DNA from: Chloroflexota bacterium
GTDB lineage: Bacteria > Chloroflexota > Dehalococcoidia > Tepidiformales > Tepidiformaceae
Direction of reading: 5' to 3'
NCBI GenBank assembly: GCA_016191435.1
Contig: JACPOQ010000043.1
Span: 124,001-188,000, forward strand
DNA: 64,000 bases
Shown here piece after piece: positions 1 to 64,000 of this stretch; positions within the stretch are counted from its first letter, which is position 1; each line of letters starts with the position of its first letter. The notes beneath the pieces were generated by a model. It saw nothing but the letters and a program-made list of their open reading frames with translations, made no database searches and was not told the origin of the DNA. The translations under genes and the position numbers were made by a program.

Positions 1-351
1 CTCGGACTTGCCGTCCATGCCAGTGTTGTAAAAGCCTTCGAACGCCTGTGAGTACAACACGAACGAACCGCCGCCCGTCTGGAAGAACGGGCTTGTGGAC
101 TGCTCCATGAGGGTCGAGACCGCGACGTTGATCTGGCCCGCCGGCTTTGCCGCGGTCGTCACCTTCGTCGCCGAAGGCGTTGTCCCACTGGTCGTGGTCC
201 CACCGCCGGGAGCCGCCGTCGCGGAGCTCTTGTCGTCATCGTCGCCGCACCCGACGAGCGCGGCCGCGCCGAGGCCGGCCACGCCCAATCCGGATGTGCG
301 GAGCACGGCGCGGCGCCCGAACCGCCGGCGCGTCCAGTAGTTGTCAGTCAT
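1..351 (-). CDS. ABC transporter substrate-binding lipoprotein, family 5 (N-terminal part)
   Basis: The first 117 residues are present and the rest runs off the left edge. The N-terminus carries a twin-arginine-like stretch (TRRRFGRRAVLR), a hydrophobic segment and a lipobox ending GC at about residue 38, followed by an acidic and Ser/Thr/Gly/Ala-rich linker and then a start of mature domain (AGQINVAVSTL). This is how Tat-exported, lipid-anchored solute-binding proteins begin. GGAGGG lies 8 bases before the ATG. It follows dppB-C-D-F on the same strand, so by context it is the oligopeptide/dipeptide-binding partner of that importer (inference). A good promoter in the gap before it allows separate, stronger expression than the membrane parts. 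Confidence 0.8.
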   Translation of the reverse strand, partial: MTDNYWTRRRFGRRAVLRTSGLGVAGLGAAALVGCGDDDDKSSATAAPGGGTTTSGTTPSATKVTTAAKPAGQINVAVSTLMEQSTSPFFQTGGGSFVLYSQAFEGFYNTGMDGKSE

Positions 352-498
352 TCCTGTTACCCTCCAAAACGGTCGATCGTTCGTGGGCCGCGCCGAGGCG
401 GCGGCGGCAGTGCTCGTGGAGTTGCGTCGCGGGCGCGGTGCAGCAGCTTACGCCCCTCCGCCAATCCCCGTGGGCGTCAGGCCGTCGCCACAGCCTCG

Positions 499-534
499 TA
501 GACACCTTATACGCAGCGCGTCTCCTATTGTCAT
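499..534 (-). promoter_or_regulatory. Sigma-70-like promoter of the binding-protein gene
   Basis: On the minus strand ATGACA (534-529) and TATAAG (511-506) are separated by 17 bases, each one mismatch from the consensus. Predicted start of transcription is near 499, giving a leader of about 147 bases before the lipoprotein ATG at 351. Confidence 0.55.
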
Positions 535-602
535 CTCGCGAACCGCCGTGACGGCTGGTGCTCGCCAATTTTGGTACGGTCGATCCGCCTGGTGAGATCT
601 CG

Positions 603-1589
603 CTAATCGGCCAGGTGGCACGCCACCAAATGGCCATCACCGCGCTCGCGGAGTGGTGGCCGCTCCTCGGCGCAATGGGCGACCGCGATCGGGCAGCGAG
701 TACGGAAGCGGCATCCGCTGGGTGGGTCGATGGGGCTCGGGATCTCCCCGAAGATGGTGGCGTCGAGGTTGGGTCTGCGCGGGTCGGGCGGTAGGGATGC
801 GGCGAGCAGCCCCTGTGTGTATGGATGCTTCGGCGCGTTGTAAATCGCCTGCACGGGCGCGTACTCCACCACCGCACCCAGGTACATCACCGCAATCTCG
901 TCGCTCATGTGCCGGACGGCGGCCAGGTCGTGGGCGATGAACAGGTATGCTCCGCCTATCTGCTGCTGCAGGTCCTTCAGCAGGTTCAGGATCTGTGCGC
1001 GGATCGAGACGTCGAGTGCGGACACCGGCTCATCCAGCACTACCAGATCGGGCGAGAGCGAGATCGCCCGGGCGATCGCGATGCGCTGCCGTTGCCCGCC
1101 GCTGAACTCGTGGGGGTAGAGCCCCGCCGCCGCCTCGGGCAACCCCACCGACCGCAGGAGATCGTTCAAGCGCACACGGCTGAGGCCGCCACTTTCGCGG
1201 CCCATGTTCACGCGCACCGGTTCCAGCACGATCTGCGAAACGCGGTGGCGCGGGTTGAGCGAGCTATACGGGTCCTGAAAGACCGCCGCAACGCCGCGGT
1301 GGAAGCCCTTCCGCTCGGAGCGGCCCAGCTTCCAGACGTCCCGCCCGCCGAACAGGACTCGCCCTTCGGTTGGCGGCTCCATGCGAAGCACGAGCCGGCT
1401 CAGCGTCGTCTTGCCACAGCCGGATTCGCCGACGACGCCGACGGTCTTTCCCCGTGGGATGCTCAGGCTGACGTTGTCGACGGCCTTGAGCACGCCACCG
1501 CGCACGGGGTAGACCTTCGACACCGCCTCGATCGTTATCACGGCCGATGCCGGCGGCGTCGCCGGCCGCGTCCGATCCTGAATTGTCAC
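603..1589 (-). CDS. dppF: Oligopeptide/dipeptide ABC transporter ATP-binding protein (DppF/OppF type)
   Basis: A 328-residue nucleotide-binding subunit. Walker A is GESGCGKTT, the signature is SGGQRQRI and Walker B is LVVLDEP, followed by the H-loop region FIAHDLAAV. The C-terminal oligo_HPY extension with FRTRCPIA and spaced cysteines, typical of peptide and nickel importers, is present. The GTG start overlaps the dppD stop as GTGA, so the two ATPases are probably translationally coupled. It should energise import through the DppB-DppC channel with DppD. The open frame continues upstream within dppD, but homology starts just after this GTG. Confidence 0.9.
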   Translation of the reverse strand: MTIQDRTRPATPPASAVITIEAVSKVYPVRGGVLKAVDNVSLSIPRGKTVGVVGESGCGKTTLSRLVLRMEPPTEGRVLFGGRDVWKLGRSERKGFHRGVAAVFQDPYSSLNPRHRVSQIVLEPVRVNMGRESGGLSRVRLNDLLRSVGLPEAAAGLYPHEFSGGQRQRIAIARAISLSPDLVVLDEPVSALDVSIRAQILNLLKDLQQQIGGAYLFIAHDLAAVRHMSDEIAVMYLGAVVEYAPVQAIYNAPKHPYTQGLLAASLPPDPRRPNLDATIFGEIPSPIDPPSGCRFRTRCPIAVAHCAEERPPLRERGDGHLVACHLAD

Positions 1590-2626
1590 GAAGCCACCCC
1601 CGGAGCGAGGCCGATGTGCTCGATGCCGTTCTCCTTCATCGCGGCCCAGCATGACACCGTGTGTTGCGACGACAGGGAGGCGACCGGGGGGTACTCGCCG
1701 CGGCAAATATCCATCACCTTCGGGCAGCGTGGAGCGAAGGGGCAGCCCGGCGAGAGGCGACGCACGTCCGGCGGTTGGCCTTCGATTGTGTAGAGCCGTC
1801 CTGTCGCGTCGCGCTCGCCTTCGACTGCCTTCATTAGCGCCTGCGTGTAGGGGTGCGAAGGCTTTTCGAACATCTCGACGATGGGCGCCTTCTCGACAAT
1901 CCGGCCCGCATACATCACCGCCACGACGTCGCACACGCGCGCGACCACCGCGAGGTCGTGGGTCACGACGATCATCCCGAGGTTCATCTCCTTCTGGACT
2001 TCGCGCAGCAGCCGGAGAATCTGGATCTGCACTGTGACATCGAGCGCCGTCGTCGGTTCGTCGGCGATAAGCAACGACGGCTGACACTCGATCGCCATGG
2101 CCGTGACGATGCGCTGGCGCTGGCCGCCGCTGAGCTGGTGGGGGTAGCTCTTCATACGCCGCTCCGGCACGGGGATGCCCACTTTCTTCAGCGCATCGAG
2201 CACATGGCTCCGCAGCTCGGAGTGACTGCGAATGTGCTGGTGGTAGCGCAACGGCTCCTCCATCTGGTTCCCTATCGTGTACAGTGGGTTCAAGGAAGTC
2301 ATGGGGTCCTGTGTGACGACGGATATCTCCGCGCCCCGTACCTCGCGCATATCGCGGTCGCTGAGCTTGAGCAAGTCGCGCCCTTCGAGCAGGACTTCGC
2401 CGCTCACGATCCGGCCTGCGGGCTTCGGGATAAGCCGGACGATGGACATGAGCGTCACGGTCTTGCCGCTGCCGGATTCGCCCACGAGGCCGAGCGTCTG
2501 CCCACGGTCGAGCGAAAACGAGACACCGTCGACGGCTTTGGCCACCCCGTTGCGCGTGAAGAAGTGGGTACGCAGGTCCTTGACTTCGAGGAGGTGGCGG
2601 CTTTGGGTCGAAGGCGCACGGCTCAT
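1586..2626 (-). CDS. dppD: Oligopeptide/dipeptide ABC transporter ATP-binding protein (DppD/OppD type)
   Basis: A 346-residue ATPase subunit with Walker A GESGSGKTV, signature LSGGQRQRIV, Walker B LLIADEPTTALD and the H-loop VTHDLAVV. A C-terminal Cys-containing CPFAPRCPK segment matches the oligo_HPY domain. Its ATG overlaps the dppC stop as ATGA and its stop overlaps dppF as GTGA, so dppB-C-D-F is one tightly packed operon. It pairs with DppF as the second ATPase at the cytoplasmic face. Substrate cannot be read from the ATPases; peptide, nickel or glycoside import are all possible. Confidence 0.9.
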   Translation of the reverse strand: MSRAPSTQSRHLLEVKDLRTHFFTRNGVAKAVDGVSFSLDRGQTLGLVGESGSGKTVTLMSIVRLIPKPAGRIVSGEVLLEGRDLLKLSDRDMREVRGAEISVVTQDPMTSLNPLYTIGNQMEEPLRYHQHIRSHSELRSHVLDALKKVGIPVPERRMKSYPHQLSGGQRQRIVTAMAIECQPSLLIADEPTTALDVTVQIQILRLLREVQKEMNLGMIVVTHDLAVVARVCDVVAVMYAGRIVEKAPIVEMFEKPSHPYTQALMKAVEGERDATGRLYTIEGQPPDVRRLSPGCPFAPRCPKVMDICRGEYPPVASLSSQHTVSCWAAMKENGIEHIGLAPGVAS

Positions 2627-3534
2627 AGCTGGCGGAACCGCGGGTCCAGCCGCACGCGCAGCCAGTCGCCGAAGAGGTTGATGGAGAGGCACGTGAGCGC
2701 GATTGTCACGCCGGGAATGATGACCATCGCATTGGATACCCCGATGTAGTTCTTGCCCTCGGCAAGCATCCCGCCCCAGGTCGCCTGCGGCAGCGGCACG
2801 CCCAGGCCGAGGTAACTGAGGCTCGCTTCGATGATGATCACGGCGCTGAGCTGCAGCGTGGCGAGGATGACGAGCGGGTTGACGATGTTCGGGAGGATGT
2901 GGCTGAAGAGGATGCGTCCGTTGCTGCAGCCGGCGACCCTGGCGAGCTTCACGAACTCCAGGTTGCGTATCCGTAGGACCTCGCCGCGGAGTACGCGGGC
3001 GTACCCCGACCATGTCATGAACACGAGCACCACGACAAGGTGTTGGGTGCTGGCCCCCCACGCACCCACCACCGCTATCGCCACCAGCAGGAACGGCACC
3101 GAAAGGAACACGTCGGTGATGCGCGAGATGACCGCATCGAGGATGCCGCCAAAGTAGCCCGCCACCAGCGCCAGTACGGTCCCGATGGCGCCGGCGCCCA
3201 GTACTACGGACAGTGAGATCAGCAACGAAATCCGCGCACCGCTGATGACCCGGCTAAGGACGTCGCGGCCGAGCTCATCTGTTCCCAGCGGGTGGGACCA
3301 ATCGCCACCGAACCCCACGGGCTGTTCCAATGACGCCAGCAGGTCGGGGCTGTTCGGCTCGTGCGGCTGGATCCAGGGCGCCAGCAAACCCGACAGGACA
3401 ACAACGCCGATGATGAACAGCGGGATGACGGGGTAGCGGCGGATCGCCCGAAGCCCGCGGAATCGCGGCCGCGGGCCAATCTCCACCGGCGTGACAATCG
3501 GTGCTCCCTCGAACGGTTGTACTTCCTGGCTCAT
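2623..3534 (-). CDS. dppC: Peptide/nickel ABC transporter permease (DppC type)
   Basis: A 303-residue inner-membrane permease with a short cytoplasmic N-terminus, a first membrane helix around residues 30-52, then five more helices. The permease coupling (EAA) loop is visible at YARVLRGEVLRIRNLEFVKL and continues to GRILFSHILPN. The PHEPN and HPLGTDELGRDVLSR motifs, diagnostic for DppC/OppC proteins, are near residues 60-95. ATG overlaps the dppB stop as ATGA. It forms the translocation channel with DppB. Confidence 0.92.
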   Translation of the reverse strand: MSQEVQPFEGAPIVTPVEIGPRPRFRGLRAIRRYPVIPLFIIGVVVLSGLLAPWIQPHEPNSPDLLASLEQPVGFGGDWSHPLGTDELGRDVLSRVISGARISLLISLSVVLGAGAIGTVLALVAGYFGGILDAVISRITDVFLSVPFLLVAIAVVGAWGASTQHLVVVLVFMTWSGYARVLRGEVLRIRNLEFVKLARVAGCSNGRILFSHILPNIVNPLVILATLQLSAVIIIEASLSYLGLGVPLPQATWGGMLAEGKNYIGVSNAMVIIPGVTIALTCLSINLFGDWLRVRLDPRFRQL

Positions 3535-4448
3535 GACAGCCGGATCCGCGGGTCGATAAACGCGTAGAGAAGGTCGACGGCCACGTTCAGCAGCACCAGT
3601 ATCGAAGAAGTCACGAACACAATCGTCTGGACGAGCGGGTAGTCTCGCGAAAAGATGGCCTGCACGGTAAGCTGGCCAATTCCCGGCCAGGCGAAGATGT
3701 TTTCGATGATCACGGAGCCGCTGATGAAGAAGATCAACTGCAACGAGAACAACGTGAGGATGGGCACAAGCGCGTTGCGGAAAGCGTGCTTCCAGATGAC
3801 GGTGCGTTCCGGCAACCCTTTGAGGCGCGCCAGCCGGATGTAATCGGTATCCATGACGTCGAGCATCGAAGACTTCGTCATCCGCGTGAGCGCGGCCATG
3901 GAATACCAGGCGAGCGCGATACCGGGCATGATGTATGTCTTCGGTCCTGCTTTCCCGGACGTTGGCAGCCAGCCCAACTCCACCGAGAAGAACACGATCA
4001 TCAGGATCCCAATCAGGAACGACGGCACGGCCTGGCCGAGCAGCGCGATGAGGCTCGAAATGCGGTCCGCCAGGCCCCCGGCTTTCACGGCGCTGAGGAC
4101 GCCGATGAGGATGCCGCCGCTCAGCGCGATGAACGCCGCCACCGCGGCCAGCTGCAGCGTGTTCGGGAAGCGCTGCCAGAACACCTTCAGCGACGGTTCG
4201 CCGAAGCGGAAGGACTTGCCGAAGTCGCCCGTGGCGATGCCCTTCAGGAAGATGCCGTACTGCACGGGCAGCGGCTTATCGAGCCCGAGACGGGTGCGCG
4301 TATCGGCTTTTTGATCGGCGGTGGCGTCCGGTGGGATCAGCAGCGCCGAGGCATCGCCGCTCAGCCGCGCAAGCGCGAACACGACGAGCGAGATGCCCAG
4401 GATTGTGATCGCTGCCTGCCCCAGCCTCGACATGATGTATGTCGTCAT
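3531..4448 (-). CDS. dppB: Peptide/nickel ABC transporter permease (DppB type)
   Basis: A 305-residue permease beginning MTTYIMSRLGQ, the usual start of DppB proteins; a longer frame reads upstream but has no family match. Six membrane helices are predictable; the coupling loop reads YIRLARLKGLPERTVIWKHA and the FAWPGIGQL segment is characteristic. AAGG sits six bases before the ATG. It is the first gene of the operon; the 183 bases before it hold no gene and presumably the operon promoter, though none is convincing by eye. Confidence 0.92.
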   Translation of the reverse strand: MTTYIMSRLGQAAITILGISLVVFALARLSGDASALLIPPDATADQKADTRTRLGLDKPLPVQYGIFLKGIATGDFGKSFRFGEPSLKVFWQRFPNTLQLAAVAAFIALSGGILIGVLSAVKAGGLADRISSLIALLGQAVPSFLIGILMIVFFSVELGWLPTSGKAGPKTYIMPGIALAWYSMAALTRMTKSSMLDVMDTDYIRLARLKGLPERTVIWKHAFRNALVPILTLFSLQLIFFISGSVIIENIFAWPGIGQLTVQAIFSRDYPLVQTIVFVTSSILVLLNVAVDLLYAFIDPRIRLS

Positions 4449-4631
4449 GGGAGCCTTACACCCCCGCACGTCCCATCTGAGTCCTGTCGCATGCCAACTC
4501 TCCCGTGAGATCGCCCCGAAGGCGGGGACGAGAATGCGGTGCGTGCGGTCCACCCCCAGCGCCGGCGGCGCCACGTGTCCCGGCCCCCGGCAATGCTACC
4601 GCAAGGCGAGCGAACGTTCGCGCGGCTTGCA

Positions 4632-5444
4632 TCAGGCGTCGAATGTGCGGTCGATGCGGCGGAACCGCGCCTGGATGAACCCGCGGCTCTCTTCATGCGG
4701 GAGGATATAGAGCTGCCGCTCCCGGATCGCCTTGACGATCATGGGCGCGACGTCGCTCACCTGGAGTTCGCGGCCCGCCTGCGAACGGCCTTCTTCGCCG
4801 CCGCTGCCGGCGGGCAACTCGTGCCCCCCACCGAACTCGATCGGCCGGTTGCGCTGCGAGGTGTTGATGTTCGTCGCCACGCGCATCGGGCACAGGACCG
4901 AGACGCCGATGTTGTGGGGACTGAGCTCGCGGAACAGTACTTCCGACAGCGCCACCACGCCGTACTTGGTGACACAGTAGACGCCGAGCCCCTCGTTCGG
5001 CACAAGGCCCGCGAACGAAGCGGTGCTTAGCACGTGCCCACCCTGGTCCTGCGCGATCATCCGCGGAACGAACGCTTCGATCCCGTGGATGACGCCCCAC
5101 AGGTTGACGCGGATGAGCCACTCCCAGTCGGCGTGCTTCATCTCCGCGATCGGCCCGGCCACTGCGACGCCGGCGTTGTTGAAGAGCACGTGTACGGCGC
5201 CAAAGTGCGACCATGCCGTGTTCGCAAGCGCGATCACCTCGGGGCGTTCGCCGACATCGGTCTTCACGCCGATGCATTCGACGCCGAGCGCCGCCACGTC
5301 CGGCACTGCCCGGTCGAGCGCGGTCTGCTCGATGTCGGCGAGCACGAGCTTCATTCCCTCGCCGGCCAGCGCTTTCGCGGTCGCGAGGCCGATCCCGCTC
5401 GCACCGCCCGTGATTACGGCGACTTTGTCCCTGAATTCTTCCAT
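4632..5444 (-). CDS. SDR family NAD(P)-dependent oxidoreductase
   Basis: A 270-residue classical short-chain dehydrogenase. The cofactor loop TGGASGIG is near residues 12-19, an acidic residue after the second strand (LADIE) suggests NAD preference, NNAG is at about 90, the catalytic Ser lies in STASF and the YxxxK pair is in YCVTK. GGAGGA precedes the ATG by 8 bases. The C-terminus is long and charged (RFRRIDRT). It oxidises or reduces an alcohol/ketone; the substrate is not evident from neighbours. Confidence 0.88.
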   Translation of the reverse strand: MEEFRDKVAVITGGASGIGLATAKALAGEGMKLVLADIEQTALDRAVPDVAALGVECIGVKTDVGERPEVIALANTAWSHFGAVHVLFNNAGVAVAGPIAEMKHADWEWLIRVNLWGVIHGIEAFVPRMIAQDQGGHVLSTASFAGLVPNEGLGVYCVTKYGVVALSEVLFRELSPHNIGVSVLCPMRVATNINTSQRNRPIEFGGGHELPAGSGGEEGRSQAGRELQVSDVAPMIVKAIRERQLYILPHEESRGFIQARFRRIDRTFDA

Positions 5445-5585
5445 CGCTGCGTCCTCCGCCGCAGGCGCGGCGTCCCGCATTCTACGAGACCAGCCGGGGT
5501 GCGGCGCGTCGCAGTTCCGGATTCGCGCAACCGGGCGATTCGGTACACTGCGGGCGCCGGCGGGGCGGCGCGTGCGGAGGTCGTT

Positions 5586-7487
5586 GTGGGCATCGATATC
5601 CCGACCGGGAGCCAGTTCACCGGATTCGAAGGTGGTTCGCTCGCGCTGCTGGTGGGTGGCGGCGCGGCTATGGCCGCGTGGCTGCTGCTCTTCGCCTGGC
5701 GCTGGTTCGCTACGTTCCCGCGCATGCCCGATGCCGGCCCCGAGACCACTGACCTCGGCCCCGAACCGCCGGCCGTCGTCAACCTGCTCGTGAATCGCTG
5801 GCGCGTTACGCGGACCTCCATGGCTGCAACGCTCGTCGACCTCGCCGCCCGCCGGTATCTCGGCATCGAACAATACGGCGACGACGTCGTGGTCCGCGTC
5901 CGCGACGCGCCCTCGCCCGGCGATTCCCTTTCGCCCTACGAGTCCCAGGTGATGGACTGGGTGCGGTCGCGCGCCACGGGCCGCTCGGCCCCGATTGAAG
6001 CGCTCGACCTCGGCGATCCCGGGGAAGCCGGCGCCTGGCGCAAGCGTTTCTCGAAATCAGTCGTCAACGATGCGAGGAGCCGGCGACTCGCGCGCACCCG
6101 CTGGACACGCGCCGATTGGACGCTGCTCGGGATCGTCCTCGCGGCGGCGCTGGCGCTGCTCGCCTCGGCGTTTGCCCTCTCACGCCTCGGCGAATCCCGG
6201 GACTCCACCTCCGACTCATTTGCGCCTTCCGACTGGTACTGGATCGGTGCGGTCACGTGGATTGCCGCCATGGTTGGGCTGGTCCGGCTGCGCGACCTGC
6301 GCGATACGCCCGCCGGCAGCGCCGCCTGTGCTCGCTGGCTCGGCGTGCGCCAGTACCTCCGCTCCCGCGATGCGTTCGATGACCTGCCGCCCTCCGCCGT
6401 CACGGTCTGGGAGCGGTACCTTGCCTATGGCGTTGCCCTTGGCGCGGCGCAGGCGACCACTGAGGCGCTGCCCTTCGCAGCCGCCGACCCCGAGGTCGCC
6501 TGGAGCCGCACCACCGGCACCTGGCGCCAGATCCGCGTGCGGTACCCGGAGCGCTTCGGCTTCGGCGATGCGCCGATCCTCGTCCTTTTGGGCGGGCTGG
6601 GCCGGACGGTGCTCTTTGGTGGGATTGCGGTCTTCCTGTTCCCGATCGTCCTGCCCGCCACTTGGGGCGTGGCCCGTGACATGCTCCGGGATATCGGCGA
6701 AACCGACGGCAGGATTCTCGCACTCGCCGGATTCTTCACGGGAATCTTCGGCCTCATGGGCCTCTACATCGGGATCCGGTTACTTGCCGGGCTGATCCGG
6801 CTGGTCCGTGGCGCTCTCGACGTGAACCGCAGCGTCGCGCTCGAAGGCAACGTCGTGAAGACCTGGGACGGGCGCGTGGCCGTCGACGACGGCAAGGTCA
6901 CCGAGACGGTCGCGCTGCGGTTCCCAAAGGGTATGCCGGCTACCTCCCGCGGCGACCACGTCAAGGTGATGCGTTCGCCGCACCTCTGGCATGTCCGCAG
7001 CTTCCAGGTTGTGGAACGCGCACAACCGAGCGCCGCGCCAGCAGTCTCGGCCACGCGCGCCGCGGCGGCCGCAACCGCAGCGCCCGCGGCGTTGACGCCG
7101 GCGCTGCTGCGCGAAATCACTGGCCTCGACCTCGCGCCCATGGCTTCGGCGAGCCAGTTCGAAGGACTCTCGTTCCCCGGCGCCTCATCCCAGCGCTTCG
7201 GCGATGGCAATGGGAACGAAGTGGGCGTCGCGCGCTACAGCGTGAAGCCGGGGCTCTCCGGGATCTTCTTGAAGGCGCTCACGGCGATGCCCGGTCGCGC
7301 CGGCGCCACAGTCGATGGCATCGGCGGGCACGCCTGGTGGCTCGGCGACAAGGTGCTGCTCGTGGAGGATGACGGCCAATTCGTCGCTATCGAAGCCGAG
7401 TTCGCCGCCCTCGACTCGTCCGCCCGCCTCGCTGTTGCACGCAAGCTCGCCGAGGCCGAACTGGCGCTGCCCGCGGTCAGCCCGTGA
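5586..7487 (+). CDS. DUF2207-type membrane protein (C-terminal half of the family)
   Basis: A 633-residue protein with a first membrane helix at about residues 17-35, a cytosolic region containing the DUF2207 features (TSMAATLVDLAARRYL and LSPYESQVMDW), a pair of helices at about 180-235, two more at about 335-400, and a soluble C-terminus of some 200 residues with an Ala/Pro linker. DUF2207 proteins usually carry an exported N-terminal domain of about 200 residues before the first helix; it is absent here. GTG is chosen because GCGGAGG lies just before it and homology begins there. Function of the family is unknown. Its end overlaps the convergent SDR by 11 bases. Confidence 0.75.
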   Translation: MGIDIPTGSQFTGFEGGSLALLVGGGAAMAAWLLLFAWRWFATFPRMPDAGPETTDLGPEPPAVVNLLVNRWRVTRTSMAATLVDLAARRYLGIEQYGDDVVVRVRDAPSPGDSLSPYESQVMDWVRSRATGRSAPIEALDLGDPGEAGAWRKRFSKSVVNDARSRRLARTRWTRADWTLLGIVLAAALALLASAFALSRLGESRDSTSDSFAPSDWYWIGAVTWIAAMVGLVRLRDLRDTPAGSAACARWLGVRQYLRSRDAFDDLPPSAVTVWERYLAYGVALGAAQATTEALPFAAADPEVAWSRTTGTWRQIRVRYPERFGFGDAPILVLLGGLGRTVLFGGIAVFLFPIVLPATWGVARDMLRDIGETDGRILALAGFFTGIFGLMGLYIGIRLLAGLIRLVRGALDVNRSVALEGNVVKTWDGRVAVDDGKVTETVALRFPKGMPATSRGDHVKVMRSPHLWHVRSFQVVERAQPSAAPAVSATRAAAAATAAPAALTPALLREITGLDLAPMASASQFEGLSFPGASSQRFGDGNGNEVGVARYSVKPGLSGIFLKALTAMPGRAGATVDGIGGHAWWLGDKVLLVEDDGQFVAIEAEFAALDSSARLAVARKLAEAELALPAVSP

Positions 7488-8286
7488 AGAGGCCACCATC
7501 CGGGAACAGGATCTCGCCGGTATAGAAGCTCGATTCGTCGCTCGCGAGGAACAGCGCGCTGTTGGCGATGTCCTCCGGCACGCCCAGCCGCCCGATCGGC
7601 GTGCTGGCGATCAGTGCCCGTAGCCGGTCCTCGTCGCTGCGCATACTCGCGGTCATCGGTGTTTCGATGAAGCCAGGCCCGATGGCGTTGACGCGGATGC
7701 GGTGCGCTGCGAGCTCGAGCGCGAGCACCTTCGTGAGCATCCACACGCCCGCCTTCGATACGCAGTAATCGGCCGCGCCCTGGATGGGGATCTTCGCCGC
7801 GCCGGAAGCGATGTTGATGATAGAACCGCCCTTGCCGCCTTCGATCATCTTCCGCGCGATCGCACGGTCGGTCAGCATCACGCCGGTCAAGTTCACGTTG
7901 AGCACCTTCTCCCAGTACTCGACCGGCTTGTTGATGAGCATTGCCGCGTCGCGCGTGCCCTGGACCGACTCGGTAGGGGCGCCGCTGACGTAGAGTGCGT
8001 GCGAGATGCCGGCCGCCGCCACCAGCACGTCGATGCGCCCGAATGTGCCGGCCGCCGCATCGGCGAGGGCTTCACAGTCCGCGTTCTGGCTCGTGTCCGT
8101 ACGCACGAACGCCGCTTTGCGCCCAAGCGCCTTCACGGCGGCCACCGTCTCGGCGCCACGCTCTGCGCTCAAGTCTGCGACGACCAAGTCGGCGCCTTCC
8201 TCCGCGAACCGGATCGCGGTCGCCCGGCCAATCCCACTTGCGCCGCCGGTCACTACTGCGACCCGATCCTCCAGCCGTCCTGCCAT
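7477..8286 (-). CDS. SDR family oxidoreductase
   Basis: A 269-residue short-chain dehydrogenase with TGGASGIG near residue 12, an Asp after strand two (VADLS) favouring NAD, the Ser in NIASGAAK and the YxxxK pair in YCVSKAG. The usual NNAG is AAAG here. The C-terminal PEDIANSALFLASDES and GEILFPDGG blocks are those of FabG-like enzymes. GGAGGG precedes the ATG by 5 bases. Compared with the SDR at 4632 it is a distinct subfamily, not a recent duplicate. Substrate unknown. Confidence 0.88.
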   Translation of the reverse strand: MAGRLEDRVAVVTGGASGIGRATAIRFAEEGADLVVADLSAERGAETVAAVKALGRKAAFVRTDTSQNADCEALADAAAGTFGRIDVLVAAAGISHALYVSGAPTESVQGTRDAAMLINKPVEYWEKVLNVNLTGVMLTDRAIARKMIEGGKGGSIINIASGAAKIPIQGAADYCVSKAGVWMLTKVLALELAAHRIRVNAIGPGFIETPMTASMRSDEDRLRALIASTPIGRLGVPEDIANSALFLASDESSFYTGEILFPDGGLFTG

Positions 8287-8393
8287 GAAACCCTCCGCGC
8301 GCCATCGCGGCGCCGCCCCGATTCTACGGGCGAATGGCGCCGGCGGCACAGGAAGTGGCCGCGGCCGTCCCGTGCAGCGCGCACCACCGGCGG

Positions 8394-9041
8394 CTACGCC
8401 TGGGCCCATGCAATGAGCGGCAACCAGGCGGCGAATGTCACGATGGTGGCCAGCAGCGCGGCGCGGACGTAGCCCATCTTCAGCGCCGCCACGCCCGAAA
8501 CCGTGTGCACCTGCGTCATGATGTCGCGTTCGAACGCCGCGAACTCCTGTTGGGAGGCGCGCTGCAGGAATAGATCGCGTGGCATCCGCCGGATATCGTC
8601 GAAGTAGATCAAGGATGCTGGTTCGGACCGCCCTGCCTGACCGGGCCGCGGGGCCCGCGGCAGGTAGACCAGCACGCCCAGCACGCCCGCAAAGATGCCC
8701 GTGCCGGCGTAGGCAAGAAGCAACACGGCGGCGAGAACGATCACGAATCCGCTGTGCTGGCCGGCGTCGAGCAGCTGCCCCACCGCGCTCGATTGCGAGA
8801 CGGTTACCGCCGCGAGGGTTGCCTGGAGCGCGAGCACCGGCGCCGCCTTCGCGTCGGCAATCTGCGTCAACTGCACCGCCCGGTCGAGCGCCTTCGCGTA
8901 CTGGTCTATCCGCTGGAGGGCGGGGAGCGTCTCCGGCCGGCCCTGGATCAAGGCCTCGGTCTGCTGCGTCACGGCGAACGTCCGGGCCCGCAGTCGGCGG
9001 GTTGATGCCCGAACGATTTCGCCCGCCCTCGCAACAGTCAA
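8394..9041 (-). CDS. Pycsar effector-like membrane protein (PycTM/DUF5706-like)
   Basis: A 215-residue membrane protein. A hydrophobic stretch with ADAKAAPVLALQ at about residues 62-73 resembles the DxKA...L opening of the Pycsar effector domain; a long hydrophobic region covers 97-127; then come SLIYFDDIRRM (about 143-153), EFAAFERDIMTQVH (166-179) and KMGYVRAALLATIV leading into a last helix (188-211). That order (membrane helix, YFxDI, DI..Q.H, K...LR.A helix) is the PycTM pattern. In Pycsar defence such proteins damage the membrane on binding cCMP or cUMP. No pyrimidine cyclase is encoded in this window, so the role is open. The TTG start lacks a strong ribosome site; a GTG about 70 bases downstream is an alternative. 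Confidence 0.65.
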   Translation of the reverse strand: MTVARAGEIVRASTRRLRARTFAVTQQTEALIQGRPETLPALQRIDQYAKALDRAVQLTQIADAKAAPVLALQATLAAVTVSQSSAVGQLLDAGQHSGFVIVLAAVLLLAYAGTGIFAGVLGVLVYLPRAPRPGQAGRSEPASLIYFDDIRRMPRDLFLQRASQQEFAAFERDIMTQVHTVSGVAALKMGYVRAALLATIVTFAAWLPLIAWAQA

Positions 9042-9078
9042 CCTGAACTCAGTTCGCGCGCCACTGGCGGCTCCGGCT

Positions 9079-9106
9079 GACTCAGCACTCAGGACTCCGG
9101 ACTACT
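9079..9106. repeat. Four-unit heptanucleotide tandem repeat
   Basis: Units GACTCAG, CACTCAG, GACTCCG and GACTACT run head to tail and include the ndk stop codon. The same family follows the acyl-CoA dehydrogenase stop at 25866. Confidence 0.6.
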
Positions 9107-9560
9107 CAAAGATCCACCGGTCCGCGTCTCGCTCCCACGCCACGAACTCCTCGGGCGCGAAGAACAGCTGCGATTCGCGGATGCCGCTCACCGGGCTGTC
9201 GCTCGCGTGGACGAGGTTGCGTCCGCGTTCGAGCCCAAAGTCCGCGCGGATGCTTCCGGGCGCTGCGTCGGCCGGGTTCGTCGCGCCGACGATGGCGCGC
9301 ACTGCCTGGATCGCGCTCGTCCCTTCGAACACTATCGCCACCACGGGCGCGCTCGTGATGTATTCCACAAGGCCAGCGAAGAAGGGCTTGCCTTCGTGCT
9401 CGGCGTAATGCTTTCGCGCCAGGCTCTCATCGATGCGCATCAGCTTCATCGCGGCGAGGCGCAGGCCGCGCCGCTCCAGGCGGCCGATGATCTCGCCGGC
9501 GAGCCCGCGCTGCATCGCATCCGGCTTCACGAGCACAAGGGTGCGTTCTCTTGGTTCCAT
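9102..9560 (-). CDS. ndk: Nucleoside diphosphate kinase
   Basis: A 152-residue enzyme transferring the gamma phosphate between nucleoside tri- and diphosphates. It starts with the family's ERTLVLVKPDA block; the active-site histidine lies in NLVHASDS near residue 118 and is followed by the usual SGIRESQLFF helix. Length is slightly above the usual 135-150, with a short C-terminal WIFE tail. The ATG directly follows the tsaB stop, with GGAGG inside the end of tsaB, so it is the last gene of a tsaE-tsaB-ndk run. Confidence 0.95.
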   Translation of the reverse strand: MEPRERTLVLVKPDAMQRGLAGEIIGRLERRGLRLAAMKLMRIDESLARKHYAEHEGKPFFAGLVEYITSAPVVAIVFEGTSAIQAVRAIVGATNPADAAPGSIRADFGLERGRNLVHASDSPVSGIRESQLFFAPEEFVAWERDADRWIFE

Positions 9561-10190
9561 CTAACCTCCGGGGTTCGCCCGGCCGGACGCGTGCACTGCG
9601 GCGCGGCGCGGCCGGGTGATGTTCGGTTCTCGCAGATAAAATGCCTCGGAATCGCCGCCGCCCGCTTCGCCCAGCAGGGCGATACCCAAACGCAACGCGG
9701 CGCGGCATCGCTCTTCGGCCGTCACCTCGCAACTCCCGAGTGCCCCCGCGCCTTCGCCAGCGATGGGCCCCGCGAGCTCTTCGGGCCGCGCGATCCAGGG
9801 CATGCCCTGCAGGGCGCCGTTGCGGACATCCTGGGCGGCGAACTCGCCCCGCCCGGCGGGGTGGATGACCGTCAGATCACCGCAATCGACGGCGGCGGCG
9901 ACTGCCTCCAGCGTGCCGATGCCACGCAGCGGGATGCCGCGTGCGAGCGCGAGGCCCTCGGCCGTGGCCAGCCCGACGCGGAGCCCGGCATAGCTCCCCG
10001 GTCCGCGCACGGCGACGATGCCGGCGAGCTCGTCGCGGTGCGCGTGCAGCAAGCGGTCGATCGCGGGCAACAGCAGACGGGAGTGGTCCTGCGCGGCATC
10101 GGCGGACACCGAGGACGCGCAGACACCATCGATCGCGATCGCAAGGGCGAACGCGCTGGAGGCCGTGTCGATGGCGAGGACGGCGCTCAC
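9561..10190 (-). CDS. tsaB: tRNA threonylcarbamoyladenosine biosynthesis protein TsaB
   Basis: A 209-residue ASKHA-fold scaffold needed with TsaD and TsaE for t6A37 on ANN-decoding tRNAs. Visible hallmarks are LAIDTASS at the N-terminus and GPGSYAGLRVGLATAEGLA at about 70-88. The GTG start overlaps the tsaE stop as GTGA. TsaB is a catalytically inactive paralogue of TsaD; no tsaD is in the window. TsaE lies directly upstream, and TsaC/Sua5 is at 55 kb. Confidence 0.9.
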   Translation of the reverse strand: MSAVLAIDTASSAFALAIAIDGVCASSVSADAAQDHSRLLLPAIDRLLHAHRDELAGIVAVRGPGSYAGLRVGLATAEGLALARGIPLRGIGTLEAVAAAVDCGDLTVIHPAGRGEFAAQDVRNGALQGMPWIARPEELAGPIAGEGAGALGSCEVTAEERCRAALRLGIALLGEAGGGDSEAFYLREPNITRPRRAAVHASGRANPGG

Positions 10191-10660
10191 GCCGCAGTGA
10201 GGGTGCCCACGAGCTCTTCGCCGCGAGGCCCGCGTGGCAGGAAGCGGAAGCGCCGCTGGTGGTCGATATCGCCGTAGCGCAGCTCGATGACGAGCCCATC
10301 GCCGGGGAGCAGGTCCGCCCCGCGCTCGGGCCATTCGATGACCAGGACGCCGCGTTCGGCGTAATCCCACAGCCCGAGGTCGTCCAGTTCTTCCACGTCC
10401 TCGATCCGGTAGAGGTCCACGTGGAACAGCTTTTCGCGGCCCTCATATTCGTTCATGAGGACGAACGAGGGGCTGTTCACGGATGAGCTGCAGTCGAGCC
10501 CGCGGCCGATCCCTTGCGTGAAGCAGGTCTTGCCCGTGCCGAGGTCGCCGCTCAGGAGCACGATGTCGCCCTTGCGGAGCGCACGGCCCAGGCGCTCGCC
10601 CACACCGCGCGTCTCTTCCTCGTCGCCGGTCGCCAGTTCCAGTTCGTGTTGCTCCGCCAT
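10187..10660 (-). CDS. tsaE: tRNA threonylcarbamoyladenosine biosynthesis ATPase TsaE
   Basis: A 157-residue ATPase with Walker A GDLGTGKT near residues 38-45, the SPSFVLMNEY switch, HVDLYRIED and VLVIEWPE, all diagnostic of TsaE. It binds the TsaB-TsaD complex and its ATP hydrolysis resets the t6A synthase. The C-terminus is about 15-20 residues longer than short homologues. Overlaps tsaB by four bases. The ATG at 10660 begins just before the remains of an acetyltransferase gene. Confidence 0.93.
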   Translation of the reverse strand: MAEQHELELATGDEEETRGVGERLGRALRKGDIVLLSGDLGTGKTCFTQGIGRGLDCSSSVNSPSFVLMNEYEGREKLFHVDLYRIEDVEELDDLGLWDYAERGVLVIEWPERGADLLPGDGLVIELRYGDIDHQRRFRFLPRGPRGEELVGTLTAA

Positions 10661-10714
10661 AGGGCCAGTATAGGGGCGGCGGGTTGTGGCGCTACTTGAG
10701 GCCGCACGGGGCCA

Positions 10715-10994
10715 TCATGGAAGCAAGACAATGAGCTGCCCGAAGATCTGGCGCCCAATGCCCTGTCCCTGCCGTGCCGGCAACACCGTCATGTTGCCAA
10801 TGAACCCGATGGTCCCGAAAAGCGCGGCCATCCCCGCGCCCACGAGTCTCCCGTCGTCGCGCGCACAACACCAGCCCCTGCTCCTGCAACAGCGGCTGAA
10901 TCAACCAGCGGGCGCCGTCCCAGCCGATGAGCCGCCGGAGCGCCTCGACCTCCGCCAGGTCCCCCAGCCCGCCCTGGTCGATGACGATGGTCAC
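10715..10994 (-). pseudogene. GNAT acetyltransferase remnant with frameshift
   Basis: A GTG overlapping the citrate synthase stop (GTGA) opens a frame giving an N-terminal GNAT-like stretch (LAEVEALRRLIGWDGARW...LVLCA). Near 10858-10866 the frame must shift by one base: the next frame then reads RDDGRLVGAGMAALFG, a strand, NMTVLPARQGQGIG (acetyl-CoA-binding motif A) and stops at 10715. Without the shift the tail is Arg/His-rich and unlike a protein. Even with repair the gene stops soon after motif A, so motif B and the C-terminal strand are missing. Either a decayed gene or, for the shift alone, a base-calling error. Confidence 0.6.
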
Positions 10995-12130
10995 ACCGCG
11001 GAGCGTTGCGCGATTGGCGTGTACTGGCGGTTCTCGGCGCCCTCGTAGAGCGCGTTCGGCCGAACGAGGCGGTTGTCCGCGTACTGCTCCAGGAGGTGCG
11101 CGGTCCAGCCGGTGATGCGCGCCAGCGCGAAGATCGGCGTGTAGAGGTCGCTGGGGATGCCGAGCATGCGGTACACGGACGCGCTGAAGAAGTCCACGTT
11201 CGGGTAGAGCGGCTTCCCTTCGAGCTTCCGCCCGAGGTAATCGCGCAGCTTCAGTGAAAGGTCGAAATACCACCGATCCGGCGACGTCTCCGCGACTTCG
11301 TTCCCCAGCCGCTCGAGGATCACGGCGCGCGGGTCGGTGGTCTTATAGATGCGATGGCCGATGCCCATCACACGCTCGCCGCGGCCGAGGAGCGCCTCGA
11401 CGTACGGCGCAATGTTCTGCTCGTCCTTGATCGCGTCCAGCACCTTGTAGACGGCCTCGTTGGCGCCGCCGTGGAGGGGGCCTTTGAGGGTCCCAATCGC
11501 CGAGGCTATCGCCGAGTACATGTCGCTCAAGGTGGACCCGGTCACCATCGCCGAGAACGTCGAGGCGTTCATTTCGTGCTCGGCGTGCAGGATGAGCGCG
11601 ACATCGAAGACGCGCTTCGCGAGGTCCGTGGGCTCCGTCCCGGTGAGCATGTAGAGGAAGTTCGCCGCGTGGCCGAGGTCGTCGCGCGGCGACAGCGGCT
11701 GCTTGCCGTTGCGGAGGCGATCGTAGGCGGCGATAACAGTGGCCATCTTCGCCGTCAGCCGCGCCGCCGTCAGCTTCAGCTGCGCCTGAGTCAGGTCGCT
11801 CGATTGGGGGTCGATCGCGCCGAGCACTTCGACGGCGATCTCCAGCGTGCGCATCGGCCGGACGTGCGGCCAGAGTTCGCCCAGCAGCCGCGCGATGACG
11901 TCGTCGAGTCCTCGCTCCGACACGAGCCGGCCGTTCAATTCCGCGAGCTCCGTCTTGCCCGGGAGCCGCTGGTTCCAGAGCAGGAAGGCCACTTCTTCGA
12001 ACGTCGAGTGCTCGGCGAGGTCGTAGATGTTGTAGCCGCTGTACACGAGCTCGCCCTTGACGCCATCGATGCGGCAGAGCTTGGTAGCGGTGACATTGAT
12101 GCCTTCGAGGCCCCGGGCGATGTCGGGCAT
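10991..12130 (-). CDS. gltA: Citrate synthase (or 2-methylcitrate synthase)
   Basis: A 379-residue short type II-like citrate synthase condensing oxaloacetate and acetyl-CoA. Catalytic His/His/Asp are in GPLHGGANE, GIGHRIYKTTDPR and YPNVDFFS; LHAEHEMNAST is the family block before them. The length matches the Gram-positive/archaeal dimeric type rather than the 430-residue hexamer. AAGGAG lies 8 bases before the ATG. 2-methylcitrate synthases share all these motifs, but no prpB/prpD neighbours support that reading. Confidence 0.9.
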   Translation of the reverse strand: MPDIARGLEGINVTATKLCRIDGVKGELVYSGYNIYDLAEHSTFEEVAFLLWNQRLPGKTELAELNGRLVSERGLDDVIARLLGELWPHVRPMRTLEIAVEVLGAIDPQSSDLTQAQLKLTAARLTAKMATVIAAYDRLRNGKQPLSPRDDLGHAANFLYMLTGTEPTDLAKRVFDVALILHAEHEMNASTFSAMVTGSTLSDMYSAIASAIGTLKGPLHGGANEAVYKVLDAIKDEQNIAPYVEALLGRGERVMGIGHRIYKTTDPRAVILERLGNEVAETSPDRWYFDLSLKLRDYLGRKLEGKPLYPNVDFFSASVYRMLGIPSDLYTPIFALARITGWTAHLLEQYADNRLVRPNALYEGAENRQYTPIAQRSAV

Positions 12131-12392
12131 GCGGCAGATCTCCTTCGAGCGCGCCCCGTGGTGGGACGCGGGTCATTGTATACAGACACATGATTCTACC
12201 ATCGGCCCCGGCTATGGCGACATAGCCTCGCGCGCTTGCCGCGGGGGGAGGCGGCCGATTGCCCGTTACGTATTTATTTCGCATTGAAAGGCGACCGGCG
12301 CATCGGAACCATCGGGCGGGACACGTGCCCGCTGCGATAGAATCCACATCGCGGGAATGCCCGGACGGTCACTGAAGCGGAAGGAGGCGCCG

Positions 12393-13256
12393 GTGCCCCA
12401 GTTCGTTGAGTACTTTGGCCCGGTGCTCAGGGCTCTCGACGCCCTCGGCGGCTCGGGACGGCCGCGCGAGGTTGCGGACAAGGTGGCCGAGATGCTCCAC
12501 CTGACGCCGGAGCAACTTCAGGATGCCGCTCCCGGCAAGGAGCCCCGCTTCGCCAACCGCGTGGCATGGGCGCGGTTCTACCTGGTGAAGGCTGGATTCA
12601 TTGATTCTTCCGTGCGAGGTGTTTGGCAACTGACGGATGTCGGCCGGGAACGCCTGACGCTCGACGCTGGGACAGCGAACAGTATCTTCCAGTCCGTCCA
12701 CAGCCAGTTTGGCAAAGCCGATGCCGTAATCGACGAAACTCAGGACGAGCTTGATCCTCCTACTGAACAGTCCGATCCGGCTGGATTGACGCCTGCCCTC
12801 GACTATCGGGCGGATCTTCTCGGTCGCCCTGGCTCCATGTCGCCTGGTGGCTTCGAGCGTTTTTGCCAACGTCTCCTTCGTGAAGCGGGCTTTCAGACCG
12901 TCGAGGTGACAGGACGCGCCAACGACGGTGGTATCGACGGGATCGGCGTCCTCGAAGTGAACGCGCTTGTGAGCTTCAAGGTGCTGTTCCAATGCAAGCG
13001 ATATCAGGGCTCGGTGGCGCCTTCCCAGGTGCGCAATTTTAGGGGCGCAATGGCAGGACGTGCCGACAAAGGGATCATTCTCACTACCGGTACGTTTACG
13101 GCGGAAGCGCGAAAGGAGGCCGTCCGTGACGGCGTCCCGCCTATTGAGCTCGTTGATGGAGACAAGCTCGTCGCGATGTGCCAGTCGCTCGGACTCGGGC
13201 TCAAGGAGGTGCGTTCGTTCGCTGTGGACCCGCCGTTCTTCGAAGCGTTCGTGTGA
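12393..13256 (+). CDS. mrr: Mrr-type restriction endonuclease
   Basis: A 287-residue protein: residues 1-95 form a winged-helix-like Mrr_N region (LPxx-like opening, VWQLTDVGRE at the wing), a linker of about 55 residues, then the Mrr catalytic domain. There GGIDGIG supplies the active-site Asp and FQCKRYQGSV the QxK pair, completed by the K-rich VRNFRGAMAG and TTGTFTAEAR helix. GTG at 12393 is preferred over the ATG at 12357 because GGAAGGAGG sits five bases before it. Mrr enzymes cleave methylated DNA. No methylase neighbours, consistent with a solitary type IV enzyme. Confidence 0.88.
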   Translation: MPQFVEYFGPVLRALDALGGSGRPREVADKVAEMLHLTPEQLQDAAPGKEPRFANRVAWARFYLVKAGFIDSSVRGVWQLTDVGRERLTLDAGTANSIFQSVHSQFGKADAVIDETQDELDPPTEQSDPAGLTPALDYRADLLGRPGSMSPGGFERFCQRLLREAGFQTVEVTGRANDGGIDGIGVLEVNALVSFKVLFQCKRYQGSVAPSQVRNFRGAMAGRADKGIILTTGTFTAEARKEAVRDGVPPIELVDGDKLVAMCQSLGLGLKEVRSFAVDPPFFEAFV

Positions 13257-13377
13257 GGCAGCCGACCCAGCGCGTGGGGTCGTCCCCCGCTCCGTCCAGC
13301 AGGCAGCCGTTCCAGCGTAGTCATCTGGTGTAGATTGACGTCGTGCCCGCCTTCGCGAACCGCCCGGCTAACCACCC

Positions 13378-14730
13378 GTGACCGAGCGTTTCGACCTCGT
13401 CAGCCGCCCGTTGCCCGGCTGGTTCGACGACGCCAAGCTCGGGATCATGGTCCACTGGGGGCCGTACTCGGTGCCCGCCTGGGCGCCGCGCTCCGGCGCC
13501 ATCTGGGACCAGGCCGATCAGTTTCGCGACAACCCCTATGCCGAATGGTACCGCAACTCCCTCCACATCCCCGGCAGCCCGGTCCACATCCACCATGCCG
13601 ACCAGTACGGCGCCGACTTCGGCTACGAATCCTTCGGGCCAATGTTCAACGACGCCCACCGTTTCTGGGATCCTGGCGAGTGGTCCGACCTGTTCGCGCG
13701 CTGCAAGGCCCGCTATGTGGTCCCCGTGGCAAAACATCACGACGGCTTCCTGCTCTGGCCCAGTGCCCACCGCAACCCCCATGCGCCGGATGGCTACGCC
13801 GCCACGCGCGACCTCATCGGCGAGCTGGCGGCGGCTGTCCGGGGCCGGGGCATGCGATTCGGGGTCTACTACTCGGGCGGCCTCGATTGGCCCTGGAACG
13901 ACATCCCCATCCGCTCGTTCGCCGATTTCGCCGCCGCCATCCCGCGCGACCGCGCCTACATCGATTACGCGGTGGCCCACTGGCGCGAGCTCATCGACCG
14001 CTATGAGCCCGCCTGCATGTGGAACGACATCCACCTGCCCGGCCCGCGCGCGGAAGTGGCCGCGCTCATGCGCGACTACTATGCCCGCGTCCCCGATGGC
14101 GTCATCAATGATCGCTTCCGGTCCCGCGCGACGGCCTCGGGCCGCGAAGTTACCGTCCACCACGACTTCACGACGCCCGAATACCAGGCCATCGAAGGCG
14201 TCCCCGCGAAGAAGTTCGAAGCGGTGCGCGGCATCGGCCACTCCTTCGGCTACAACCGCGAGGAGGGCCAGGACGACTACCTGCGGGCGGAGCCGCTGGT
14301 CCACCTGTTCATCGACATCGTCAGCCGGGGCGGGAACCTGCTCCTGAACGTGGGTCCGCGGGCCGACGGCTCCATCCCGGAAACGCAGCGCGCCCGGCTC
14401 GAAGAGCTCGGCGCCTGGCTCGAAACGTGCGGCGAAGGGATCTTCGAAACGCGCCCGTGGCAGCGCCCGGCGGGCGCAACGCGCTCGGGCCTCGAGGTGC
14501 GCTTCACCACGTGTGGCGCCGTCACCTACGTCCACGTGCTCGGCACGCCCGCCGGCCGCGAGGCGGCCATCCTCAACTTCGCGCCCGCCGATGGCAGCAC
14601 GGTCGAGATGCTCGGGCACAGCGGGCATCTGATGTGGCGGCGCGAAGGCATCGACCTCGCCGTGCGCTTGCCTGAGCCGCTCCCTTCGCCCTACGCGGTC
14701 ACGCTGCGGATCACCGCGCCCCGGCCATGA
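13378..14730 (+). CDS. Alpha-L-fucosidase, GH29 family
   Basis: A 450-residue glycoside hydrolase. KLGIMVHWGPYSVP near the start, AKHHDGFLLWPS, RFGVYYSGGLDW and LLLNVGPRADG are GH29 signatures; the nucleophile is probably the Asp in MWNDIHLP at about 220. A C-terminal beta domain of about 100 residues follows. No signal peptide is visible, so it appears cytoplasmic. GH29 enzymes remove alpha-linked fucose. It stands alone; no fucose permease or fucose catabolism genes are nearby. GTG start. Confidence 0.9.
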   Translation: MTERFDLVSRPLPGWFDDAKLGIMVHWGPYSVPAWAPRSGAIWDQADQFRDNPYAEWYRNSLHIPGSPVHIHHADQYGADFGYESFGPMFNDAHRFWDPGEWSDLFARCKARYVVPVAKHHDGFLLWPSAHRNPHAPDGYAATRDLIGELAAAVRGRGMRFGVYYSGGLDWPWNDIPIRSFADFAAAIPRDRAYIDYAVAHWRELIDRYEPACMWNDIHLPGPRAEVAALMRDYYARVPDGVINDRFRSRATASGREVTVHHDFTTPEYQAIEGVPAKKFEAVRGIGHSFGYNREEGQDDYLRAEPLVHLFIDIVSRGGNLLLNVGPRADGSIPETQRARLEELGAWLETCGEGIFETRPWQRPAGATRSGLEVRFTTCGAVTYVHVLGTPAGREAAILNFAPADGSTVEMLGHSGHLMWRREGIDLAVRLPEPLPSPYAVTLRITAPRP

Positions 14731-14862
14731 CAGTGCGTATGGGACAGCCCCGGCGAACTCACATCGCCGCATGGATTCCCCCAGACCCATAGGCCTACAC
14801 GAAAGGAGCCGTCCCGTGCGGCGTGGCGGCGTTCGGCCGAGTTGACGATACGCGGCCGGGAA

Positions 14863-16005
14863 CTACAAATCCCAGATCTCGACCGCGGTGCCGCCCACGA
14901 TCTTCTTCGCGTTCTGCACGGTCGTGGCGGCGAAAATGTCCCGGATCGTCCTGGCCGTATACCCCAGCGTGCTCTCCGGGTGGGGGTAGTCGGAGGCCCA
15001 GAGCACCTTGTGCGGCCCCGTGTCGTCGAGCAGCTTCAGCCCGACCGGGTCTTCCTGGAACGTCGCGTAGCAGTTCTTCCACCAGTAGTAGCTGGGCGGG
15101 TTGGCGAGCTTCGGGTTCACTTCGCTTTCGAAGTCCCGGTAGATGCGGTCCGCATCGAAGAGCGCGGCCGGCACCCAGTGGCACCCGCCTTCGGTGAACA
15201 CCACCTTGAGCCCCGGGTGCCGTTCGAGGATGCCCGAGAACACCATCAGGCCGAAGAGCCGCCGGAAGGGTGCGAACGTTTGCATTTGGAACGTGCCCAG
15301 GGCGCCCAGCCCGCGCGTCTGGATGTTCTCGCCGATGTGGAAGGAGATGGGGTAACCGCTCTCCTCAATCGCGTCCCAGAGCGGCTCCATCGCGTGGCTG
15401 TTGTAGTAGACGCCAGGCGGCGACGACGGGATCTCCATCGCGTGGTAGCCCTGCGCGCGCAGCGCCTGCAGGTTGTCGCGCGCCGCCTCCGGCTGCCACC
15501 AGTTCAGGATCCCCACTCCGTAGAGCCGCTCCGGCGCGCCCTTGCAGTAGTCCGCGAGCCATTCGTTGTACGCCTTCATGCAGGCGTCCCGCAGCTCCAG
15601 GTTCTGGAGCCCCACCAGCGAAAGTGTCCTCTGGGGGAAAATTATCTCCTTATCGACGCCCTCGGCGTCGAGGTCGCGCAGCCGCTCATCGAGGTCTGCC
15701 ATACCCACGCGCCCCTCGACAAGCATCGTGTTCAGCCCGGGCACATCCAGCAGCCGGCCCTCGGCTTCGAGGTGCGAAAAACCGTCGTCGTCCCACCAGA
15801 GCCGCGGCGCATCGTCCTTGAACCGCGCCGGCAGCCGCTCCTTCCACAGGTCGGCGCTCTCCATGATGTGGCTGTCAGCCGAAACCACCACGGTGCCGGC
15901 CGGCAGGGGCGCGCCTTGAGGCGGGATCTCCCGCTCCCGCGGCCAGGCGATGGAATGCCCGGCAGCAGACGGGATCGAGGTTGGCGTGGGGATCAACGTG
16001 GCCAT
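14863..16005 (-). CDS. Amidohydrolase 2 family metal-dependent hydrolase
   Basis: A 380-residue protein of the ACMSD-like amidohydrolase 2 family. It opens with SADSHIME (a variant of the DxH metal site), has SFHIGEN and LKVVFTEGG further on, and ends with WASDYPHPEST, where the Asp is the expected last metal ligand. Family members hydrolyse or decarboxylate aromatic or ring substrates. The location three kilobases from pobA-pca genes suggests, but does not show, an aromatic substrate. Confidence 0.82.
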   Translation of the reverse strand: MATLIPTPTSIPSAAGHSIAWPREREIPPQGAPLPAGTVVVSADSHIMESADLWKERLPARFKDDAPRLWWDDDGFSHLEAEGRLLDVPGLNTMLVEGRVGMADLDERLRDLDAEGVDKEIIFPQRTLSLVGLQNLELRDACMKAYNEWLADYCKGAPERLYGVGILNWWQPEAARDNLQALRAQGYHAMEIPSSPPGVYYNSHAMEPLWDAIEESGYPISFHIGENIQTRGLGALGTFQMQTFAPFRRLFGLMVFSGILERHPGLKVVFTEGGCHWVPAALFDADRIYRDFESEVNPKLANPPSYYWWKNCYATFQEDPVGLKLLDDTGPHKVLWASDYPHPESTLGYTARTIRDIFAATTVQNAKKIVGGTAVEIWDL

Positions 16006-16087
16006 GGTCTGCTCCGGTCGCTGGACGGCGAAACAATTCGCCCCAGTCTAACAAACACCCGTGCACGAGAGCGAGACCAACGCGGCG

Positions 16088-16294
16088 TCAGTCCAGCTTC
16101 GTAACTTCGTCGATCACGCCAAGCAGAAACCTGATGTCGATGCGGTCGCCGGGCTGTGCGCCGCGGTAGATGCCCTCAGCGGCGACGCGGCCTTCGGTCA
16201 TGCGGTCGGGCTGGTCTTTTGTGGCGTAGAGGATCTTGAAGTAGCGCGTGCCGTGGATGTCGTAGGGCTGGATGGCGGCAAGGATCGCTTCCAT
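16088..16294 (-). CDS. Small hypothetical protein, 68 residues
   Basis: Encodes MEAILAAIQPYDIHGTRYFK... with an Arg/Asp-balanced, soluble composition and a predicted beta-rich fold (RYFKILYAT, RIDIRFLLGVID). Codon use is like the neighbours and the frame is closed by nothing else on either strand. I do not recognise the family. It lies 82 bases before the amidohydrolase on the same strand and could be co-transcribed with it. Confidence 0.55.
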   Translation of the reverse strand: MEAILAAIQPYDIHGTRYFKILYATKDQPDRMTEGRVAAEGIYRGAQPGDRIDIRFLLGVIDEVTKLD

Positions 16295-16438
16295 CGCCCA
16301 ATTGTAAGCGCCCGTAGGCGGTCAGGGGCGGCCGCGGACCGGCGCCTCGTCCGGCCGCGACGAACGGCCCCCTGAGATGCGCAATTTTCGAGACGGCGCC
16401 TCGCACGGCGAAGCCGGACTCAGTTCGCCGGGGTCCAA

Positions 16439-17074
16439 TCAGCCCCCGAAACCCTGGAGCCCGAAGGCCTGGTCGACTCCCGCCTGGCAGCCGTAGAAGA
16501 TCGCCGGGGGGATGTTGCCGCCCTGGCTCGGCCACCAGCGCACCAATTCTTCGCGCGCTGGCTGTTCTGGAACGTCTGTGTAGCCTGCGGCACGCAGGCA
16601 TCCAGCGAACATCTTCCGTGCATCTTTGAGGTCGCTCTCTGACGGGGCGTTGTACATGCTCCAGAGTTGGTCTATCAACGACAGATTCTCGGAGTAGCAG
16701 CTGCGGATGACCCCGTCGGCAGCGCCCGGGTCGTTCCCGGCGGGAAGCGCGACCGTCGCCTCCAGGCGCCGCCACTTGTTTGCGTGAGCCGGCTCTTCGA
16801 GCGTCCCGCCCGCGGCTACCTGGCAGGCGACGTACCGGCCGAACGCAGTCTCGTAATCGCTCCACGTCACGACACCGTCGGCAATTAACTCCTGCTGGCC
16901 CTGACTGATTCGAGCGTTGGACTCGGCGACCTCCGAGTCCGTCAATCGGAGGCCGTCTTGACCGGCCTGCGACTGATTCGAATTGATGAGGTACAGCCCT
17001 CCGCCGATAGCGGCCGCGATCGCCAGAGCGGCCGCGATCGCCAGGCCGGCCAGGCCAAACGTTGTGCGATTCAT
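16439..17074 (-). CDS. Membrane-anchored or exported protein with conserved cysteines
   Basis: A 211-residue protein with an N-terminal Ala-rich hydrophobic helix at about residues 7-29 (signal anchor), then an extracellular region with four or five Cys (VACQVAAG, IRSCYSEN, FAGCLRAAG, FYGCQAG) that may form disulfides. GGGAGGA precedes the ATG. The repeating spacing around Tyr/Cys (YVAC, SCYS, AGCLRAAGY) hints at a small helical disulfide domain seen in actinobacterial secreted proteins, but I cannot name a family. It follows the exported protein at 17091 by 16 bases, so they form an operon. Confidence 0.7.
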   Translation of the reverse strand: MNRTTFGLAGLAIAAALAIAAAIGGGLYLINSNQSQAGQDGLRLTDSEVAESNARISQGQQELIADGVVTWSDYETAFGRYVACQVAAGGTLEEPAHANKWRRLEATVALPAGNDPGAADGVIRSCYSENLSLIDQLWSMYNAPSESDLKDARKMFAGCLRAAGYTDVPEQPAREELVRWWPSQGGNIPPAIFYGCQAGVDQAFGLQGFGG

Positions 17075-17090
17075 GACGTCCTCCCAACGT

Positions 17091-17486
17091 TCAGGGGTGA
17101 ATGTAGCTGGTGCCTCGGTAGACTGCCGCTCCACACGTTCCGCCCGCGTTGCACAGGCTATGAGTCGCGTAGACCCCGCGAGTGGAAAAGCCATAGGGGC
17201 TGGCCGTGGTATTCGGTGAATTTTTCCAGCCAACGCATCCGGCGTATACATTACTCCCGACGACCCAGCTGCAACTCAAATAATACCAGCCACACGAGTT
17301 ACCGAAGGACGACACAGTTTCTGTTACTGGGTAGCCGATCAACCCGTGGCTGGTTCCTGTCCCATTGCAGCCCTCGCTATAGAAGTTACCGGTCGAGTCT
17401 CCCGGATGGGACGCAAGCGCCGCGTTTGACCCGATCGAAAGCAACAACGCGGCAAGCGTTGCGGCGAGATACCTTACCAGCCTCAT
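17091..17486 (-). CDS. Small secreted Cys- and Tyr-rich protein
   Basis: 131 residues. Residues 1-26 form a signal peptide (MRLVRYL, hydrophobic core, likely cleavage after ALA at about 25). The mature part is rich in Gly, Ser, Tyr and Cys (EGCNGTG, NSCGWYYLSC, YAGCVGWK, SLCNAGGTCG), eight Cys in all, suggesting disulfides. It has no acidic or basic bias. GGAGGAG precedes the ATG. No family recognised. First gene of a two-gene operon with the anchored protein at 16439. Confidence 0.75.
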   Translation of the reverse strand: MRLVRYLAATLAALLLSIGSNAALASHPGDSTGNFYSEGCNGTGTSHGLIGYPVTETVSSFGNSCGWYYLSCSWVVGSNVYAGCVGWKNSPNTTASPYGFSTRGVYATHSLCNAGGTCGAAVYRGTSYIHP

Positions 17487-17509
17487 CTTCTCCTCCGCCG
17501 CTCTTGAGG

Positions 17510-17537
17510 GATATACTGCCCCCCCCAAATCTTGCAA
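17510..17537 (-). promoter_or_regulatory. Possible promoter of the secreted-protein operon
   Basis: On the minus strand TTGCAA (17537-17532) and TATATC (17515-17510) are 16 bases apart, placing transcription about 20 bases before the ATG at 17486. The spacer contains a run of eight G. The rest of 17538-17852 holds no gene that I can see. Confidence 0.4.
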
Positions 17538-17852
17538 CGCAACAGTTCTTTACTGATCGTCAGAGATTTTACAACTGGGGATCCAAAGTGCGAAGGTTCG
17601 TTGGGTCCGTCCCGGCATCCCGCATGAGATGGGCGGGCGCCATCCCTTAAACTGAAACGATTCGTGACAGTTGCGGCGGGAAACTGCCATTGGGCGAGTT
17701 GTTACGTCGAGCGTGAATCGAGCGGACATTCGCCGTAGAGTTCGAGCCCGCGCCCACCTATGCCGGCCAAGCAGCTCATCGCCCGTTCCGTCCAGTCTCC
17801 CTTGACGCGTCCTCGCGCCGGTGGTCGAATCGCCGCACCGGAGGGGTACGCG

Positions 17853-19040
17853 ATGGCGCGAACGCAGGTCGGCATCGTCGGCGCGGGCCCGGCCGGGCTC
17901 GTGCTCGCCCACCTCCTCGCCGAGCATGGGATTCAATCCGTCGTGCTCGAAAAATACAGCCGTGCGTACATCGAGAAGCGCGTGCGCGCCGGCCTCCTTG
18001 AACACCGCACCGTTGAGCTGCTCCGCAGTCATGGACTGGGCGAGCGCATGTTGCGTGAAGGTCTCGCCCACCGCGGCACGGACCTCCGCTTCGGGGGCGC
18101 CCGCCATCGCATCCCCTACACCGACCTCTATGGGGGCCGCGAGATGCTGGTCTACGCCCAGCAGGAGCTCGTCGCCGACCTCGTCCGGCTGCGCCTCGCG
18201 GCCGGCGGCGACATCGTCTTCGAAGCCGAGGAGGTGGCGCTCCACGGGCTCGATTCCGAGTCGCCGCGGATCACGTACCGCGCCGCCGGCGAGGCGCGCG
18301 AGCTCGAATGCGACTTCGTCGCCGGCTGTGATGGCTTCCACGGTGTCTCGCGCCCGTCGGTCCCGGCCGGGGTCCTGACGACCTACGAACAGCGGCTGCC
18401 CTTCGGTTGGGTCGGCATTCTCGCCGCCGTGCCGCCTTCCACCCACGAGATCATCTACGCCCTGCACGCACGCGGTTTCGCCGGCCACATGCTGCGGACG
18501 TCCGAAATCAGCCGCTTCTATCTCCAGTGCGACGCTGACGATGTCATCGAGAACTGGCCGGACGACCGAATCTGGGAGGAGCTCCGCACCCGCCTCGCGA
18601 CCAACGATGGCTGGACCCTGAAGGAGGGGCCCATTATCGAAAAGAACATCACCGAGATGCGCAGCTTCGTCATTGAGCCCATGCGCTACGGGCGGCTGTA
18701 CATCGCGGGCGACGCCGCCCACATCGTGCCGCCGACCGGCGCCAAGGGCATGAACCTTGCGATCTCCGACGCTCGCGTGCTCGCTGCGGCGCTGGCCGAC
18801 TGGTACCAGTCGGGCGACGATTCGGGGCTCGAGGCTTACTCCGAGACGTGCCTGCGCCGAGTCTGGCGCGTGCAGGAGTTCTCGAACTGGATGTCCTGGA
18901 TGATCCACTGCCTGCCCGACGACCTGCCGGACGTCGCCTACCGCCGCCGTCTCCAGCTGGCGCAGCTTGAGTATGTCGCCCGCTCCGCCGCGGCCGGGGC
19001 GAGCTTCGCCGAAAACTACGTGGGCATCGAAGACGTCTGA
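17853..19040 (+). CDS. pobA: 4-hydroxybenzoate 3-monooxygenase
   Basis: A 395-residue FAD monooxygenase, the exact PobA length. FAD motif GAGPAGLVLAHLL is at residues 9-21, RVRAGLLEHRTV follows, AGCDGFHGVSR is the DG motif near 160, and GDAAHIVPPTGAKGMNLAISD near 285-305 is the second FAD site. The C-terminal AENYVG is conserved in PobA. It converts 4-hydroxybenzoate to protocatechuate, the substrate of PcaHG encoded 600 bases further on. GGAGGGG sits before the ATG. No PobR-type regulator adjoins. Confidence 0.93.
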   Translation: MARTQVGIVGAGPAGLVLAHLLAEHGIQSVVLEKYSRAYIEKRVRAGLLEHRTVELLRSHGLGERMLREGLAHRGTDLRFGGARHRIPYTDLYGGREMLVYAQQELVADLVRLRLAAGGDIVFEAEEVALHGLDSESPRITYRAAGEARELECDFVAGCDGFHGVSRPSVPAGVLTTYEQRLPFGWVGILAAVPPSTHEIIYALHARGFAGHMLRTSEISRFYLQCDADDVIENWPDDRIWEELRTRLATNDGWTLKEGPIIEKNITEMRSFVIEPMRYGRLYIAGDAAHIVPPTGAKGMNLAISDARVLAAALADWYQSGDDSGLEAYSETCLRRVWRVQEFSNWMSWMIHCLPDDLPDVAYRRRLQLAQLEYVARSAAAGASFAENYVGIEDV

Positions 19041-19582
19041 AGCGCCTCCGCCATGTACTCCCGGTCGGTGTCGACCTCCAACGCCTCGAGGAACCGGGCC
19101 ACCAGGTTGTAGTAGCCAACCACGAACGCCAGCTCCACCAGCTGCCGGTCATCGAGAAACACTCGCACGCCCGCCCACACGTCCTCCGCGATGCCCACCC
19201 GGGCGGTAGCGGCCTCCGCGAACGCGATTACGGCCCGCTCCTCCGCCGAGAACGCCGGGTGGCGCCGCCAGACGGGCAGTGCGAGCACCTGCTCTTCGCG
19301 CAGCCCGGCCGCACGTGCCAGTGGGATGTGGCTGAGCCACTGCGTCGCCGCGCCCGTCCGCTGCGCGATCGCAAGGATCGCCAGCTCCCGCAGCTTCGCG
19401 TCCAGCGCCGTCTCGTCCCGGATCGCCGCGGTCAGGTCGAGGAACCCGCGCAAGAGCGCCGGGCTATGCGCGAGCGTCCGGTGCAGGCTCGGGAGATATC
19501 CGCGCCGCGCCTGCAGGTCGTCCAGGATCGTGCCCGCGCCCGCGGCCAGTTCATCGTCGTCCGGATATGGCACCCGCGTCAT
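19016..19582 (-). CDS. Carboxymuconolactone decarboxylase (CMD/AhpD-like) family protein
   Basis: A 188-residue CMD-fold protein. The core segment KLRELAILAIAQRTGAATQW-LSH carries the His of the family but no CxxC, so it is not a peroxidase of the AhpD type. YNLVARF near the C-terminus is also typical. ATG at 19582 is preferred because GGAGG precedes it; a GTG lies 21 bases upstream. It is convergent with pobA (25-base overlap) and divergent from pcaH. It is longer than authentic PcaC (about 125 residues), so a role as 4-carboxymuconolactone decarboxylase is only an inference from position. Confidence 0.8.
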   Translation of the reverse strand: MTRVPYPDDDELAAGAGTILDDLQARRGYLPSLHRTLAHSPALLRGFLDLTAAIRDETALDAKLRELAILAIAQRTGAATQWLSHIPLARAAGLREEQVLALPVWRRHPAFSAEERAVIAFAEAATARVGIAEDVWAGVRVFLDDRQLVELAFVVGYYNLVARFLEALEVDTDREYMAEALQTSSMPT

Positions 19583-19665
19583 CCATTGCCTCCAGCCGCT
19601 CACGATGCGTTATCCTACGGTTTCGGCCGGGCTTGCCGTGATACGGCGCCCGCCGCGGAGGGGCC

Positions 19666-20355
19666 GTGGACGGCGAACGCATGAGCGTCCACCCGCCGCA
19701 GCTGTATCCGGCGTACCGCTCGACCGTGCTCCGCGCCCCATCGCGCCCACTCATCCCGCTAAAGCCAACCCTCTCGGAGATCACGGGCCCGCTGTTCGGC
19801 GAAGAGACGCTCGGCCCCTTTGACGACGACCTCACGCGCCAGCACGCGGGCGAGCCCCAGGGGCAGCGCATCATCGTTGCAGGCCGCGTGACCGACGGCG
19901 GCGGCCAACCCATCCCCCACACGCTCGTCGAGGTCTGGCAGGCGAACGCGGCCGGCCGTTACGCGCACGAAGCCGACAAGCACGCCGCCCCCCTCGACCC
20001 CAACTTCACCGGTGGCGGCCGCTGCCTCACCGATGGCGAGGGCCGCTACCGCTTCACCACCATCAAGCCCGGCGCGTACCCATGGGCGAACCACCCGAAC
20101 GCCTGGCGGCCGGCCCACATCCACTTCTCCCTGTTCGGCCCATCGCACGCGAGCCGGCTGATCACGCAGATGTACTTCGAAGGCGACCCCCTTCTCCGCT
20201 ACGACCCCATCCTCGAATCCGTCCCCGACCCCACCGCCCGCGAGTGCCTCGTCGCCGCCTTCGACACGGACCTGACCGAGGAGGGCTGGGCCCTCGGCTA
20301 CCGCTTCGATATCGTGCTCGGCGGCCCCGGAGCAACGCCCTCGGAGGACGCATGA
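19666..20355 (+). CDS. pcaH: Protocatechuate 3,4-dioxygenase beta subunit
   Basis: A 229-residue intradiol dioxygenase subunit. The N-terminal YPAYRSTVLRAP is the usual PcaH opening; LVEVWQANAAGRYAH provides the first Tyr ligand, and PWANHPNAWRPAHIHFSLFG provides the remaining Tyr and His ligands of the Fe(III). Ring cleavage gives 3-carboxy-cis,cis-muconate. GTG chosen because GGAGGGG sits directly before it; an ATG five codons in is possible. Overlaps pcaG as ATGA. Confidence 0.92.
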   Translation: MDGERMSVHPPQLYPAYRSTVLRAPSRPLIPLKPTLSEITGPLFGEETLGPFDDDLTRQHAGEPQGQRIIVAGRVTDGGGQPIPHTLVEVWQANAAGRYAHEADKHAAPLDPNFTGGGRCLTDGEGRYRFTTIKPGAYPWANHPNAWRPAHIHFSLFGPSHASRLITQMYFEGDPLLRYDPILESVPDPTARECLVAAFDTDLTEEGWALGYRFDIVLGGPGATPSEDA

Positions 20356-20912
20356 CTGCGCTCCCGACGCCTTCGCAGACGGTCGGCCCCTTCTTCGCGA
20401 TCATGACCGCCCTGGGGAGCAACGAACTGGTGGCGCCCGGTGCGCCGGGCGCCATGGAAATCCACGGGCAGGTGTTCGACGGCGCCGGGGATCCCGTTGG
20501 CGACGCCCTCATCGAGTTGTGGCAGGCGAACCGCGCCGGCCGTTACGCCCACCCCGCGGACGACCGCGAGCTGCTCCTCGACCCCGATTTCACCGGCTGG
20601 GGCCGTTGCCACACCCGCCCGGACGGCAGCTTCCGCTTCATCACGGTGAAGCCCGGACCTGTCCCCGGCGACGGCGAGGTGCTCCAGGCGCCGCACATCA
20701 ACGTCTCGGTCTTCGCGCGTGGCCTCCTGAACCGCCTGGCCACGCGCATCTACTTCGGTGACGAAGCGCGCGCGAACGCGGCCGACCCCGTGCTCGTAGC
20801 GCTCGGGGACGATGCCCGGGAGTCGCTCATCGCCGCGCCGGATGGCCCGTCCGCGTTTCGCTTCGATATCCGCCTGCAGGGCGAGCGGGAAACGGCCTTC
20901 TTTGCCATCTGA
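20352..20912 (+). CDS. pcaG: Protocatechuate 3,4-dioxygenase alpha subunit
   Basis: A 186-residue intradiol dioxygenase subunit homologous to PcaH. TPSQTVGPFFAI at the N-terminus and LIELWQANRAGRYAHP are typical of PcaG; the alpha subunit keeps the fold but lacks the full set of iron ligands (LQAPHINVSVFARG in place of the Tyr/His pair). Together with PcaH it makes the active alpha-beta unit. ATGA overlap with pcaH upstream, and pcaB starts inside its end. Confidence 0.92.
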   Translation: MTALPTPSQTVGPFFAIMTALGSNELVAPGAPGAMEIHGQVFDGAGDPVGDALIELWQANRAGRYAHPADDRELLLDPDFTGWGRCHTRPDGSFRFITVKPGPVPGDGEVLQAPHINVSVFARGLLNRLATRIYFGDEARANAADPVLVALGDDARESLIAAPDGPSAFRFDIRLQGERETAFFAI

Positions 20913-22239
20913 CGGCCTGTTTTCCGCGATCTTCAGCACGCCCGCGATGGGCGCGGCCGTCTCCGGCCGCGCGTGGCTCGATGCGATGCTCGCTGTCGAA
21001 GCGGCGCTTGCGCGGGCACAGGCGCGCGCAGGCGCCATCCCGGCGGAGGCGGGCGCCGCGATCACCGCCGCCTGCGCGGCTGGCGCCCTCGACGCCGGGG
21101 AGATTGGCCGCGACGCCGCCGCTGCCGCCAACCCCGTCGTGCCGATGGTCGAGGCGCTCCGGCGCAGCCTGCCACCCGAGGTTTCCGCCCACCTGCACGC
21201 CGGCGCCACCAGCCAGGACATCCTCGATACGGCGATGATGCTCCTTGCCCGCGACGCCCTGGCGCTCATTGATGCGGACATGGCCGGGTGTACAGCAGCG
21301 TGCGCTGCCCTCGCGGAGCGCCATCGCGAATCGCTCATGGCCGGCCGTACCCTCCTCCAGCAGGCCGTGCCCATCACGTTCGGCCTGAAGGCTGCTAACT
21401 GGCTCGTCGCCCTCGTCGAATCTCGCGACCGGCTGGCCCGAATCGCGGGCACGATGCTCGCGATCCAGCTCGGCGGGGCCGGCGGCACGCTCGATGCGCT
21501 CGGGCCCAACGCGCTCGTGGTCGCCGGCTATCTTGCCGAAGAGCTCGGCCTGGCAGACCCCGGCTTCCCCTGGCACACCAACCGCGGCCGCGTCGCCGAA
21601 CTCGCCGCCGCGCTCGGCATCGCCGTTGGCGCCATGGGCAAGGTGGCGCTCGATATAACGCTCCTCGCCCAGAGCGAAGTCGCGGAGGTGACGGAAGGCG
21701 CCGGCGGCCGTTCATCCGCCATGCCGAACAAGCGCAACCCCGCAGGCGCCATCAACGTCCGCGCCTGTGTCCACCGCGCGCACGCCCTCGTGCCGTTGTT
21801 CTTCAGTTCCATGCTGCAGGAACATGAACGCGCCGCCGGAGCCTGGCAGGCCGAGTGGGAGAGCCTCGCGGAGCTCTTCCAATTGAGTGCCGCGGCGGCG
21901 GCACAGCTCCGCGCAGTCGTCGAAAACCTGCAGGTCATCGAGCAGCGCATGCTGGCGAACGTCGCCGCTTCTGGCGGAGCGCTCTCGGCCGAACACGTGA
22001 CGACCGTGCTCGCGGAGCACATGGGGAGCAACGAAGCCCGCGAGCTTATCGACGCCATCGCCCGCCGCGCGCAGGAACAGCCCACCACCTTCGCCGAAGC
22101 GCTCCGCACCGACCCGGCCGTCGCAGCCCACTTATCTCGGGAAGAGCTGGAACTCGCCCTGGATCCGCGGGCAGCACTCGGCAGCACCAACGCGCTCATC
22201 GACCGCGCCCTCGCGCGACATCAGCGCCGCGGCGTTTGA
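20902..22239 (+). CDS. pcaB: 3-carboxy-cis,cis-muconate cycloisomerase
   Basis: A 445-residue member of the fumarase/aspartase superfamily. LFSAIFSTPAMGA is the typical PcaB opening, LHAGATSQDILDT carries the catalytic region and GGRSSAMPNKRNPAGA is the superfamily signature. It lactonises the PcaHG product to 4-carboxymuconolactone. No ATG exists before the homologous start, so a TTG at 20902 within the end of pcaG is taken; the alternative in-frame CTG is 15 bases on. pcaC and pcaD are not found next to it. Confidence 0.88.
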   Translation: MPSDGLFSAIFSTPAMGAAVSGRAWLDAMLAVEAALARAQARAGAIPAEAGAAITAACAAGALDAGEIGRDAAAAANPVVPMVEALRRSLPPEVSAHLHAGATSQDILDTAMMLLARDALALIDADMAGCTAACAALAERHRESLMAGRTLLQQAVPITFGLKAANWLVALVESRDRLARIAGTMLAIQLGGAGGTLDALGPNALVVAGYLAEELGLADPGFPWHTNRGRVAELAAALGIAVGAMGKVALDITLLAQSEVAEVTEGAGGRSSAMPNKRNPAGAINVRACVHRAHALVPLFFSSMLQEHERAAGAWQAEWESLAELFQLSAAAAAQLRAVVENLQVIEQRMLANVAASGGALSAEHVTTVLAEHMGSNEARELIDAIARRAQEQPTTFAEALRTDPAVAAHLSREELELALDPRAALGSTNALIDRALARHQRRGV

Positions 22240-22309
22240 TGTCGTCGCTCCCGTTACCATCTCGACCGCCGCCGGTGTCGCCGGCGTTCCTGCCAGTGGC
22301 CAATGTCTC

Positions 22310-23011
22310 TTATGCCCACGAGACCGGCTCCAACGCGGCCGCCCGCATCCGCCGTAGATGCTCCGGCCGCGGTATCTCCACCGCTCCCATGCTCGCCGTG
22401 TGCGGAGTCAACACCTGGATATCCACGAACCGCAGCCCGATCGCCCGCGCGTGCTGCATCATGGCGACCATCGCGACCTTCGAAGCGTCGGTTACGCGGT
22501 GGAACATCGATTCGGCCCCGAACATCGCCCCCACGCCCACCCCGTAGATGCCACCGGCGAGGGCGCCATCTTCGGTCCATGTTTCGATGCTATGCGCCCA
22601 ACCCTGCTCGTGGAGCGCGACGTATCCGGCGATCAGGCGCGGCGTGATCCACGTCCCTTCGCCCGGCCGGTCCGCGCAGGCCCGCATGACGCGCTCGAAG
22701 GCCGCGTCGACGGTCACGTGGAACCGCGCGCCCGCCACGGTCCGCGCCAATCGCCGCGAGACGTGGAGCGCGCCGATCTCGATCACCGCGCGCGGGTCGG
22801 GCGAAAACCAGAGCATCTCCGCGCGCGGGTGCGGCCAGGGGAAGATGCCGGCGCGGTAGGCCGCGACGATGGTCGCCGGCGCGAAGTCGCCACCCTGCGC
22901 CACGAGCCCCTCAGCGTCACACGCCGACGGGTCCGGGAAGCGATACGGGCACTCCGGCAGCGGCCGCGCCGGGCCCTTCGTGCGCACCTCGATATCGATG
23001 TGCGGCGCCAT
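22310..23011 (-). CDS. aat: Leucyl/phenylalanyl-tRNA--protein transferase
   Basis: A 233-residue enzyme that adds Leu or Phe to N-terminal Arg/Lys of proteins as an N-degron signal for ClpS/ClpAP. Family blocks are visible: FPDPSACDAEGLVAQGGDF, YRAGIFPWPH, LWFSPDPRAV and GIYGVGVGAMFGAESMFHR, and the C-terminal RFVDIQVLTPH. Its ATG follows the thioesterase stop with no gap (TGAATG), so the two are co-translated. Confidence 0.95.
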   Translation of the reverse strand: MAPHIDIEVRTKGPARPLPECPYRFPDPSACDAEGLVAQGGDFAPATIVAAYRAGIFPWPHPRAEMLWFSPDPRAVIEIGALHVSRRLARTVAGARFHVTVDAAFERVMRACADRPGEGTWITPRLIAGYVALHEQGWAHSIETWTEDGALAGGIYGVGVGAMFGAESMFHRVTDASKVAMVAMMQHARAIGLRFVDIQVLTPHTASMGAVEIPRPEHLRRMRAAALEPVSWA

Positions 23012-23473
23012 TCATTCCGTATCCCGGAGCGGCATCCGCGGCGGCCCGATGACGAAGGTCGCCAGCCCGCGTGCCACGAAGCGGTCCTGATCGTCGCGGA
23101 CGTCGGCCTCCACAAAGACGGCCGTGTGGCCCGCCTTGATGACCCGGCCCTCGGCACGCAGTTCAGTGCCCCGCGCGGGCGAGAGATAGCTGACGTGAAG
23201 GTCGCTGGTCGCGTGGGCACGTTCGTCGATCTCGTGCTGCGTCCGCACGGTGCGCACGGCCATACCCGCCACCGAATCGATCAGGCCCGAAATCACGCCG
23301 CCGTGGACCACATCGTTGTAGTTGAAGTGGTGCTCCTCCAGCAAAATCCGGCACGTGCATCGCCCATTGCCGATGGTGAGAAACTCGATGCCCATCCGCG
23401 CCCAGTAGCGGCCGCTGTACACCGCCTTCAGTGCTTCGAACGACGCGTTATCCACGCCGCCAAGATTGTCCAC
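23012..23473 (-). CDS. PaaI-type thioesterase (hotdog fold)
   Basis: About 153 residues with the hotdog core HFNYNDVVHGGVISGLIDS, where the HGG turn and Asp/Glu region are the acyl-thioesterase site, followed by DLHVSYLSPARG and VFVEADVRDDQ strands. It should hydrolyse an acyl-CoA thioester. Start is uncertain: three in-frame GTGs lie upstream of the fold and none has a strong ribosome site; the first is given, while one at 23455 is also plausible. Divergent from the nitrilase at 23543. Confidence 0.85.
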   Translation of the reverse strand: MDNLGGVDNASFEALKAVYSGRYWARMGIEFLTIGNGRCTCRILLEEHHFNYNDVVHGGVISGLIDSVAGMAVRTVRTQHEIDERAHATSDLHVSYLSPARGTELRAEGRVIKAGHTAVFVEADVRDDQDRFVARGLATFVIGPPRMPLRDTE

Positions 23474-23542
23474 CCGGCCCGAACAAACAACCGTCCGAGC
23501 GCCTTCGGCGTCGCTCCCGACCCCCTGTAGTACCCTGTCCGC

Positions 23543-25093
23543 ATGCAGCCATTTCGCGTCGCCCTCTGCCAGGTGCGGGCCTTCGACCTTGAAGACGCCG
23601 CTTCCGATCTCGAGAACGTCGCACACGCCCTCGATGAGGCCGGTGCGGCCGGAGCGCAACTCGTTGCCCTGCCGGAGTGTTCGTATCCCGCCTACTACGT
23701 CCGCGACGCCAATCCCTACGCGCGTCCCGGCGTCCCCTCCTTCGAATCCGCCCGCGACCTCTTCGCCGCCAAAGCGAAACGTTACGGCTACTGGCTCGCG
23801 GCAGGCATTGCTGTCCCCCACGACGGCGGTACGCTCACGAACAGCGGCCTCGTCTTCGGCCCCGACGGCGAAAGCCGCGGCCGTTACGACAAGAGCTTCC
23901 TCTGGCACTTCGACAACAACTGGTTCACGCTGGGCCGCTCGTTTCCAGTGTTCGATGCCGGCTTCTGCCGTTTCGGTATCCTCATCTGCGCCGACGGCCG
24001 CCTGCCCGAGATCGCGCGCTCGCTGGCCGTCAACGGGGCCGAGGTAATTCTTGACCTCACGGCGTGGGTCTCGAGCGGGCGCTCGATGAGCGAACTCAGC
24101 ACCACGCAGTGCGAATACCTGATGCCCACACGCGCCGCCGAGAACGGCGTTTGGGTCGCCGCGGCCGACAAATGGGGCACGGAGGACGGCAGCATCGTCT
24201 ACGCCGGGCGGTCTTGCGTGATCGACCCCACCGGCGCAACCCGCGTCTGCGCCGCCAGCGACAGGGAAGCCGTCGTGGTCTTCGACGTACAGCCGATGGC
24301 CGCCGAGATCGTACCACGCCGGCCGGGCCTTTACGGCGCCCTCACGCGCCCGACCGCGGACCTGCCCGCCACCGCGGCCGAAGACCGGCCGCTGATCCCC
24401 TCCAGCGCGCGAGGCCGGGTTGCCGTCGTACCGGGTGCAGCCACGCTCGATGCCGCCACCATCGCCGCACGGTTCGCCGGCCTTCGCGCGAAGGGCGCCG
24501 ACCTCGTGGTGTGTGGTGGCACGAGCGGGCCCGAAGGCTGGGAAGTCGGCCTGCCGCTGCTGGAATCCGCCGTGAAGCAGCATGGTGGCGCGCTAGCCCT
24601 CGCCGTGGCCACGAATGGCTGTATGTGGCGCCAGTCGGCTGTGCTCGTGACGCCCGAGCACACCTACGACCACCTCGCCACGCACGGCCGCGGCATCGAA
24701 CTCGGGGAACTCAACGCGCCGGTGGTGCCGACACCGTTTGGGCACGTCGCGCTCGTTTGCGGCGACGAGGGACTTGTCCCCGAGGTAGCTCGCTGCCTTG
24801 CCCTGGAAGGCGCCGACATCCTGGCCTGGTCCGCGTTCGAAGCCCGTCCGATGATCGAGCAAGTCACCCGCACTCGTGCCGACGAGAACAAGGTGTACGT
24901 GGCCAGCGCGTGGACCGGTGGAGCGATGGTTGCCTCGCCGGACGGGGCGATCGCGGTTATGTCACCGGCGGGCAGCGGCGCTGCAATGACCACGACGGCG
25001 AACCTCGCGCTCTCGCGCTCGAAAGAGCGGGCCCCGGGCACGAACGTGATCCGCGACCGCATCCCCGAGGCCTACGGCGCGCTCACCCGTTGA
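23543..25093 (+). CDS. Tandem nitrilase-superfamily protein, second domain degenerate
   Basis: A 516-residue protein made of two carbon-nitrogen hydrolase domains. The first has the full Glu45-Lys117-Cys149 triad (ALPECSYP, RYDKSF, ILICADG) and should act as an amidase or nitrilase. The second (about 285-516) keeps a CGDEG cysteine but shows no equivalent Glu (VVCGGTSGPEG) or Lys (THGRGIE) at the expected places, so it is probably structural or regulatory. Most family members have one domain of about 260-330 residues. Homology to amidohydrolase-like N-carbamoylase or beta-ureidopropionase cannot be separated by eye. Confidence 0.85.
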   Translation: MQPFRVALCQVRAFDLEDAASDLENVAHALDEAGAAGAQLVALPECSYPAYYVRDANPYARPGVPSFESARDLFAAKAKRYGYWLAAGIAVPHDGGTLTNSGLVFGPDGESRGRYDKSFLWHFDNNWFTLGRSFPVFDAGFCRFGILICADGRLPEIARSLAVNGAEVILDLTAWVSSGRSMSELSTTQCEYLMPTRAAENGVWVAAADKWGTEDGSIVYAGRSCVIDPTGATRVCAASDREAVVVFDVQPMAAEIVPRRPGLYGALTRPTADLPATAAEDRPLIPSSARGRVAVVPGAATLDAATIAARFAGLRAKGADLVVCGGTSGPEGWEVGLPLLESAVKQHGGALALAVATNGCMWRQSAVLVTPEHTYDHLATHGRGIELGELNAPVVPTPFGHVALVCGDEGLVPEVARCLALEGADILAWSAFEARPMIEQVTRTRADENKVYVASAWTGGAMVASPDGAIAVMSPAGSGAAMTTTANLALSRSKERAPGTNVIRDRIPEAYGALTR

Positions 25094-25099
25094 TGCTCC

Positions 25100-25696
25100 T
25101 TAGCTGCCGGCGGACTCCACGGGCGCAACCGCAGCGCGCTTCGGGAACAACTCCGCCACCGGTGTTTCGAACCCGGGCAGCACATCTTCGCCGCGCAACA
25201 TGTCGCCGTTTCCAACCATGGATAGCGACCCATCAGCCCGCCAGACCATAACGTAGCGGGCCTCCGGATAGGCGACCCACACCAACCGCACTCCGACGCC
25301 GAGGTAGTCACGAACCTTCGCGTCCAGTCCATACGCCGTGTCGTTGGGCGAAACCACTTCGACCACGAGGTCCGGGACGATCTCGAGGAAACCTGTCGAG
25401 GGAGTGACATCGTCGTGGACGCGGCCGGCTGCGACAAAGCTTCCATCAGGGCGCGGAACATGATTTGGGCGACCGGGAAATATCTTCAGTCCAAGATCCG
25501 TTGCGAATACCATCCCGCCATGTGTCTGGGCATAGCCCACGAGGAGGTACGTCACATTAGCTGCAATTCGGCTTGATTCCGCACTCACGTTCCGCTCCCG
25601 CAGTTCGCCATCGATCAATTCGTACGCGTCGCCGTCGGGCATCGCCTGCAGCTCTTCCGGCGTGACGTGACGCGTCGAAGCTTCAGCCGTCGTCAT
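25100..25696 (-). CDS. Uma2-family (DUF820) endonuclease-like protein
   Basis: A 198-residue protein with the Uma2 PD-(D/E)XK-like arrangement: YELIDGELRER, then VPRPDGSFVA (Asp), LVVEVVSPND (core Glu) and the Lys in LDAKVRDYLGVGVRLVW. These proteins are abundant in cyanobacteria and Chloroflexota and are thought to be nuclease-like; no defined role. The ATG is preceded by a GA-rich stretch. Stop lies 6 bases from that of the convergent nitrilase. Confidence 0.85.
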   Translation of the reverse strand: MTTAEASTRHVTPEELQAMPDGDAYELIDGELRERNVSAESSRIAANVTYLLVGYAQTHGGMVFATDLGLKIFPGRPNHVPRPDGSFVAAGRVHDDVTPSTGFLEIVPDLVVEVVSPNDTAYGLDAKVRDYLGVGVRLVWVAYPEARYVMVWRADGSLSMVGNGDMLRGEDVLPGFETPVAELFPKRAAVAPVESAGS

Positions 25697-25804
25697 CTCC
25701 GCTACCTCTCGCCTGTCAGTATACCCGGTGGGAATGGGCGGCCACCGAGCGGTTCGCGGCGATCGGGAAGTGTGGCGGGCCAGGATATCGCACCCCACGT
25801 GAAG

Positions 25805-25828
25805 AGGGGGCACGCGTACGTGCCCCCT
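25805..25828. terminator. Perfect 10-bp inverted repeat, probable terminator
   Basis: AGGGGGCACG and CGTGCCCCCT flank a 4-base loop CGTA without mismatch. It lies 60 bases after the acyl-CoA dehydrogenase stop and 109 bases before the Uma2 ATG, so it probably insulates the two minus-strand genes. No long T run follows. Confidence 0.5.
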
Positions 25829-25865
25829 GGTTGCGTTCGCCGTTCGGCGTGGGCTCGGCGCCCAG

Positions 25866-25886
25866 CACTCACGACTCAGGACTTCC
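25866..25886. repeat. Three-unit heptanucleotide tandem repeat
   Basis: CACTCAC, GACTCAG and GACTTCC lie head to tail immediately after the acyl-CoA dehydrogenase stop; same family as at 9079. Confidence 0.5.
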
Positions 25887-25887
25887 G

Positions 25888-27096
25888 CTAGAACTCGCCG
25901 AAGTCCCAGGTGCCGCCCTGGCGGTACTTGCGGAGGGCGTGGCGCGCGACGACCATGCGGTGCACTTCGTCCGGGCCATCGGCGATGCGCAGGATGCGGG
26001 CGGACTTGTACATCGCCTGGAGCGGCGTATCGGTGGTAACGCCCTTGGCGCCGTGGACCTGGATGGCGTCATCGATGACCTTGCAGGCGACGTTCACGAC
26101 GAAGAACTTGATCATCGAGACCTCAACGCGGGCCTCGTCGCCGGAATCGATCTTCTGCGCGGCCTGCATGGTCAGCAGGCGAGCGGCCTGGATGTTCGTG
26201 AGGCCATCGGCGATCCAGTTCTGGATGGTCTGCTTATCGGCGAGCGGGCCGCCGAAGGCTTCGCGGGTGAGGGCGCGTTGGCACATGAGGTCGAAGGCGC
26301 GGCTGGCCTGGCCGAGGGCGCGCATGCAGTGGTGGATGCGGCCGGGGCCGAGGCGCTTCTGCGAGAGGCGGAAGCCGGCGCCCTGCGGGCCGAGGATGTT
26401 CGTCACAGGGACGCGGACGTTGTCGTAATGGATGACCGGGTGGTTGGAATCTTCTTCGCCCCAGACTTCGACGCGGCGCTCGATCTTGAAGCCGGGTGTA
26501 TCGGTGGGGACGACGATCTGGCTCATGCGGCTGTGCGCGGGCGCATCCGGGTCGGTAACGCACATGACGATGGCGAAAGCGGCTCCATAGGCGCCGGAGC
26601 TGAACCACTTGCGGCCGTTGATGACCCACTCGTCGCCTTCGCGGACGGCGGTGGTCTGGAGGCCGGTGGGGTCGGCGCCGGAGACGGCGGGCTCGGTCAT
26701 GGAGAAGCAGGAGCGGACATCGCCTGCGACGAGGGGCTTGAGGAAGCGTTCTTTGATCTCGGGAGAACCGAACTGGTGCAGGATCTCGGCGTTGCCAGAA
26801 TCAGGCGCCTGGGAGCCGAAGGGGCGGGAGGCGACGAGGCTGCGACCGATGATCTCGTTCATGTAGGCGTAGGTGAGGAAGCCGATGCCCATGCCGCCCG
26901 CTTCTTTGGGAAGGTGGGGGGCCCAGTAGCCGTTCGCCTTGTTGATCTTCTGGAGCTCCTTGACGAGCGCCTCGGACTCGTCGCTGTGCTTCATCAGCAG
27001 GGGCTCGTTCGGGTAGATGTGCTCTTCCATGAACTGCGTGACGTACGCGCGGCGTTGTTTGGTGTCTTCCGAGACCTGCAGGACTCCATCGACCAT
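25888..27096 (-). CDS. Acyl-CoA dehydrogenase family protein (ACAD10/11-like)
   Basis: A 402-residue flavoenzyme introducing a double bond into acyl-CoA. CFSMTEPAVSGADP is the FAD/substrate loop, WVINGRKWFSSGA follows, and the C-terminal GPDEVHRMVVARHALRKY helix is the signature of the ACAD10/11 subfamily. No adjacent electron-transfer flavoprotein. GGAGG 8 bases before the ATG. Surroundings suggest general fatty- or branched-acid oxidation but no specific pathway. Confidence 0.9.
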   Translation of the reverse strand: MVDGVLQVSEDTKQRRAYVTQFMEEHIYPNEPLLMKHSDESEALVKELQKINKANGYWAPHLPKEAGGMGIGFLTYAYMNEIIGRSLVASRPFGSQAPDSGNAEILHQFGSPEIKERFLKPLVAGDVRSCFSMTEPAVSGADPTGLQTTAVREGDEWVINGRKWFSSGAYGAAFAIVMCVTDPDAPAHSRMSQIVVPTDTPGFKIERRVEVWGEEDSNHPVIHYDNVRVPVTNILGPQGAGFRLSQKRLGPGRIHHCMRALGQASRAFDLMCQRALTREAFGGPLADKQTIQNWIADGLTNIQAARLLTMQAAQKIDSGDEARVEVSMIKFFVVNVACKVIDDAIQVHGAKGVTTDTPLQAMYKSARILRIADGPDEVHRMVVARHALRKYRQGGTWDFGEF

Positions 27097-27168
27097 GGTG
27101 GTGTGCCTCCGTTGGGTAATGTGCCATTTGTACGCTATTCGGCCGGGAACCGCGACGCGCGGGGCGCG

Positions 27169-27196
27169 GGCCATTGGCTGTTGGCCATTAGCCAGG
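27169..27196. repeat. Heptanucleotide repeat, GGCCATT family
   Basis: GGCCATT, GGCTGTT, GGCCATT and AGCCAGG run head to tail in the spacer between the F420 oxidoreductase and acyl-CoA dehydrogenase genes. The same family is at 40296 and 40465. Confidence 0.55.
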
Positions 27197-27236
27197 CGCA
27201 CGCGCACGTGCGGTGCACACCGAGGGTGCGTGCGCC
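27195..27236. repeat. Inverted repeat in spacer
   Basis: GGCGCACGC (27195-27203) pairs with GCGTGCGCC (27228-27236). The hairpin lies 115 bases after the stop of the oxidoreductase gene (minus strand). It might act as a terminator but no T run follows. Confidence 0.3.
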
Positions 27237-27351
27237 ACGGTACATCTCAGCGAGCGGTCCGGGGACGGCCGAAGGGCCGCATTTGGCGTGCCGGGTGGTA
27301 CCCGACCGACCCGATCCATGGCCCGGGCGGTGGCGTTCTGGCTAACAGCTC

Positions 27352-28269
27352 CTACAGGCCGTTCTTCGCGATGTGCGCCATATGGCCCATGGTCCGGGCG
27401 AGCGCGCCGGGGTCGGAGCGGACGGGGAAGGGCGAGGCGTTGAAATCGGTGACGCCGGCCTCGGCGAGGTGGCGCAGTTGGCGCGTGACGTCGTCCTCGT
27501 TTCCGACGATGGCCACGCCGGCGGCGTCGGCGGCGCCTTCGACATCGAGGACGGCGCGGTACGAGGGGAGCTGCCCGTAGATGGCGAAGAGCTCCGACGC
27601 GGCGGCGCGCGCGCCATCGGGGTCGTTGGTGACGGCGACGGGGAAGCCGGAAACGATGCGTGGCGCGGGGCGGCCGGCCTCGGCGGCGGCCTTCGTGATA
27701 ATGGGCACGGCGGTGTCCTCGAGGTATTTCGGGCCGCCCATCCAGGTGGCGGTGCCATCAGCGAGGGAGCCGGCGAGCTTCAGCATCTGCGGGCCAAGAG
27801 CCGCGACGATAACCGGCGGCTTGGTGGCGCCCGGGACCGCCGTCTGGAAGGCGACGCGATACTGCTCTCCCTGGAAGCGCGTGGGCTCGCCGGTGAGGGC
27901 GCGCATGAGAATGGTGAGGTATTCGCGTGTGTGGCGGATGGGCTTCGAGTAGTCCAGCCCGAACATGTCTTCGATCACGATGCGATGGCTGAGGCCGATG
28001 CCGAGGGTGAAGCGCCCGTTGGTGGCGGCGGCGGCGGTGAGCGCCTGTTGCGCGAGCGCTGCAGGGTGGCGGGGGTAGGTGGGGACGACGAACGTACCGA
28101 GCTCGATCGTGCTCGTGACGTTGCCGGCGAGGGCGAGCAGCGTGATGGCGTCGTAGCTGAAGATGTTGGGGATCCAGACAGCAGCGAAGCCATCGGCTTC
28201 GGCGCGCTGGATCTTGGGGAGCACTTCGGCGAGCGTGCCGGACGTGTCGATGCCGATGCCAATCTTCAT
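27352..28269 (-). CDS. LLM class F420-dependent oxidoreductase
   Basis: A 305-residue luciferase-like TIM-barrel protein: MKIGIGIDTSG, AVWIPN and LGTFVVPTYPRHPA are typical of the F420 type, and NGRFTLGIGLSHR is the conserved flavin/F420-binding loop region. C-terminal VGNEDDVTRQLRHLAEAGVTDFNASPF is the family's usual end. Such proteins often use F420 made elsewhere in the genome. GGAGG precedes the ATG by 7 bases. Substrate unknown. Confidence 0.9.
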   Translation of the reverse strand: MKIGIGIDTSGTLAEVLPKIQRAEADGFAAVWIPNIFSYDAITLLALAGNVTSTIELGTFVVPTYPRHPAALAQQALTAAAATNGRFTLGIGLSHRIVIEDMFGLDYSKPIRHTREYLTILMRALTGEPTRFQGEQYRVAFQTAVPGATKPPVIVAALGPQMLKLAGSLADGTATWMGGPKYLEDTAVPIITKAAAEAGRPAPRIVSGFPVAVTNDPDGARAAASELFAIYGQLPSYRAVLDVEGAADAAGVAIVGNEDDVTRQLRHLAEAGVTDFNASPFPVRSDPGALARTMGHMAHIAKNGL

Positions 28270-28378
28270 GGGTGGCCTCCGGGATGATATGAGGCGCACT
28301 GTACGGGCGGGGCAGGGCATTGGCTATCGGGCAGGGGTAGTGGCCGAATGCCCCACCAGTGGCGGCGAGCGGCGCGAT

Positions 28379-28750
28379 TCAGGCGGCGCGGAAAGCGTTG
28401 AGCTTGGAGGCGAGCGCTGTGGTGGTGAAAGGCTTTTCGAGGAAGTCGTCCGGGTGGTCGGCGGCGGCGAGGCGGCTGAGGATGTCCTCTTCGCAGTAGC
28501 CGCTCATCATAATCACGGGCACGCCGGGGCGGATTTCGCGGAGGGCGCGCAGCGTGGCTTCGCCATCGGGGGGCGGCATGGTCACATCGAGAAGCACGAG
28601 CGAGTAGCGGTGGGGCGCCGAGCGGAAGAGCGCGACGGCTTCGTCTCCGCTCTCTACGGCCAGTGGCGTGAATCCGAGCGTCGCCAGCAGGCGGCAGAGC
28701 ACGCGCCGCACGATCTCTTCGTCATCCACCACGAGGACCTGCCTGCCCAT
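28379..28750 (-). CDS. Single-domain response regulator
   Basis: A 123-residue receiver domain with no output domain. VVDDEE supplies the acidic pair, LVLLDVTMPPPDG the phosphorylated Asp at about residue 56, MSGYCEE the conserved Ser and FLEKPF the Lys. No histidine kinase is adjacent, so its partner is encoded elsewhere. Lies 110 bases upstream of the F420 oxidoreductase gene on the same strand. Confidence 0.92.
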   Translation of the reverse strand: MGRQVLVVDDEEIVRRVLCRLLATLGFTPLAVESGDEAVALFRSAPHRYSLVLLDVTMPPPDGEATLRALREIRPGVPVIMMSGYCEEDILSRLAAADHPDDFLEKPFTTTALASKLNAFRAA

Positions 28751-28852
28751 GCTCCAACCCCTCAGTCGCGGCTATCGCTCCTATAAGTATTACGGCAAAT
28801 CGGATGGGACGCGTTAGGGGAGATGCCTGATCCCGGGCGAGAGAGTCCTGAT

Positions 28853-28884
28853 GGGCTGAGGGGCTGAGGGACTGAGGGGCTGAA
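28853..28884. repeat. Four-unit octanucleotide tandem repeat
   Basis: GGGCTGAG, GGGCTGAG, GGACTGAG and GGGCTGAA lie head to tail between the response regulator and the tRNA genes; the remaining spacer (28751-29001) shows no gene. Confidence 0.6.
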
Positions 28885-29001
28885 GGAATGGGAGTCGAGC
28901 ATCACAGATCGGCACCCGGGTGCGAGTCAGCCGTGTGTATGAGCGCCGCATGCATTGCGCCCCTGGCTGCCAGGTAGCGATCGGTGGCTTTTCGGGCAGG
29001 C

Positions 29002-29025
29002 AAAAGCCCCGCGACGTGGCGGGGC
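29002..29025 (-). terminator. Rho-independent terminator of the tRNA pair
   Basis: On the minus strand GCCCCGC, a 6-base loop and GCGGGGC are followed by TTTT. It is 16 bases after the tRNA-Arg 3' end. Confidence 0.75.
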
Positions 29026-29041
29026 CGCTTCGCTCCGATGC

Positions 29042-29117
29042 TGGTACGCCCGGGAGGACTCGAACCTCCGACCTTTTGGTCCGCAACCAAACGCGCTATC
29101 CACTGCGCTACGGGCGC
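29042..29117 (-). tRNA. tRNA-Arg, anticodon GCG
   Basis: 76 bases with encoded CCA. Acceptor GCGCCCG pairs with CGGGCGT; the anticodon stem TTTGG/CCAAA holds loop TTGCGGA, giving anticodon GCG (reads CGC, and CGU by wobble). The T arm GGAGG-TTCGAGT-CCTCC is standard. Most bacteria use ACG modified to inosine for this box, so GCG is unusual. No CGC-only bias is needed for function. Confidence 0.93.
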
Positions 29118-29126
29118 CTGGGAAAC

Positions 29127-29213
29127 TGGTGCCGAAGGCGAGATTTGAACTCGCACGCCCGTGAAGGACACTACGCCCTGAACGTAGCGCGTCTGCCATT
29201 CCGCCACTTCGGC
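29127..29213 (-). tRNA. tRNA-Leu, anticodon CAG
   Basis: 87 bases with a long class II variable arm and encoded CCA. Acceptor GCCGAAG pairs with CTTCGGC; stem CTACG/CGTAG holds loop TTCAGGG with anticodon CAG (codon CUG). It lies 9 bases upstream of the tRNA-Arg and is probably co-transcribed with it. Confidence 0.93.
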
Positions 29214-29287
29214 ACGAACTCTGAGTATCGCGCGAAAGCGGGACTGGTTCAACCATGGCTTGACAGGCGCTTTGGGCGCGCGGCCGT

Positions 29288-30544
29288 ATGCTTTCGCGAA
29301 TGCCGCACATCCCGCTGCCCGCCCTGGCGGCGCCCGTCGAGTACCGTCCGTGGCGGCCAAACGCGTGGGTGCTGGTGGTCACGGGCGCGCTCCTGCTCGG
29401 GCTCAGCCTGGGATTCGTGGCGAGCCTGTTCATCGATCGGGGGCCGGTTGGCGGCGATGAGTACCACCTCTGGCGCTGGGAGGCGAGCACACTCCTCGAC
29501 AACGTCTTCGCCCGCGCCGGGATTGGCCCTGACCCGGATGATTCGGAGGGCGAGCGCGCGTTGCTGGCGTACTTCAAGCTCACGAGCGCGCTGCGCGGCG
29601 CGGAAGACTCGGCAACGCCGGACGTAACGCTCATCGCCACTATCGAAAACGAGCGTTCGGTGTACGAGAACGACGTCGAACGGCTGCTCGAGCGGTACAT
29701 CGGGCAGGCGGTGGCGAGCGAGGGGCTGCAGCTCCGGCTGCCGTTGTTCAACGCGATCAAGCTCACCTGGCCCCCGGTCGATTTCGAACTGACAAACCCG
29801 CCGCAGCTGCTCGTGCGTTCGCCGCGCGACAAGATCGAGCGCTCCGGGGACACGCTGTTGAAGACGGGCCTTAGCCTCGGGCAAGTGGAGGCCATCGAAA
29901 AGAAGACGACGAACGCGAAAACCGTGACGGTGGTGGTGCCGCTCGGCGGGCTGGCGGCCTACCCCGCGATCGTGCGCGACGACCGATCGTACGACTCGCT
30001 GCTGGACACGGCCTCGCACGAGTGGGTCCACCATTATCTCGCGTTCTTCCCGCTGGGCGAGCAGTGGGGGAAGGGCGGCGAGGCCGAGACGCTGAACGAA
30101 ACGACGGCCGAGCTCGCGGGGCGCGAGATCGCGAACGTGGTCCGCAAGCAGCACCCGGTTCAGCTGCCGGCGGATGCGAACGGGGCGGGGCCGCCGGGCC
30201 AGCCCGTCGACATCGATTTCACGGCGGAGATGCGGAAACTTCGCCTTGACGTGGACGCGCTGCTGGCGGCGGGCAAGGTGGATGACGCGGAGAAGCTGAT
30301 GGAGGAGAGGCGCCAGTTCTTCAACGCGCACGGCGTGCCCATCCGGCGGCTGAACCAGGCGTATTTCGCGTTCTACGGGACGTATGCGGCGAGCGCGCAA
30401 TCATCCAACCCGATTGGCGACAAGGTGGACCAGGTGTGGGCGCTGACGAAAGACGTGGGCGTGTTCCTGCGGGTGATGCGCGGAGTGCGCAACACGGCGG
30501 ACCTCGACGCGAGCATCGCCGCGTTGCAGACGGCGGCGCCGTAG
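29288..30544 (+). CDS. Membrane-anchored protein with HExxH motif, putative metallopeptidase
   Basis: A 418-residue protein. A single hydrophobic helix at about residues 28-48 follows a short Pro-rich N-terminus; the rest is mainly helical. HEWVHHYLAFFPL at residues 244-256 is a HExxH zinc site in a helix, and NETTAELAGRE, about 26 residues later, offers Glu271 or Glu275 as third ligand, the pattern of gluzincin-type peptidases. Conserved Tyr/Phe-rich FYGTYAASA is near the end. No family name can be given. Its divergent neighbours are the tRNA genes. Confidence 0.7.
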   Translation: MLSRMPHIPLPALAAPVEYRPWRPNAWVLVVTGALLLGLSLGFVASLFIDRGPVGGDEYHLWRWEASTLLDNVFARAGIGPDPDDSEGERALLAYFKLTSALRGAEDSATPDVTLIATIENERSVYENDVERLLERYIGQAVASEGLQLRLPLFNAIKLTWPPVDFELTNPPQLLVRSPRDKIERSGDTLLKTGLSLGQVEAIEKKTTNAKTVTVVVPLGGLAAYPAIVRDDRSYDSLLDTASHEWVHHYLAFFPLGEQWGKGGEAETLNETTAELAGREIANVVRKQHPVQLPADANGAGPPGQPVDIDFTAEMRKLRLDVDALLAAGKVDDAEKLMEERRQFFNAHGVPIRRLNQAYFAFYGTYAASAQSSNPIGDKVDQVWALTKDVGVFLRVMRGVRNTADLDASIAALQTAAP

Positions 30545-30589
30545 TGGGACTGGGGCCGGGCGCGAGCGTCCGGCCACGGACAGGCGGTG

Positions 30590-32311
30590 CTACGCCGGCG
30601 TGGGCTGGGCGCCGCGGACGAGACGGCCGGGCAGCTCGCCCGTGTGCTCGCCGTTTTCGAACGTCACAGCGCCTGCCTTGATGGTGTAGCGGTAGCCTTT
30701 CGCGCGCTGGAGCAGGCGGCGGCCGCCCGCGGGGAGATCATGGACGATTTGCGGCGGGTAGAGCCCCAGCGCATCGAAATCGATGACGTTCAGGTCCGCC
30801 TTGTAGCCGGGCGCCAGCACGCCGCGGTCGAACCAGCCGACGTGGCGGGCGGTGTCCGAGGTCTGGCCTTTGACCACGAATTCGAGCGGCAGGCCGGCGC
30901 CGCGCGAGCGGTCGCGGCACCAGTGGGCGATGTTGTAGGTCGGGAAGCTGGCATCGCAGATGGCGCCAACGTGGGCGCCGCCATCGGAAAGGCCGAAGAG
31001 CGTGCGGTCGGAGAGCACCATCTCGCGCGCGGCATCGAGGTTGAACTCGGCATAGTTGCCGAATGGCTGGTAGAGGAGCGCGCGGCCCTCGTTGTCGAGG
31101 AGAAGGTCGTAGATGAGGCCGGCAGGATCGACGCCATCGCGGCGGGCCTGCGCCGCGATGCTCTCCGAAGGGTCCGGCTCGTAGTTCGGCGGGTCGCCCA
31201 GGTTGAAGATCTTGTCGAGCGAGCGGGAGGCAGCGACGGCCGGGGAGGCGCCGATACCCTCGCTGTACTCATCGATGATGCGGGCGCGGAGCTCGGGGTC
31301 ACGCATGCGGGCGACGCGCTCCGCGAGCGAGAGCTTCGCGATCGAGCGGTAGGCGGGCGTGAGCATGAACGGGTTGAGCGACCCCTGGAGGCCGAGCAGG
31401 AGACCGACCGGGCGGGCGCAGACCTGGGCCTTCATATCGACCCCTTCGGCGGCGGCCTGCTCGATCATGCTGAGGATCGAACGCCACTTGTCCGGGGCCT
31501 GGTCCGCCTGGAGAAGGCTGACGGAGAGCGGCCGGCCGCACTCTTCGGCGATGCGCCGCATGAGGCCGAATTCGAAATCGATGTCGCGGAAGTCGGAGAC
31601 GAACTGGAAGACGCCGCGCTTTGCCTCCTTCAGGGCCTGGCCGATGCCGAGGAGCTCCTCCGTGGAGGCGGTGAGGCTGCCGATCTTGGCCCCATCGCGG
31701 GAGCGGTGGTTGACCGTGCGGGAGGTGGCGAAGCCGAGGGCGCCGGCCATCAGACCTTCCTTCGTGAGCCGGGCCATCTGCTCGATCTCGCCAGGGCTCG
31801 GGTCGGCTTCGTGGTCGGCGCCGCGTTCGCCCATGACATAGGCGCGGAGGGCGGCGTGCGGCACCTGGGCGCCGATGTCGACGGTGTGTGGACGCCGGTC
31901 AACTGAATCGAAGTATTCGGGGAGCGACTCCCAGTCCCACGGGAGGCCTTCGGCGAGGGCGCTGCCGGGGATGTCTTCGACGCCTTCCATGAGCGCGATG
32001 AGGAAGTCGTGGCGGTCGGGGGCGGCGGGGGCGAAGCCGACGCCGCAGTTGCCCATCACGACCGAGGTGACGCCGTGCCACGAGGATGGGGCGATGAGGC
32101 TGTCCCACGTGGCCTGGCCATCGTAGTGCGTGTGGATATCGACGAAGCCGGGCGTGACCAGCAGGCCGGCGGCATCGATCTCGCGGGCGCCGCGGTCTTC
32201 GACGGTGCCGACGGCGGAGATCGTGCCGGCATCGATGGCGACGTCGCCGATGAAGCGCGGCGCCCCTGTGCCATCGACGATGGCGCCGTTGCGAATAACC
32301 AGGTCGTGCAT
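30590..32311 (-). CDS. N-acyl-D-amino-acid deacylase / amidohydrolase 3 family protein
   Basis: A 573-residue metal-dependent hydrolase. The N-terminal beta-sandwich start DLVIRNGAIVDGTG is followed by the HTHYDGQATWD metal motif at about 59, the GNCGVGFAP loop typical of D-aminoacylases, and near 430 LSDGGAHV with the active-site Asp. The C-terminal GRLVRGA end is usual. It removes an acyl group from N-acyl-D-amino acids or similar imides. Stands alone in its transcription unit. Confidence 0.88.
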   Translation of the reverse strand: MHDLVIRNGAIVDGTGAPRFIGDVAIDAGTISAVGTVEDRGAREIDAAGLLVTPGFVDIHTHYDGQATWDSLIAPSSWHGVTSVVMGNCGVGFAPAAPDRHDFLIALMEGVEDIPGSALAEGLPWDWESLPEYFDSVDRRPHTVDIGAQVPHAALRAYVMGERGADHEADPSPGEIEQMARLTKEGLMAGALGFATSRTVNHRSRDGAKIGSLTASTEELLGIGQALKEAKRGVFQFVSDFRDIDFEFGLMRRIAEECGRPLSVSLLQADQAPDKWRSILSMIEQAAAEGVDMKAQVCARPVGLLLGLQGSLNPFMLTPAYRSIAKLSLAERVARMRDPELRARIIDEYSEGIGASPAVAASRSLDKIFNLGDPPNYEPDPSESIAAQARRDGVDPAGLIYDLLLDNEGRALLYQPFGNYAEFNLDAAREMVLSDRTLFGLSDGGAHVGAICDASFPTYNIAHWCRDRSRGAGLPLEFVVKGQTSDTARHVGWFDRGVLAPGYKADLNVIDFDALGLYPPQIVHDLPAGGRRLLQRAKGYRYTIKAGAVTFENGEHTGELPGRLVRGAQPTPA

Positions 32312-32463
32312 GTCTGGCCCTCACACCTTGTGTTGTGTTGAGGGCGAGCCTACGCCCGGCGGGGGGAAATTCAAGCCACGTGAATGAAATGCGGGGGGCG
32401 CGGGACGGCGCTGCGGACGCGGACCGTTGTACGGGTGGCGGCGGGAGTGCGGATGAGGAATCG

Positions 32464-32847
32464 TTATCGAACGATCCGGTAGCTCGTCCCTGTGATTTCG
32501 ACGATGAGGCGTGCGTCGGCGCGGGCCTCCATCCGTTCGTACTCACGCTCAATTTCTTCGATGAACTCTCGCAATCGACTGAGCGCCTGTCACTCGCGAC
32601 AGCGAAGCGAAATGCGCCCGAGTGCGTTGAACTTGCGGCGGCCGCCTTTGGGAACGCGCTCAACGATCGCGCGGAAGTCCTTATCGATTGTGACGACGAC
32701 TGCACCCATCGAATCGCCAACCCACGCAATGAAGTCGTCGGGTGTCATTTGTCCGAGCCGCTCGCGTACAAGATCGACGCGGTGGCCCCGCTCGCGGAAG
32801 AAGACGGCGACCGAATCCGGGACATTCTCATCGATGAGCAGGCGCAT
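32464..32847 (-). pseudogene. DUF5615-family toxin, interrupted by in-frame TGA
   Basis: MRLLIDENVPDS opens a PIN-like (Mut7-C-type) toxin fold, followed by GHRVDLVRERLG, DDFIAWVGDSMGAVVVTIDKDFR and FNALGRISLRCRE. There a TGA (32592-32590) interrupts the frame, but the same frame continues with QALSRLREFIEEIEREYERM up to TAA at 32464, exactly what intact homologues carry. So a point mutation (CGA or CAA to TGA type) or a base error split the gene. The first part alone holds the acidic active-site core. Start is ATG at 32847; an in-frame TTG lies four codons upstream. Confidence 0.6.
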
Positions 32848-32865
32848 CTGCGCCGGCAAGCGCGT

Positions 32866-33498
32866 TTACCCGGCCCTGGTTGTCGCGCGTCGTCGCTCGA
32901 ATTCGATGGCAGCCTCAACGTCCGCAAGTGTCAGACGCGGGTATTCTTTCTGGATTGATGCGCGGTCGTAGCCAGCCTGGTGGAAGTCCCACACCGCGGA
33001 CGTCGGAATGCGGGTGCCATCGAGCACCCACGCATTGTGCTGGACGAACCGATTCCTTGTGATGTGCGCGACCTGGCCGGGTTCGCGCACGAGCAGCGCT
33101 TCCGCGGCATCCGACACCTCGCGTTCCACTTCCACGAGCCGGACCGGCAGCACAACCTGATCGCTCCCGGCCACCGCCCGGTGGCCAATTGGGTCTTCGA
33201 ACACGACTTGCCTTCCCACAACAAAAAACCGAAGAGTGGCCCACGGCTCTTCGTAGCGCTCATGGAGCCATGCGCCAATACGGCGGAGTTCCTGAAGTGG
33301 CAGCCGGTGGCGAAGGTTCGCGACCGTGCGGAGGCCGACGACATCCTCGAAGGAATACATCTGGCGGAAGCACGGGCGGTTCGCCCCCGTGAAGTGTGGA
33401 CTGAAGAACCCGGTCTTGTCCCAGTACGAAAGCTGGCGGCGGGTCAGCCCGGTCACGCGAGAGACCTGGTCGGGGGTGTAGGCGAATAAGTCGCTCAT
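32866..33498 (-). CDS. MerR-type HTH / DUF433 antitoxin of DUF5615 toxin
   Basis: A 210-residue antitoxin. The N-terminal 70 residues form a MerR-like helix-turn-helix (YTPDQVSRVTGLTRRQLSYW) and the C-terminal half is a DUF433 domain (NRFVQHNAWVLDGTRIPTSAVWDF, DRASIQKEYPRL). The gene lies directly before a DUF5615-type toxin, a common type II toxin-antitoxin arrangement; the antitoxin should bind both the toxin and its own promoter. ATG chosen by homology start. Confidence 0.82.
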   Translation of the reverse strand: MSDLFAYTPDQVSRVTGLTRRQLSYWDKTGFFSPHFTGANRPCFRQMYSFEDVVGLRTVANLRHRLPLQELRRIGAWLHERYEEPWATLRFFVVGRQVVFEDPIGHRAVAGSDQVVLPVRLVEVEREVSDAAEALLVREPGQVAHITRNRFVQHNAWVLDGTRIPTSAVWDFHQAGYDRASIQKEYPRLTLADVEAAIEFERRRATTRAG

Positions 33499-33578
33499 AG
33501 TTCGACGAGACTCCTGAGCGCTATCGTACGCCTGACTAGCCGGCCATCGAAAACGCGCGCGGACGGGGCGAAGCGCTT

Positions 33579-33652
33579 TGGCTGGGGACGGAGGAGTCGA
33601 ACCCCCACATACAGATCCAGAATCTGCTGTCCTACCATTAGACGAGTCCCCA
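33579..33652 (-). tRNA. tRNA-Gln, anticodon CTG
   Basis: 74 bases with encoded CCA. Acceptor TGGGGAC pairs with GTCCCCA, discriminator G; anticodon stem GCAGA/TCTGT with loop TTCTGGA gives CTG (codon CAG). The T stem GGGGG/CCTCC contains one G-U pair. Lies 81 bases from the MerR/DUF433 start. Confidence 0.9.
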
Positions 33653-33812
33653 GCGCGGGACCCGTAGCGTATCACGGGGCGGCGGGGATGCTCCAGCTTC
33701 CCCCGTGGCCGCGCTCCCGCCCGGCGTCCGCGCGCAGCCGGGGCCGGCCCCCTGCCGGTATCCTTGCGCGCCCGCGGCGGGGGAGGCAGGATGCGGCGGC
33801 AGGAGGCAGCAG

Positions 33813-34661
33813 ATGGAAACGGGCACGTTCCGCGGGTTCGAAGTGGCGATGCACGAGCCGGGCATCGCGGTTATCACGTTCAATCAGCCGGAGCGGCTGA
33901 ACGGCACCACGCAAGAGGCCAAGCGCGACCTCGTCGAGACGCTGGCGCAGGCCCAGATGGATGACCGCGTGCGGGTGGTGGTCATCACCGGGTCGGGGAG
34001 GGCCTTCTGCGCGGGCGACGACATGAGCGGCCGGCGGCCGCACGAGGCCGAAGGCCTGGTGCCGCCGATCCCGCGCGGCCACGAGAATCCCATCGGGACG
34101 TACGAGGGGCTGCGGGTGCTCTCGCAGCCGGTGAATGCGGCGCTGCGAAACCTCGACAAGCTTTCGATCGCGGCGGTCAACGGTATCGCTATCCAGACGG
34201 GGCTCTCGATGGCGCTCGCCTGCGACTTCCGGATCGCGTCCGACACGGCGCGCCTGGGGAGCGCGACGTTGCGCTTCGGGTTGCTCCCGGACGAGGGTGG
34301 GCAGTTCCTGCTGGTGCAGATGATGGGCGTGGCGAAGACGATGGACTTCCTCATGCGGAAGCGGATCGTGTCGGCGGCGGAAGCGCTGGAGCTGGGCCTG
34401 GTGCACGAAGTGGTGCCGGCCGGCCAGTTGATGGAGCGCAGCATGGCGCTCGCGACGGAGCTGGCAAACGGCCCGCAGGTTTCGATGCGGCTCTTGAAGC
34501 GTTCGGTGTACAACGCGGCGGAGATGACCTTCGCGCACGCGCTCGACGAAATCGCCGCGAAGACGGCGATCAGCGACCATCACGCGGACAGCCGCGAAGG
34601 GGTGGCGGCATTCCGGGAGAAGCGCGAGCCGAAGTTCAACGCGTGGCTGGACGGGCGGTAG
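33813..34661 (+). CDS. Enoyl-CoA hydratase/isomerase family protein
   Basis: A 282-residue crotonase-fold protein. Oxyanion-hole residues are in GSGRAFCAGDDMSG and VNGIAIQTGLSMALACD, and LGLVHEVVP follows. At the catalytic positions FGLLPDEGGQ carries Asp/Glu in place of the usual FG..E...G, so hydratase, isomerase or hydrolase activity cannot be told apart. AGGAGG 6 bases before the ATG. No other beta-oxidation gene is adjacent. Confidence 0.88.
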   Translation: METGTFRGFEVAMHEPGIAVITFNQPERLNGTTQEAKRDLVETLAQAQMDDRVRVVVITGSGRAFCAGDDMSGRRPHEAEGLVPPIPRGHENPIGTYEGLRVLSQPVNAALRNLDKLSIAAVNGIAIQTGLSMALACDFRIASDTARLGSATLRFGLLPDEGGQFLLVQMMGVAKTMDFLMRKRIVSAAEALELGLVHEVVPAGQLMERSMALATELANGPQVSMRLLKRSVYNAAEMTFAHALDEIAAKTAISDHHADSREGVAAFREKREPKFNAWLDGR

Positions 34662-34666
34662 GAGCG

Positions 34667-34714
34667 GTGTCGGCGTGTCGGCGTGTCGGGGTGTCGGCGT
34701 GTCGGCGTGTGGGC
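34667..34714. repeat. Six-unit octanucleotide tandem repeat
   Basis: Units of GTGTCGGC with single changes (GTGTCGGG, GTGTGGGC) lie head to tail five bases after the enoyl-CoA hydratase stop. The rest of 34715-34889 shows no gene. Confidence 0.75.
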
Positions 34715-34889
34715 GTAAAGAAGCGGCCGGAGGACGGCACTGGCGCGGGAAACTCACCCCGGCCGAATGCCTTCGTGTCAACATCTCAGTCACGAAGTGT
34801 CTCTAACGTCATAAACCATCGCACTGTATTCCAACATCGTCGTATTGCTGATATGCTTCGCCGGATTCGCTCGAAGCGGGAGCTTCATC

Positions 34890-37403
34890 ATGTTTACAAT
34901 GCGGCGCGCCGTTGCCTTTCTTGCGCTGAACGGTCTTGCCGGCGTCCTGCTGACCCTGACCATCGCGTTGGCAGGCTCGCACGCCGCATCGACGCTTCCC
35001 CGTCGAGCTCTGCTCCCGCTGCTGGCGGCGGATTCCGCCCCGGGCCCGCAGGCCCCGCCCGGCTGCATCGTCCCTCCCACTGGAATGGTCGCCTGGTATC
35101 CGCTCGATGAGCTCACGGGCGCGGCCGCCGTGAACGATATCGCTCTGGCACCGAGTTCCACCGTGAACAACGTGGGGACGCCCAGGCCGGGAGGGCTGGT
35201 GGGGTCCCCAAATGGACCGAACCCAGTCTCGGGCCAGGTGGGCGGAGCCATGTACTTTCCGGGTACCTACATAGAGGTCGCGCCGCAATCCGACCTGGAC
35301 TTCGGAACGGGCGATTTCACAATCGACGCCTGGATCAGGCCCGTGACGATTGTGGACGCGAACTTCCTCTCGCTCATTGTCTATAAGGTTGACTCGGCCG
35401 GGATCGGGTACGCCCTCTACACACAAGGCAATCAGTCGGGGGGCCGCGAGCTGAAGTTGGTGATGAACGGCACCACCTATACGAGCACTGCCCTGATCAC
35501 GTCTACCGCCTGGTACCACGTGGCCGTCACGGTAGACCGATCGAGCCTGTCAGGTGCGTTCTACATTGATGGACTACCTGCCGGCACCTTCAATCCAATC
35601 GCGGGCAGTATCGACAACACGGCGCCGATGTTGATTGGCGCCAGTTTCCTGCCGGGGCTGCTCTTGCCCAACGTGGGCCGTCACGAGATCACCATTGACG
35701 AACTCGAACTCTTCAACCGCGCGCTCACGCAGGCCGAAATCCAGGCCATATTCAATGCCAACACGGCCGGAAAGTGTAAGGATACGCTCCCTCCGAAGGA
35801 CCCTCTTGCCGACCTCGGCGATGCTCCCGACAGCACCAACAACGCGCCCGGAAGCCCGGCGATGACCGCCTACCTTCCGAGCACGCAGGGCCGGTTCCCG
35901 ACAGTCTTCAGTTCTAGCCCGCCGGGGCCCAAGCACCTCCAACCAAAGGCAGTCGCGTGGCTCGGCCCGGGCGTCAGCTTCGAAAACGAGGCGGACGTTG
36001 GCCCAGACCAGGATCCCACGAACAACATCGTTCCCATCCTCGACCAGGCTGATAAGGACCTCAACGATGACGGCATCGTCTCGCTGCCCGCGCTGCCGAC
36101 CACCTTTTGCAGCCAGATCCAGTTCACCTACAGCGTGAGCTTCGCGGCCGTCACGACGCAGCCCTTGTACGTCAACGCCTGGTTCGATTTCACTCAGGAC
36201 GGTGACTGGGAAGATAGCGGAAAGTGCGCCGCGGGGCCGGCGATCACGGGCAGCTTCAATGAATGGGCCGTGCAGGATCAGGTTATTCCGCCCGGCTCGG
36301 GGCCGCTCACGCTCACCGTGACCACGCCGCTTTTCACGGCCCAGGCATTCGACCCAACCAAAGACGTGTGGATGCGGATCAGCCTGAGCGACCAACCGGC
36401 TGTCGACCCGCCGGGGCCGCCGCAGCCCGACGGGCGGGGCCCGGTGGCCGGGTTCAAGTACGGAGAGACCGAGGATTGGTTGGTCCGGGGCAGTCCTTCG
36501 ACTCGAATCTGCGGGATCAAGTACAACGACCTCAACGGCAACGGCGCGAAGGATACCGGTGAGCCGGCGCTGCCGGGGTGGACGATAATCCTCACGCCTG
36601 GCAGCTTCACGACGACAACGGACGCCAACGGGAGCTATTGTTTCGGCTCGCTCTCACCCGGGACGTACACGGTCTCGGAAGTGGTGCAGGTCGGCTGGAC
36701 GCCGACTAGCCCGCCGGGCGGGATGACCACTGTGACCGTGCCTCCCTCGGCGACAAACATCGACTTCGGGAACAGGTTCAGCCAGGGCCAATTGTCGGAG
36801 ATCTGCGGGACGAAATTCAACGATCTGAACGGTAACGGCGTGAAGGACGCGGGCGAACCGGGGCTCGCAGGCTGGACAATAAACCTTTCTCCAGGCAGCT
36901 CTACAACGACAACGGACGCCAACGGGAGCTATTGCTTCAGCTCGCTCTCACCCGGGACATACACGGTCTCGGAAGTGGTGCAGGTTGGCTGGACGCCGAC
37001 TAGCCCGCCGGGCGGGATGACCACTGTGACCGTGCCTCCCTCGGCGACAAACATCGACTTCGGGAACAGGTTCAGCCAGGGCCAATTGTCGGAGATCTGC
37101 GGGACGAAATTCAACGATCTGAACGGCAACGGCGTGAAGGACGCGGGCGAACCGGGGCTCGCAGGCTGGACAATAAGCCTTTCTCCGGGCAGCTCTACAA
37201 CGACAACCGGCGCCAATGGGTCGTATTGTTTCGGTGCGATCCCGGCGGGGACCTATACCGTATCCGAGGTGCTCATGCCGGGGTGGACGCAAACCCTCCC
37301 CGCAGGCCCCGGCACGTACACCGTGACGATCCCCCCTGCAACCACGAACCTCAACTTCGGGAACTGTCGCCCGGTGCCGGGAGCGACCTGTTTGGCGCCC
37401 TGA
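34890..37403 (+). CDS. Exported multi-domain protein with LamG, GEVED and three SdrD_B domains
   Basis: An 837-residue surface or secreted protein. A signal peptide covers residues 1-34. LamG/concanavalin-A-like lectin domain at about 65-295 (MVAWYPLDE, AMYFPGTYIEV, WYHVAVTVD, EITIDELELFNRALTQAEI); GEVED domain at about 308-535, from DLGDAPDS to GETEDWLVRG; then three SdrD_B/Cna-B repeats (LNGNG.KD.GEP...TYTVSEV). No sorting motif or C-terminal anchor is visible. GGGAG lies 8 bases before the ATG chosen. Role: probably adhesion or carbohydrate binding. Confidence 0.85.
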   Translation: MFTMRRAVAFLALNGLAGVLLTLTIALAGSHAASTLPRRALLPLLAADSAPGPQAPPGCIVPPTGMVAWYPLDELTGAAAVNDIALAPSSTVNNVGTPRPGGLVGSPNGPNPVSGQVGGAMYFPGTYIEVAPQSDLDFGTGDFTIDAWIRPVTIVDANFLSLIVYKVDSAGIGYALYTQGNQSGGRELKLVMNGTTYTSTALITSTAWYHVAVTVDRSSLSGAFYIDGLPAGTFNPIAGSIDNTAPMLIGASFLPGLLLPNVGRHEITIDELELFNRALTQAEIQAIFNANTAGKCKDTLPPKDPLADLGDAPDSTNNAPGSPAMTAYLPSTQGRFPTVFSSSPPGPKHLQPKAVAWLGPGVSFENEADVGPDQDPTNNIVPILDQADKDLNDDGIVSLPALPTTFCSQIQFTYSVSFAAVTTQPLYVNAWFDFTQDGDWEDSGKCAAGPAITGSFNEWAVQDQVIPPGSGPLTLTVTTPLFTAQAFDPTKDVWMRISLSDQPAVDPPGPPQPDGRGPVAGFKYGETEDWLVRGSPSTRICGIKYNDLNGNGAKDTGEPALPGWTIILTPGSFTTTTDANGSYCFGSLSPGTYTVSEVVQVGWTPTSPPGGMTTVTVPPSATNIDFGNRFSQGQLSEICGTKFNDLNGNGVKDAGEPGLAGWTINLSPGSSTTTTDANGSYCFSSLSPGTYTVSEVVQVGWTPTSPPGGMTTVTVPPSATNIDFGNRFSQGQLSEICGTKFNDLNGNGVKDAGEPGLAGWTISLSPGSSTTTTGANGSYCFGAIPAGTYTVSEVLMPGWTQTLPAGPGTYTVTIPPATTNLNFGNCRPVPGATCLAP
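36507..37388 (+). repeat. Three 294-base SdrD_B-coding tandem repeats
   Basis: Units begin at 36507, 36801 and 37095 with exactly the same 294-base (98-codon) step. Units 1 and 2 are nearly identical through TYTVSEVVQVGWTP; unit 3 begins nearly identical to unit 2 but diverges in its last third. Cys (ICG...YCF) recurs in each unit. Confidence 0.9.
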
Positions 37404-37504
37404 TCTGGCGCAAGCTGCCAGGGTGCGAGGCCTGGCCGCGGGCGGGCAGGCAAGATCAGCCTCACCGTCAGTTTCGTAGCAGCAAGCGCATGGCAACGGG
37501 CACG

Positions 37505-38308
37505 CTAGCGGCGGAACACCGGCGGGCGCTTTTCGAAGAACGCGGCGATGGCTTCCTTGTGTTCGGGCGAGGCGTAGGCCTTCTGCAGCGCTTCGCCTTC
37601 ACGCCGCATCGCGAGCTTCGTATCGGACTGGGTGCCGTTTACGCGCAGGAGCTCGCGGATCATGACCATCGACGGGGCGGAGTTGTTGGCGAGCTGCTCC
37701 CCGAGCTCAAGCGCGCGGTCGAGGAGCTTATCGCCTGGCACGACTTCGCTGATCAGGCCCGCTTCGCGCGCTTCGGCGGCAGGGACGAGGCGGCCGGTGA
37801 GGCACCATTCGAGCGCGCGCGCGGAGCCGATCATCTGCGGGAGGAGGGCGGAACTGGCAAGTTCGGGGACAAGCCCCATGCGGACGAAAAACATGCCGAA
37901 CTTCGCCTGCTCGCTGGCGATGCGGATATCCATCGGCAACACCTGCGTGACGCCGATACCAACGGCGGTGCCATTGATCGCGGCGATGGTCGGCTTGGGC
38001 AGGTTGCGAAGGTACGTGACCCAGTCGTTCTCGCCGGTAGCGGCCTCGGGTTCGCGATCAGGTTCGCCGCGCTCGCGTTTCTGGGCGCGCGCCTGGAATT
38101 CGCCGCCGATATCGGCGCCGGCGCAGAAGGCGCGGCCTGCACCTGTCACGACGACGGCGGCGATGCTCGGCTCGGCCATGCAGTGGTCGATGGCGGAGCG
38201 CATCTCGACCATCATGTGCGACGTCCATGCGTTCAGCTTCTCGGGGCGATTGAGGGTGATGAGGCCGACGCTGCCGCGCTGCTCGAAGAGGATCTGTTCG
38301 TAACCCAT
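37505..38308 (-). CDS. Enoyl-CoA hydratase/isomerase family protein
   Basis: A 267-residue crotonase-fold protein with GAGRAFCAGADIGG and NGTAVGIGVTQVLPMD oxyanion loops and LVPELASSALLPQMIG, where the Glu corresponds to one catalytic acid; FGMFFVRMG stands where the other is usually found. GGAGA precedes the ATG at 38308; a GTG 15 bases upstream is less likely. It is only distantly similar to the paralogue at 33813. Presumably acts on an unsaturated acyl-CoA. Confidence 0.88.
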   Translation of the reverse strand: MGYEQILFEQRGSVGLITLNRPEKLNAWTSHMMVEMRSAIDHCMAEPSIAAVVVTGAGRAFCAGADIGGEFQARAQKRERGEPDREPEAATGENDWVTYLRNLPKPTIAAINGTAVGIGVTQVLPMDIRIASEQAKFGMFFVRMGLVPELASSALLPQMIGSARALEWCLTGRLVPAAEAREAGLISEVVPGDKLLDRALELGEQLANNSAPSMVMIRELLRVNGTQSDTKLAMRREGEALQKAYASPEHKEAIAAFFEKRPPVFRR

Positions 38309-38359
38309 TGCTGCTGTCTCCACGAATGCTGGTGGGGCGAGCTTACACGAACGGGTTGG

Positions 38360-38380
38360 GATTCACGATTCACGATTCAG
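38360..38380. repeat. Three-unit heptanucleotide repeat GATTCAC
   Basis: GATTCAC, GATTCAC and GATTCAG lie head to tail upstream of the enoyl-CoA hydratase gene; the same core recurs at 41450. Confidence 0.6.
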
Positions 38381-38430
38381 TACAGCGCCGCGCCGGCTCG
38401 CGGATCTCGTGTCTGAAGGATCGAGCGCGG

Positions 38431-39093
38431 TTAGCGCTGCCAGGCGCGTTGCATGTCTTCGATGGCCTGGTCGCCGACGGTTGGGTCGACAGGCACGCCT
38501 TCGCGGCTGAGTTCGCCCAACACGACGCGCGGGATTTCCCGGTTGAGTTGCATGATGAGCGGCGTCATGTCCTCGAGGTTGCGCTGTGCGACCGTCGCCA
38601 CCTGTTGCTCGCCCAGGCCGAGCGCGGTGGTATGCAGCATGGTGTTGCTGACGGCGCAGAGGTTCAGCGCCGCGTAGTCGTCACGCAGCATGCGGGAGAC
38701 GGGCTCGCCGCGGCTGCGGTCGAACAGCCCCGTGACCATGCCGGTGACGGATGTGACGGCGGATTTCACGGCCGATTGGCCTGCGCCGCCGAGATCCTCG
38801 GCGCAGCCTTCGAGGCTTGCCATCTGAGCGGAAGTGGTGGTGAGCATGGTGTTGATGATCCCGCGCGCGCCGGGGAACTCCTCGACTTCCGGGCTTTCGG
38901 CCTGCCGCTGGAGGACCGTGACGAGGTGGTTATCGAGCGCTATCAGGTCGCTGAGGTGCTGGCGAAGCTCCGGCGATTTCGCCGAGCCATCGATGCCGTC
39001 TTCGGAGCCGCCGCCGTGGCGCATGGCGCGGGCGGCGAGGAACCCGGCTGCACCGGCGCCGGCGACACCGGCTGCCACAACTTTCGTTTTCAT
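38431..39093 (-). CDS. Predicted helical (ferritin-like?) protein with N-terminal hydrophobic segment
   Basis: 220 residues. A short hydrophobic N-terminus (VVAAGVAGAGAAGFLAARA) could be a signal anchor. The rest is helical and shows two long amphipathic helical pairs (LRQHLSDLIALDNHLVTVLQRQ, AALNLCAVSNTMLHTTALGLGEQQ, NLEDMTPLIMQLNREI) resembling DUF892-type ferritin-like bundles, but no complete metal site (ExxH) set can be pointed out. Function unknown. AAGGA precedes the ATG. Confidence 0.6.
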   Translation of the reverse strand: MKTKVVAAGVAGAGAAGFLAARAMRHGGGSEDGIDGSAKSPELRQHLSDLIALDNHLVTVLQRQAESPEVEEFPGARGIINTMLTTTSAQMASLEGCAEDLGGAGQSAVKSAVTSVTGMVTGLFDRSRGEPVSRMLRDDYAALNLCAVSNTMLHTTALGLGEQQVATVAQRNLEDMTPLIMQLNREIPRVVLGELSREGVPVDPTVGDQAIEDMQRAWQR

Positions 39094-39199
39094 GGGGACA
39101 GTCCTTTCGTGCGGCCGAGCGCGGGCCGCCATCAGCGCTCATGCTACGCAGGCGCGCATTCAAGAACCGTGCCGATCGGACGTGGGGAGTTACAGCGCG

Positions 39200-39457
39200 C
39201 TATCGGGCAGCGATGGCCTGCGGGCGCTGGCCGCGCCACATCCACACCGCCGACTCGCGGCGGGCGGTGTCGCGAAGCCGGGCAATCTCGTCGAGCAGCC
39301 GCTCGCGCTCGACCTGGAGGTCGCGGACGTGGTCTCGCAGGGTGACGACGAGCAGGTCGACCTCGGTGTAGCGCGCCTGCGCTTCGCGGCGAAGCCGGCC
39401 GGCTTCGCCGGCGAGGGCGTGGCGCCTGGGCGCGGGGACCACCCCGCCGGTGCTCAT
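39200..39457 (-). CDS. Small coiled-coil protein, 85 residues
   Basis: MSTGGVVPAPRRHAL is followed by a continuous helical stretch with heptads (LVVTLRDHVRDLQVERERLLDEIARLR), suggesting a coiled coil at about residues 35-65, and a Trp-rich end (WMWRGQRPQ). Its ATG overlaps the stop of the larger coiled-coil protein upstream as ATGA, so the pair is probably co-translated and may form a complex. No family recognised. Confidence 0.65.
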   Translation of the reverse strand: MSTGGVVPAPRRHALAGEAGRLRREAQARYTEVDLLVVTLRDHVRDLQVERERLLDEIARLRDTARRESAVWMWRGQRPQAIAAR

Positions 39458-40158
39458 GCCTCCTCCACCTGGGCAGGCGGAAGCGACGGGGCCGGCACGG
39501 CGGCGACACCGGGCGCCTGGCCACTGGCGCGCAGCGCGCGGGGCTGCGCCGGGGCGGCGACGGGCCGGGTGTTGTCGCGGTGGTGGCGCAGGTCGTCGAT
39601 GTTCGCGTGCAAGGCCTCGATGACGTCGTCGAGCGTTTCCATGCGGCCGCGGAACCAGGCGCGATCCTGCTTCAGGTCGCGGACACGGCCACGGAGGGAA
39701 TCGGTTTCGTCCTTCAGCTTCGCGACCTTCCGTTCCAGGCGGCGGTTCGATTCGTAGGTTGCGATGAGCGCGCGGATGAGCATCGCCGGCGGGAGCGCAG
39801 TGGCGGCTCCGGGGTTCGCGGCGATCGCATCGAGGTCCACGGCCGTCAGGTCTTCGGGGACGGCGCGCAGCGCTTCGAATGTCTCGCGGAGTTCGGCCAT
39901 CTCGCCACGCACCTGGCGGACGAGGCGCTCGGCGCGGACATCGCCGCTGCCATACTGGGAACGCTGAGTCGAGGCAGCGAGGCGGTTGGCGATCGAAGGC
40001 GGGACGGCGTGGGCGGCGGCCGGAGCCGGAGCCGGTGCGGTGGGCCTGGCAGGCGCGGACGCCTCGGCGACGGCTACGGCTGATTCGGATGCGGAGCCGC
40101 CGGACTCCAGCCGCGCGGCCGGAATGAGATGCTGGTTGCTTCGAAGCCGGAACCGCAC
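39454..40158 (-). CDS. Coiled-coil protein with Pro/Ala-rich termini
   Basis: About 234 residues. Residues 20-55 are Ala/Pro-rich (PTAPAPAPAAAHAVP), followed by a region with LVRQVRGEMAELRETFEAL, then a long predicted coiled coil (NRRLERKVAKLKDETDSLRGRVRDLK...) and an Ala/Pro tail. GAGGAG precedes GTG 40158 by 8 bases; GTG 40167 is an alternative start. Function unknown; resembles scaffolding or division-associated coiled-coil proteins only in general shape. Confidence 0.65.
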   Translation of the reverse strand: MRFRLRSNQHLIPAARLESGGSASESAVAVAEASAPARPTAPAPAPAAAHAVPPSIANRLAASTQRSQYGSGDVRAERLVRQVRGEMAELRETFEALRAVPEDLTAVDLDAIAANPGAATALPPAMLIRALIATYESNRRLERKVAKLKDETDSLRGRVRDLKQDRAWFRGRMETLDDVIEALHANIDDLRHHRDNTRPVAAPAQPRALRASGQAPGVAAVPAPSLPPAQVEEA

Positions 40159-40295
40159 GATCGGCACTCCTCGGTGGGGCGGATTCTACGCCGGCCGCCG
40201 CCAATGGCGGTGGAGCGGGCGTGGCTGGCGCGCCATCGCCGGCGAAGGTTCACGTTCGACCGCCGGTTCTGTCACGCAAGATCATCGGCAGGGGA

Positions 40296-40333
40296 GCCAA
40301 TGGCCATTAGCTATTGGCCATTAGCCATTGGCC
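40296..40333. repeat. Five-unit heptanucleotide repeat GCCATTA/GCCATTG
   Basis: GCCAATG, GCCATTA, GCTATTG, GCCATTA and GCCATTG, then GCC, run head to tail. It is the longest array of this family and lies in a 333-base spacer (40159-40491) with no gene visible. Confidence 0.7.
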
Positions 40334-40464
40334 GGAAAGCGGCCCTCTGCGGCTGCGCCGCCCTTGGCCGTGATCAACGCTCAGCGCGGCCGGCCCGGAT
40401 CGGGCGAGCTCGGGGCGAGCTGACGCGATCACACCCGGCGGCATCGCCGCCGGACACGGGCGCC

Positions 40465-40485
40465 GACCAATGGCTAAAGGCCAAT
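40465..40485. repeat. Three-unit heptanucleotide repeat, GGCCAAT family
   Basis: GACCAAT, GGCTAAA and GGCCAAT lie just after the cyclase-family stop codon and, read on the minus strand, belong to the ATTGGCC family of 40296. Confidence 0.5.
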
Positions 40486-40491
40486 CGCCCC

Positions 40492-41415
40492 CTAGAACAC
40501 TGCCACCGGGTTCACGGGCGAGCCGGTGCCGCCACGGATATTGAGCGGGTTCACGGTGAGCAGGAACTCCCAGCGGTTCTCCTCGGCGCAGGCGGCGGCA
40601 AGGGGTTCGAGACGGGCATTGTCCAGCAGCGGCAGGCCCATGAAGACGATCGCGAGGACGTGTACCGGGCCGCCTGCGCGTGGCGGGTTTTCGAAGAGGT
40701 CGTAGCCGGACGGGCGGGCATCGAGCTGATCCCAGCCGAGAAGGGCAGCGTCGTGCTTTTTCAGGACCGGGCAGACGTCGGCGTGGAGGCCGGCGGCCGG
40801 CGGGCGGCCGGGAGTGGCGTCCGGGTTGGCAGCGTAAAACGCGGCACGGCCGCTGTAGACGAGCACGGCGTCACCGGGCTCAAGCGGCGACCCCTGCTTC
40901 TCGGCGGCGGCTTCGATCTCCCAGCCGCGCACCGGCTGGTCGATGGTTACGTGGCTGACGCCGCGGAAGCGAGGGATATCGATGAGCACGCCGCGGGTGG
41001 TGATGCCGTTGGCCCAGGCGTCGACGGCGCCCGACTTCGCGCCGATGGTTGTGACGTCGGTGACGGGCTTGCCGTTCCACATCTTGTCTTCCCAGAAGAT
41101 GTGGCAGAGGGCGTCCATGTGGGTGGTGGCGTAGCCGTGGAAAAGGATCCCGATGTAGTCGACGGCGTAATCGGGGCCGGTGCGGAGGAAGTGCTGGGCG
41201 GGGTTCCAGTTGCCGGGCCCGCCAACGGTGTTCCAGGCATAGGCGAGCGACACGGCGCGGCCCGATTTCACAAGGCCCGCGGCCGCGCGACGCTTTTCGG
41301 GTGTGATGAGATTTATGGTGCCGGCGCTGTCTTCGGCGCCCCAGCGGCCCCAGTTGCTGCAGATATCGAAGTAGGTGCGGACTTCGCCCTCGGTTGGGAT
41401 GGGATGGTCGGCCAT
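40492..41415 (-). CDS. Cyclase family protein (kynurenine formamidase-like)
   Basis: A 307-residue member of the cyclase fold (PF04199). The metal motif appears as HGYATTHMDALCHI at about 110-123 (the HxGTHxDxPxH pattern with changes: THMDALCH). DIPRFRGV, LEPGDAVLVYSGR and LLDNARLEPLA match the family, which includes metal-dependent formamidases and isatin hydrolase. GGAGG 6 bases before the ATG. Substrate unclear. Confidence 0.85.
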   Translation of the reverse strand: MADHPIPTEGEVRTYFDICSNWGRWGAEDSAGTINLITPEKRRAAAGLVKSGRAVSLAYAWNTVGGPGNWNPAQHFLRTGPDYAVDYIGILFHGYATTHMDALCHIFWEDKMWNGKPVTDVTTIGAKSGAVDAWANGITTRGVLIDIPRFRGVSHVTIDQPVRGWEIEAAAEKQGSPLEPGDAVLVYSGRAAFYAANPDATPGRPPAAGLHADVCPVLKKHDAALLGWDQLDARPSGYDLFENPPRAGGPVHVLAIVFMGLPLLDNARLEPLAAACAEENRWEFLLTVNPLNIRGGTGSPVNPVAVF

Positions 41416-41449
41416 TCGGCGCCTCCAGAGATGGTCGGCGCATTCTAGC

Positions 41450-41477
41450 GCGATCCGCGATTCACGATTCACGATCC
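41450..41477. repeat. Four-unit heptanucleotide repeat ACGATTC
   Basis: GCGATCC, GCGATTC, ACGATTC and ACGATCC run head to tail between the PD-(D/E)XK nuclease stop (41506) and the start of the cyclase-family gene (41415). Confidence 0.6.
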
Positions 41478-41505
41478 AGGGAAGTGCAGACCACGGCCTG
41501 CGGGC

Positions 41506-42330
41506 TCACGGAAGTTCGGCGGGGATGTCTTCCTCGGAGGCGCCGGCCGGCAGTTCGGGTTCGTCGTCTTCGAGCCACTCGATCTCGCCAGCTTCGGCGC
41601 GGGCCGCATCGGGGCATTGCGGGCGCCATTCGCAGAAGCCACAGGCGCCGCTCGGGGTGGCTTCGAATTCAGTGGTCTCCTGGATGCGGCGGGCGATCCC
41701 GACGAAGCGGCGGATGGTGGCAACGGCATCGGAGCGGCGCAGGGCGCGGATGCGCCGGCGGCCGTTGCGCAGGTTCCAGGCGATGGCCGTGACTTCGGCG
41801 GCGGCGGGGAGCTGCTTCGTCACGCGCACGACCACGTGGCCGAGGTCGAGCTGCGCATCAACGATCTCGTCCATATCCCAGCGGCCGGTCTTCCAATCGA
41901 TGACCTGCCAGGCCAGGGGTCCGAGGCGGTCGGCGCGGTCGATGCGGGCCTGGAGGGTGACGCCATCGCCCGGGCGGGCGATCCAGGTATCGAGCTCGGC
42001 CCAGCTGCGCTGGGCGATGATGGTGTCGTGGGCCTGGCAGCCGTTTTCGAACATCTGGAAGGCAGCGGCGTAGGCTTCGGTGCCCGGTCCGGCGCATTCG
42101 TGGGCGGGCATGCGCAGGTACGCATCGAGCTCGTTGCGGCCGTCATCGGCGTCGCCGGTCTGGCAAAGGAACTTCATAGCCCGGTGGACGCCGGTGCCGA
42201 TCACCCCCGGCGGTGTGGGCGGCGGCGGTGCCGGCGGCTCGAGGCCGCTGACGTGCCGGTACCAGTACTGCTTGCGGCAGCGGTCAAAGCTCTGGACTTT
42301 GCTGTGCGAGATGCGAAAGAGGCCGCCCAT
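41506..42330 (-). CDS. RecB/Cas4-type PD-(D/E)XK nuclease with Fe-S cysteines
   Basis: A 274-residue nuclease of the RecB family. HSKVQSFDRCRKQYWYR starts the fold, GTGVHRAM supplies the His helix, ARIDRADR the Asp and VIDWKTGRW the catalytic Asp-Lys pair. One Cys near the N-terminus (FDRC) and three in a C-terminal CGFCEWRPQC set match the 4Fe-4S cluster of AddB/Cas4-type nucleases. There are no CRISPR repeats, cas1 or helicase genes here, so it is a stand-alone DNA-processing enzyme. Confidence 0.82.
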   Translation of the reverse strand: MGGLFRISHSKVQSFDRCRKQYWYRHVSGLEPPAPPPPTPPGVIGTGVHRAMKFLCQTGDADDGRNELDAYLRMPAHECAGPGTEAYAAAFQMFENGCQAHDTIIAQRSWAELDTWIARPGDGVTLQARIDRADRLGPLAWQVIDWKTGRWDMDEIVDAQLDLGHVVVRVTKQLPAAAEVTAIAWNLRNGRRRIRALRRSDAVATIRRFVGIARRIQETTEFEATPSGACGFCEWRPQCPDAARAEAGEIEWLEDDEPELPAGASEEDIPAELP

Positions 42331-42519
42331 CGCGCGCAAGCATAGGGCATGGGGGCGGGGACCGCAGAGGCGCGGAGGACACGCTATTGCCTGGCGTGGG
42401 AATTTCCGGGGCCACTCCGATCGAGAGGGACGGTGGCGCCTGGGATACAATGCAGCGGTCCCCTTCCACAGCCGTATTCGCACCGCCGTTCTGCCCACCG
42501 AGTAGCAAGGACCGCTACC

Positions 42520-44238
42520 CTGGAAGATTTCAATCTCCTGAACAACATTGCGATCGCGCTCGCCCTGGCGTTCGGCGGCGGCATTGGCGCGCGGGCGCTA
42601 GGGCTCTCGCCCGTGGTGGGATACCTCGCGGCGGGCGTCGCGATCAGCCCGTTCACGCCGGGCTATGAAGCGAACACAGAGGCGCTGCGCCAGCTGGCTG
42701 AACTGGGCGTCATCTTCTTGATGTTCGGAGTGGGCCTGCACTTCAACGTGCGCGACCTCCTCGCGGTGAAGGCAATCGCCATCCCGGGTGCGGTCGCCCA
42801 GATCTCGCTGGCGACGGGAGTCGGCACGGCCATCGGCCTCGGCTTCGGGCTTGAGCTGCGGCAGGCGATTGTGCTGGGCCTCGCGATCAGCATCGCCAGC
42901 ACGGTGGTCCTCATCCGTTCCCTGGAGGAGCGGGGACTCGTCGAATCGATCCACGGGCGCGTGGCGATCGCGTGGCTCATCGTCCAGGACATCGCAACGG
43001 TGCTCTTCCTGGTGCTGCTGCCGGCGTTGGCGCCGGACGCAGGCGGCAACGTGCTGCGCGAGACGGCGCTCGCCATAAGCAAGGCGATACTGTTCATCGG
43101 CGTGTTGCTCGTCGTCGGTTCGCGTGCGGTGCCGTGGTTGCTGGTGTGGGTCGCGCGCACCGGGTCACGAGAGCTGTTCATCCTCGCGGTGGTGGCGGGG
43201 GCGCTCGGGATCGCGACGGGGGCCGCCGCTTTCGGCCTGTCGGTCGCGCTCGGGGCGTTCGTGGCTGGTGTCGTCATAAGCGAGACGGAAACGAGCCACC
43301 AGGCCGCTGCCGACGTAATCCCGTTGCGCGAGGCGTTCGCGGTCCTGTTCTTTGTCTCGGTGGGGATGCTGCTGGACCCGGGCGTCGTCTGGGACCACAT
43401 CGGGCTGTTGGCAGCAGTGCTCGTGGCGGTGCTTTTCGTGAACGCGGCCATCGCATTTGTGGTGGCAGCCTGCTTCCACTATCCCGGGCGAACGGCGCTG
43501 GTCGTTGGGGCCGGGCTGGCGCAGCTCGGCGAATTCTCGTTCATCATCGCCGACCAGGGCCTCAGCCTGAATCTAATGACGCCTGCGACCTACAACGTCG
43601 TACTAGCGGTTGCGGCGATTTCGATCACGCTGAATCCGCTGGCGTTCTGGTCGATCGCGTGGCTGGAACGGACCCTGCGGCGGACGGGGCCGCTGTGGCG
43701 GCTCATCGACCGGCAGGGATCGCTGCCCGGGGCGGCCATGCCGGTTTCCGGGCACGCGGTTATCGTGGGCTACGGTCGCGTGGGAGAACTGACGGGCCAC
43801 GCGCTGGCCCAACTGGGCGTCGCATTCGGTGTCATCGAAGCGGATATCCGGCTCGCGCGGCGGCTCACCGCGGCCTCTATCCCCACCATCTGGGGCGACG
43901 CGGCAAGCACCGAGGTACTGTCGCTGGCGGGGATGGCTGGCGCGCGGCTCGTCGTCGTGGCCGTCCCGGATGAGAACACGGCGCTGCTCGTGATCGCGAA
44001 CACGCGCAAGCTCAACCCCGCGGTGCCTATCATCGTCCGTGCGAAGCACGCCACCGATGCACCGCTGATGCGGTCGCTGGGGGCGAACGAGATCGTGGTG
44101 CCGGAATATGAAGGGGGCCTCGAGATGATGCGCCAGGCGTTGCTTGTCCTCGGCTACGAACCCGAGGAGACGCTCCATTTCACGCGCGCGGTGCGGGATA
44201 TCCATTACAACGATCCGCTGCATGCGACCGGGGATTGA
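42520..44238 (+). CDS. KefB/CPA2-type cation:proton antiporter with RCK domain
   Basis: About 572 residues. Twelve or so membrane helices at 1-385 match the Na/H exchanger fold of the CPA2 family (GYLAAGVAISPFTPG, IQDIATVLFLVLL with the transport Asp, and AQLGEFSFIIADQG). The cytosolic RCK/TrkA-N domain at about 400-520 starts with VIVGYGRVGELTGHAL (NAD-binding) and continues to PIIVRAKHATDAPLM. No ATG, GTG or TTG lies near the family start; the likely start is CTG at 42520, with AAGGA 8 bases before it. A GTG at 42433 would add 29 residues. Confidence 0.85.
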   Translation: MEDFNLLNNIAIALALAFGGGIGARALGLSPVVGYLAAGVAISPFTPGYEANTEALRQLAELGVIFLMFGVGLHFNVRDLLAVKAIAIPGAVAQISLATGVGTAIGLGFGLELRQAIVLGLAISIASTVVLIRSLEERGLVESIHGRVAIAWLIVQDIATVLFLVLLPALAPDAGGNVLRETALAISKAILFIGVLLVVGSRAVPWLLVWVARTGSRELFILAVVAGALGIATGAAAFGLSVALGAFVAGVVISETETSHQAAADVIPLREAFAVLFFVSVGMLLDPGVVWDHIGLLAAVLVAVLFVNAAIAFVVAACFHYPGRTALVVGAGLAQLGEFSFIIADQGLSLNLMTPATYNVVLAVAAISITLNPLAFWSIAWLERTLRRTGPLWRLIDRQGSLPGAAMPVSGHAVIVGYGRVGELTGHALAQLGVAFGVIEADIRLARRLTAASIPTIWGDAASTEVLSLAGMAGARLVVVAVPDENTALLVIANTRKLNPAVPIIVRAKHATDAPLMRSLGANEIVVPEYEGGLEMMRQALLVLGYEPEETLHFTRAVRDIHYNDPLHATGD

Positions 44239-44427
44239 CAGCGGGCAGCGTATTGAGACGGCTGAGGGTGTGCGGGCATCTCGCATTTGGTTTGGATTAC
44301 AGGGCGCGGTGACTTGGGCGGCCGCTCTCGAGCAGCCGACTCGGCGCCTGACGCATTCGCACTCGCCGCTCCGTCACCGCTAATGGTCCAGAAGGCCGTA
44401 CGCACCGGCGGCTCGGGCGACTGGCCC

Positions 44428-45036
44428 CTACGGTTGGGCCATCTGAGAGACGCGGAGGGGGAAGGTAGCGAGCACTTCGTAGATGGCGCCCTGCGTGGTC
44501 AGGCGGCTGCGCATGAGGGAGACCTGCGTCGTGCGCCAGCCGGTCGGCGGCACGTCCATCTTGCCGACCGCGACCTCGATCTCGGCGCGCTGGCGCGTAG
44601 GGATCTCGTCGCGGACGCGGCCGAGGGTGAGGTGGGGGCGAAAGGGCCGGCGCTCGGGTTCGAAGCCGACCACGGCGAGCGCCGCATTGACCGCGCGGAC
44701 GAGTGCTTCGAGCCGGAGCACGTCGCCCGCGATACCGACCCACATCAGGCGGAGGCCTTCGCGGCCGCCGAAGGTGCCGATGTTGGAGTATTCGAGCTCG
44801 AATGGGGAGTGCCCGACGACGGCTTCCTGAATAGCGAGCTTCACCGCAGGGAGCTGCTTGACGTGGACTTCACCGAGAAACTTCAGCGTGACGTGGACGC
44901 CATCGGGGCGGATCCAGCGCACGGCATTCCCGCTCCTGGACTTCAGCGTCTCGATGATGCCGCCGATGGTCTCGCGCGCATCCTCCGGGACTTCACAGGC
45001 CACGAACAGCCTGACGTGATCGGTTGGGGTATTCAT
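44428..45036 (-). CDS. thpR: RNA 2',3'-cyclic phosphodiesterase (2'-5' RNA ligase family)
   Basis: A 202-residue 2H phosphoesterase with the two HxT motifs HVTLKFLG (about 48) and HLTLGRV (about 137). RLFVACEVPEDAR opens the protein in the usual way. ThpR opens 2',3'-cyclic phosphates at RNA ends. The 8-base gap from the upstream amidohydrolase gene suggests one transcript. Confidence 0.92.
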   Translation of the reverse strand: MNTPTDHVRLFVACEVPEDARETIGGIIETLKSRSGNAVRWIRPDGVHVTLKFLGEVHVKQLPAVKLAIQEAVVGHSPFELEYSNIGTFGGREGLRLMWVGIAGDVLRLEALVRAVNAALAVVGFEPERRPFRPHLTLGRVRDEIPTRQRAEIEVAVGKMDVPPTGWRTTQVSLMRSRLTTQGAIYEVLATFPLRVSQMAQP

Positions 45037-45044
45037 TGGTCGTG

Positions 45045-45881
45045 TTAATCCGCAAACAAGGTTGCCGCGTTATCGCCACACACTGCCTGCGCGATGCCGT
45101 CGGGGAGCAGCGCGCGAAGGCGCTGCAGCTGGCGGCTGGGCGAAAGCAGCGGGTAATCAGATCCGAAGAGCACACGCCCCGTCCCCGCCAAGTCAACGGC
45201 GCGTGCAACGCTGTGTTCATCATACAGCAGCGAAGCGGCCGCCGTATCGAACCAGACGTTGGCGAGCGCTGCGCGAATTTCCGGCATCTGAAGGTAGAAG
45301 GGGAGCCCGCCGCCGAGGTGGGCGGCGATCATCCGCGTCGCGGGATGCACACTGGCGAGCTGGCAGAGCTCAGCCGGCGATATGCCGCCGTGCTTGCCGG
45401 GGTACGTGTGCCCGACGGGTTCGCTCACGTGCCAGAGGAGGACGGCGCCCGCGGCGCCCGCGAGATCGCAGAGACCGTGGCCGGCGGCCCCGAGCGGGTC
45501 CCAGCGCTGGTTGTGCGGGCGCAACTCGCCGAATCCGCGCGCACCGGCGGCCAGCGCCTCCTCGGCAACGCGCCGCCAGGAATCATCGGCGAGGTTGATT
45601 GTCGCCAGCGGGATGATGCGCCGGGGCGCTTCACGCATGGCGGCGAGGAGGCAGGCGTTCTGCTCACCGATGTCCGCGGCCGCGGTGAAGGCGAAGCCCG
45701 CGGCCACGGCGCGTTCGACCCCGGCCGCGTCCATCGCGGCGAGCAGCTCCGCCGGCGTGGCGATCGCGGCCTTCGGGTGGGCGTACATCTCGGCGAACGC
45801 GGCATCGCGGGCGCAAAGCTCCCCGCGAGCCTCTGCCTGCGCCGCCGCGAACACGTGCGTGTGGGAATCGATCGTGGGCAC
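45045..45881 (-). CDS. Amidohydrolase 2 family protein
   Basis: A 278-residue TIM-barrel hydrolase. IDSHTHVFA carries the first metal-binding His pair, MIAAHLGGGLPFY the second His and LFGSDYPLLSP the catalytic Asp. It belongs to the group that includes predicted TIM-barrel metal hydrolases, but the substrate is unknown. GTG start. Followed by thpR. Confidence 0.88.
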   Translation of the reverse strand: MPTIDSHTHVFAAAQAEARGELCARDAAFAEMYAHPKAAIATPAELLAAMDAAGVERAVAAGFAFTAAADIGEQNACLLAAMREAPRRIIPLATINLADDSWRRVAEEALAAGARGFGELRPHNQRWDPLGAAGHGLCDLAGAAGAVLLWHVSEPVGHTYPGKHGGISPAELCQLASVHPATRMIAAHLGGGLPFYLQMPEIRAALANVWFDTAAASLLYDEHSVARAVDLAGTGRVLFGSDYPLLSPSRQLQRLRALLPDGIAQAVCGDNAATLFAD

Positions 45882-46020
45882 GCACGGAGCCTACGCGCGG
45901 AGGGGGCGATGGGCGACGGCGGCCGCCAAGGGCATCTCGCGGCGATCTGGACATGCGCTGAAGACCGGGTAATCTTGCGCGGCCGGCGCCAGGCCGGCGG
46001 GAGACGACGGAGGCGAATCG

Positions 46021-46830
46021 ATGGCGTTTGCACAGGTGCGCGACACGACCCTGTTCTACACGGATGAAGGCAGCGGGCAGCCCCTGCTACTGGTCCACGG
46101 CTGGACGTGCGATTCGCACGACTGGAGCTGGCAGATCCCGGCGTTCCTGGGGGCCGGGTACCGCGTGATTGCGGTGGACCTGCGCGGGCACGGGCGTTCT
46201 CAGGAAACGGAGGAGGGGTATACGCCGCGAGAATTCGCGGCTGACCTGGCGGCGCTTTTGCGGCAGCTCACCGCCACGCCCGCGGTGGTTATCGGGCACT
46301 CGCTTGGCGGTGCGGTCGCCGTGGCAATGGCCGTGGCGGACGCGGACATCGTGCGCGCCATCGTCCCGGTGGACGCGGCGTACGGGAACGGCGCGGAGAC
46401 GAAGGCGCTCGTGGACCAGCTGATGCCGGCGCTGCTGGCGCCGGACGGCAAGGAAGTCGCGAAGGGCCTGTTCTTGCAGATGTTCTACCCGGCCGCATCG
46501 CCGCTGAACCTGCGGACCTGGCATGCGCGGCGCCTCGAGGGCCTTTCGCACGCGGTGGTGGCGAAGACGTTCCAGGGACTCGTGGACCCGGGACAGTTCA
46601 TGTTCAACCCGGAATCGGAGGAGGTGCTGCGCAAGGTGAGATGTCCAGCGCTGAGCTTCCGCGCCGGCCGGGACGACCCGCAGGCGATGGCCGCGTGGGA
46701 GGCGTCGGTCCTCGCGCACCCGAAGTCGCGTGCGGTGGGCTGGGAGGGTTCGGGACACTTCCTGCACCAGGAGCGGCCTGCGGAGTTCAACGCGCTCGTG
46801 CTCGACTGGCTGGCCGGGCTGGACGATTAG
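46021..46830 (+). CDS. Alpha/beta hydrolase
   Basis: A 269-residue alpha/beta-hydrolase with LLVHGWTCDS (oxyanion loop), nucleophile GHSLGG at about 92-97, and histidine in GSGHFLHQERP near residue 244. The acid is probably Asp in RAGRDDPQA. GGAGG precedes the ATG by 7 bases. The sulfatase starts 4 bases after its stop, so both are in one operon. Confidence 0.88.
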   Translation: MAFAQVRDTTLFYTDEGSGQPLLLVHGWTCDSHDWSWQIPAFLGAGYRVIAVDLRGHGRSQETEEGYTPREFAADLAALLRQLTATPAVVIGHSLGGAVAVAMAVADADIVRAIVPVDAAYGNGAETKALVDQLMPALLAPDGKEVAKGLFLQMFYPAASPLNLRTWHARRLEGLSHAVVAKTFQGLVDPGQFMFNPESEEVLRKVRCPALSFRAGRDDPQAMAAWEASVLAHPKSRAVGWEGSGHFLHQERPAEFNALVLDWLAGLDD

Positions 46831-46834
46831 CGCG

Positions 46835-48391
46835 ATGGCCGCTGTGGAGGAACCGAAGCAGGGCATCTCCGCAAAGCCGCGAAACGCGATCGTGATCCTG
46901 CTCGACAGCCTGAACCGGCACATGCTTGGTGCGTACGGCGGGCGGGAGTTCGCGACACCCAATCTTGACGCGTTCGCACAACGGGCGCTGCGCTTCGAGA
47001 AACATTACTCGGGGTCGCTGCCGTGCATGCCGGCGCGGCACGACATCCTCTGCGGCGCGCTCGATTTCCTGTGGAAGCCCTGGGGTTCGATCGAGCTGTG
47101 GGAGCAGCCCCTGACGGCGTACCTGCGCGACGCGGGCGTGGTCACGAAGCTCATTTCCGACCACCCCCACCTGTTCGAGACTGGCGGCGAAAACTACCAC
47201 ACGGACTTCAGCGCGTGGGAATACGAACGCGGCCACGAGAACGACCCGTGGAAGACGCGCCCGGACCCGAGTTGGGTGGGGGCGCCGGCGTGGGACGCCG
47301 CCGGCAATCTCGTGCAATCGACGCGCAACTACGAGTTGAACCGCGGCTATTTCCGTGGCGAAGAGGACTTTCCTGGTCCGCGCACGATGGCCGCGGCGGC
47401 GCGCTGGATCGAGGATTCGGCCCCGGCACACGACGGCTTCCTGCTGTTCGTCGACGAATTCGACCCGCACGAGCCGTTCGATACGCCCGAGCCGTACGCC
47501 TCGTTGTACGACGGCAGCTGGCAGGGGCCGCACCTCATCTGGCCGCCCTACGCGGTCGGGGCGCGGCGCCGGGGCATCATGGACGAACGCCAGGCGCGGC
47601 AGGTGCGCGCCTGCTACGGCGGCAAGCTGACGATGATCGACCATTGGTTCGGGAGGCTTGTGGCGGCGATCGAGCGGCAAGGGCTCTGGGAGACGACGGC
47701 CGTCATCGTCTGCACCGACCACGGCCACTACCTCGGCGAGAAGGACATCTGGGGCAAGCCGGGTGTGCCCATGTACGAGCCGCTCGGGCACATCCCGCTG
47801 ATGGTGGCGTGGCCCGGCCGGCCGGCAGGCACGACCGACGCCCTGAGCACGAACGTGGACATCTTCGCCACCCTGGCAGACCTTTTTGGCGTGACGCCGG
47901 AGCATCGCACCCACGGGCGTTCGCTGATCCCGGTGATCACGGGCGAGCGGCAGTCGGTGCGCGACTGGGCGCTGGCGGGGGTCTGGGGCCGGGAGGTGCA
48001 CCTCATCGATGCGACGCACAAGTACGCCCGCGCGCCAGAAGGTGAAAATGCACCACTATCGATGTGGTCGAACCGCTGGTCCTCGATGCCGATCCACCAT
48101 GCGCGGCACGGCTACCGGTTCCCGGTCCCGGACGAGCGGGCGTGGCTCGACCGCATGCCCGGATCGCGCATCCCGGTCATCCGCCAGCCGTTCGCCGCCG
48201 GCGACAACGTGCCGTACTGGGCGATCGCACGTTTCAGCGGCAATCACCTGTACGACCTGACGCTCGACCCCGGCGAGGAAGAGAACCGCCGCGGCGAACG
48301 CGCCGAAGCCGAGGCCGCGGACAAGCTCCGGCAGGCGCTGAAGGAAGTGGAGGCGCCCGGCGACCAGTTCGTGCGCCTCGGGATGCAGTAA
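46835..48391 (+). CDS. Sulfatase (arylsulfatase family)
   Basis: A 518-residue alkaline-phosphatase-fold enzyme. VILLDSLNRH supplies a metal-binding Asp, and CMPARHDIL at about 62 fits the CxPxR formylglycine motif, with the Cys as the residue to be converted. FVDEFDPHEPFD and TDHGHYLGEKDIWGKP are the further metal sites. No signal peptide is seen. It should remove sulfate from a substrate not identifiable here. A formylglycine-generating enzyme is needed and is not within the window. Confidence 0.9.
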   Translation: MAAVEEPKQGISAKPRNAIVILLDSLNRHMLGAYGGREFATPNLDAFAQRALRFEKHYSGSLPCMPARHDILCGALDFLWKPWGSIELWEQPLTAYLRDAGVVTKLISDHPHLFETGGENYHTDFSAWEYERGHENDPWKTRPDPSWVGAPAWDAAGNLVQSTRNYELNRGYFRGEEDFPGPRTMAAAARWIEDSAPAHDGFLLFVDEFDPHEPFDTPEPYASLYDGSWQGPHLIWPPYAVGARRRGIMDERQARQVRACYGGKLTMIDHWFGRLVAAIERQGLWETTAVIVCTDHGHYLGEKDIWGKPGVPMYEPLGHIPLMVAWPGRPAGTTDALSTNVDIFATLADLFGVTPEHRTHGRSLIPVITGERQSVRDWALAGVWGREVHLIDATHKYARAPEGENAPLSMWSNRWSSMPIHHARHGYRFPVPDERAWLDRMPGSRIPVIRQPFAAGDNVPYWAIARFSGNHLYDLTLDPGEEENRRGERAEAEAADKLRQALKEVEAPGDQFVRLGMQ

Positions 48392-48402
48392 ACCGGCCGG
48401 GC

Positions 48403-49083
48403 TCAGCCCGCTATGTCTGCGGTGTCGGGCTGGTAGAAGCCGGCGAGCTCCGCTTCGAGGTCGACCTCGCGTTCGGCGGCGTGGCGTTCGGCGCGCTGTT
48501 TGACCCCGATGAGCCAACGGCGCGTCATGATGAACGCGGCGGGGCGCAGCCCGAGCAACGTGAAGCGGGAGCGCCAGCCCGGCGGCAGCGCGCCGAGGTT
48601 ACGGGAGACGAAGCGCGTGGTGCCATTGCGTTGCGGGTAGAGCGCCATCTGCCAGGTCCACTGCATGCCCTCGCTGCCGCCAAGCACGAGCGAACGGCCA
48701 TCCTCAACGGCATAGACGGGGAAATCGGCGCCCTTGCCGATGGGGATGGTATCGCCCGCCTCGAGATGCTGAAATTCGGGGAGGATGCGGTCGCTGCTCG
48801 GGCCATCAAGGAAGCCGAAAAGGCGGTCGAGGAAGTCGTAGCTGTAGAGGCCGCCACGGCCGTTGCCCATCTGCACGAGCCAGGGCCAGATGTCGGCGGG
48901 CTGGGCATCGATGGTGATGGCGCGCGTAACCGCGTAGCCGGGCGCCGCGACGCATTCGTCACCGGGCATGGGGCGGGCGGTCTCCTCCGCGGTCGCCGCG
49001 CAAACCGAACCCCAGCGGCGCAAACCGGCGACTGCAGCGCCGGCCCCGGCGGCAATCGCGGCGATGGTTAGGAATGGGCGCAT
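48403..49083 (-). CDS. SRPBCC-type (START-like) protein with N-terminal membrane segment
   Basis: A 226-residue protein. A hydrophobic N-terminus at residues 5-25 is followed by VTRAITIDAQPADIWPWLVQMG, the opening strand and helix of polyketide cyclase/SRPBCC proteins, and RSLVLGGSEGMQWTWQM strand. The last 60 residues are basic then acidic. Likely membrane-anchored lipid- or ligand-binding protein; exact role unknown. GGAGGTG before the ATG. Confidence 0.8.
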   Translation of the reverse strand: MRPFLTIAAIAAGAGAAVAGLRRWGSVCAATAEETARPMPGDECVAAPGYAVTRAITIDAQPADIWPWLVQMGNGRGGLYSYDFLDRLFGFLDGPSSDRILPEFQHLEAGDTIPIGKGADFPVYAVEDGRSLVLGGSEGMQWTWQMALYPQRNGTTRFVSRNLGALPPGWRSRFTLLGLRPAAFIMTRRWLIGVKQRAERHAAEREVDLEAELAGFYQPDTADIAG

Positions 49084-49208
49084 GGGCGCACCTCCGTGGA
49101 GTTATTCGTCAGTGGCCAGCATGGACGCCAACCGCGCCGGGGTCGGCGGGCCAATGGGCCCCCTGGAGGGGTACAGAAGGTCGTTTCGGGCCAAGGCCGG
49201 AGGGGGGT

Positions 49209-50303
49209 CTACCGTGATTGCGCCCAGGTGGCGGCGAGCGTTTCGAGGAGCGCCGCCGCGTCGCGCATCACGGTCCCGGCGTCGGGTTCGAGGGCCGCGA
49301 GCGTGAGGACGGAGGCGGACGCCGTGTCGGCGCGGCCAGCGAAGACGACGCACGGTTTGCCGTTCGTGCGAGCAAGTTCGAGCACCCGGCCAGTGACTTT
49401 GCCCCGGCGCGACTGGCTATCGAAGCTGCCCTCACCCGTGATGACGAGGTCGGCAGCGGCGAGGCGGGCGGGGAGGTTGGTGGCTTCGGCGATGATGTCG
49501 AAGCCGCTTTCGATGCGCGCGCCGAGAAACGCGACGAGGCCGGCGGCGAGGCCGCCGGCGGCGCCCGCGCCGGGCACGCGGTCCACATCGCGGCCGAGCG
49601 AACGTTTGAGGACCATGGCGTAGCGGGTGAGCGCCGCATCGAGCTGGTCCACCTGCGCCGGCGATGCGCCCTTCTGTGGGCCGTACGTCACCGACGCCCC
49701 GTCCGGGCCCGTGAGCGGGTTCGTGACATCTGTCGCCACCACGATTTCGACGCCGGAAAGGGAGGCGGGCGGCCGCCAATCGATGCGGGCGAGGTCCGCG
49801 AGCGCGGCGCCGCCCGGCGGGAGCGCGCGGCCGGCGCCGTCGCTGAGGAGCGCTCCGAGCGCGCGAGCCATCCCCGCGCCTCCGTCGTTGGTCGCACTGC
49901 CACCGACGCCGACGATGAGCCGCCGCGGGTGGAGCGCGAGCGCGGCGGCGATCAGCTCGCCGACGCCGGCTGTATCGGCGCGCAGCGGGTCGAGCTCGGA
50001 GTCCTGGAGGTGCATAAGGCCGTTCGCCTGAGCGGCTTCGACGACGGCGGTGCGGGAATCACGCAGGGTGATGAAGCGCCCCAGGACACGGCGGCCAAGG
50101 GCGTCGTGGACGGCGGCTGCGTGGGAATCGGCGGGGACGGCCCGCCGGAGGGCATCGATGAACCCGGGACCGCCATCGGAGAGCGGCAGGCGGTCGATCT
50201 GCCAGCCGGGGTGCACGCGAAGGAGCCCGGCGGCGATCGCGTCGGCCGCATCCTCAGCGGCCAGGCTGCCCTTGAACTCCTGGGGCGCGACGAGGATGCG
50301 CAC
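49209..50303 (-). CDS. glxK: Glycerate kinase
   Basis: A 364-residue type I glycerate kinase. Opening VRILVAPQEFKGSL and LPLSDGGPGFIDAL match the family, together with GVGGSATNDGGAGMARALG and VTYGPQKGASPAQ. It phosphorylates D-glycerate, feeding glycolysis (2-phosphoglycerate) or photorespiration-like salvage. GTG start 2 bases after the inositol-phosphatase stop. Confidence 0.93.
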   Translation of the reverse strand: MRILVAPQEFKGSLAAEDAADAIAAGLLRVHPGWQIDRLPLSDGGPGFIDALRRAVPADSHAAAVHDALGRRVLGRFITLRDSRTAVVEAAQANGLMHLQDSELDPLRADTAGVGELIAAALALHPRRLIVGVGGSATNDGGAGMARALGALLSDGAGRALPPGGAALADLARIDWRPPASLSGVEIVVATDVTNPLTGPDGASVTYGPQKGASPAQVDQLDAALTRYAMVLKRSLGRDVDRVPGAGAAGGLAAGLVAFLGARIESGFDIIAEATNLPARLAAADLVITGEGSFDSQSRRGKVTGRVLELARTNGKPCVVFAGRADTASASVLTLAALEPDAGTVMRDAAALLETLAATWAQSR

Positions 50304-50305
50304 GG

Positions 50306-51109
50306 TCAGGCGCGGCTGGCCGCGGCGGCGGCAGCGAACAGGAGCTCGCTGAGGGGCGCGAGCAGCGCGCTTGGAGCGGCAAGCCGCGCACCGTCGAGCT
50401 CACCGCCCGCGAGCTGCGCCGTAACGCCGCCAGCCTCTTCGACGATGAGCGCACCGGCGGCATAGTCCCAGAGTTGCACGCCCCGTTCGTAATAGGCATC
50501 GAGGCGGCCGCAGGCGACCCAACAGTGGTCGAGCGCGGCCGAGCCCCCGCGGCGGATATCGCGGACGCGGGGCACCACGTGGGCGAGGACGTTGACCTGC
50601 GATGTCCGGCGCTCGGCGGAGTAGCCGAAGCCGGTACCGATGAGCGCGCGGGCGAGGTCGCTGGCGGTGGAAACGTGGATGCGAGTGGCATCGAGGAACG
50701 CACCCCCGCCACGCGCGGCCCAGAAGCACTCGTCGTGGACGGCGTCATATACCGCGCCGGCGACGACGGCGCCGTCCAGTTCCGCCGCGACCGAAACGCT
50801 AAACGCCGGGAAGCCGTACAGGAAGTTCGTGGTGCCGTCGAGGGGGTCGATGATCCAGCGGACGCCGGACTGGCTTTCGCGTCCGCCGCCCTCCTCCCCG
50901 AGAATCCCATCGCCGGGCCGCGCCGCGAGGATGCGTCCGATAATCAGCGCTTCGGACTCGCGGTCCACCTCGGTGACCATATCGGTAGCGGTGGACTTGG
51001 TTTCGATCTGCCGGCGCACCTGCCCGGCACTGGAACGGACAAAGCCGCCGGCTTCGAGCGCGACTGCTTTCGCAAGCGTGAGGAGTTCGATCGGCGTTGG
51101 CTGTGGCAC
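50306..51109 (-). CDS. suhB: Inositol monophosphatase family protein
   Basis: About 267 residues with the family metal-binding motifs GEEGGGRES and WIIDPLDGTTNFLYGFP, and WDYAAGALIVEEAGG near the C-terminus. It dephosphorylates inositol-1-phosphate or related phosphates; SuhB-type proteins also bind ribosome assembly factors. The start is uncertain: GTG 51109 is taken, since TTG 51148 would add 13 residues. Two bases separate it from the glycerate kinase start. Confidence 0.88.
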   Translation of the reverse strand: MPQPTPIELLTLAKAVALEAGGFVRSSAGQVRRQIETKSTATDMVTEVDRESEALIIGRILAARPGDGILGEEGGGRESQSGVRWIIDPLDGTTNFLYGFPAFSVSVAAELDGAVVAGAVYDAVHDECFWAARGGGAFLDATRIHVSTASDLARALIGTGFGYSAERRTSQVNVLAHVVPRVRDIRRGGSAALDHCWVACGRLDAYYERGVQLWDYAAGALIVEEAGGVTAQLAGGELDGARLAAPSALLAPLSELLFAAAAAASRA

Positions 51110-51160
51110 GACCGGAGCGTAAACGATCCGTGACCCAGGCGGCGGCAACTCTGCACTCTC

Positions 51161-51664
51161 TCAGGGCCCGAGGATGTCGGCGAGGTGGGCGCGGACGTGG
51201 TCAACGGCGACTTCGCGGAAGACCTGGGCGAGCGGCCCGCTGCGGCCCCCGGAGGACGTGAGCGGGGTTGCGAGCAGGCCATCATCGGCTGCTTCGATGG
51301 CGGCGATGGTCTGTGCGCGATTCGCCGCGAATTCGTTGACGAGATCATCGATGCTGGCGTTCGCGCGTTTCTCGACCTGGCGGGCGTTATAGCCATCGAT
51401 GCCGTCACGGATTTCGCGATTGGGCTTGCCATCGGCGGGTTTGGGGCCGGCGACGGCATCGCGGGCGATGTCGATGAGCCGCGGATACGTCCACTCGATC
51501 GCGGCCACGTGCGCGAGGATTTGCCTCGCGGTCCAGCCGTGTTCGTAGCGGCCCGAAAGCAGGCTGTTCGCGGGCTGCGCGTGCACCGCCGCGACAAACT
51601 CATCGCCCGTCCGGCGAAGCAGCTCGAGCAGCTCCGTTTTCGATGGCGCAAAGGGTTCGGTCAC
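51161..51664 (-). CDS. DinB/mycothiol maleylpyruvate isomerase-like protein
   Basis: A 167-residue four-helix-bundle protein of the DinB family; WTARQILAHVAAIEWTYP is the conserved first helix pair with a potential metal-binding His, and EVAVDHVRAHLADIL gives another His near the end. GTG 51664 with AAGGAGGG directly before it is taken; upstream extension (to 51721) has no homology. Function probably thiol-dependent or metal-binding; undefined. Gap of 51 bases to suhB. Confidence 0.8.
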   Translation of the reverse strand: MTEPFAPSKTELLELLRRTGDEFVAAVHAQPANSLLSGRYEHGWTARQILAHVAAIEWTYPRLIDIARDAVAGPKPADGKPNREIRDGIDGYNARQVEKRANASIDDLVNEFAANRAQTIAAIEAADDGLLATPLTSSGGRSGPLAQVFREVAVDHVRAHLADILGP

Positions 51665-51775
51665 AGGCCCTCCTTCGGCGCCCGTCCACCCGCAACGCGC
51701 GTCCGCCCAATAGTGGTCCATGGCGATACCGTTGCAAACGGCCTATGCCGCGCGCGGCTATGCCACAATTCACAG

Positions 51776-52228
51776 ATGAGTACACGGATGGTCTATGCCT
51801 TTGCCGGTTTCAGCCGGCGGCCGTCGCGGGGTGAACAGGTGATTGCTTTCTTCGTCCGCTGGGCAATCCTCACGGTGGCCGTGTGGGTCGCGGCGCAGTT
51901 GATTAGCGGGATCCACCTCGACGGATGGCGGAGCACGGTCATCGTGGCGCTGATTCTCGGGCTGCTCAATGCGCTCGTGAAGCCGGCCCTGTTCTGGGTC
52001 TCGCTCCCGCTGACGGTCCTCACGCTGGGGCTGTTCCTGCTGGTCCTGAACACTGGAATGCTCGCGCTTACCGCCTGGATCGCGGGGAAGTTCGATTCCA
52101 TCAACTTCACAATCGACGGCTTCTGGGACGCGTTCTGGGGCGCCGTGATCATCTCCGTCGTGTCGTGGGTGCTCGGCTGGTTCATCGACCCCAATAAGGT
52201 CGCGCGCGACCTGCGCCGGCCGATTTAG
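51776..52228 (+). CDS. Phage holin family / DUF-type four-helix membrane protein
   Basis: A 150-residue membrane protein. Four hydrophobic helices (about 24-46, 52-70, 78-98, 117-138) and the ALVKPALFWVSLPLTVLTLGLFLL motif match the phage_holin_4_2 family, common in bacteria without any phage link. Short basic C-terminal tail. ATG start at 51776; an ATG 12 bases on is possible. Its stop overlaps the stop of a small gene on the other strand. Function unknown. Confidence 0.88.
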   Translation: MSTRMVYAFAGFSRRPSRGEQVIAFFVRWAILTVAVWVAAQLISGIHLDGWRSTVIVALILGLLNALVKPALFWVSLPLTVLTLGLFLLVLNTGMLALTAWIAGKFDSINFTIDGFWDAFWGAVIISVVSWVLGWFIDPNKVARDLRRPI

Positions 52229-52392
52229 CGCGCGGCCGGCGGCTTATGGTGCGGCGCTGGCGCGGCGATACCGAGGCGGCGGGCGCGCTTGATCTCGGCG
52301 GCACGCACGGCTGTCAGCAGGGAGCGGCCGCTGACGCGCATGGCGTGGCGGCGCTTCTCCAGCTTGCGTGCGCGCTGCTCCCAGCGGTCCAT
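52225..52392 (-). CDS. Small basic protein, 55 residues
   Basis: Encodes MDRWEQRARKLEKRRHAMRV... with a strongly basic, helical N-terminal half and a Pro/His/Ala C-terminus. AAGGA precedes the ATG by 8 bases, and the frame is coding-like. The end overlaps the stop of the holin-like gene on the opposite strand (three bases shared). I do not recognise a family; it looks like small conserved basic proteins of Chloroflexota. Confidence 0.6.
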   Translation of the reverse strand: MDRWEQRARKLEKRRHAMRVSGRSLLTAVRAAEIKRARRLGIAAPAPHHKPPAAR

Positions 52393-52513
52393 CAGTTGGT
52401 CCTTTGGCGATCTCCCGCCTGGTCCAGTCTAGCAGCGAGGACGCGGCTCGTTGAGGTTAGGGGGCGCCCACTGCATGATCGAGGCCAACCCGCCGCGTGA
52501 AGTTTGGGGTGTG

Positions 52514-53665
52514 ATGGCCGACAATCCGATTCTCGGGCGTCCATTGCTGTCTCGTGTGGGGATGGTCGGCGGGGGGCCAGTGGCGCGGATGACGTACCAG
52601 GCCGGCATCGGGCTGGGATTGTCCATGCGCGTGCTGGCCGAACGCCCGGAAGACCCGGCGGCGCTGGCGGCGGCGGGCGTCGAACTCGGCGAGCCGGCCG
52701 GCCTTGCGGCGCTGGCACGCTTCGCCGATGGTTGCGACGTGGTGACCTTCGCCCACGAAATGGTAGCGGCCGACCGCCTGGAGCAACTGGTCGCGCGCGG
52801 CCATGAGCTTCGGCCCGGCCCGGGCGCGCTGCTGTTTGCACAGGACTTGCGGTACCAGCGGGAGCAGTTTCGCGTGCTCCGGCTGCCCGTGCCCCCGCAC
52901 GCCCCGGTAGCGGCGATCGCGGATGTTGAAGTGTTCGCCCATAACCACGGGTGGCCAGTGGTGCTCAAGGCAGCGCGCGGCCGCGGCATCTGGATCGCGA
53001 GGAACGCAAGCAACGCCGCGGCGGCGTATGCCCAGGCCGGGCCGTCGATGGAGTTGCTCGCCGAGGCATTCGTGCCGATCGAACGGGAGGTGGCCGTGCT
53101 CGTGGCCCGCCGGCCGGGCGGCGAGAGCGTGGTGTATCCCGTGGTCGAGACTGTGCGAGTGGACGGCATGTGCCGGGAGGTGGTGGCGCCCGCGGACATC
53201 GGCCCGCGGCTGACCTCGCAGGCGCGGGAGCTGGCGCTGCGCATCGCGGGGATCGTCGATGCCGTAGGGATTATGGCGCTGGAGCTGTTCCTCGCTGATG
53301 GCGTGCTGCTGATCAACAGGGTGAAGGTGCGGCCGCACAACTCCGGGCACTTCAGCATCGAGGGGTGCGGCACGTCGCAGTTCGAAAACCATCTGCGGGC
53401 GGTGCTCGATTGGCCGCTGGGCGATTCACGGTTGACGGCGCCGGCAGTGGTGGCCCTCGCCGTCGTCGGCGACGAATCATTGACTGATCCGCGCCTGAAC
53501 ATCCGCGAGGCGCTGGCCGTGCCCGGCGTGCACGTACACCTTTACGGCAGCGAGCCCGCCGCGGGGCGGTGGCTCGGGCACGTGACCGCGTTGGGGGATG
53601 ACGCCGCCGAAGTCCGCGCGCGGGTGCATCGGGCGGCGGCGATGCTTCTCGGCGCCAATCGCTAG
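52514..53665 (+). CDS. purK: 5-(carboxyamino)imidazole ribonucleotide synthase, degenerate ATP-grasp
   Basis: A 383-residue PurK homologue. Blocks VGMVGGGPVARM, LAERPED, DVVTFAHEM, LFAQDL and VRPHNSGHFSIEGCGTSQFENHLR match PurK. However two ATP-grasp features depart: the glycine loop after the Lys reads LKAARGRGIWI instead of the TRRGGYDGKGQ type, and the NE pair that holds Mg is N268-R269. Glu257 (ALELF) is kept. PurE follows in 46 bases. It should make N5-CAIR for PurE if active. Confidence 0.85.
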   Translation: MADNPILGRPLLSRVGMVGGGPVARMTYQAGIGLGLSMRVLAERPEDPAALAAAGVELGEPAGLAALARFADGCDVVTFAHEMVAADRLEQLVARGHELRPGPGALLFAQDLRYQREQFRVLRLPVPPHAPVAAIADVEVFAHNHGWPVVLKAARGRGIWIARNASNAAAAYAQAGPSMELLAEAFVPIEREVAVLVARRPGGESVVYPVVETVRVDGMCREVVAPADIGPRLTSQARELALRIAGIVDAVGIMALELFLADGVLLINRVKVRPHNSGHFSIEGCGTSQFENHLRAVLDWPLGDSRLTAPAVVALAVVGDESLTDPRLNIREALAVPGVHVHLYGSEPAAGRWLGHVTALGDDAAEVRARVHRAAAMLLGANR

Positions 53666-53711
53666 TATCTACATCTAAACGAAGCGCTGAGGCGCCGGGG
53701 GGAGGGCAATC

Positions 53712-54212
53712 ATGGTCGCAGATAAGCCGCTGGTGGGCGTAATCATGGGGAGCGATTCCGACGTGGCCGTGATGCGGGCGGCGATGGAGGCGCTGGCCGA
53801 GTTCGGTGTCCCGTGCGAGGTGCGCGTACTCTCGGCGCACCGCACGCCCGGCCTCACGCTGGAATACGCCCAAACCGCGGAGGAGCGCGGACTGCGGGTC
53901 ATCATCGCGGGAGCGGGCGGGGCGGCTCACCTGGCCGGGATCGTTGCCGCGGGCACGCCACTGCCGGTCATCGGTGTGCCGATCCCACTGCAACACACCG
54001 CCGGGCTGGATTCGCTGCTATCGATGGTCCAGATGCCGGCGGGCGTGCCGGTGGCGACGATGGCCATCGGCGGCGCGCGGAATGCCGGGCTCATGGCAGT
54101 CCGCATCCTCGGCGCCGGCGACGACAAGTTGCGCCGGCAGATGGCAGAGTTCCAAGCGTCGCTTGCCAGGGCAGTGATGGACAAGGATTCGAACGTGCGG
54201 GCGCAGTTTTAG
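53712..54212 (+). CDS. purE: 5-(carboxyamino)imidazole ribonucleotide mutase
   Basis: A 166-residue class I PurE with GSDSD near the start, SAHRTP at 42-47 (catalytic His), [10 protein letters not shown] and [20 protein letters not shown]. It rearranges N5-CAIR to CAIR in purine synthesis. GGGGGAGG precedes the ATG. Downstream of purK in one operon. Confidence 0.95.
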
Positions 54213-54250
54213 GAAGCCCGGGTCCTGGGCGTTGAGTCCTTGCGGGGACA

Positions 54251-54275
54251 ACAGAAAGCCCCGCGGTTGCGGGGC
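54251..54275 (-). terminator. Terminator of the small zinc-ribbon gene
   Basis: Minus strand reads GCCCCGC, loop AACC, GCGGGGC, then TTTCTGTTG. It lies 26 bases after the stop at 54301 and may also serve purE from the other side. Confidence 0.65.
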
Positions 54276-54300
54276 TGCGGGGCTGCGCGGTGACTGTGGC

Positions 54301-54474
54301 TCAGGTGGAGACGAGGGCGTTGGAGACGAAGCTATCGGCGCAGCCCGCGCACATCCCATGCGAGATGAGCGGCCCGCCGGGCTGCAGGCACTTGCCACAC
54401 CACGCGCACACCACGGTGAGACGCGCGTCGGTGAGGTCGAAGCCGTGCCTTCTGCTGACTGTCCCGGTTGCCAT
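54301..54474 (-). CDS. Small Cys-rich protein, zinc-ribbon-like (57 residues)
   Basis: MATGTVSRRHGF is followed by VVCAWCGKCL and HGMCAGCADSF, two CxxC-type pairs that could hold one zinc ion. No other protein-coding reading fits this strand, and a terminator follows. Zinc-ribbon proteins of this size are often nucleic-acid-binding or chaperone-like. I do not recognise the family. Confidence 0.55.
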   Translation of the reverse strand: MATGTVSRRHGFDLTDARLTVVCAWCGKCLQPGGPLISHGMCAGCADSFVSNALVST

Positions 54475-54486
54475 GCAGTAATAGTG

Positions 54487-54728
54487 CGGTGGACGGGCAT
54501 TGCAGTTCTATGTCCAAAGGCGCATTCCCTGCAAATTCCCTGCAATTTCAGCCCCGATCCGGTTTACGTGGTTGACAGATCAAGTACGGGCTGAGGCGTG
54601 GCGACACTTTCCGGCGCCGGAGCCTTCGTACGGCCGGGGCGGCGCCGAGGATGTGACACTGGTACTTCCCAATTCGGATTCGCGTCCCTGGCGACATTTT
54701 CCGGCGCTGCGGGCCGGTGGACGGGCAT
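54487..54728. repeat. Cluster of short direct repeats in a 440-base spacer
   Basis: The 14-mer CGGTGGACGGGCAT occurs at 54487 and 54715; ATTCCCTGCAA is tandemly doubled at 54524-54545; and a 21-mer beginning TGGCGACA occurs at 54599 and 54689 (19 of 21 identical, 90 bases apart). No coding frame is convincing from 54475 to 54915. May be what remains of a mobile element or decayed gene. Confidence 0.5.
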
Positions 54729-54915
54729 GCCCGGGGGTGGACATCACGGGGTCCGTGGGGCGCCGGCGGGTTAACGGCCCTGTAACGCGCCGCGTGGCTG
54801 CGAGTTAACGGCATTTGCGGATCTGCAACACTTTGGCCACCAGAAGTACGCGCCACGTAACGCTCCGGCGGCGATGCTCGAGCCACCGCCGCGACTACGG
54901 CACGGAGGATTGGCT

Positions 54916-55122
54916 ATGACCGCAATCAGCGCACTTGGGCTTCGTGAGATCCGCCGCGACCGCGGGGTGATGCACATCGCCGACCGCGAATCGGAGCTGA
55001 AAATGCTCGAGTCCTACCGGGATCGGCTCGCCACCGAGCTGGCAGAGGTCGAAAAGGAGCTTGCCCAACTGGCGCGCTTAAACCCCGTCCTGGCGGACGA
55101 TTTCGCTGGCTGCGCGCGTTAG
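54916..55122 (+). CDS. Small hypothetical protein, 68 residues
   Basis: MTAISALGLREIRRDRG is followed by a helical, charged stretch (ADRESELKMLESYRDRLATE...), likely a coiled coil. GGAGG stands 7 bases before the ATG. Its end overlaps tsaC by 45 bases on the other strand. No known family. Confidence 0.55.
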   Translation: MTAISALGLREIRRDRGVMHIADRESELKMLESYRDRLATELAEVEKELAQLARLNPVLADDFAGCAR

Positions 55123-56142
55123 GCGGTCATGCACCGCGCGTGCGAGGCCGGCACTTCCCGGTTGGGCCACGAACACTTCGCCTGCGCCACGCTCATCGAG
55201 TGAGCGAATCGCGGCGTACAGCCGCGCGGCGATGGTCTCGATGTCGCCTTCGTTCCCGAGCACCTCGACCAGCACGCCCGGCGGCGGAACGGGGGCGGCA
55301 GCGCTGCCCAGGGTCAATAGCTGGCCGACCGTGACTCCACGGGCGATGGCTTCGCCGGTGCGACGGCGCATTTCGGCTGCCGCCCAGGGGCTTTCGCCGA
55401 CGAGATACGTCAGGTGCGCTCGCGGGGCGTAGTGCCTGTCGAGCATGCCGGGCGCGCGCACGTCGGCGTCGACCGCCGGCGGCGGGCCGAACGCCACTTC
55501 GCCGATGACTGCAACAATCGCCTCGACCGGGATCGCCCCCGGGCGCAGCAGCCGTGGAGGCGAGGAGCAGAGATCGAGCACCGTTGATTCGACGCCGACG
55601 GTCGCCGGGCCGCCATCGAGGATGAGGTCGATGCGGCCGTCGAGGTCATCGCGGACATGGGCAGCGGTCGTCGCGCTCGTGTGCATGAAGCGATTGGCGC
55701 TGGGGGCGGCGATGGGTACACCGGCCGCCCGGATCACTGCCAGGGCGACGGCGTGCGACGGCATCCGCACCGCAACGGTGTCGAGCCCGGCGCTGACGGC
55801 GGGCGCGACGGCCGGCCCGCGAGGGACGACTAGCGTCAGCGGACCCGGCCAGAACCGCGCCGCGAGCTGGCCGGTGAGGGGCGGCAGCCGAGCAGCGACA
55901 GCGTCGAGGTCTTCGACTGCGGCGATGTGGACGATGAGCGGATCGTGGGCCGCCCGCTCTTTGGCCGCGAAGATGCGAAGGACAGCGGCCTGGTCGAGGG
56001 CGTTCGCACCGAGGCCGTAGACGGTTTCGGTGGGAAATGCCACGAGGCCGCCGGCGCGGATGATGCTGGCCGCCCGCGCCACGGTGGCCGGGTCCGGGTG
56101 TACCGGGTCGATTGCAAGGATGGGTGTGCGTTGGGCAGCCAG
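55078..56142 (-). CDS. tsaC: L-threonylcarbamoyladenylate synthase (Sua5-type)
   Basis: About 354 residues. Sua5/YciO core: RAGGLVAFPTETVYGLGANALD, KERAAHDPLIVHI, FWPGPLTLVVP, TVAVRMPSHAVA and PIAAPSANRFMHTSAT, with VGVESTVLDL. After a linker HYAPRAHLTYLVG starts the second, Sua5-only domain. It makes threonylcarbamoyl-AMP for t6A. No normal start codon precedes the conserved segment TPILAIDPVHP; the best candidate is CTG at 56142 with GAGGA 5 bases before. An in-frame TTG at 56262 lacks a ribosome site. Confidence 0.9.
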   Translation of the reverse strand: MAAQRTPILAIDPVHPDPATVARAASIIRAGGLVAFPTETVYGLGANALDQAAVLRIFAAKERAAHDPLIVHIAAVEDLDAVAARLPPLTGQLAARFWPGPLTLVVPRGPAVAPAVSAGLDTVAVRMPSHAVALAVIRAAGVPIAAPSANRFMHTSATTAAHVRDDLDGRIDLILDGGPATVGVESTVLDLCSSPPRLLRPGAIPVEAIVAVIGEVAFGPPPAVDADVRAPGMLDRHYAPRAHLTYLVGESPWAAAEMRRRTGEAIARGVTVGQLLTLGSAAAPVPPPGVLVEVLGNEGDIETIAARLYAAIRSLDERGAGEVFVAQPGSAGLARAVHDRLTRAASEIVRQDGV

Positions 56143-56726
56143 GGCGATCCTCGGGGGCTGAATCGCTATCAGAATAGCCCGTCGTTCCCATCGGTGGACG
56201 GAACCACCGGTCGAGGCGCTGCGATCGGCGAGCGAACTCGAACTGCGTGGCGGTCGCTTCAACCGACCGTGGTTGCCTTCAACGGTGGCAGGCCGGGGCG
56301 GGCAGAGTCCGCGGCGGCGCGATCAGCGGCGTTCGGGTCCGCGCACCTGACCGTTGGTGCTGCGTATCTGTGAGGGTACGGCACGCTCCTCGCTCGGGAT
56401 CGAGCTCCTGGCCCGGGGGCATCTGCGAATAAGAGAGCTCTTAGAGCGTGTGACCAGGGGACCAAAGTGTAGTTGCCGTCACAGACGCCACAGTTTTGTA
56501 AGGGTACGGGAGATCCATAGCTGGCCGGCGTTATGCCTCCGGACGATCCCGGCCCGAATAATCGGGGTGCCGCCAAGTTGGCGTCGGGCCATACCGTTCT
56601 GGACAGGAGCGCAAGGGTCCTGCCGTCCGGGTGGCAGCGATGCCAGGCACGCGCGGAATCCCCTCTCCGCGCGTCCGCGAGGCCGGGCCCCACTCCCGGC
56701 CTCGCGGAATAATCCCCAGCCACGGC
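56143..56726. other. 584-base spacer without a recognisable gene
   Basis: Between the AarF kinase end and tsaC start. It contains a repeated GTAAGGGTACGG/GTGAGGGTACGG pair (56370 and 56495) and an inverted repeat TAAGAG-AG-CTCTTA. Open frames on both strands read as Arg/Pro/Gly-rich and have no family features. Confidence 0.4.
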
Positions 56727-58034
56727 TTATGCGCCGGCGGCGGCGAGAGGCTCCGCGAGGGCACGCTCCGCGAACGGCCGGAGCATCTGCATGGGCGTGA
56801 GCGGCGACCCGAGCGAAGCGCACACGCCGCGCAGCAGCCCAACGACCCGGCCGAGGAGGATGAGGTCGCCCGGGATGGCTTCGAGGGGGCTACGGTCGAG
56901 GAGCTTCTCGGGATCGCGGCTGACGAAGCCAGCGCCGCTCCCGCGGCCAGCTCCGGGCGGGCCAAGGAACAGGTGCATCAACGCGAGCGCGTCATCGGGG
57001 TGGTCGCTGCCCGTGCGGAGGCCGAGCTCGGCGAACGCGGCGAGCACGGCCGCGGGATTGCGATCCGCGGCGGCAATGACGAGGCGGGCGAACGAGAGGC
57101 GCACCGCATCCGGGAGTTCTTTCGTCAGCCCGAAATCGAGGAGCCCGACGCGGCCATCGGGCAGGACGAGCAGGTTGCCGGGGTGAGGGTCGGCCTGGAA
57201 CAAGCCATCGACCAGGATCTGGTGACCGAAGGCATCGGTGATGGCGCGGGCAAGGGCGGCGCCGGTGGCCAGTGATTCGCCCGCGGCGACGGGGCCGAGC
57301 AGACGCCGGCCGGGCAGGTAGGCGGTCACAAGGACGCGGCGGGTCACGAGGCCATCGATGACCTCCGGGACCACAATGCCGGGCAGCGGGGCGAGGTTCA
57401 CGCGGACGCGGCGCGTCATCTCCGCCTCGCGGACGAAGTCGAGTTCGAGCGGCACTTGCTTCCCAATCTCAGCAACGACGGCGCGGTAGTCGAAGCGCGG
57501 TTCGCGGCGGGCCACGAGCCCAATGATGGTCCTCAGGTTGCGGATATCGAGGCGCACGAGCGCGTCGACTTCGGGGTACTGGACCTTGACCACGACTTCG
57601 CGGCCGCCGGGGAGTGTGGCGCGGTGGACCTGCGCGAGCGACGCCGCGGCCAGGGGCGTGTCATCGAAGGTGGCGAAAAGCGATGTGACGGGCCGGCCGA
57701 ACTCACGTTCGATGGTTGTGCGGATAACGGTGACGGGCCGCGGTGGGACCTGGTCCTGCAATCGTGAGAGCGAACGCGAGTATGCCGCGGGGACGATATC
57801 GGAGCGCGTGCCGACGAACTGGCCGGTCTTGATGTAGAGGCCCTTGAGGTCGATGGCGAGCCGGTAGAGGCGCTCGGCGACCTCCTCGTGGCGGCGTTCC
57901 CAGGCGACTGCCGCGGCCTCGGGCGAGAGCTTGCGGGCGCTTCGCTGGGTGCGCTTGTAGCCGATGTAGATGCGGGCGCCGGCGCTCGCCACGCGGGCGG
58001 AGCGGGACAGCCGGCGGGGTGTATCAAAGGCCAC
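56727..58034 (-). CDS. ABC1/AarF (UbiB)-type kinase-like protein
   Basis: A 435-residue protein kinase-like ATPase. KTGQFVGTR (KxGQ motif), PLAAASLAQVHRATL (Ala-rich loop), VVVKVQYP with the Lys, FQADPHPGNLLVL and LLDFGLTKEL (DFG) are all present. The family supports ubiquinone or isoprenoid-quinone metabolism in other bacteria. AGAGGAAG precedes GTG 58034; GTG 58064 is an alternative. Divergent from gyrB. Confidence 0.88.
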   Translation of the reverse strand: MAFDTPRRLSRSARVASAGARIYIGYKRTQRSARKLSPEAAAVAWERRHEEVAERLYRLAIDLKGLYIKTGQFVGTRSDIVPAAYSRSLSRLQDQVPPRPVTVIRTTIEREFGRPVTSLFATFDDTPLAAASLAQVHRATLPGGREVVVKVQYPEVDALVRLDIRNLRTIIGLVARREPRFDYRAVVAEIGKQVPLELDFVREAEMTRRVRVNLAPLPGIVVPEVIDGLVTRRVLVTAYLPGRRLLGPVAAGESLATGAALARAITDAFGHQILVDGLFQADPHPGNLLVLPDGRVGLLDFGLTKELPDAVRLSFARLVIAAADRNPAAVLAAFAELGLRTGSDHPDDALALMHLFLGPPGAGRGSGAGFVSRDPEKLLDRSPLEAIPGDLILLGRVVGLLRGVCASLGSPLTPMQMLRPFAERALAEPLAAAGA

Positions 58035-58185
58035 GTAACTTCCTCTCTGAAGAGTATCGGCCACAACGTGGCAGTGTGATGTCAGAGGGCTTCCGAAGGT
58101 AGTTGATGGTTTACGCCGGGATCACCGAGGGAGGCCCGAGGCCTTCCGTGCGGGACGCCCCAGATTCGCGAAAAGCAAGCGCCTG

Positions 58186-58195
58186 TGGTAAACTG
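58186..58195 (+). promoter_or_regulatory. Extended -10 element upstream of gyrB
   Basis: GTGGTAAACT contains TGG then TAAACT, the extended -10 form with no clear -35. Predicted start is at about 58200-58202, at or near the ATG at 58201. Confidence 0.5.
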
Positions 58196-58196
58196 A

Positions 58197-60227
<2,031 letters not shown>

Positions 60228-60418
60228 CGGGGAGCCCCGGCTGGCCGGGGGCGGACTCCGCGTTGGTCCCACGGTAATGGAACTGCAATGCAAGTCGGAG
60301 CCGCCGCAACAGACCGGCGACCAACGCCTGCCTATGCTGTCGGGGCTTAGCCCAGGCCAGCGGTGGCGGCGCGGCCGCCAACCGGGTTCGGTGTGGGGCT
60401 ATAGCACGCGAGGACAGG

Positions 60419-60598
60419 ATGCAACGCGACGCGATGGCGATCCCGAGCGATCCGGAACTGCACAGGCCAACCGAAAAAGAACGGGAGAGTGCCGTCGAGT
60501 GGGTGGTAGACCTCGCCAGCCACCGTGTCGTGCGAGCGCGCCGCGCAGTGAAGCAGCCGAAACCATCGCCTCGCAGCCACGCAGCGATTGCTCGTTAA
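60419..60598 (+). CDS. Possible small protein, 59 residues
   Basis: Frame MQRDAMAIPSDPELHRPTEK... with a helical SAVEWVVDLASHRVVRARR centre and a basic tail. GAGGA is just before the ATG and the composition is protein-like, unlike other frames in this 401-base spacer between gyrB and treY. No family recognised. Confidence 0.4.
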   Translation: MQRDAMAIPSDPELHRPTEKERESAVEWVVDLASHRVVRARRAVKQPKPSPRSHAAIAR

Positions 60599-60628
60599 GC
60601 CATCGGACCGGCCGGCCGTGATCCAACC

Positions 60629-63385
60629 ATGAGCCGCTACGGCACGCCCCGCGCCAGCTACCGGTTGCAACTCCACCGGGACTTCCCGTTCGAAGCCGCC
60701 TGCCGGGCCGTACCGTATTTGCAGGACCTGGGCATTTCTCATCTCTACGCGTCGCCATTCTTCACGGCGGCGGCCGGGAGCATGCACGGCTACGACGTGT
60801 TCGACCACGGGCAGGTGAACCCCGAGTTGGGTGGGATCACCGGGCTTTACGAGCTCGGCGAGGCGCTGGCGGCGCGCGACATGGGCCTCATCGCGGACAT
60901 CGTGCCGAATCACGTGGGCGTGGGCTGGAATAACCCCTGGTGGCGCGACGTGCTGCGGTACGGCCAGGCATCGCGGTTCGCCTCCTACTTCGACATCGAC
61001 TGGGAGGCGCAGCCGCAGATGGCGTCGGGAACGCTCGTGGTGCCCGTCCTCGGGAAGCCCTCCGGGGCGGCCCTGGAAGCAGGGGAGTTGCGGCTCGTGC
61101 TCGCCGAGGACGAAATCGCGGTGCGGTACTTCGACACGATCCTGCCGATCGCACCCGCTTCGTATGCCGGGCTGCTCGGCCTGCCGCCGGTCGGGCTACG
61201 GGACGAACTCCAGGACCCGGCGGCGCTTTCGACGTTCGTCGACGTGCTCGACGGGCTGCAACGCGCCGACGCGGAGCGCAGCGAACCGTTGCTGGCCCGC
61301 TGGCGCGATATCCTCCACTCCGAGCCCGTGTTGCGGGGGTTTGTCGAGCAGTCCCTGGAGAACGCCAACGGCAGCCCCGGCGACGCGCGCAGCTTTGACC
61401 GGTTGGACCAGGTGCTCAGCCAGCAGCACTACCGGCTGGTGGACTGGCGGGTGGCAGGCGAAGAGCTGAACTACCGCCGCTTCTTCGATGTGAACTCACT
61501 GGCGGGGATCCGCGTCGAGCGCGAAGACGTGTTCGCCGAAGTGCATCGCCTGCTGTTCGACCTCGTGGCGCATGGGATTGTCACCGGGGTGCGGGTGGAC
61601 CACCCGGATGGGCTCTACGACCCGGCGGCCTACCTGCAGCGGCTGCGCGGGGGGCTCGATGAGGCAGCCGCCGCCGTCACGGACGAACGCGTGCCGATCT
61701 ACGTCGAAAAGATCCTCGAACGCGATGAGCGCCTGCCTCGCCACTGGCCGGTGGATGGCACCACCGGGTACGACTTCATGGCGCGGGTCGATGGGCTGCT
61801 AGCGCAACGCTCGAGCCGGCCGGCGCTGGACGATACGTGGGAGACGTTCGTGGGCGTGGCGCCCCCGTATGGCCGCTTCACCTACGAAGCGAAGCGGCAC
61901 GTAGCGCGGACGGCGTTCATGGGGGAGATAAACGTGCTGGCCTTGCAGCTGCACCGGCTGGCGCAGCGGCAACGGCTGCACCGCGACCACACGCTGCGGG
62001 CGCTGCGCGAGGCGATCACGACGGTGCTCGCGTGTTTTCCCGTGTACCGCACCTACCTGGATGCGGGCGCGACCGGCGAGCTTGGGCGGAGCGAGATCGA
62101 GGCGGCGATCGCGCAGGCGCGCCGGCGCGAGCAGTACATCTCGCAGGACGCGCTCAGCTTCCTCGGCGAGGTGCTCCTGCTCGAGGGCACCCAGGACGCC
62201 GAGGAGGTCGAGCGCCGCAGCCACTTCCGGCGGCGCTTCCAGCAGCTCTCCGGCCCGATCATGGCGAAGGGGGTCGAAGATACGACGTTCTTCCGCTTCA
62301 CGCGGCTGATCTCGCTGAACGAAGTCGGGGGCGACCCGGAAGGCGGCGGGATGGCCGCGAGCGAGGTGCAGGCGTGGTTCGCGCGGCGGGCCGAGGAGTG
62401 GCCGGCGGGCATGTCGGCGAGCTCGACGCACGACACGAAGCGCAGCGAAGACGCCCGCGCCCGGCTGCACGTGATCTCCGAGCTGCCGCGGGAGTGGCAC
62501 CGGGAGGTGCTGGCGTGGAAGCGGCTCAATGACCGGCACCGCGTGCCCGCAGACAACGAAGGCACGCCGACACACAACTTCGAGTACTACCTGTACCAGT
62601 CGCTGGTGGCGACGTGGCCGGCCGCAGGGTTGACCGACGACTACCGCCGGCGCATCCATGAACACGCGACGAAGGCGATGCGCGAAGCCAAGGCGCACAC
62701 GAGCTGGATCCGGCCGGACGCGGAGTACGAAGCAGCCACGCACGCCTTCATCGAGGCAATCCTGAACCCGCGGCGCGCAGGCGCCTTCCTGCGGCGGATA
62801 GAGCAATTCGTGCGCCGCATCCAGCTGCCGGGGCTGATGAACTCGCTCACCGGGCTGACGCTCAAGGTGATGGCCCCGGGCTTTCCGGACTTCTACCAGG
62901 GGACCGAGTGCATTGCGCTGCACATGACCGACCCCGATAATCGCCAGCCGGTGGACTTCGAGAGCCGTGCGCGGGCACTGCCGCTGCTGCCGATGGAGCC
63001 CCCGGCGCTCGACAAGAACCAGGGAGATGCTGCCAAGGTCTGGTTGACTCGCCGGCTGCTGACGATCCGCGAACAGTGCGCGCTCCCGCTCGCGGGCGAC
63101 GGGTACGGTCCGCTTGTCGCGAGTGGGCCGCAAGCAAGCCACGTCTTCGCCTTCGAACGCACCGGCGGCGGTGAAGCGCTCGCCGTGGTGACGCCGATCC
63201 ACGTGGCGGCGATGATGAACGGCAAAGGGATGCGCGGCGATGCCTGGGGAAACACGACTGTGCATCTGAGCGAGGGCCGGTGGCGCGACGCCATCAGCGG
63301 GTGCGTGCGCGGCGGCGGTGAGGCGCCGCTGGCCCAGGTGCTTGCGAAGTTCCCTGTGGCGGTGCTCGTACGGGAGAAGGAATGA
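60629..63385 (+). CDS. treY: Maltooligosyl trehalose synthase
   Basis: A 918-residue GH13 enzyme. SYRLQLHRDFPFEAA and LYASPFFTAAAGSMHGYDV form the N-terminal barrel start; GVRVDHPDGLYDP carries the nucleophile Asp, IYVEKIL the acid Glu and GTTGYDF follow. Late segments SSTHDTKRSEDARARL and PGFPDFYQGTE complete the active site. It rearranges the reducing end glucose of maltodextrin into an alpha-1,1 trehalose end. ATGA overlap with treZ downstream. Length is in the upper range of TreY (700-950). Confidence 0.95.
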   Translation: MSRYGTPRASYRLQLHRDFPFEAACRAVPYLQDLGISHLYASPFFTAAAGSMHGYDVFDHGQVNPELGGITGLYELGEALAARDMGLIADIVPNHVGVGWNNPWWRDVLRYGQASRFASYFDIDWEAQPQMASGTLVVPVLGKPSGAALEAGELRLVLAEDEIAVRYFDTILPIAPASYAGLLGLPPVGLRDELQDPAALSTFVDVLDGLQRADAERSEPLLARWRDILHSEPVLRGFVEQSLENANGSPGDARSFDRLDQVLSQQHYRLVDWRVAGEELNYRRFFDVNSLAGIRVEREDVFAEVHRLLFDLVAHGIVTGVRVDHPDGLYDPAAYLQRLRGGLDEAAAAVTDERVPIYVEKILERDERLPRHWPVDGTTGYDFMARVDGLLAQRSSRPALDDTWETFVGVAPPYGRFTYEAKRHVARTAFMGEINVLALQLHRLAQRQRLHRDHTLRALREAITTVLACFPVYRTYLDAGATGELGRSEIEAAIAQARRREQYISQDALSFLGEVLLLEGTQDAEEVERRSHFRRRFQQLSGPIMAKGVEDTTFFRFTRLISLNEVGGDPEGGGMAASEVQAWFARRAEEWPAGMSASSTHDTKRSEDARARLHVISELPREWHREVLAWKRLNDRHRVPADNEGTPTHNFEYYLYQSLVATWPAAGLTDDYRRRIHEHATKAMREAKAHTSWIRPDAEYEAATHAFIEAILNPRRAGAFLRRIEQFVRRIQLPGLMNSLTGLTLKVMAPGFPDFYQGTECIALHMTDPDNRQPVDFESRARALPLLPMEPPALDKNQGDAAKVWLTRRLLTIREQCALPLAGDGYGPLVASGPQASHVFAFERTGGGEALAVVTPIHVAAMMNGKGMRGDAWGNTTVHLSEGRWRDAISGCVRGGGEAPLAQVLAKFPVAVLVREKE

Positions 63386-64000
63386 GCGCTGCCGAATGGC
63401 GGCCGACACTGGGGGCCGTCGTGGGCGACGGCCGCACACTGTTCCGCGTTTGGGCGCCACGGCCGCGAGACCTGGTCCTCGAAATTGCGGAAGGCGGCGC
63501 TTGGCGGCCAGTGACGCTGGAACCGGAAGGCGAGTATCGCGTGGCGGATGTCGCAGGGCTGGGAGCAGGCGCGCGGTACCGGTATGTCGTCGGCGGCGTG
63601 ATTGCGCCGGACCCGTGCTCGCGCAGCCAGCCCGACGGCGTGCACCTGGCTTCCGAGGTGGTGGACCCGCGTTCGTTCGCGTGGGACGACTCGAGCTTCG
63701 AGCCGGTCGACGTCGCCGACGTCGTGCTGTACGAGTGCCACATCGGCACGCTCACGCCAGAAGGCACGTTCGATGCAGCAATCGGCCAGCTCCGACGGCT
63801 GCGGCAACTGGGCATCAACGTCATCGAAGTGATGCCCGTGGCTTCGTTCCCGGGGCGTTGGAACTGGGGCTACGACGGCGCGGCGCTCTTCGCGCCGGCA
63901 GCGGTGTACGGCGGACCGGATGGGCTCCGGCGATTCGTCAACGCCGCCCATGGCGAGGGGCTCGCGGTCATCCTCGATGTGGTGTTCAACCATTTCGGGC
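63382..64000 (+). CDS. treZ: Malto-oligosyltrehalose trehalohydrolase (N-terminal part)
   Basis: The first 206 residues of TreZ are present; the rest is cut by the window edge. The N-terminal beta domain (VVGDGRTLFRVWAP) is followed by the GH13 barrel start, LYECHIGTLTPEGTFDA, MPVASFPGRWNWGYDGAALFAP and VILDVVFNHFG. It releases trehalose from the TreY product. ATG overlaps the treY stop as ATGA. Confidence 0.93.
   Translation, partial: MSAAEWRPTLGAVVGDGRTLFRVWAPRPRDLVLEIAEGGAWRPVTLEPEGEYRVADVAGLGAGARYRYVVGGVIAPDPCSRSQPDGVHLASEVVDPRSFAWDDSSFEPVDVADVVLYECHIGTLTPEGTFDAAIGQLRRLRQLGINVIEVMPVASFPGRWNWGYDGAALFAPAAVYGGPDGLRRFVNAAHGEGLAVILDVVFNHFG

Follow-up and report, generated by a model that had tools for sequence, protein, structure and literature searches.

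The window analysed here, a stretch of 64,000 nucleotides from a bacterium of the Chloroflexota, contains an ORF recognizable as purK in front of purE, and the locus raises the question of whether this PurK still makes N5-CAIR for its neighbour and, if not, how CAIR is obtained. An earlier note on this DNA had described an altered Gly-rich loop, an NR pair in place of NE and a retained RPHNSGH block. All three were found: the loop reads LKAARG-RGIWI without GYDG and N268-R269 stands in place of N-E, both in the translation and in an alignment to 15 relatives, and the RPHNSGH block is kept. This observation was confirmed, and it was shown to be understated, as further residues are changed (Table 1).

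Table 1. Positions of the features of the purK-purE region in the window, with the evidence for each.
Feature	Position	Strand	Description	Basis
purK ORF	52514..53665	+	383 aa, PurK fold with dismantled active site	translation, profile search, alignment, predicted structure
PurK codon 22	52577..52579	+	Pro; other full PurK rows not blank at this column have Gln in 79/80 (E. coli Q11, contact to AIR)	alignment; role from PMC3261824
PurK codons 155-156	52976..52981	+	in-frame loss of 4 residues in the ATP loop, including E. coli D127 (proposed base)	alignment
PurK codons 269-271	53318..53326	+	R-V-K; E-x-A in other full rows (E. coli E238, A240)	alignment
PurK codon 316	53459..53461	+	Ala; Asn in 83/83 other full rows	alignment
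PurK codons 346-353	53549..53572	+	S346, A349, R352, W353 at E. coli K307, R310, R313, K314	alignment
purE	53712..54212	+	166 aa, class I type	profile search, similarity
PurE residue 49	53856..53858	+	Thr (E. coli L51)	PurE alignment, 130 genomes
PurE residue 77	53940..53942	+	Ile (E. coli M79)	PurE alignment, 130 genomes
Presumed Sua5-like gene	55078..56262	-	convergent with purE	arrangement also in PurK-less G010

By sequence and fold, the protein belongs to the PurK family. It scored 361.4 bits against NF004680 (cut-off 327) and 297.5 bits against TIGR01161, the latter below the cut-off of 318.4. The AlphaFold2 model showed a mean pLDDT of 91.3, and its closest structure matches (VIA-align) were PurK structures with Z up to 47 (35–37 for E. 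coli PurK); the fold is predicted to be complete. Both VLKAARGRGIWIA and LINRVKVRPHNSGH were found in place in the translation of 52514–53665, no stop or frameshift was present in the 383 codons, and the codon-position GC of 0.78/0.49/0.85 has the pattern of a gene. Compared with known PurK, the N5-CAIR synthetase (TIGR01161, NF004680; PDB 3eth, 3ax6 and 3k5h), the window PurK shares the full predicted fold with most of the structural core, the RPHNSGH block and the operon position before purE, but differs in that a segment of the ATP loop, the proposed base, one presumed Mg ligand and three of the four AIR contacts are lost.

In E. coli PurK, Q11, K307, R313 and K314 contact AIR (PMC3261824 section 11, citing Thoden and coworkers), whereas D127 is the proposed base, R80 a contact to the ATP phosphate, and K120 and E153 contacts to adenine (PMC3261824 section 11). 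In the window PurK, Q11, G124-D127, E238, K307, R310 and K314 (E. coli numbering) were found to be lost, leaving R313 as the one AIR contact kept, and Leu is found at the position of R80; K120, E153, E226, R242, H244, N245 and H248 are retained besides R313. The loss of GYDG appears as a clean gap of four residues relative to the 15 relatives, including a genome of the same genus at about 61–62% identity. G, Y and D of this loop are present in 83/83 other full PurK rows, and among 87 distinct rows the loop is missing from the window PurK only, apart from one row that is blank there. Residue 269 corresponds to E. coli E238, which we take to be the second Mg ligand; it is Glu in 86 of the 87 distinct rows and Arg in the window alone, which does not bear out the possibility that the Arg variant is common in active PurK of this phylum. 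The changes not described previously are Q22P, A271K, N316A, K346S and K353W; K307 is conserved in 82/83 and K314 in 83/83 other full rows. Codon 269 is AGG and codon 353 is TGG, at least two substitutions away from any Glu codon and any Lys codon, respectively, so that single base-call errors do not explain these changes. As judged from the aligned residues, the ATP/Mg end and the AIR end of the window PurK are both damaged, from which a loss of N5-CAIR synthesis would follow.

The extent of these losses was compared in two sets of PurK sequences. A profile alignment of 92 rows contained 87 distinct rows, and 84 full rows were left when the partial sequences L304, L315 and L311 had been dropped; these comprised genomes of the same class, seven loci from named genomes and E. 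coli. The window PurK deviated at 7 of the 23 columns that were invariant in the other 83 rows (G, Y, D, E238, A240, N and K314), compared to 3 for E. coli and 0 or 1 for all others (median 0), and with a 97% threshold it deviated at 10 columns, the next row at 6. A smaller set consisted of 48 rows, from which the bad picks and duplicates L085, L107, L027, L098, L106 and L108 had been left out and in which L097 is a row with a wrong start. Here 32 columns were invariant in the other 47 rows, and the window PurK departed from 9 of them (next 3, median 0); with a 95% threshold it departed from 12 of 44 (next 6). By both alignments, the losses in the window PurK exceed chance. A second genome with the same changes was not found among the 87 PurK rows or in a search of 400 genomes of the phylum.

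CAIR is still needed in this genome, since SAICAR synthetase (PurC, two matches) and PurH are both present. The two PurC matches lie at C40:356856-357605 and C27:296328-297059 of the window genome (G000) and possibly result from its 4.5% contamination; one PurC was found in five of the six relatives searched and none in G012.

The purE gene starts 46 bases after the end of purK, and its product scored 209.5 bits against TIGR01162 (cut-off 149.6). The closest solved relatives were PurE mutases, with E-values down to 5.9e-57, compared to 1.9e-12 for 3rg8, which we take to be the class II PurE of Treponema denticola. The window PurE is thus class I by overall sequence similarity. A conversion to class II was rejected, as the overall sequence is nearest to the solved PurE mutases and far above 3rg8; the earlier suggestion that PurE would work without N5-CAIR in the manner of class II enzymes was therefore not right in this detail. 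With class II PurE/AIR carboxylase (T. denticola PurE, animal PAICS), the window PurE would share the formation of CAIR without PurK, but it differs in being class I in overall sequence.

In a sample of 393 genomes of the class, PurE was detected in 345 (E ≤ 1e-30) and the PurK C-terminal domain in 77, and most of the sampled genomes appear to make do without PurK. PurE was compared in 130 genomes: the window genome, 75 PurK-bearing genomes and 54 without detected PurK. The sequences were taken from 30 loci and from 100 among the matches listed, and the PurK-bearing G378 was left out. Absence of PurK in the 54 means no match in the PurK_C search of metagenome-assembled genomes of varied completeness; G103 and G165, neither of which is among the 54, show that a PurK match can escape this search. 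Within the class, PurK-bearing and PurK-less genomes were best told apart by two PurE sites, which correspond to residues 51 and 79 of E. coli PurE. At the M79 site, Met was found in 75/75 PurK-bearing genomes, whereas the 54 without detected PurK included 42 with Val, 10 with Ala and 2 with Met (p 3e-34 by Fisher's test, which ignores kinship). For the two Met rows, G263 and G078, the contig starts 118 and 296 bases away; in the related genomes G271 and G037 purK is located on this side, so that it may simply be cut off in G263 and G078. At the L51 site, Met, Leu or Val was found in 75/75 PurK-bearing genomes, compared to Ala in 23, Val in 14, Thr in 13, Leu in 3 and Met in 1 of the 54. The window PurE is shifted at both sites. 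Another change, P75A, was not informative, as Ala is present in 1/75 PurK-bearing and 3/54 PurK-less rows. The residues at the L51 and M79 sites are of the type seen in relatives without detected PurK and support the earlier proposal that PurE would work without enzyme-made N5-CAIR, although changes in the PurE sequence do not prove direct carboxylation.

On the PurE tree of 130 rows, presence of PurK changed nine times, at least six of these by supported branches, which shows that the PurE residue pattern is not that of one clade. Within a PurK-bearing group, the window PurE clustered with that of the PurK-less genomes G003, G005 and G010 (95/83). This grouping dissolved once the discriminating stretches were removed, so that a common origin with the PurK-less PurE is supported in the full tree but not in the reduced one. 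An AlaS tree, in which the G013 row is a wrong ORF, placed the window genome together with G001, G010 and G017 (84/99), their order being unresolved. For rpoB no match was found in G001, G017, G003 and G012, and it was not used.

Related genomes showed two other organizations of the region. An HTH ORF followed by purK-purE was found in G001 (same genus) and G017 and, from coordinates, also in G091, whereas in G003, G005, G010 and G012 purE comes immediately after the HTH ORF; PurK was not detected elsewhere in these four genomes (completeness 77–96%). Three states, namely HTH-purK-purE, a degenerate purK and HTH-purE, are present side by side in one family. The HTH protein is a conserved protein of about 100 aa (WTFLTNHAHV...), located upstream of purK or purE in loci L065 to L070, and it may be a local regulator. 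Of 24 genomes searched, 15 had a match to it at E ≤ 0.001, and the window genome was not one of them. In the window, 285 bases (52229–52513) separate purK from the upstream ORF on the + strand, and no remnant of the HTH ORF was found near purK by tblastn of one HTH sequence against 50001–56000 (E ≤ 10).

Taken as a whole, these results make it likely that the window PurK is inactive for N5-CAIR synthesis, that PurE alone makes CAIR and that the genome is an intermediate in the loss of purK. The earlier suggestion that PurK activity may be lost is well supported by the alignments, in which the ATP loop, the presumed Mg ligand, AIR contacts and the proposed base are gone. CAIR would then be made by the neighbouring PurE from AIR and CO2/bicarbonate or from spontaneously formed N5-CAIR, and by synteny the genome would stand between the HTH-purK-purE and the HTH-purE relatives, with purK either maintained by selection as a pseudoenzyme or already beginning to be lost. 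Against this reading, K152, E184, E192, E257, R273, H275, N276, H279 and R352 (window numbering) are kept, the grouping of PurE with PurK-less relatives depends on the discriminating stretches, and at 89.8% completeness an intact purK could be missing from the assembly.

The two forms in which purK may survive are sub-readings of this reading and not its competitors. Selection on purK may have ended recently, the frame being open by chance, and we give this a limited though real probability. Loss of invariant residues, deletion of the loop and related genomes without purK fit such a plain pseudogene, and in neutral simulations with 21% of residues changed (300 runs each) the frame stayed free of stops in 5%, 20% and 44% of runs for mutational GC of 0.5, 0.7 and 0.9; an open frame alone is thus weak evidence against recent decay. 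The absence of any stop or frameshift and the gene-like codon-position GC speak against it. So does the rate of change at moderately conserved sites: at sites with 70–90% conservation the window PurK was changed in 4/42, and the values for seven relatives, 2 to 14 of 40–44, include this rate. The contrast between loss at invariant and at 70–90% conserved sites (9/32 versus 4/42) was not significant (p = 0.06; 7/30 and p = 0.18 with the deletion counted once). In a codon model (9 taxa, 366 codons), omega on the window branch was 0.04 and neutrality of the whole branch was rejected (2dlnL 51.9), although synonymous change was saturated, the length of the window branch ran into its bound and the branch includes time before the loss. 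Giving the window branch its own omega did not improve the fit significantly over a single omega (2dlnL 1.5), so relaxed selection was not shown by this test.

Alternatively, the protein may be a repurposed pseudoenzyme under selection that, for example, partners or regulates PurE or binds AIR, CAIR or a nucleotide, with Arg269 and Lys271 in place of Mg. We put this forward tentatively. It is consistent with the intact predicted fold (mean pLDDT 91, Z up to 47) and frame, the retained adenine contacts K152 and E184 and the new basic residues at the metal site, but close relatives manage without purK, and with these changes found in a single genome, a conserved new function cannot be shown.

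Outside the reading of an inactive PurK beside an independent PurE, an intact purK might be located in the missing tenth of the genome, the window copy being a spare. The second purK that the earlier note had proposed to look for was not found by profile search in the window genome: other ATP-grasp matches reached at most 40.2 bits to PF02222 compared to 143.7 for the window purK, and the only other TIGR01161 match listed scored 28.8 bits. The completeness of 89.8% leaves room for such a gene, but the degenerate purK is placed directly before purE like purK in G001 and G017, and PurE is without the Met that is kept by 75/75 PurK-bearing relatives; we consider a spare copy quite unlikely. A PurK still active with altered nucleotide or metal use is highly improbable, since, although the RPHNSGH block and the greater part of the fold are retained, D127 is deleted, Q11, K307 and K314 are lost and PurE carries residues of the PurK-less type. 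As the AIR site, too, is damaged, the new nucleotide preference proposed earlier finds no support.

Class I-like PurE without PurK has been described in archaea, i.e., methanogens, Desulfurococcales and some Thermococci (PMC3261824), and high CO2, spontaneous N5-CAIR and an unknown enzyme have been offered as explanations (PMC3261824 section 11). With high bicarbonate, E. coli PurE can convert AIR, and a purK deletion is rescued when PurE is overexpressed (PMC3261824 section 11). The window shares with these archaea a PurE of class I sequence that would have to function without PurK, but differs in being from a bacterium, in the degenerate purK adjoining purE and in PurE substitutions that track the absence of PurK in the class. 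Searches of open-access papers gave no report of the Met79 pattern, of a PurK pseudoenzyme or of a degenerate PurK retained next to PurE. The working of class I PurE without PurK is a question for archaea and for much of this bacterial class, and a dismantled purK beside a doubly substituted PurE, with relatives in both end states, offers enzyme pairs and single residues to test. Besides, a purK annotated by a family model does not in itself prove that the ATP-using route operates.

As a testable proposal at residue level for how PurE becomes independent of PurK, which we regard as speculative, Met79 together with residue 51 could act as the switch that makes class I PurE dependent on PurK. 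With a smaller or branched residue in place of Met79, PurE would become a PurK-independent AIR carboxylase, a change that would have occurred repeatedly in Dehalococcoidia, and the window would represent the step just after, with PurK turned into a pseudoenzyme before loss of the gene.

The search of 400 genomes of the phylum gave 153 PurK matches at E ≤ 1e-40, of which 147 reached the family cut-off. The six below it were G625 at a contig edge, G662 split over two frames, G450 with an insertion, the window, G103 and G165. The matches in G103 and G165 (same class, 96% complete; E 2e-51 and 1.5e-56) are without a PurK_C match and are possibly other broken or split PurKs. In nine PurK rows of this search, the GYDG loop was found by pattern in seven (the exceptions were L325 and L329), and a pattern for the Glu region gave no match in the same nine rows. 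The G450 PurK (L324), from another lineage of the phylum, contains an insertion of about 120 aa, made up of a tandem repeat of about 27 aa, shortly before the GYDG loop, and both this loop and the DK...RK stretch are kept.
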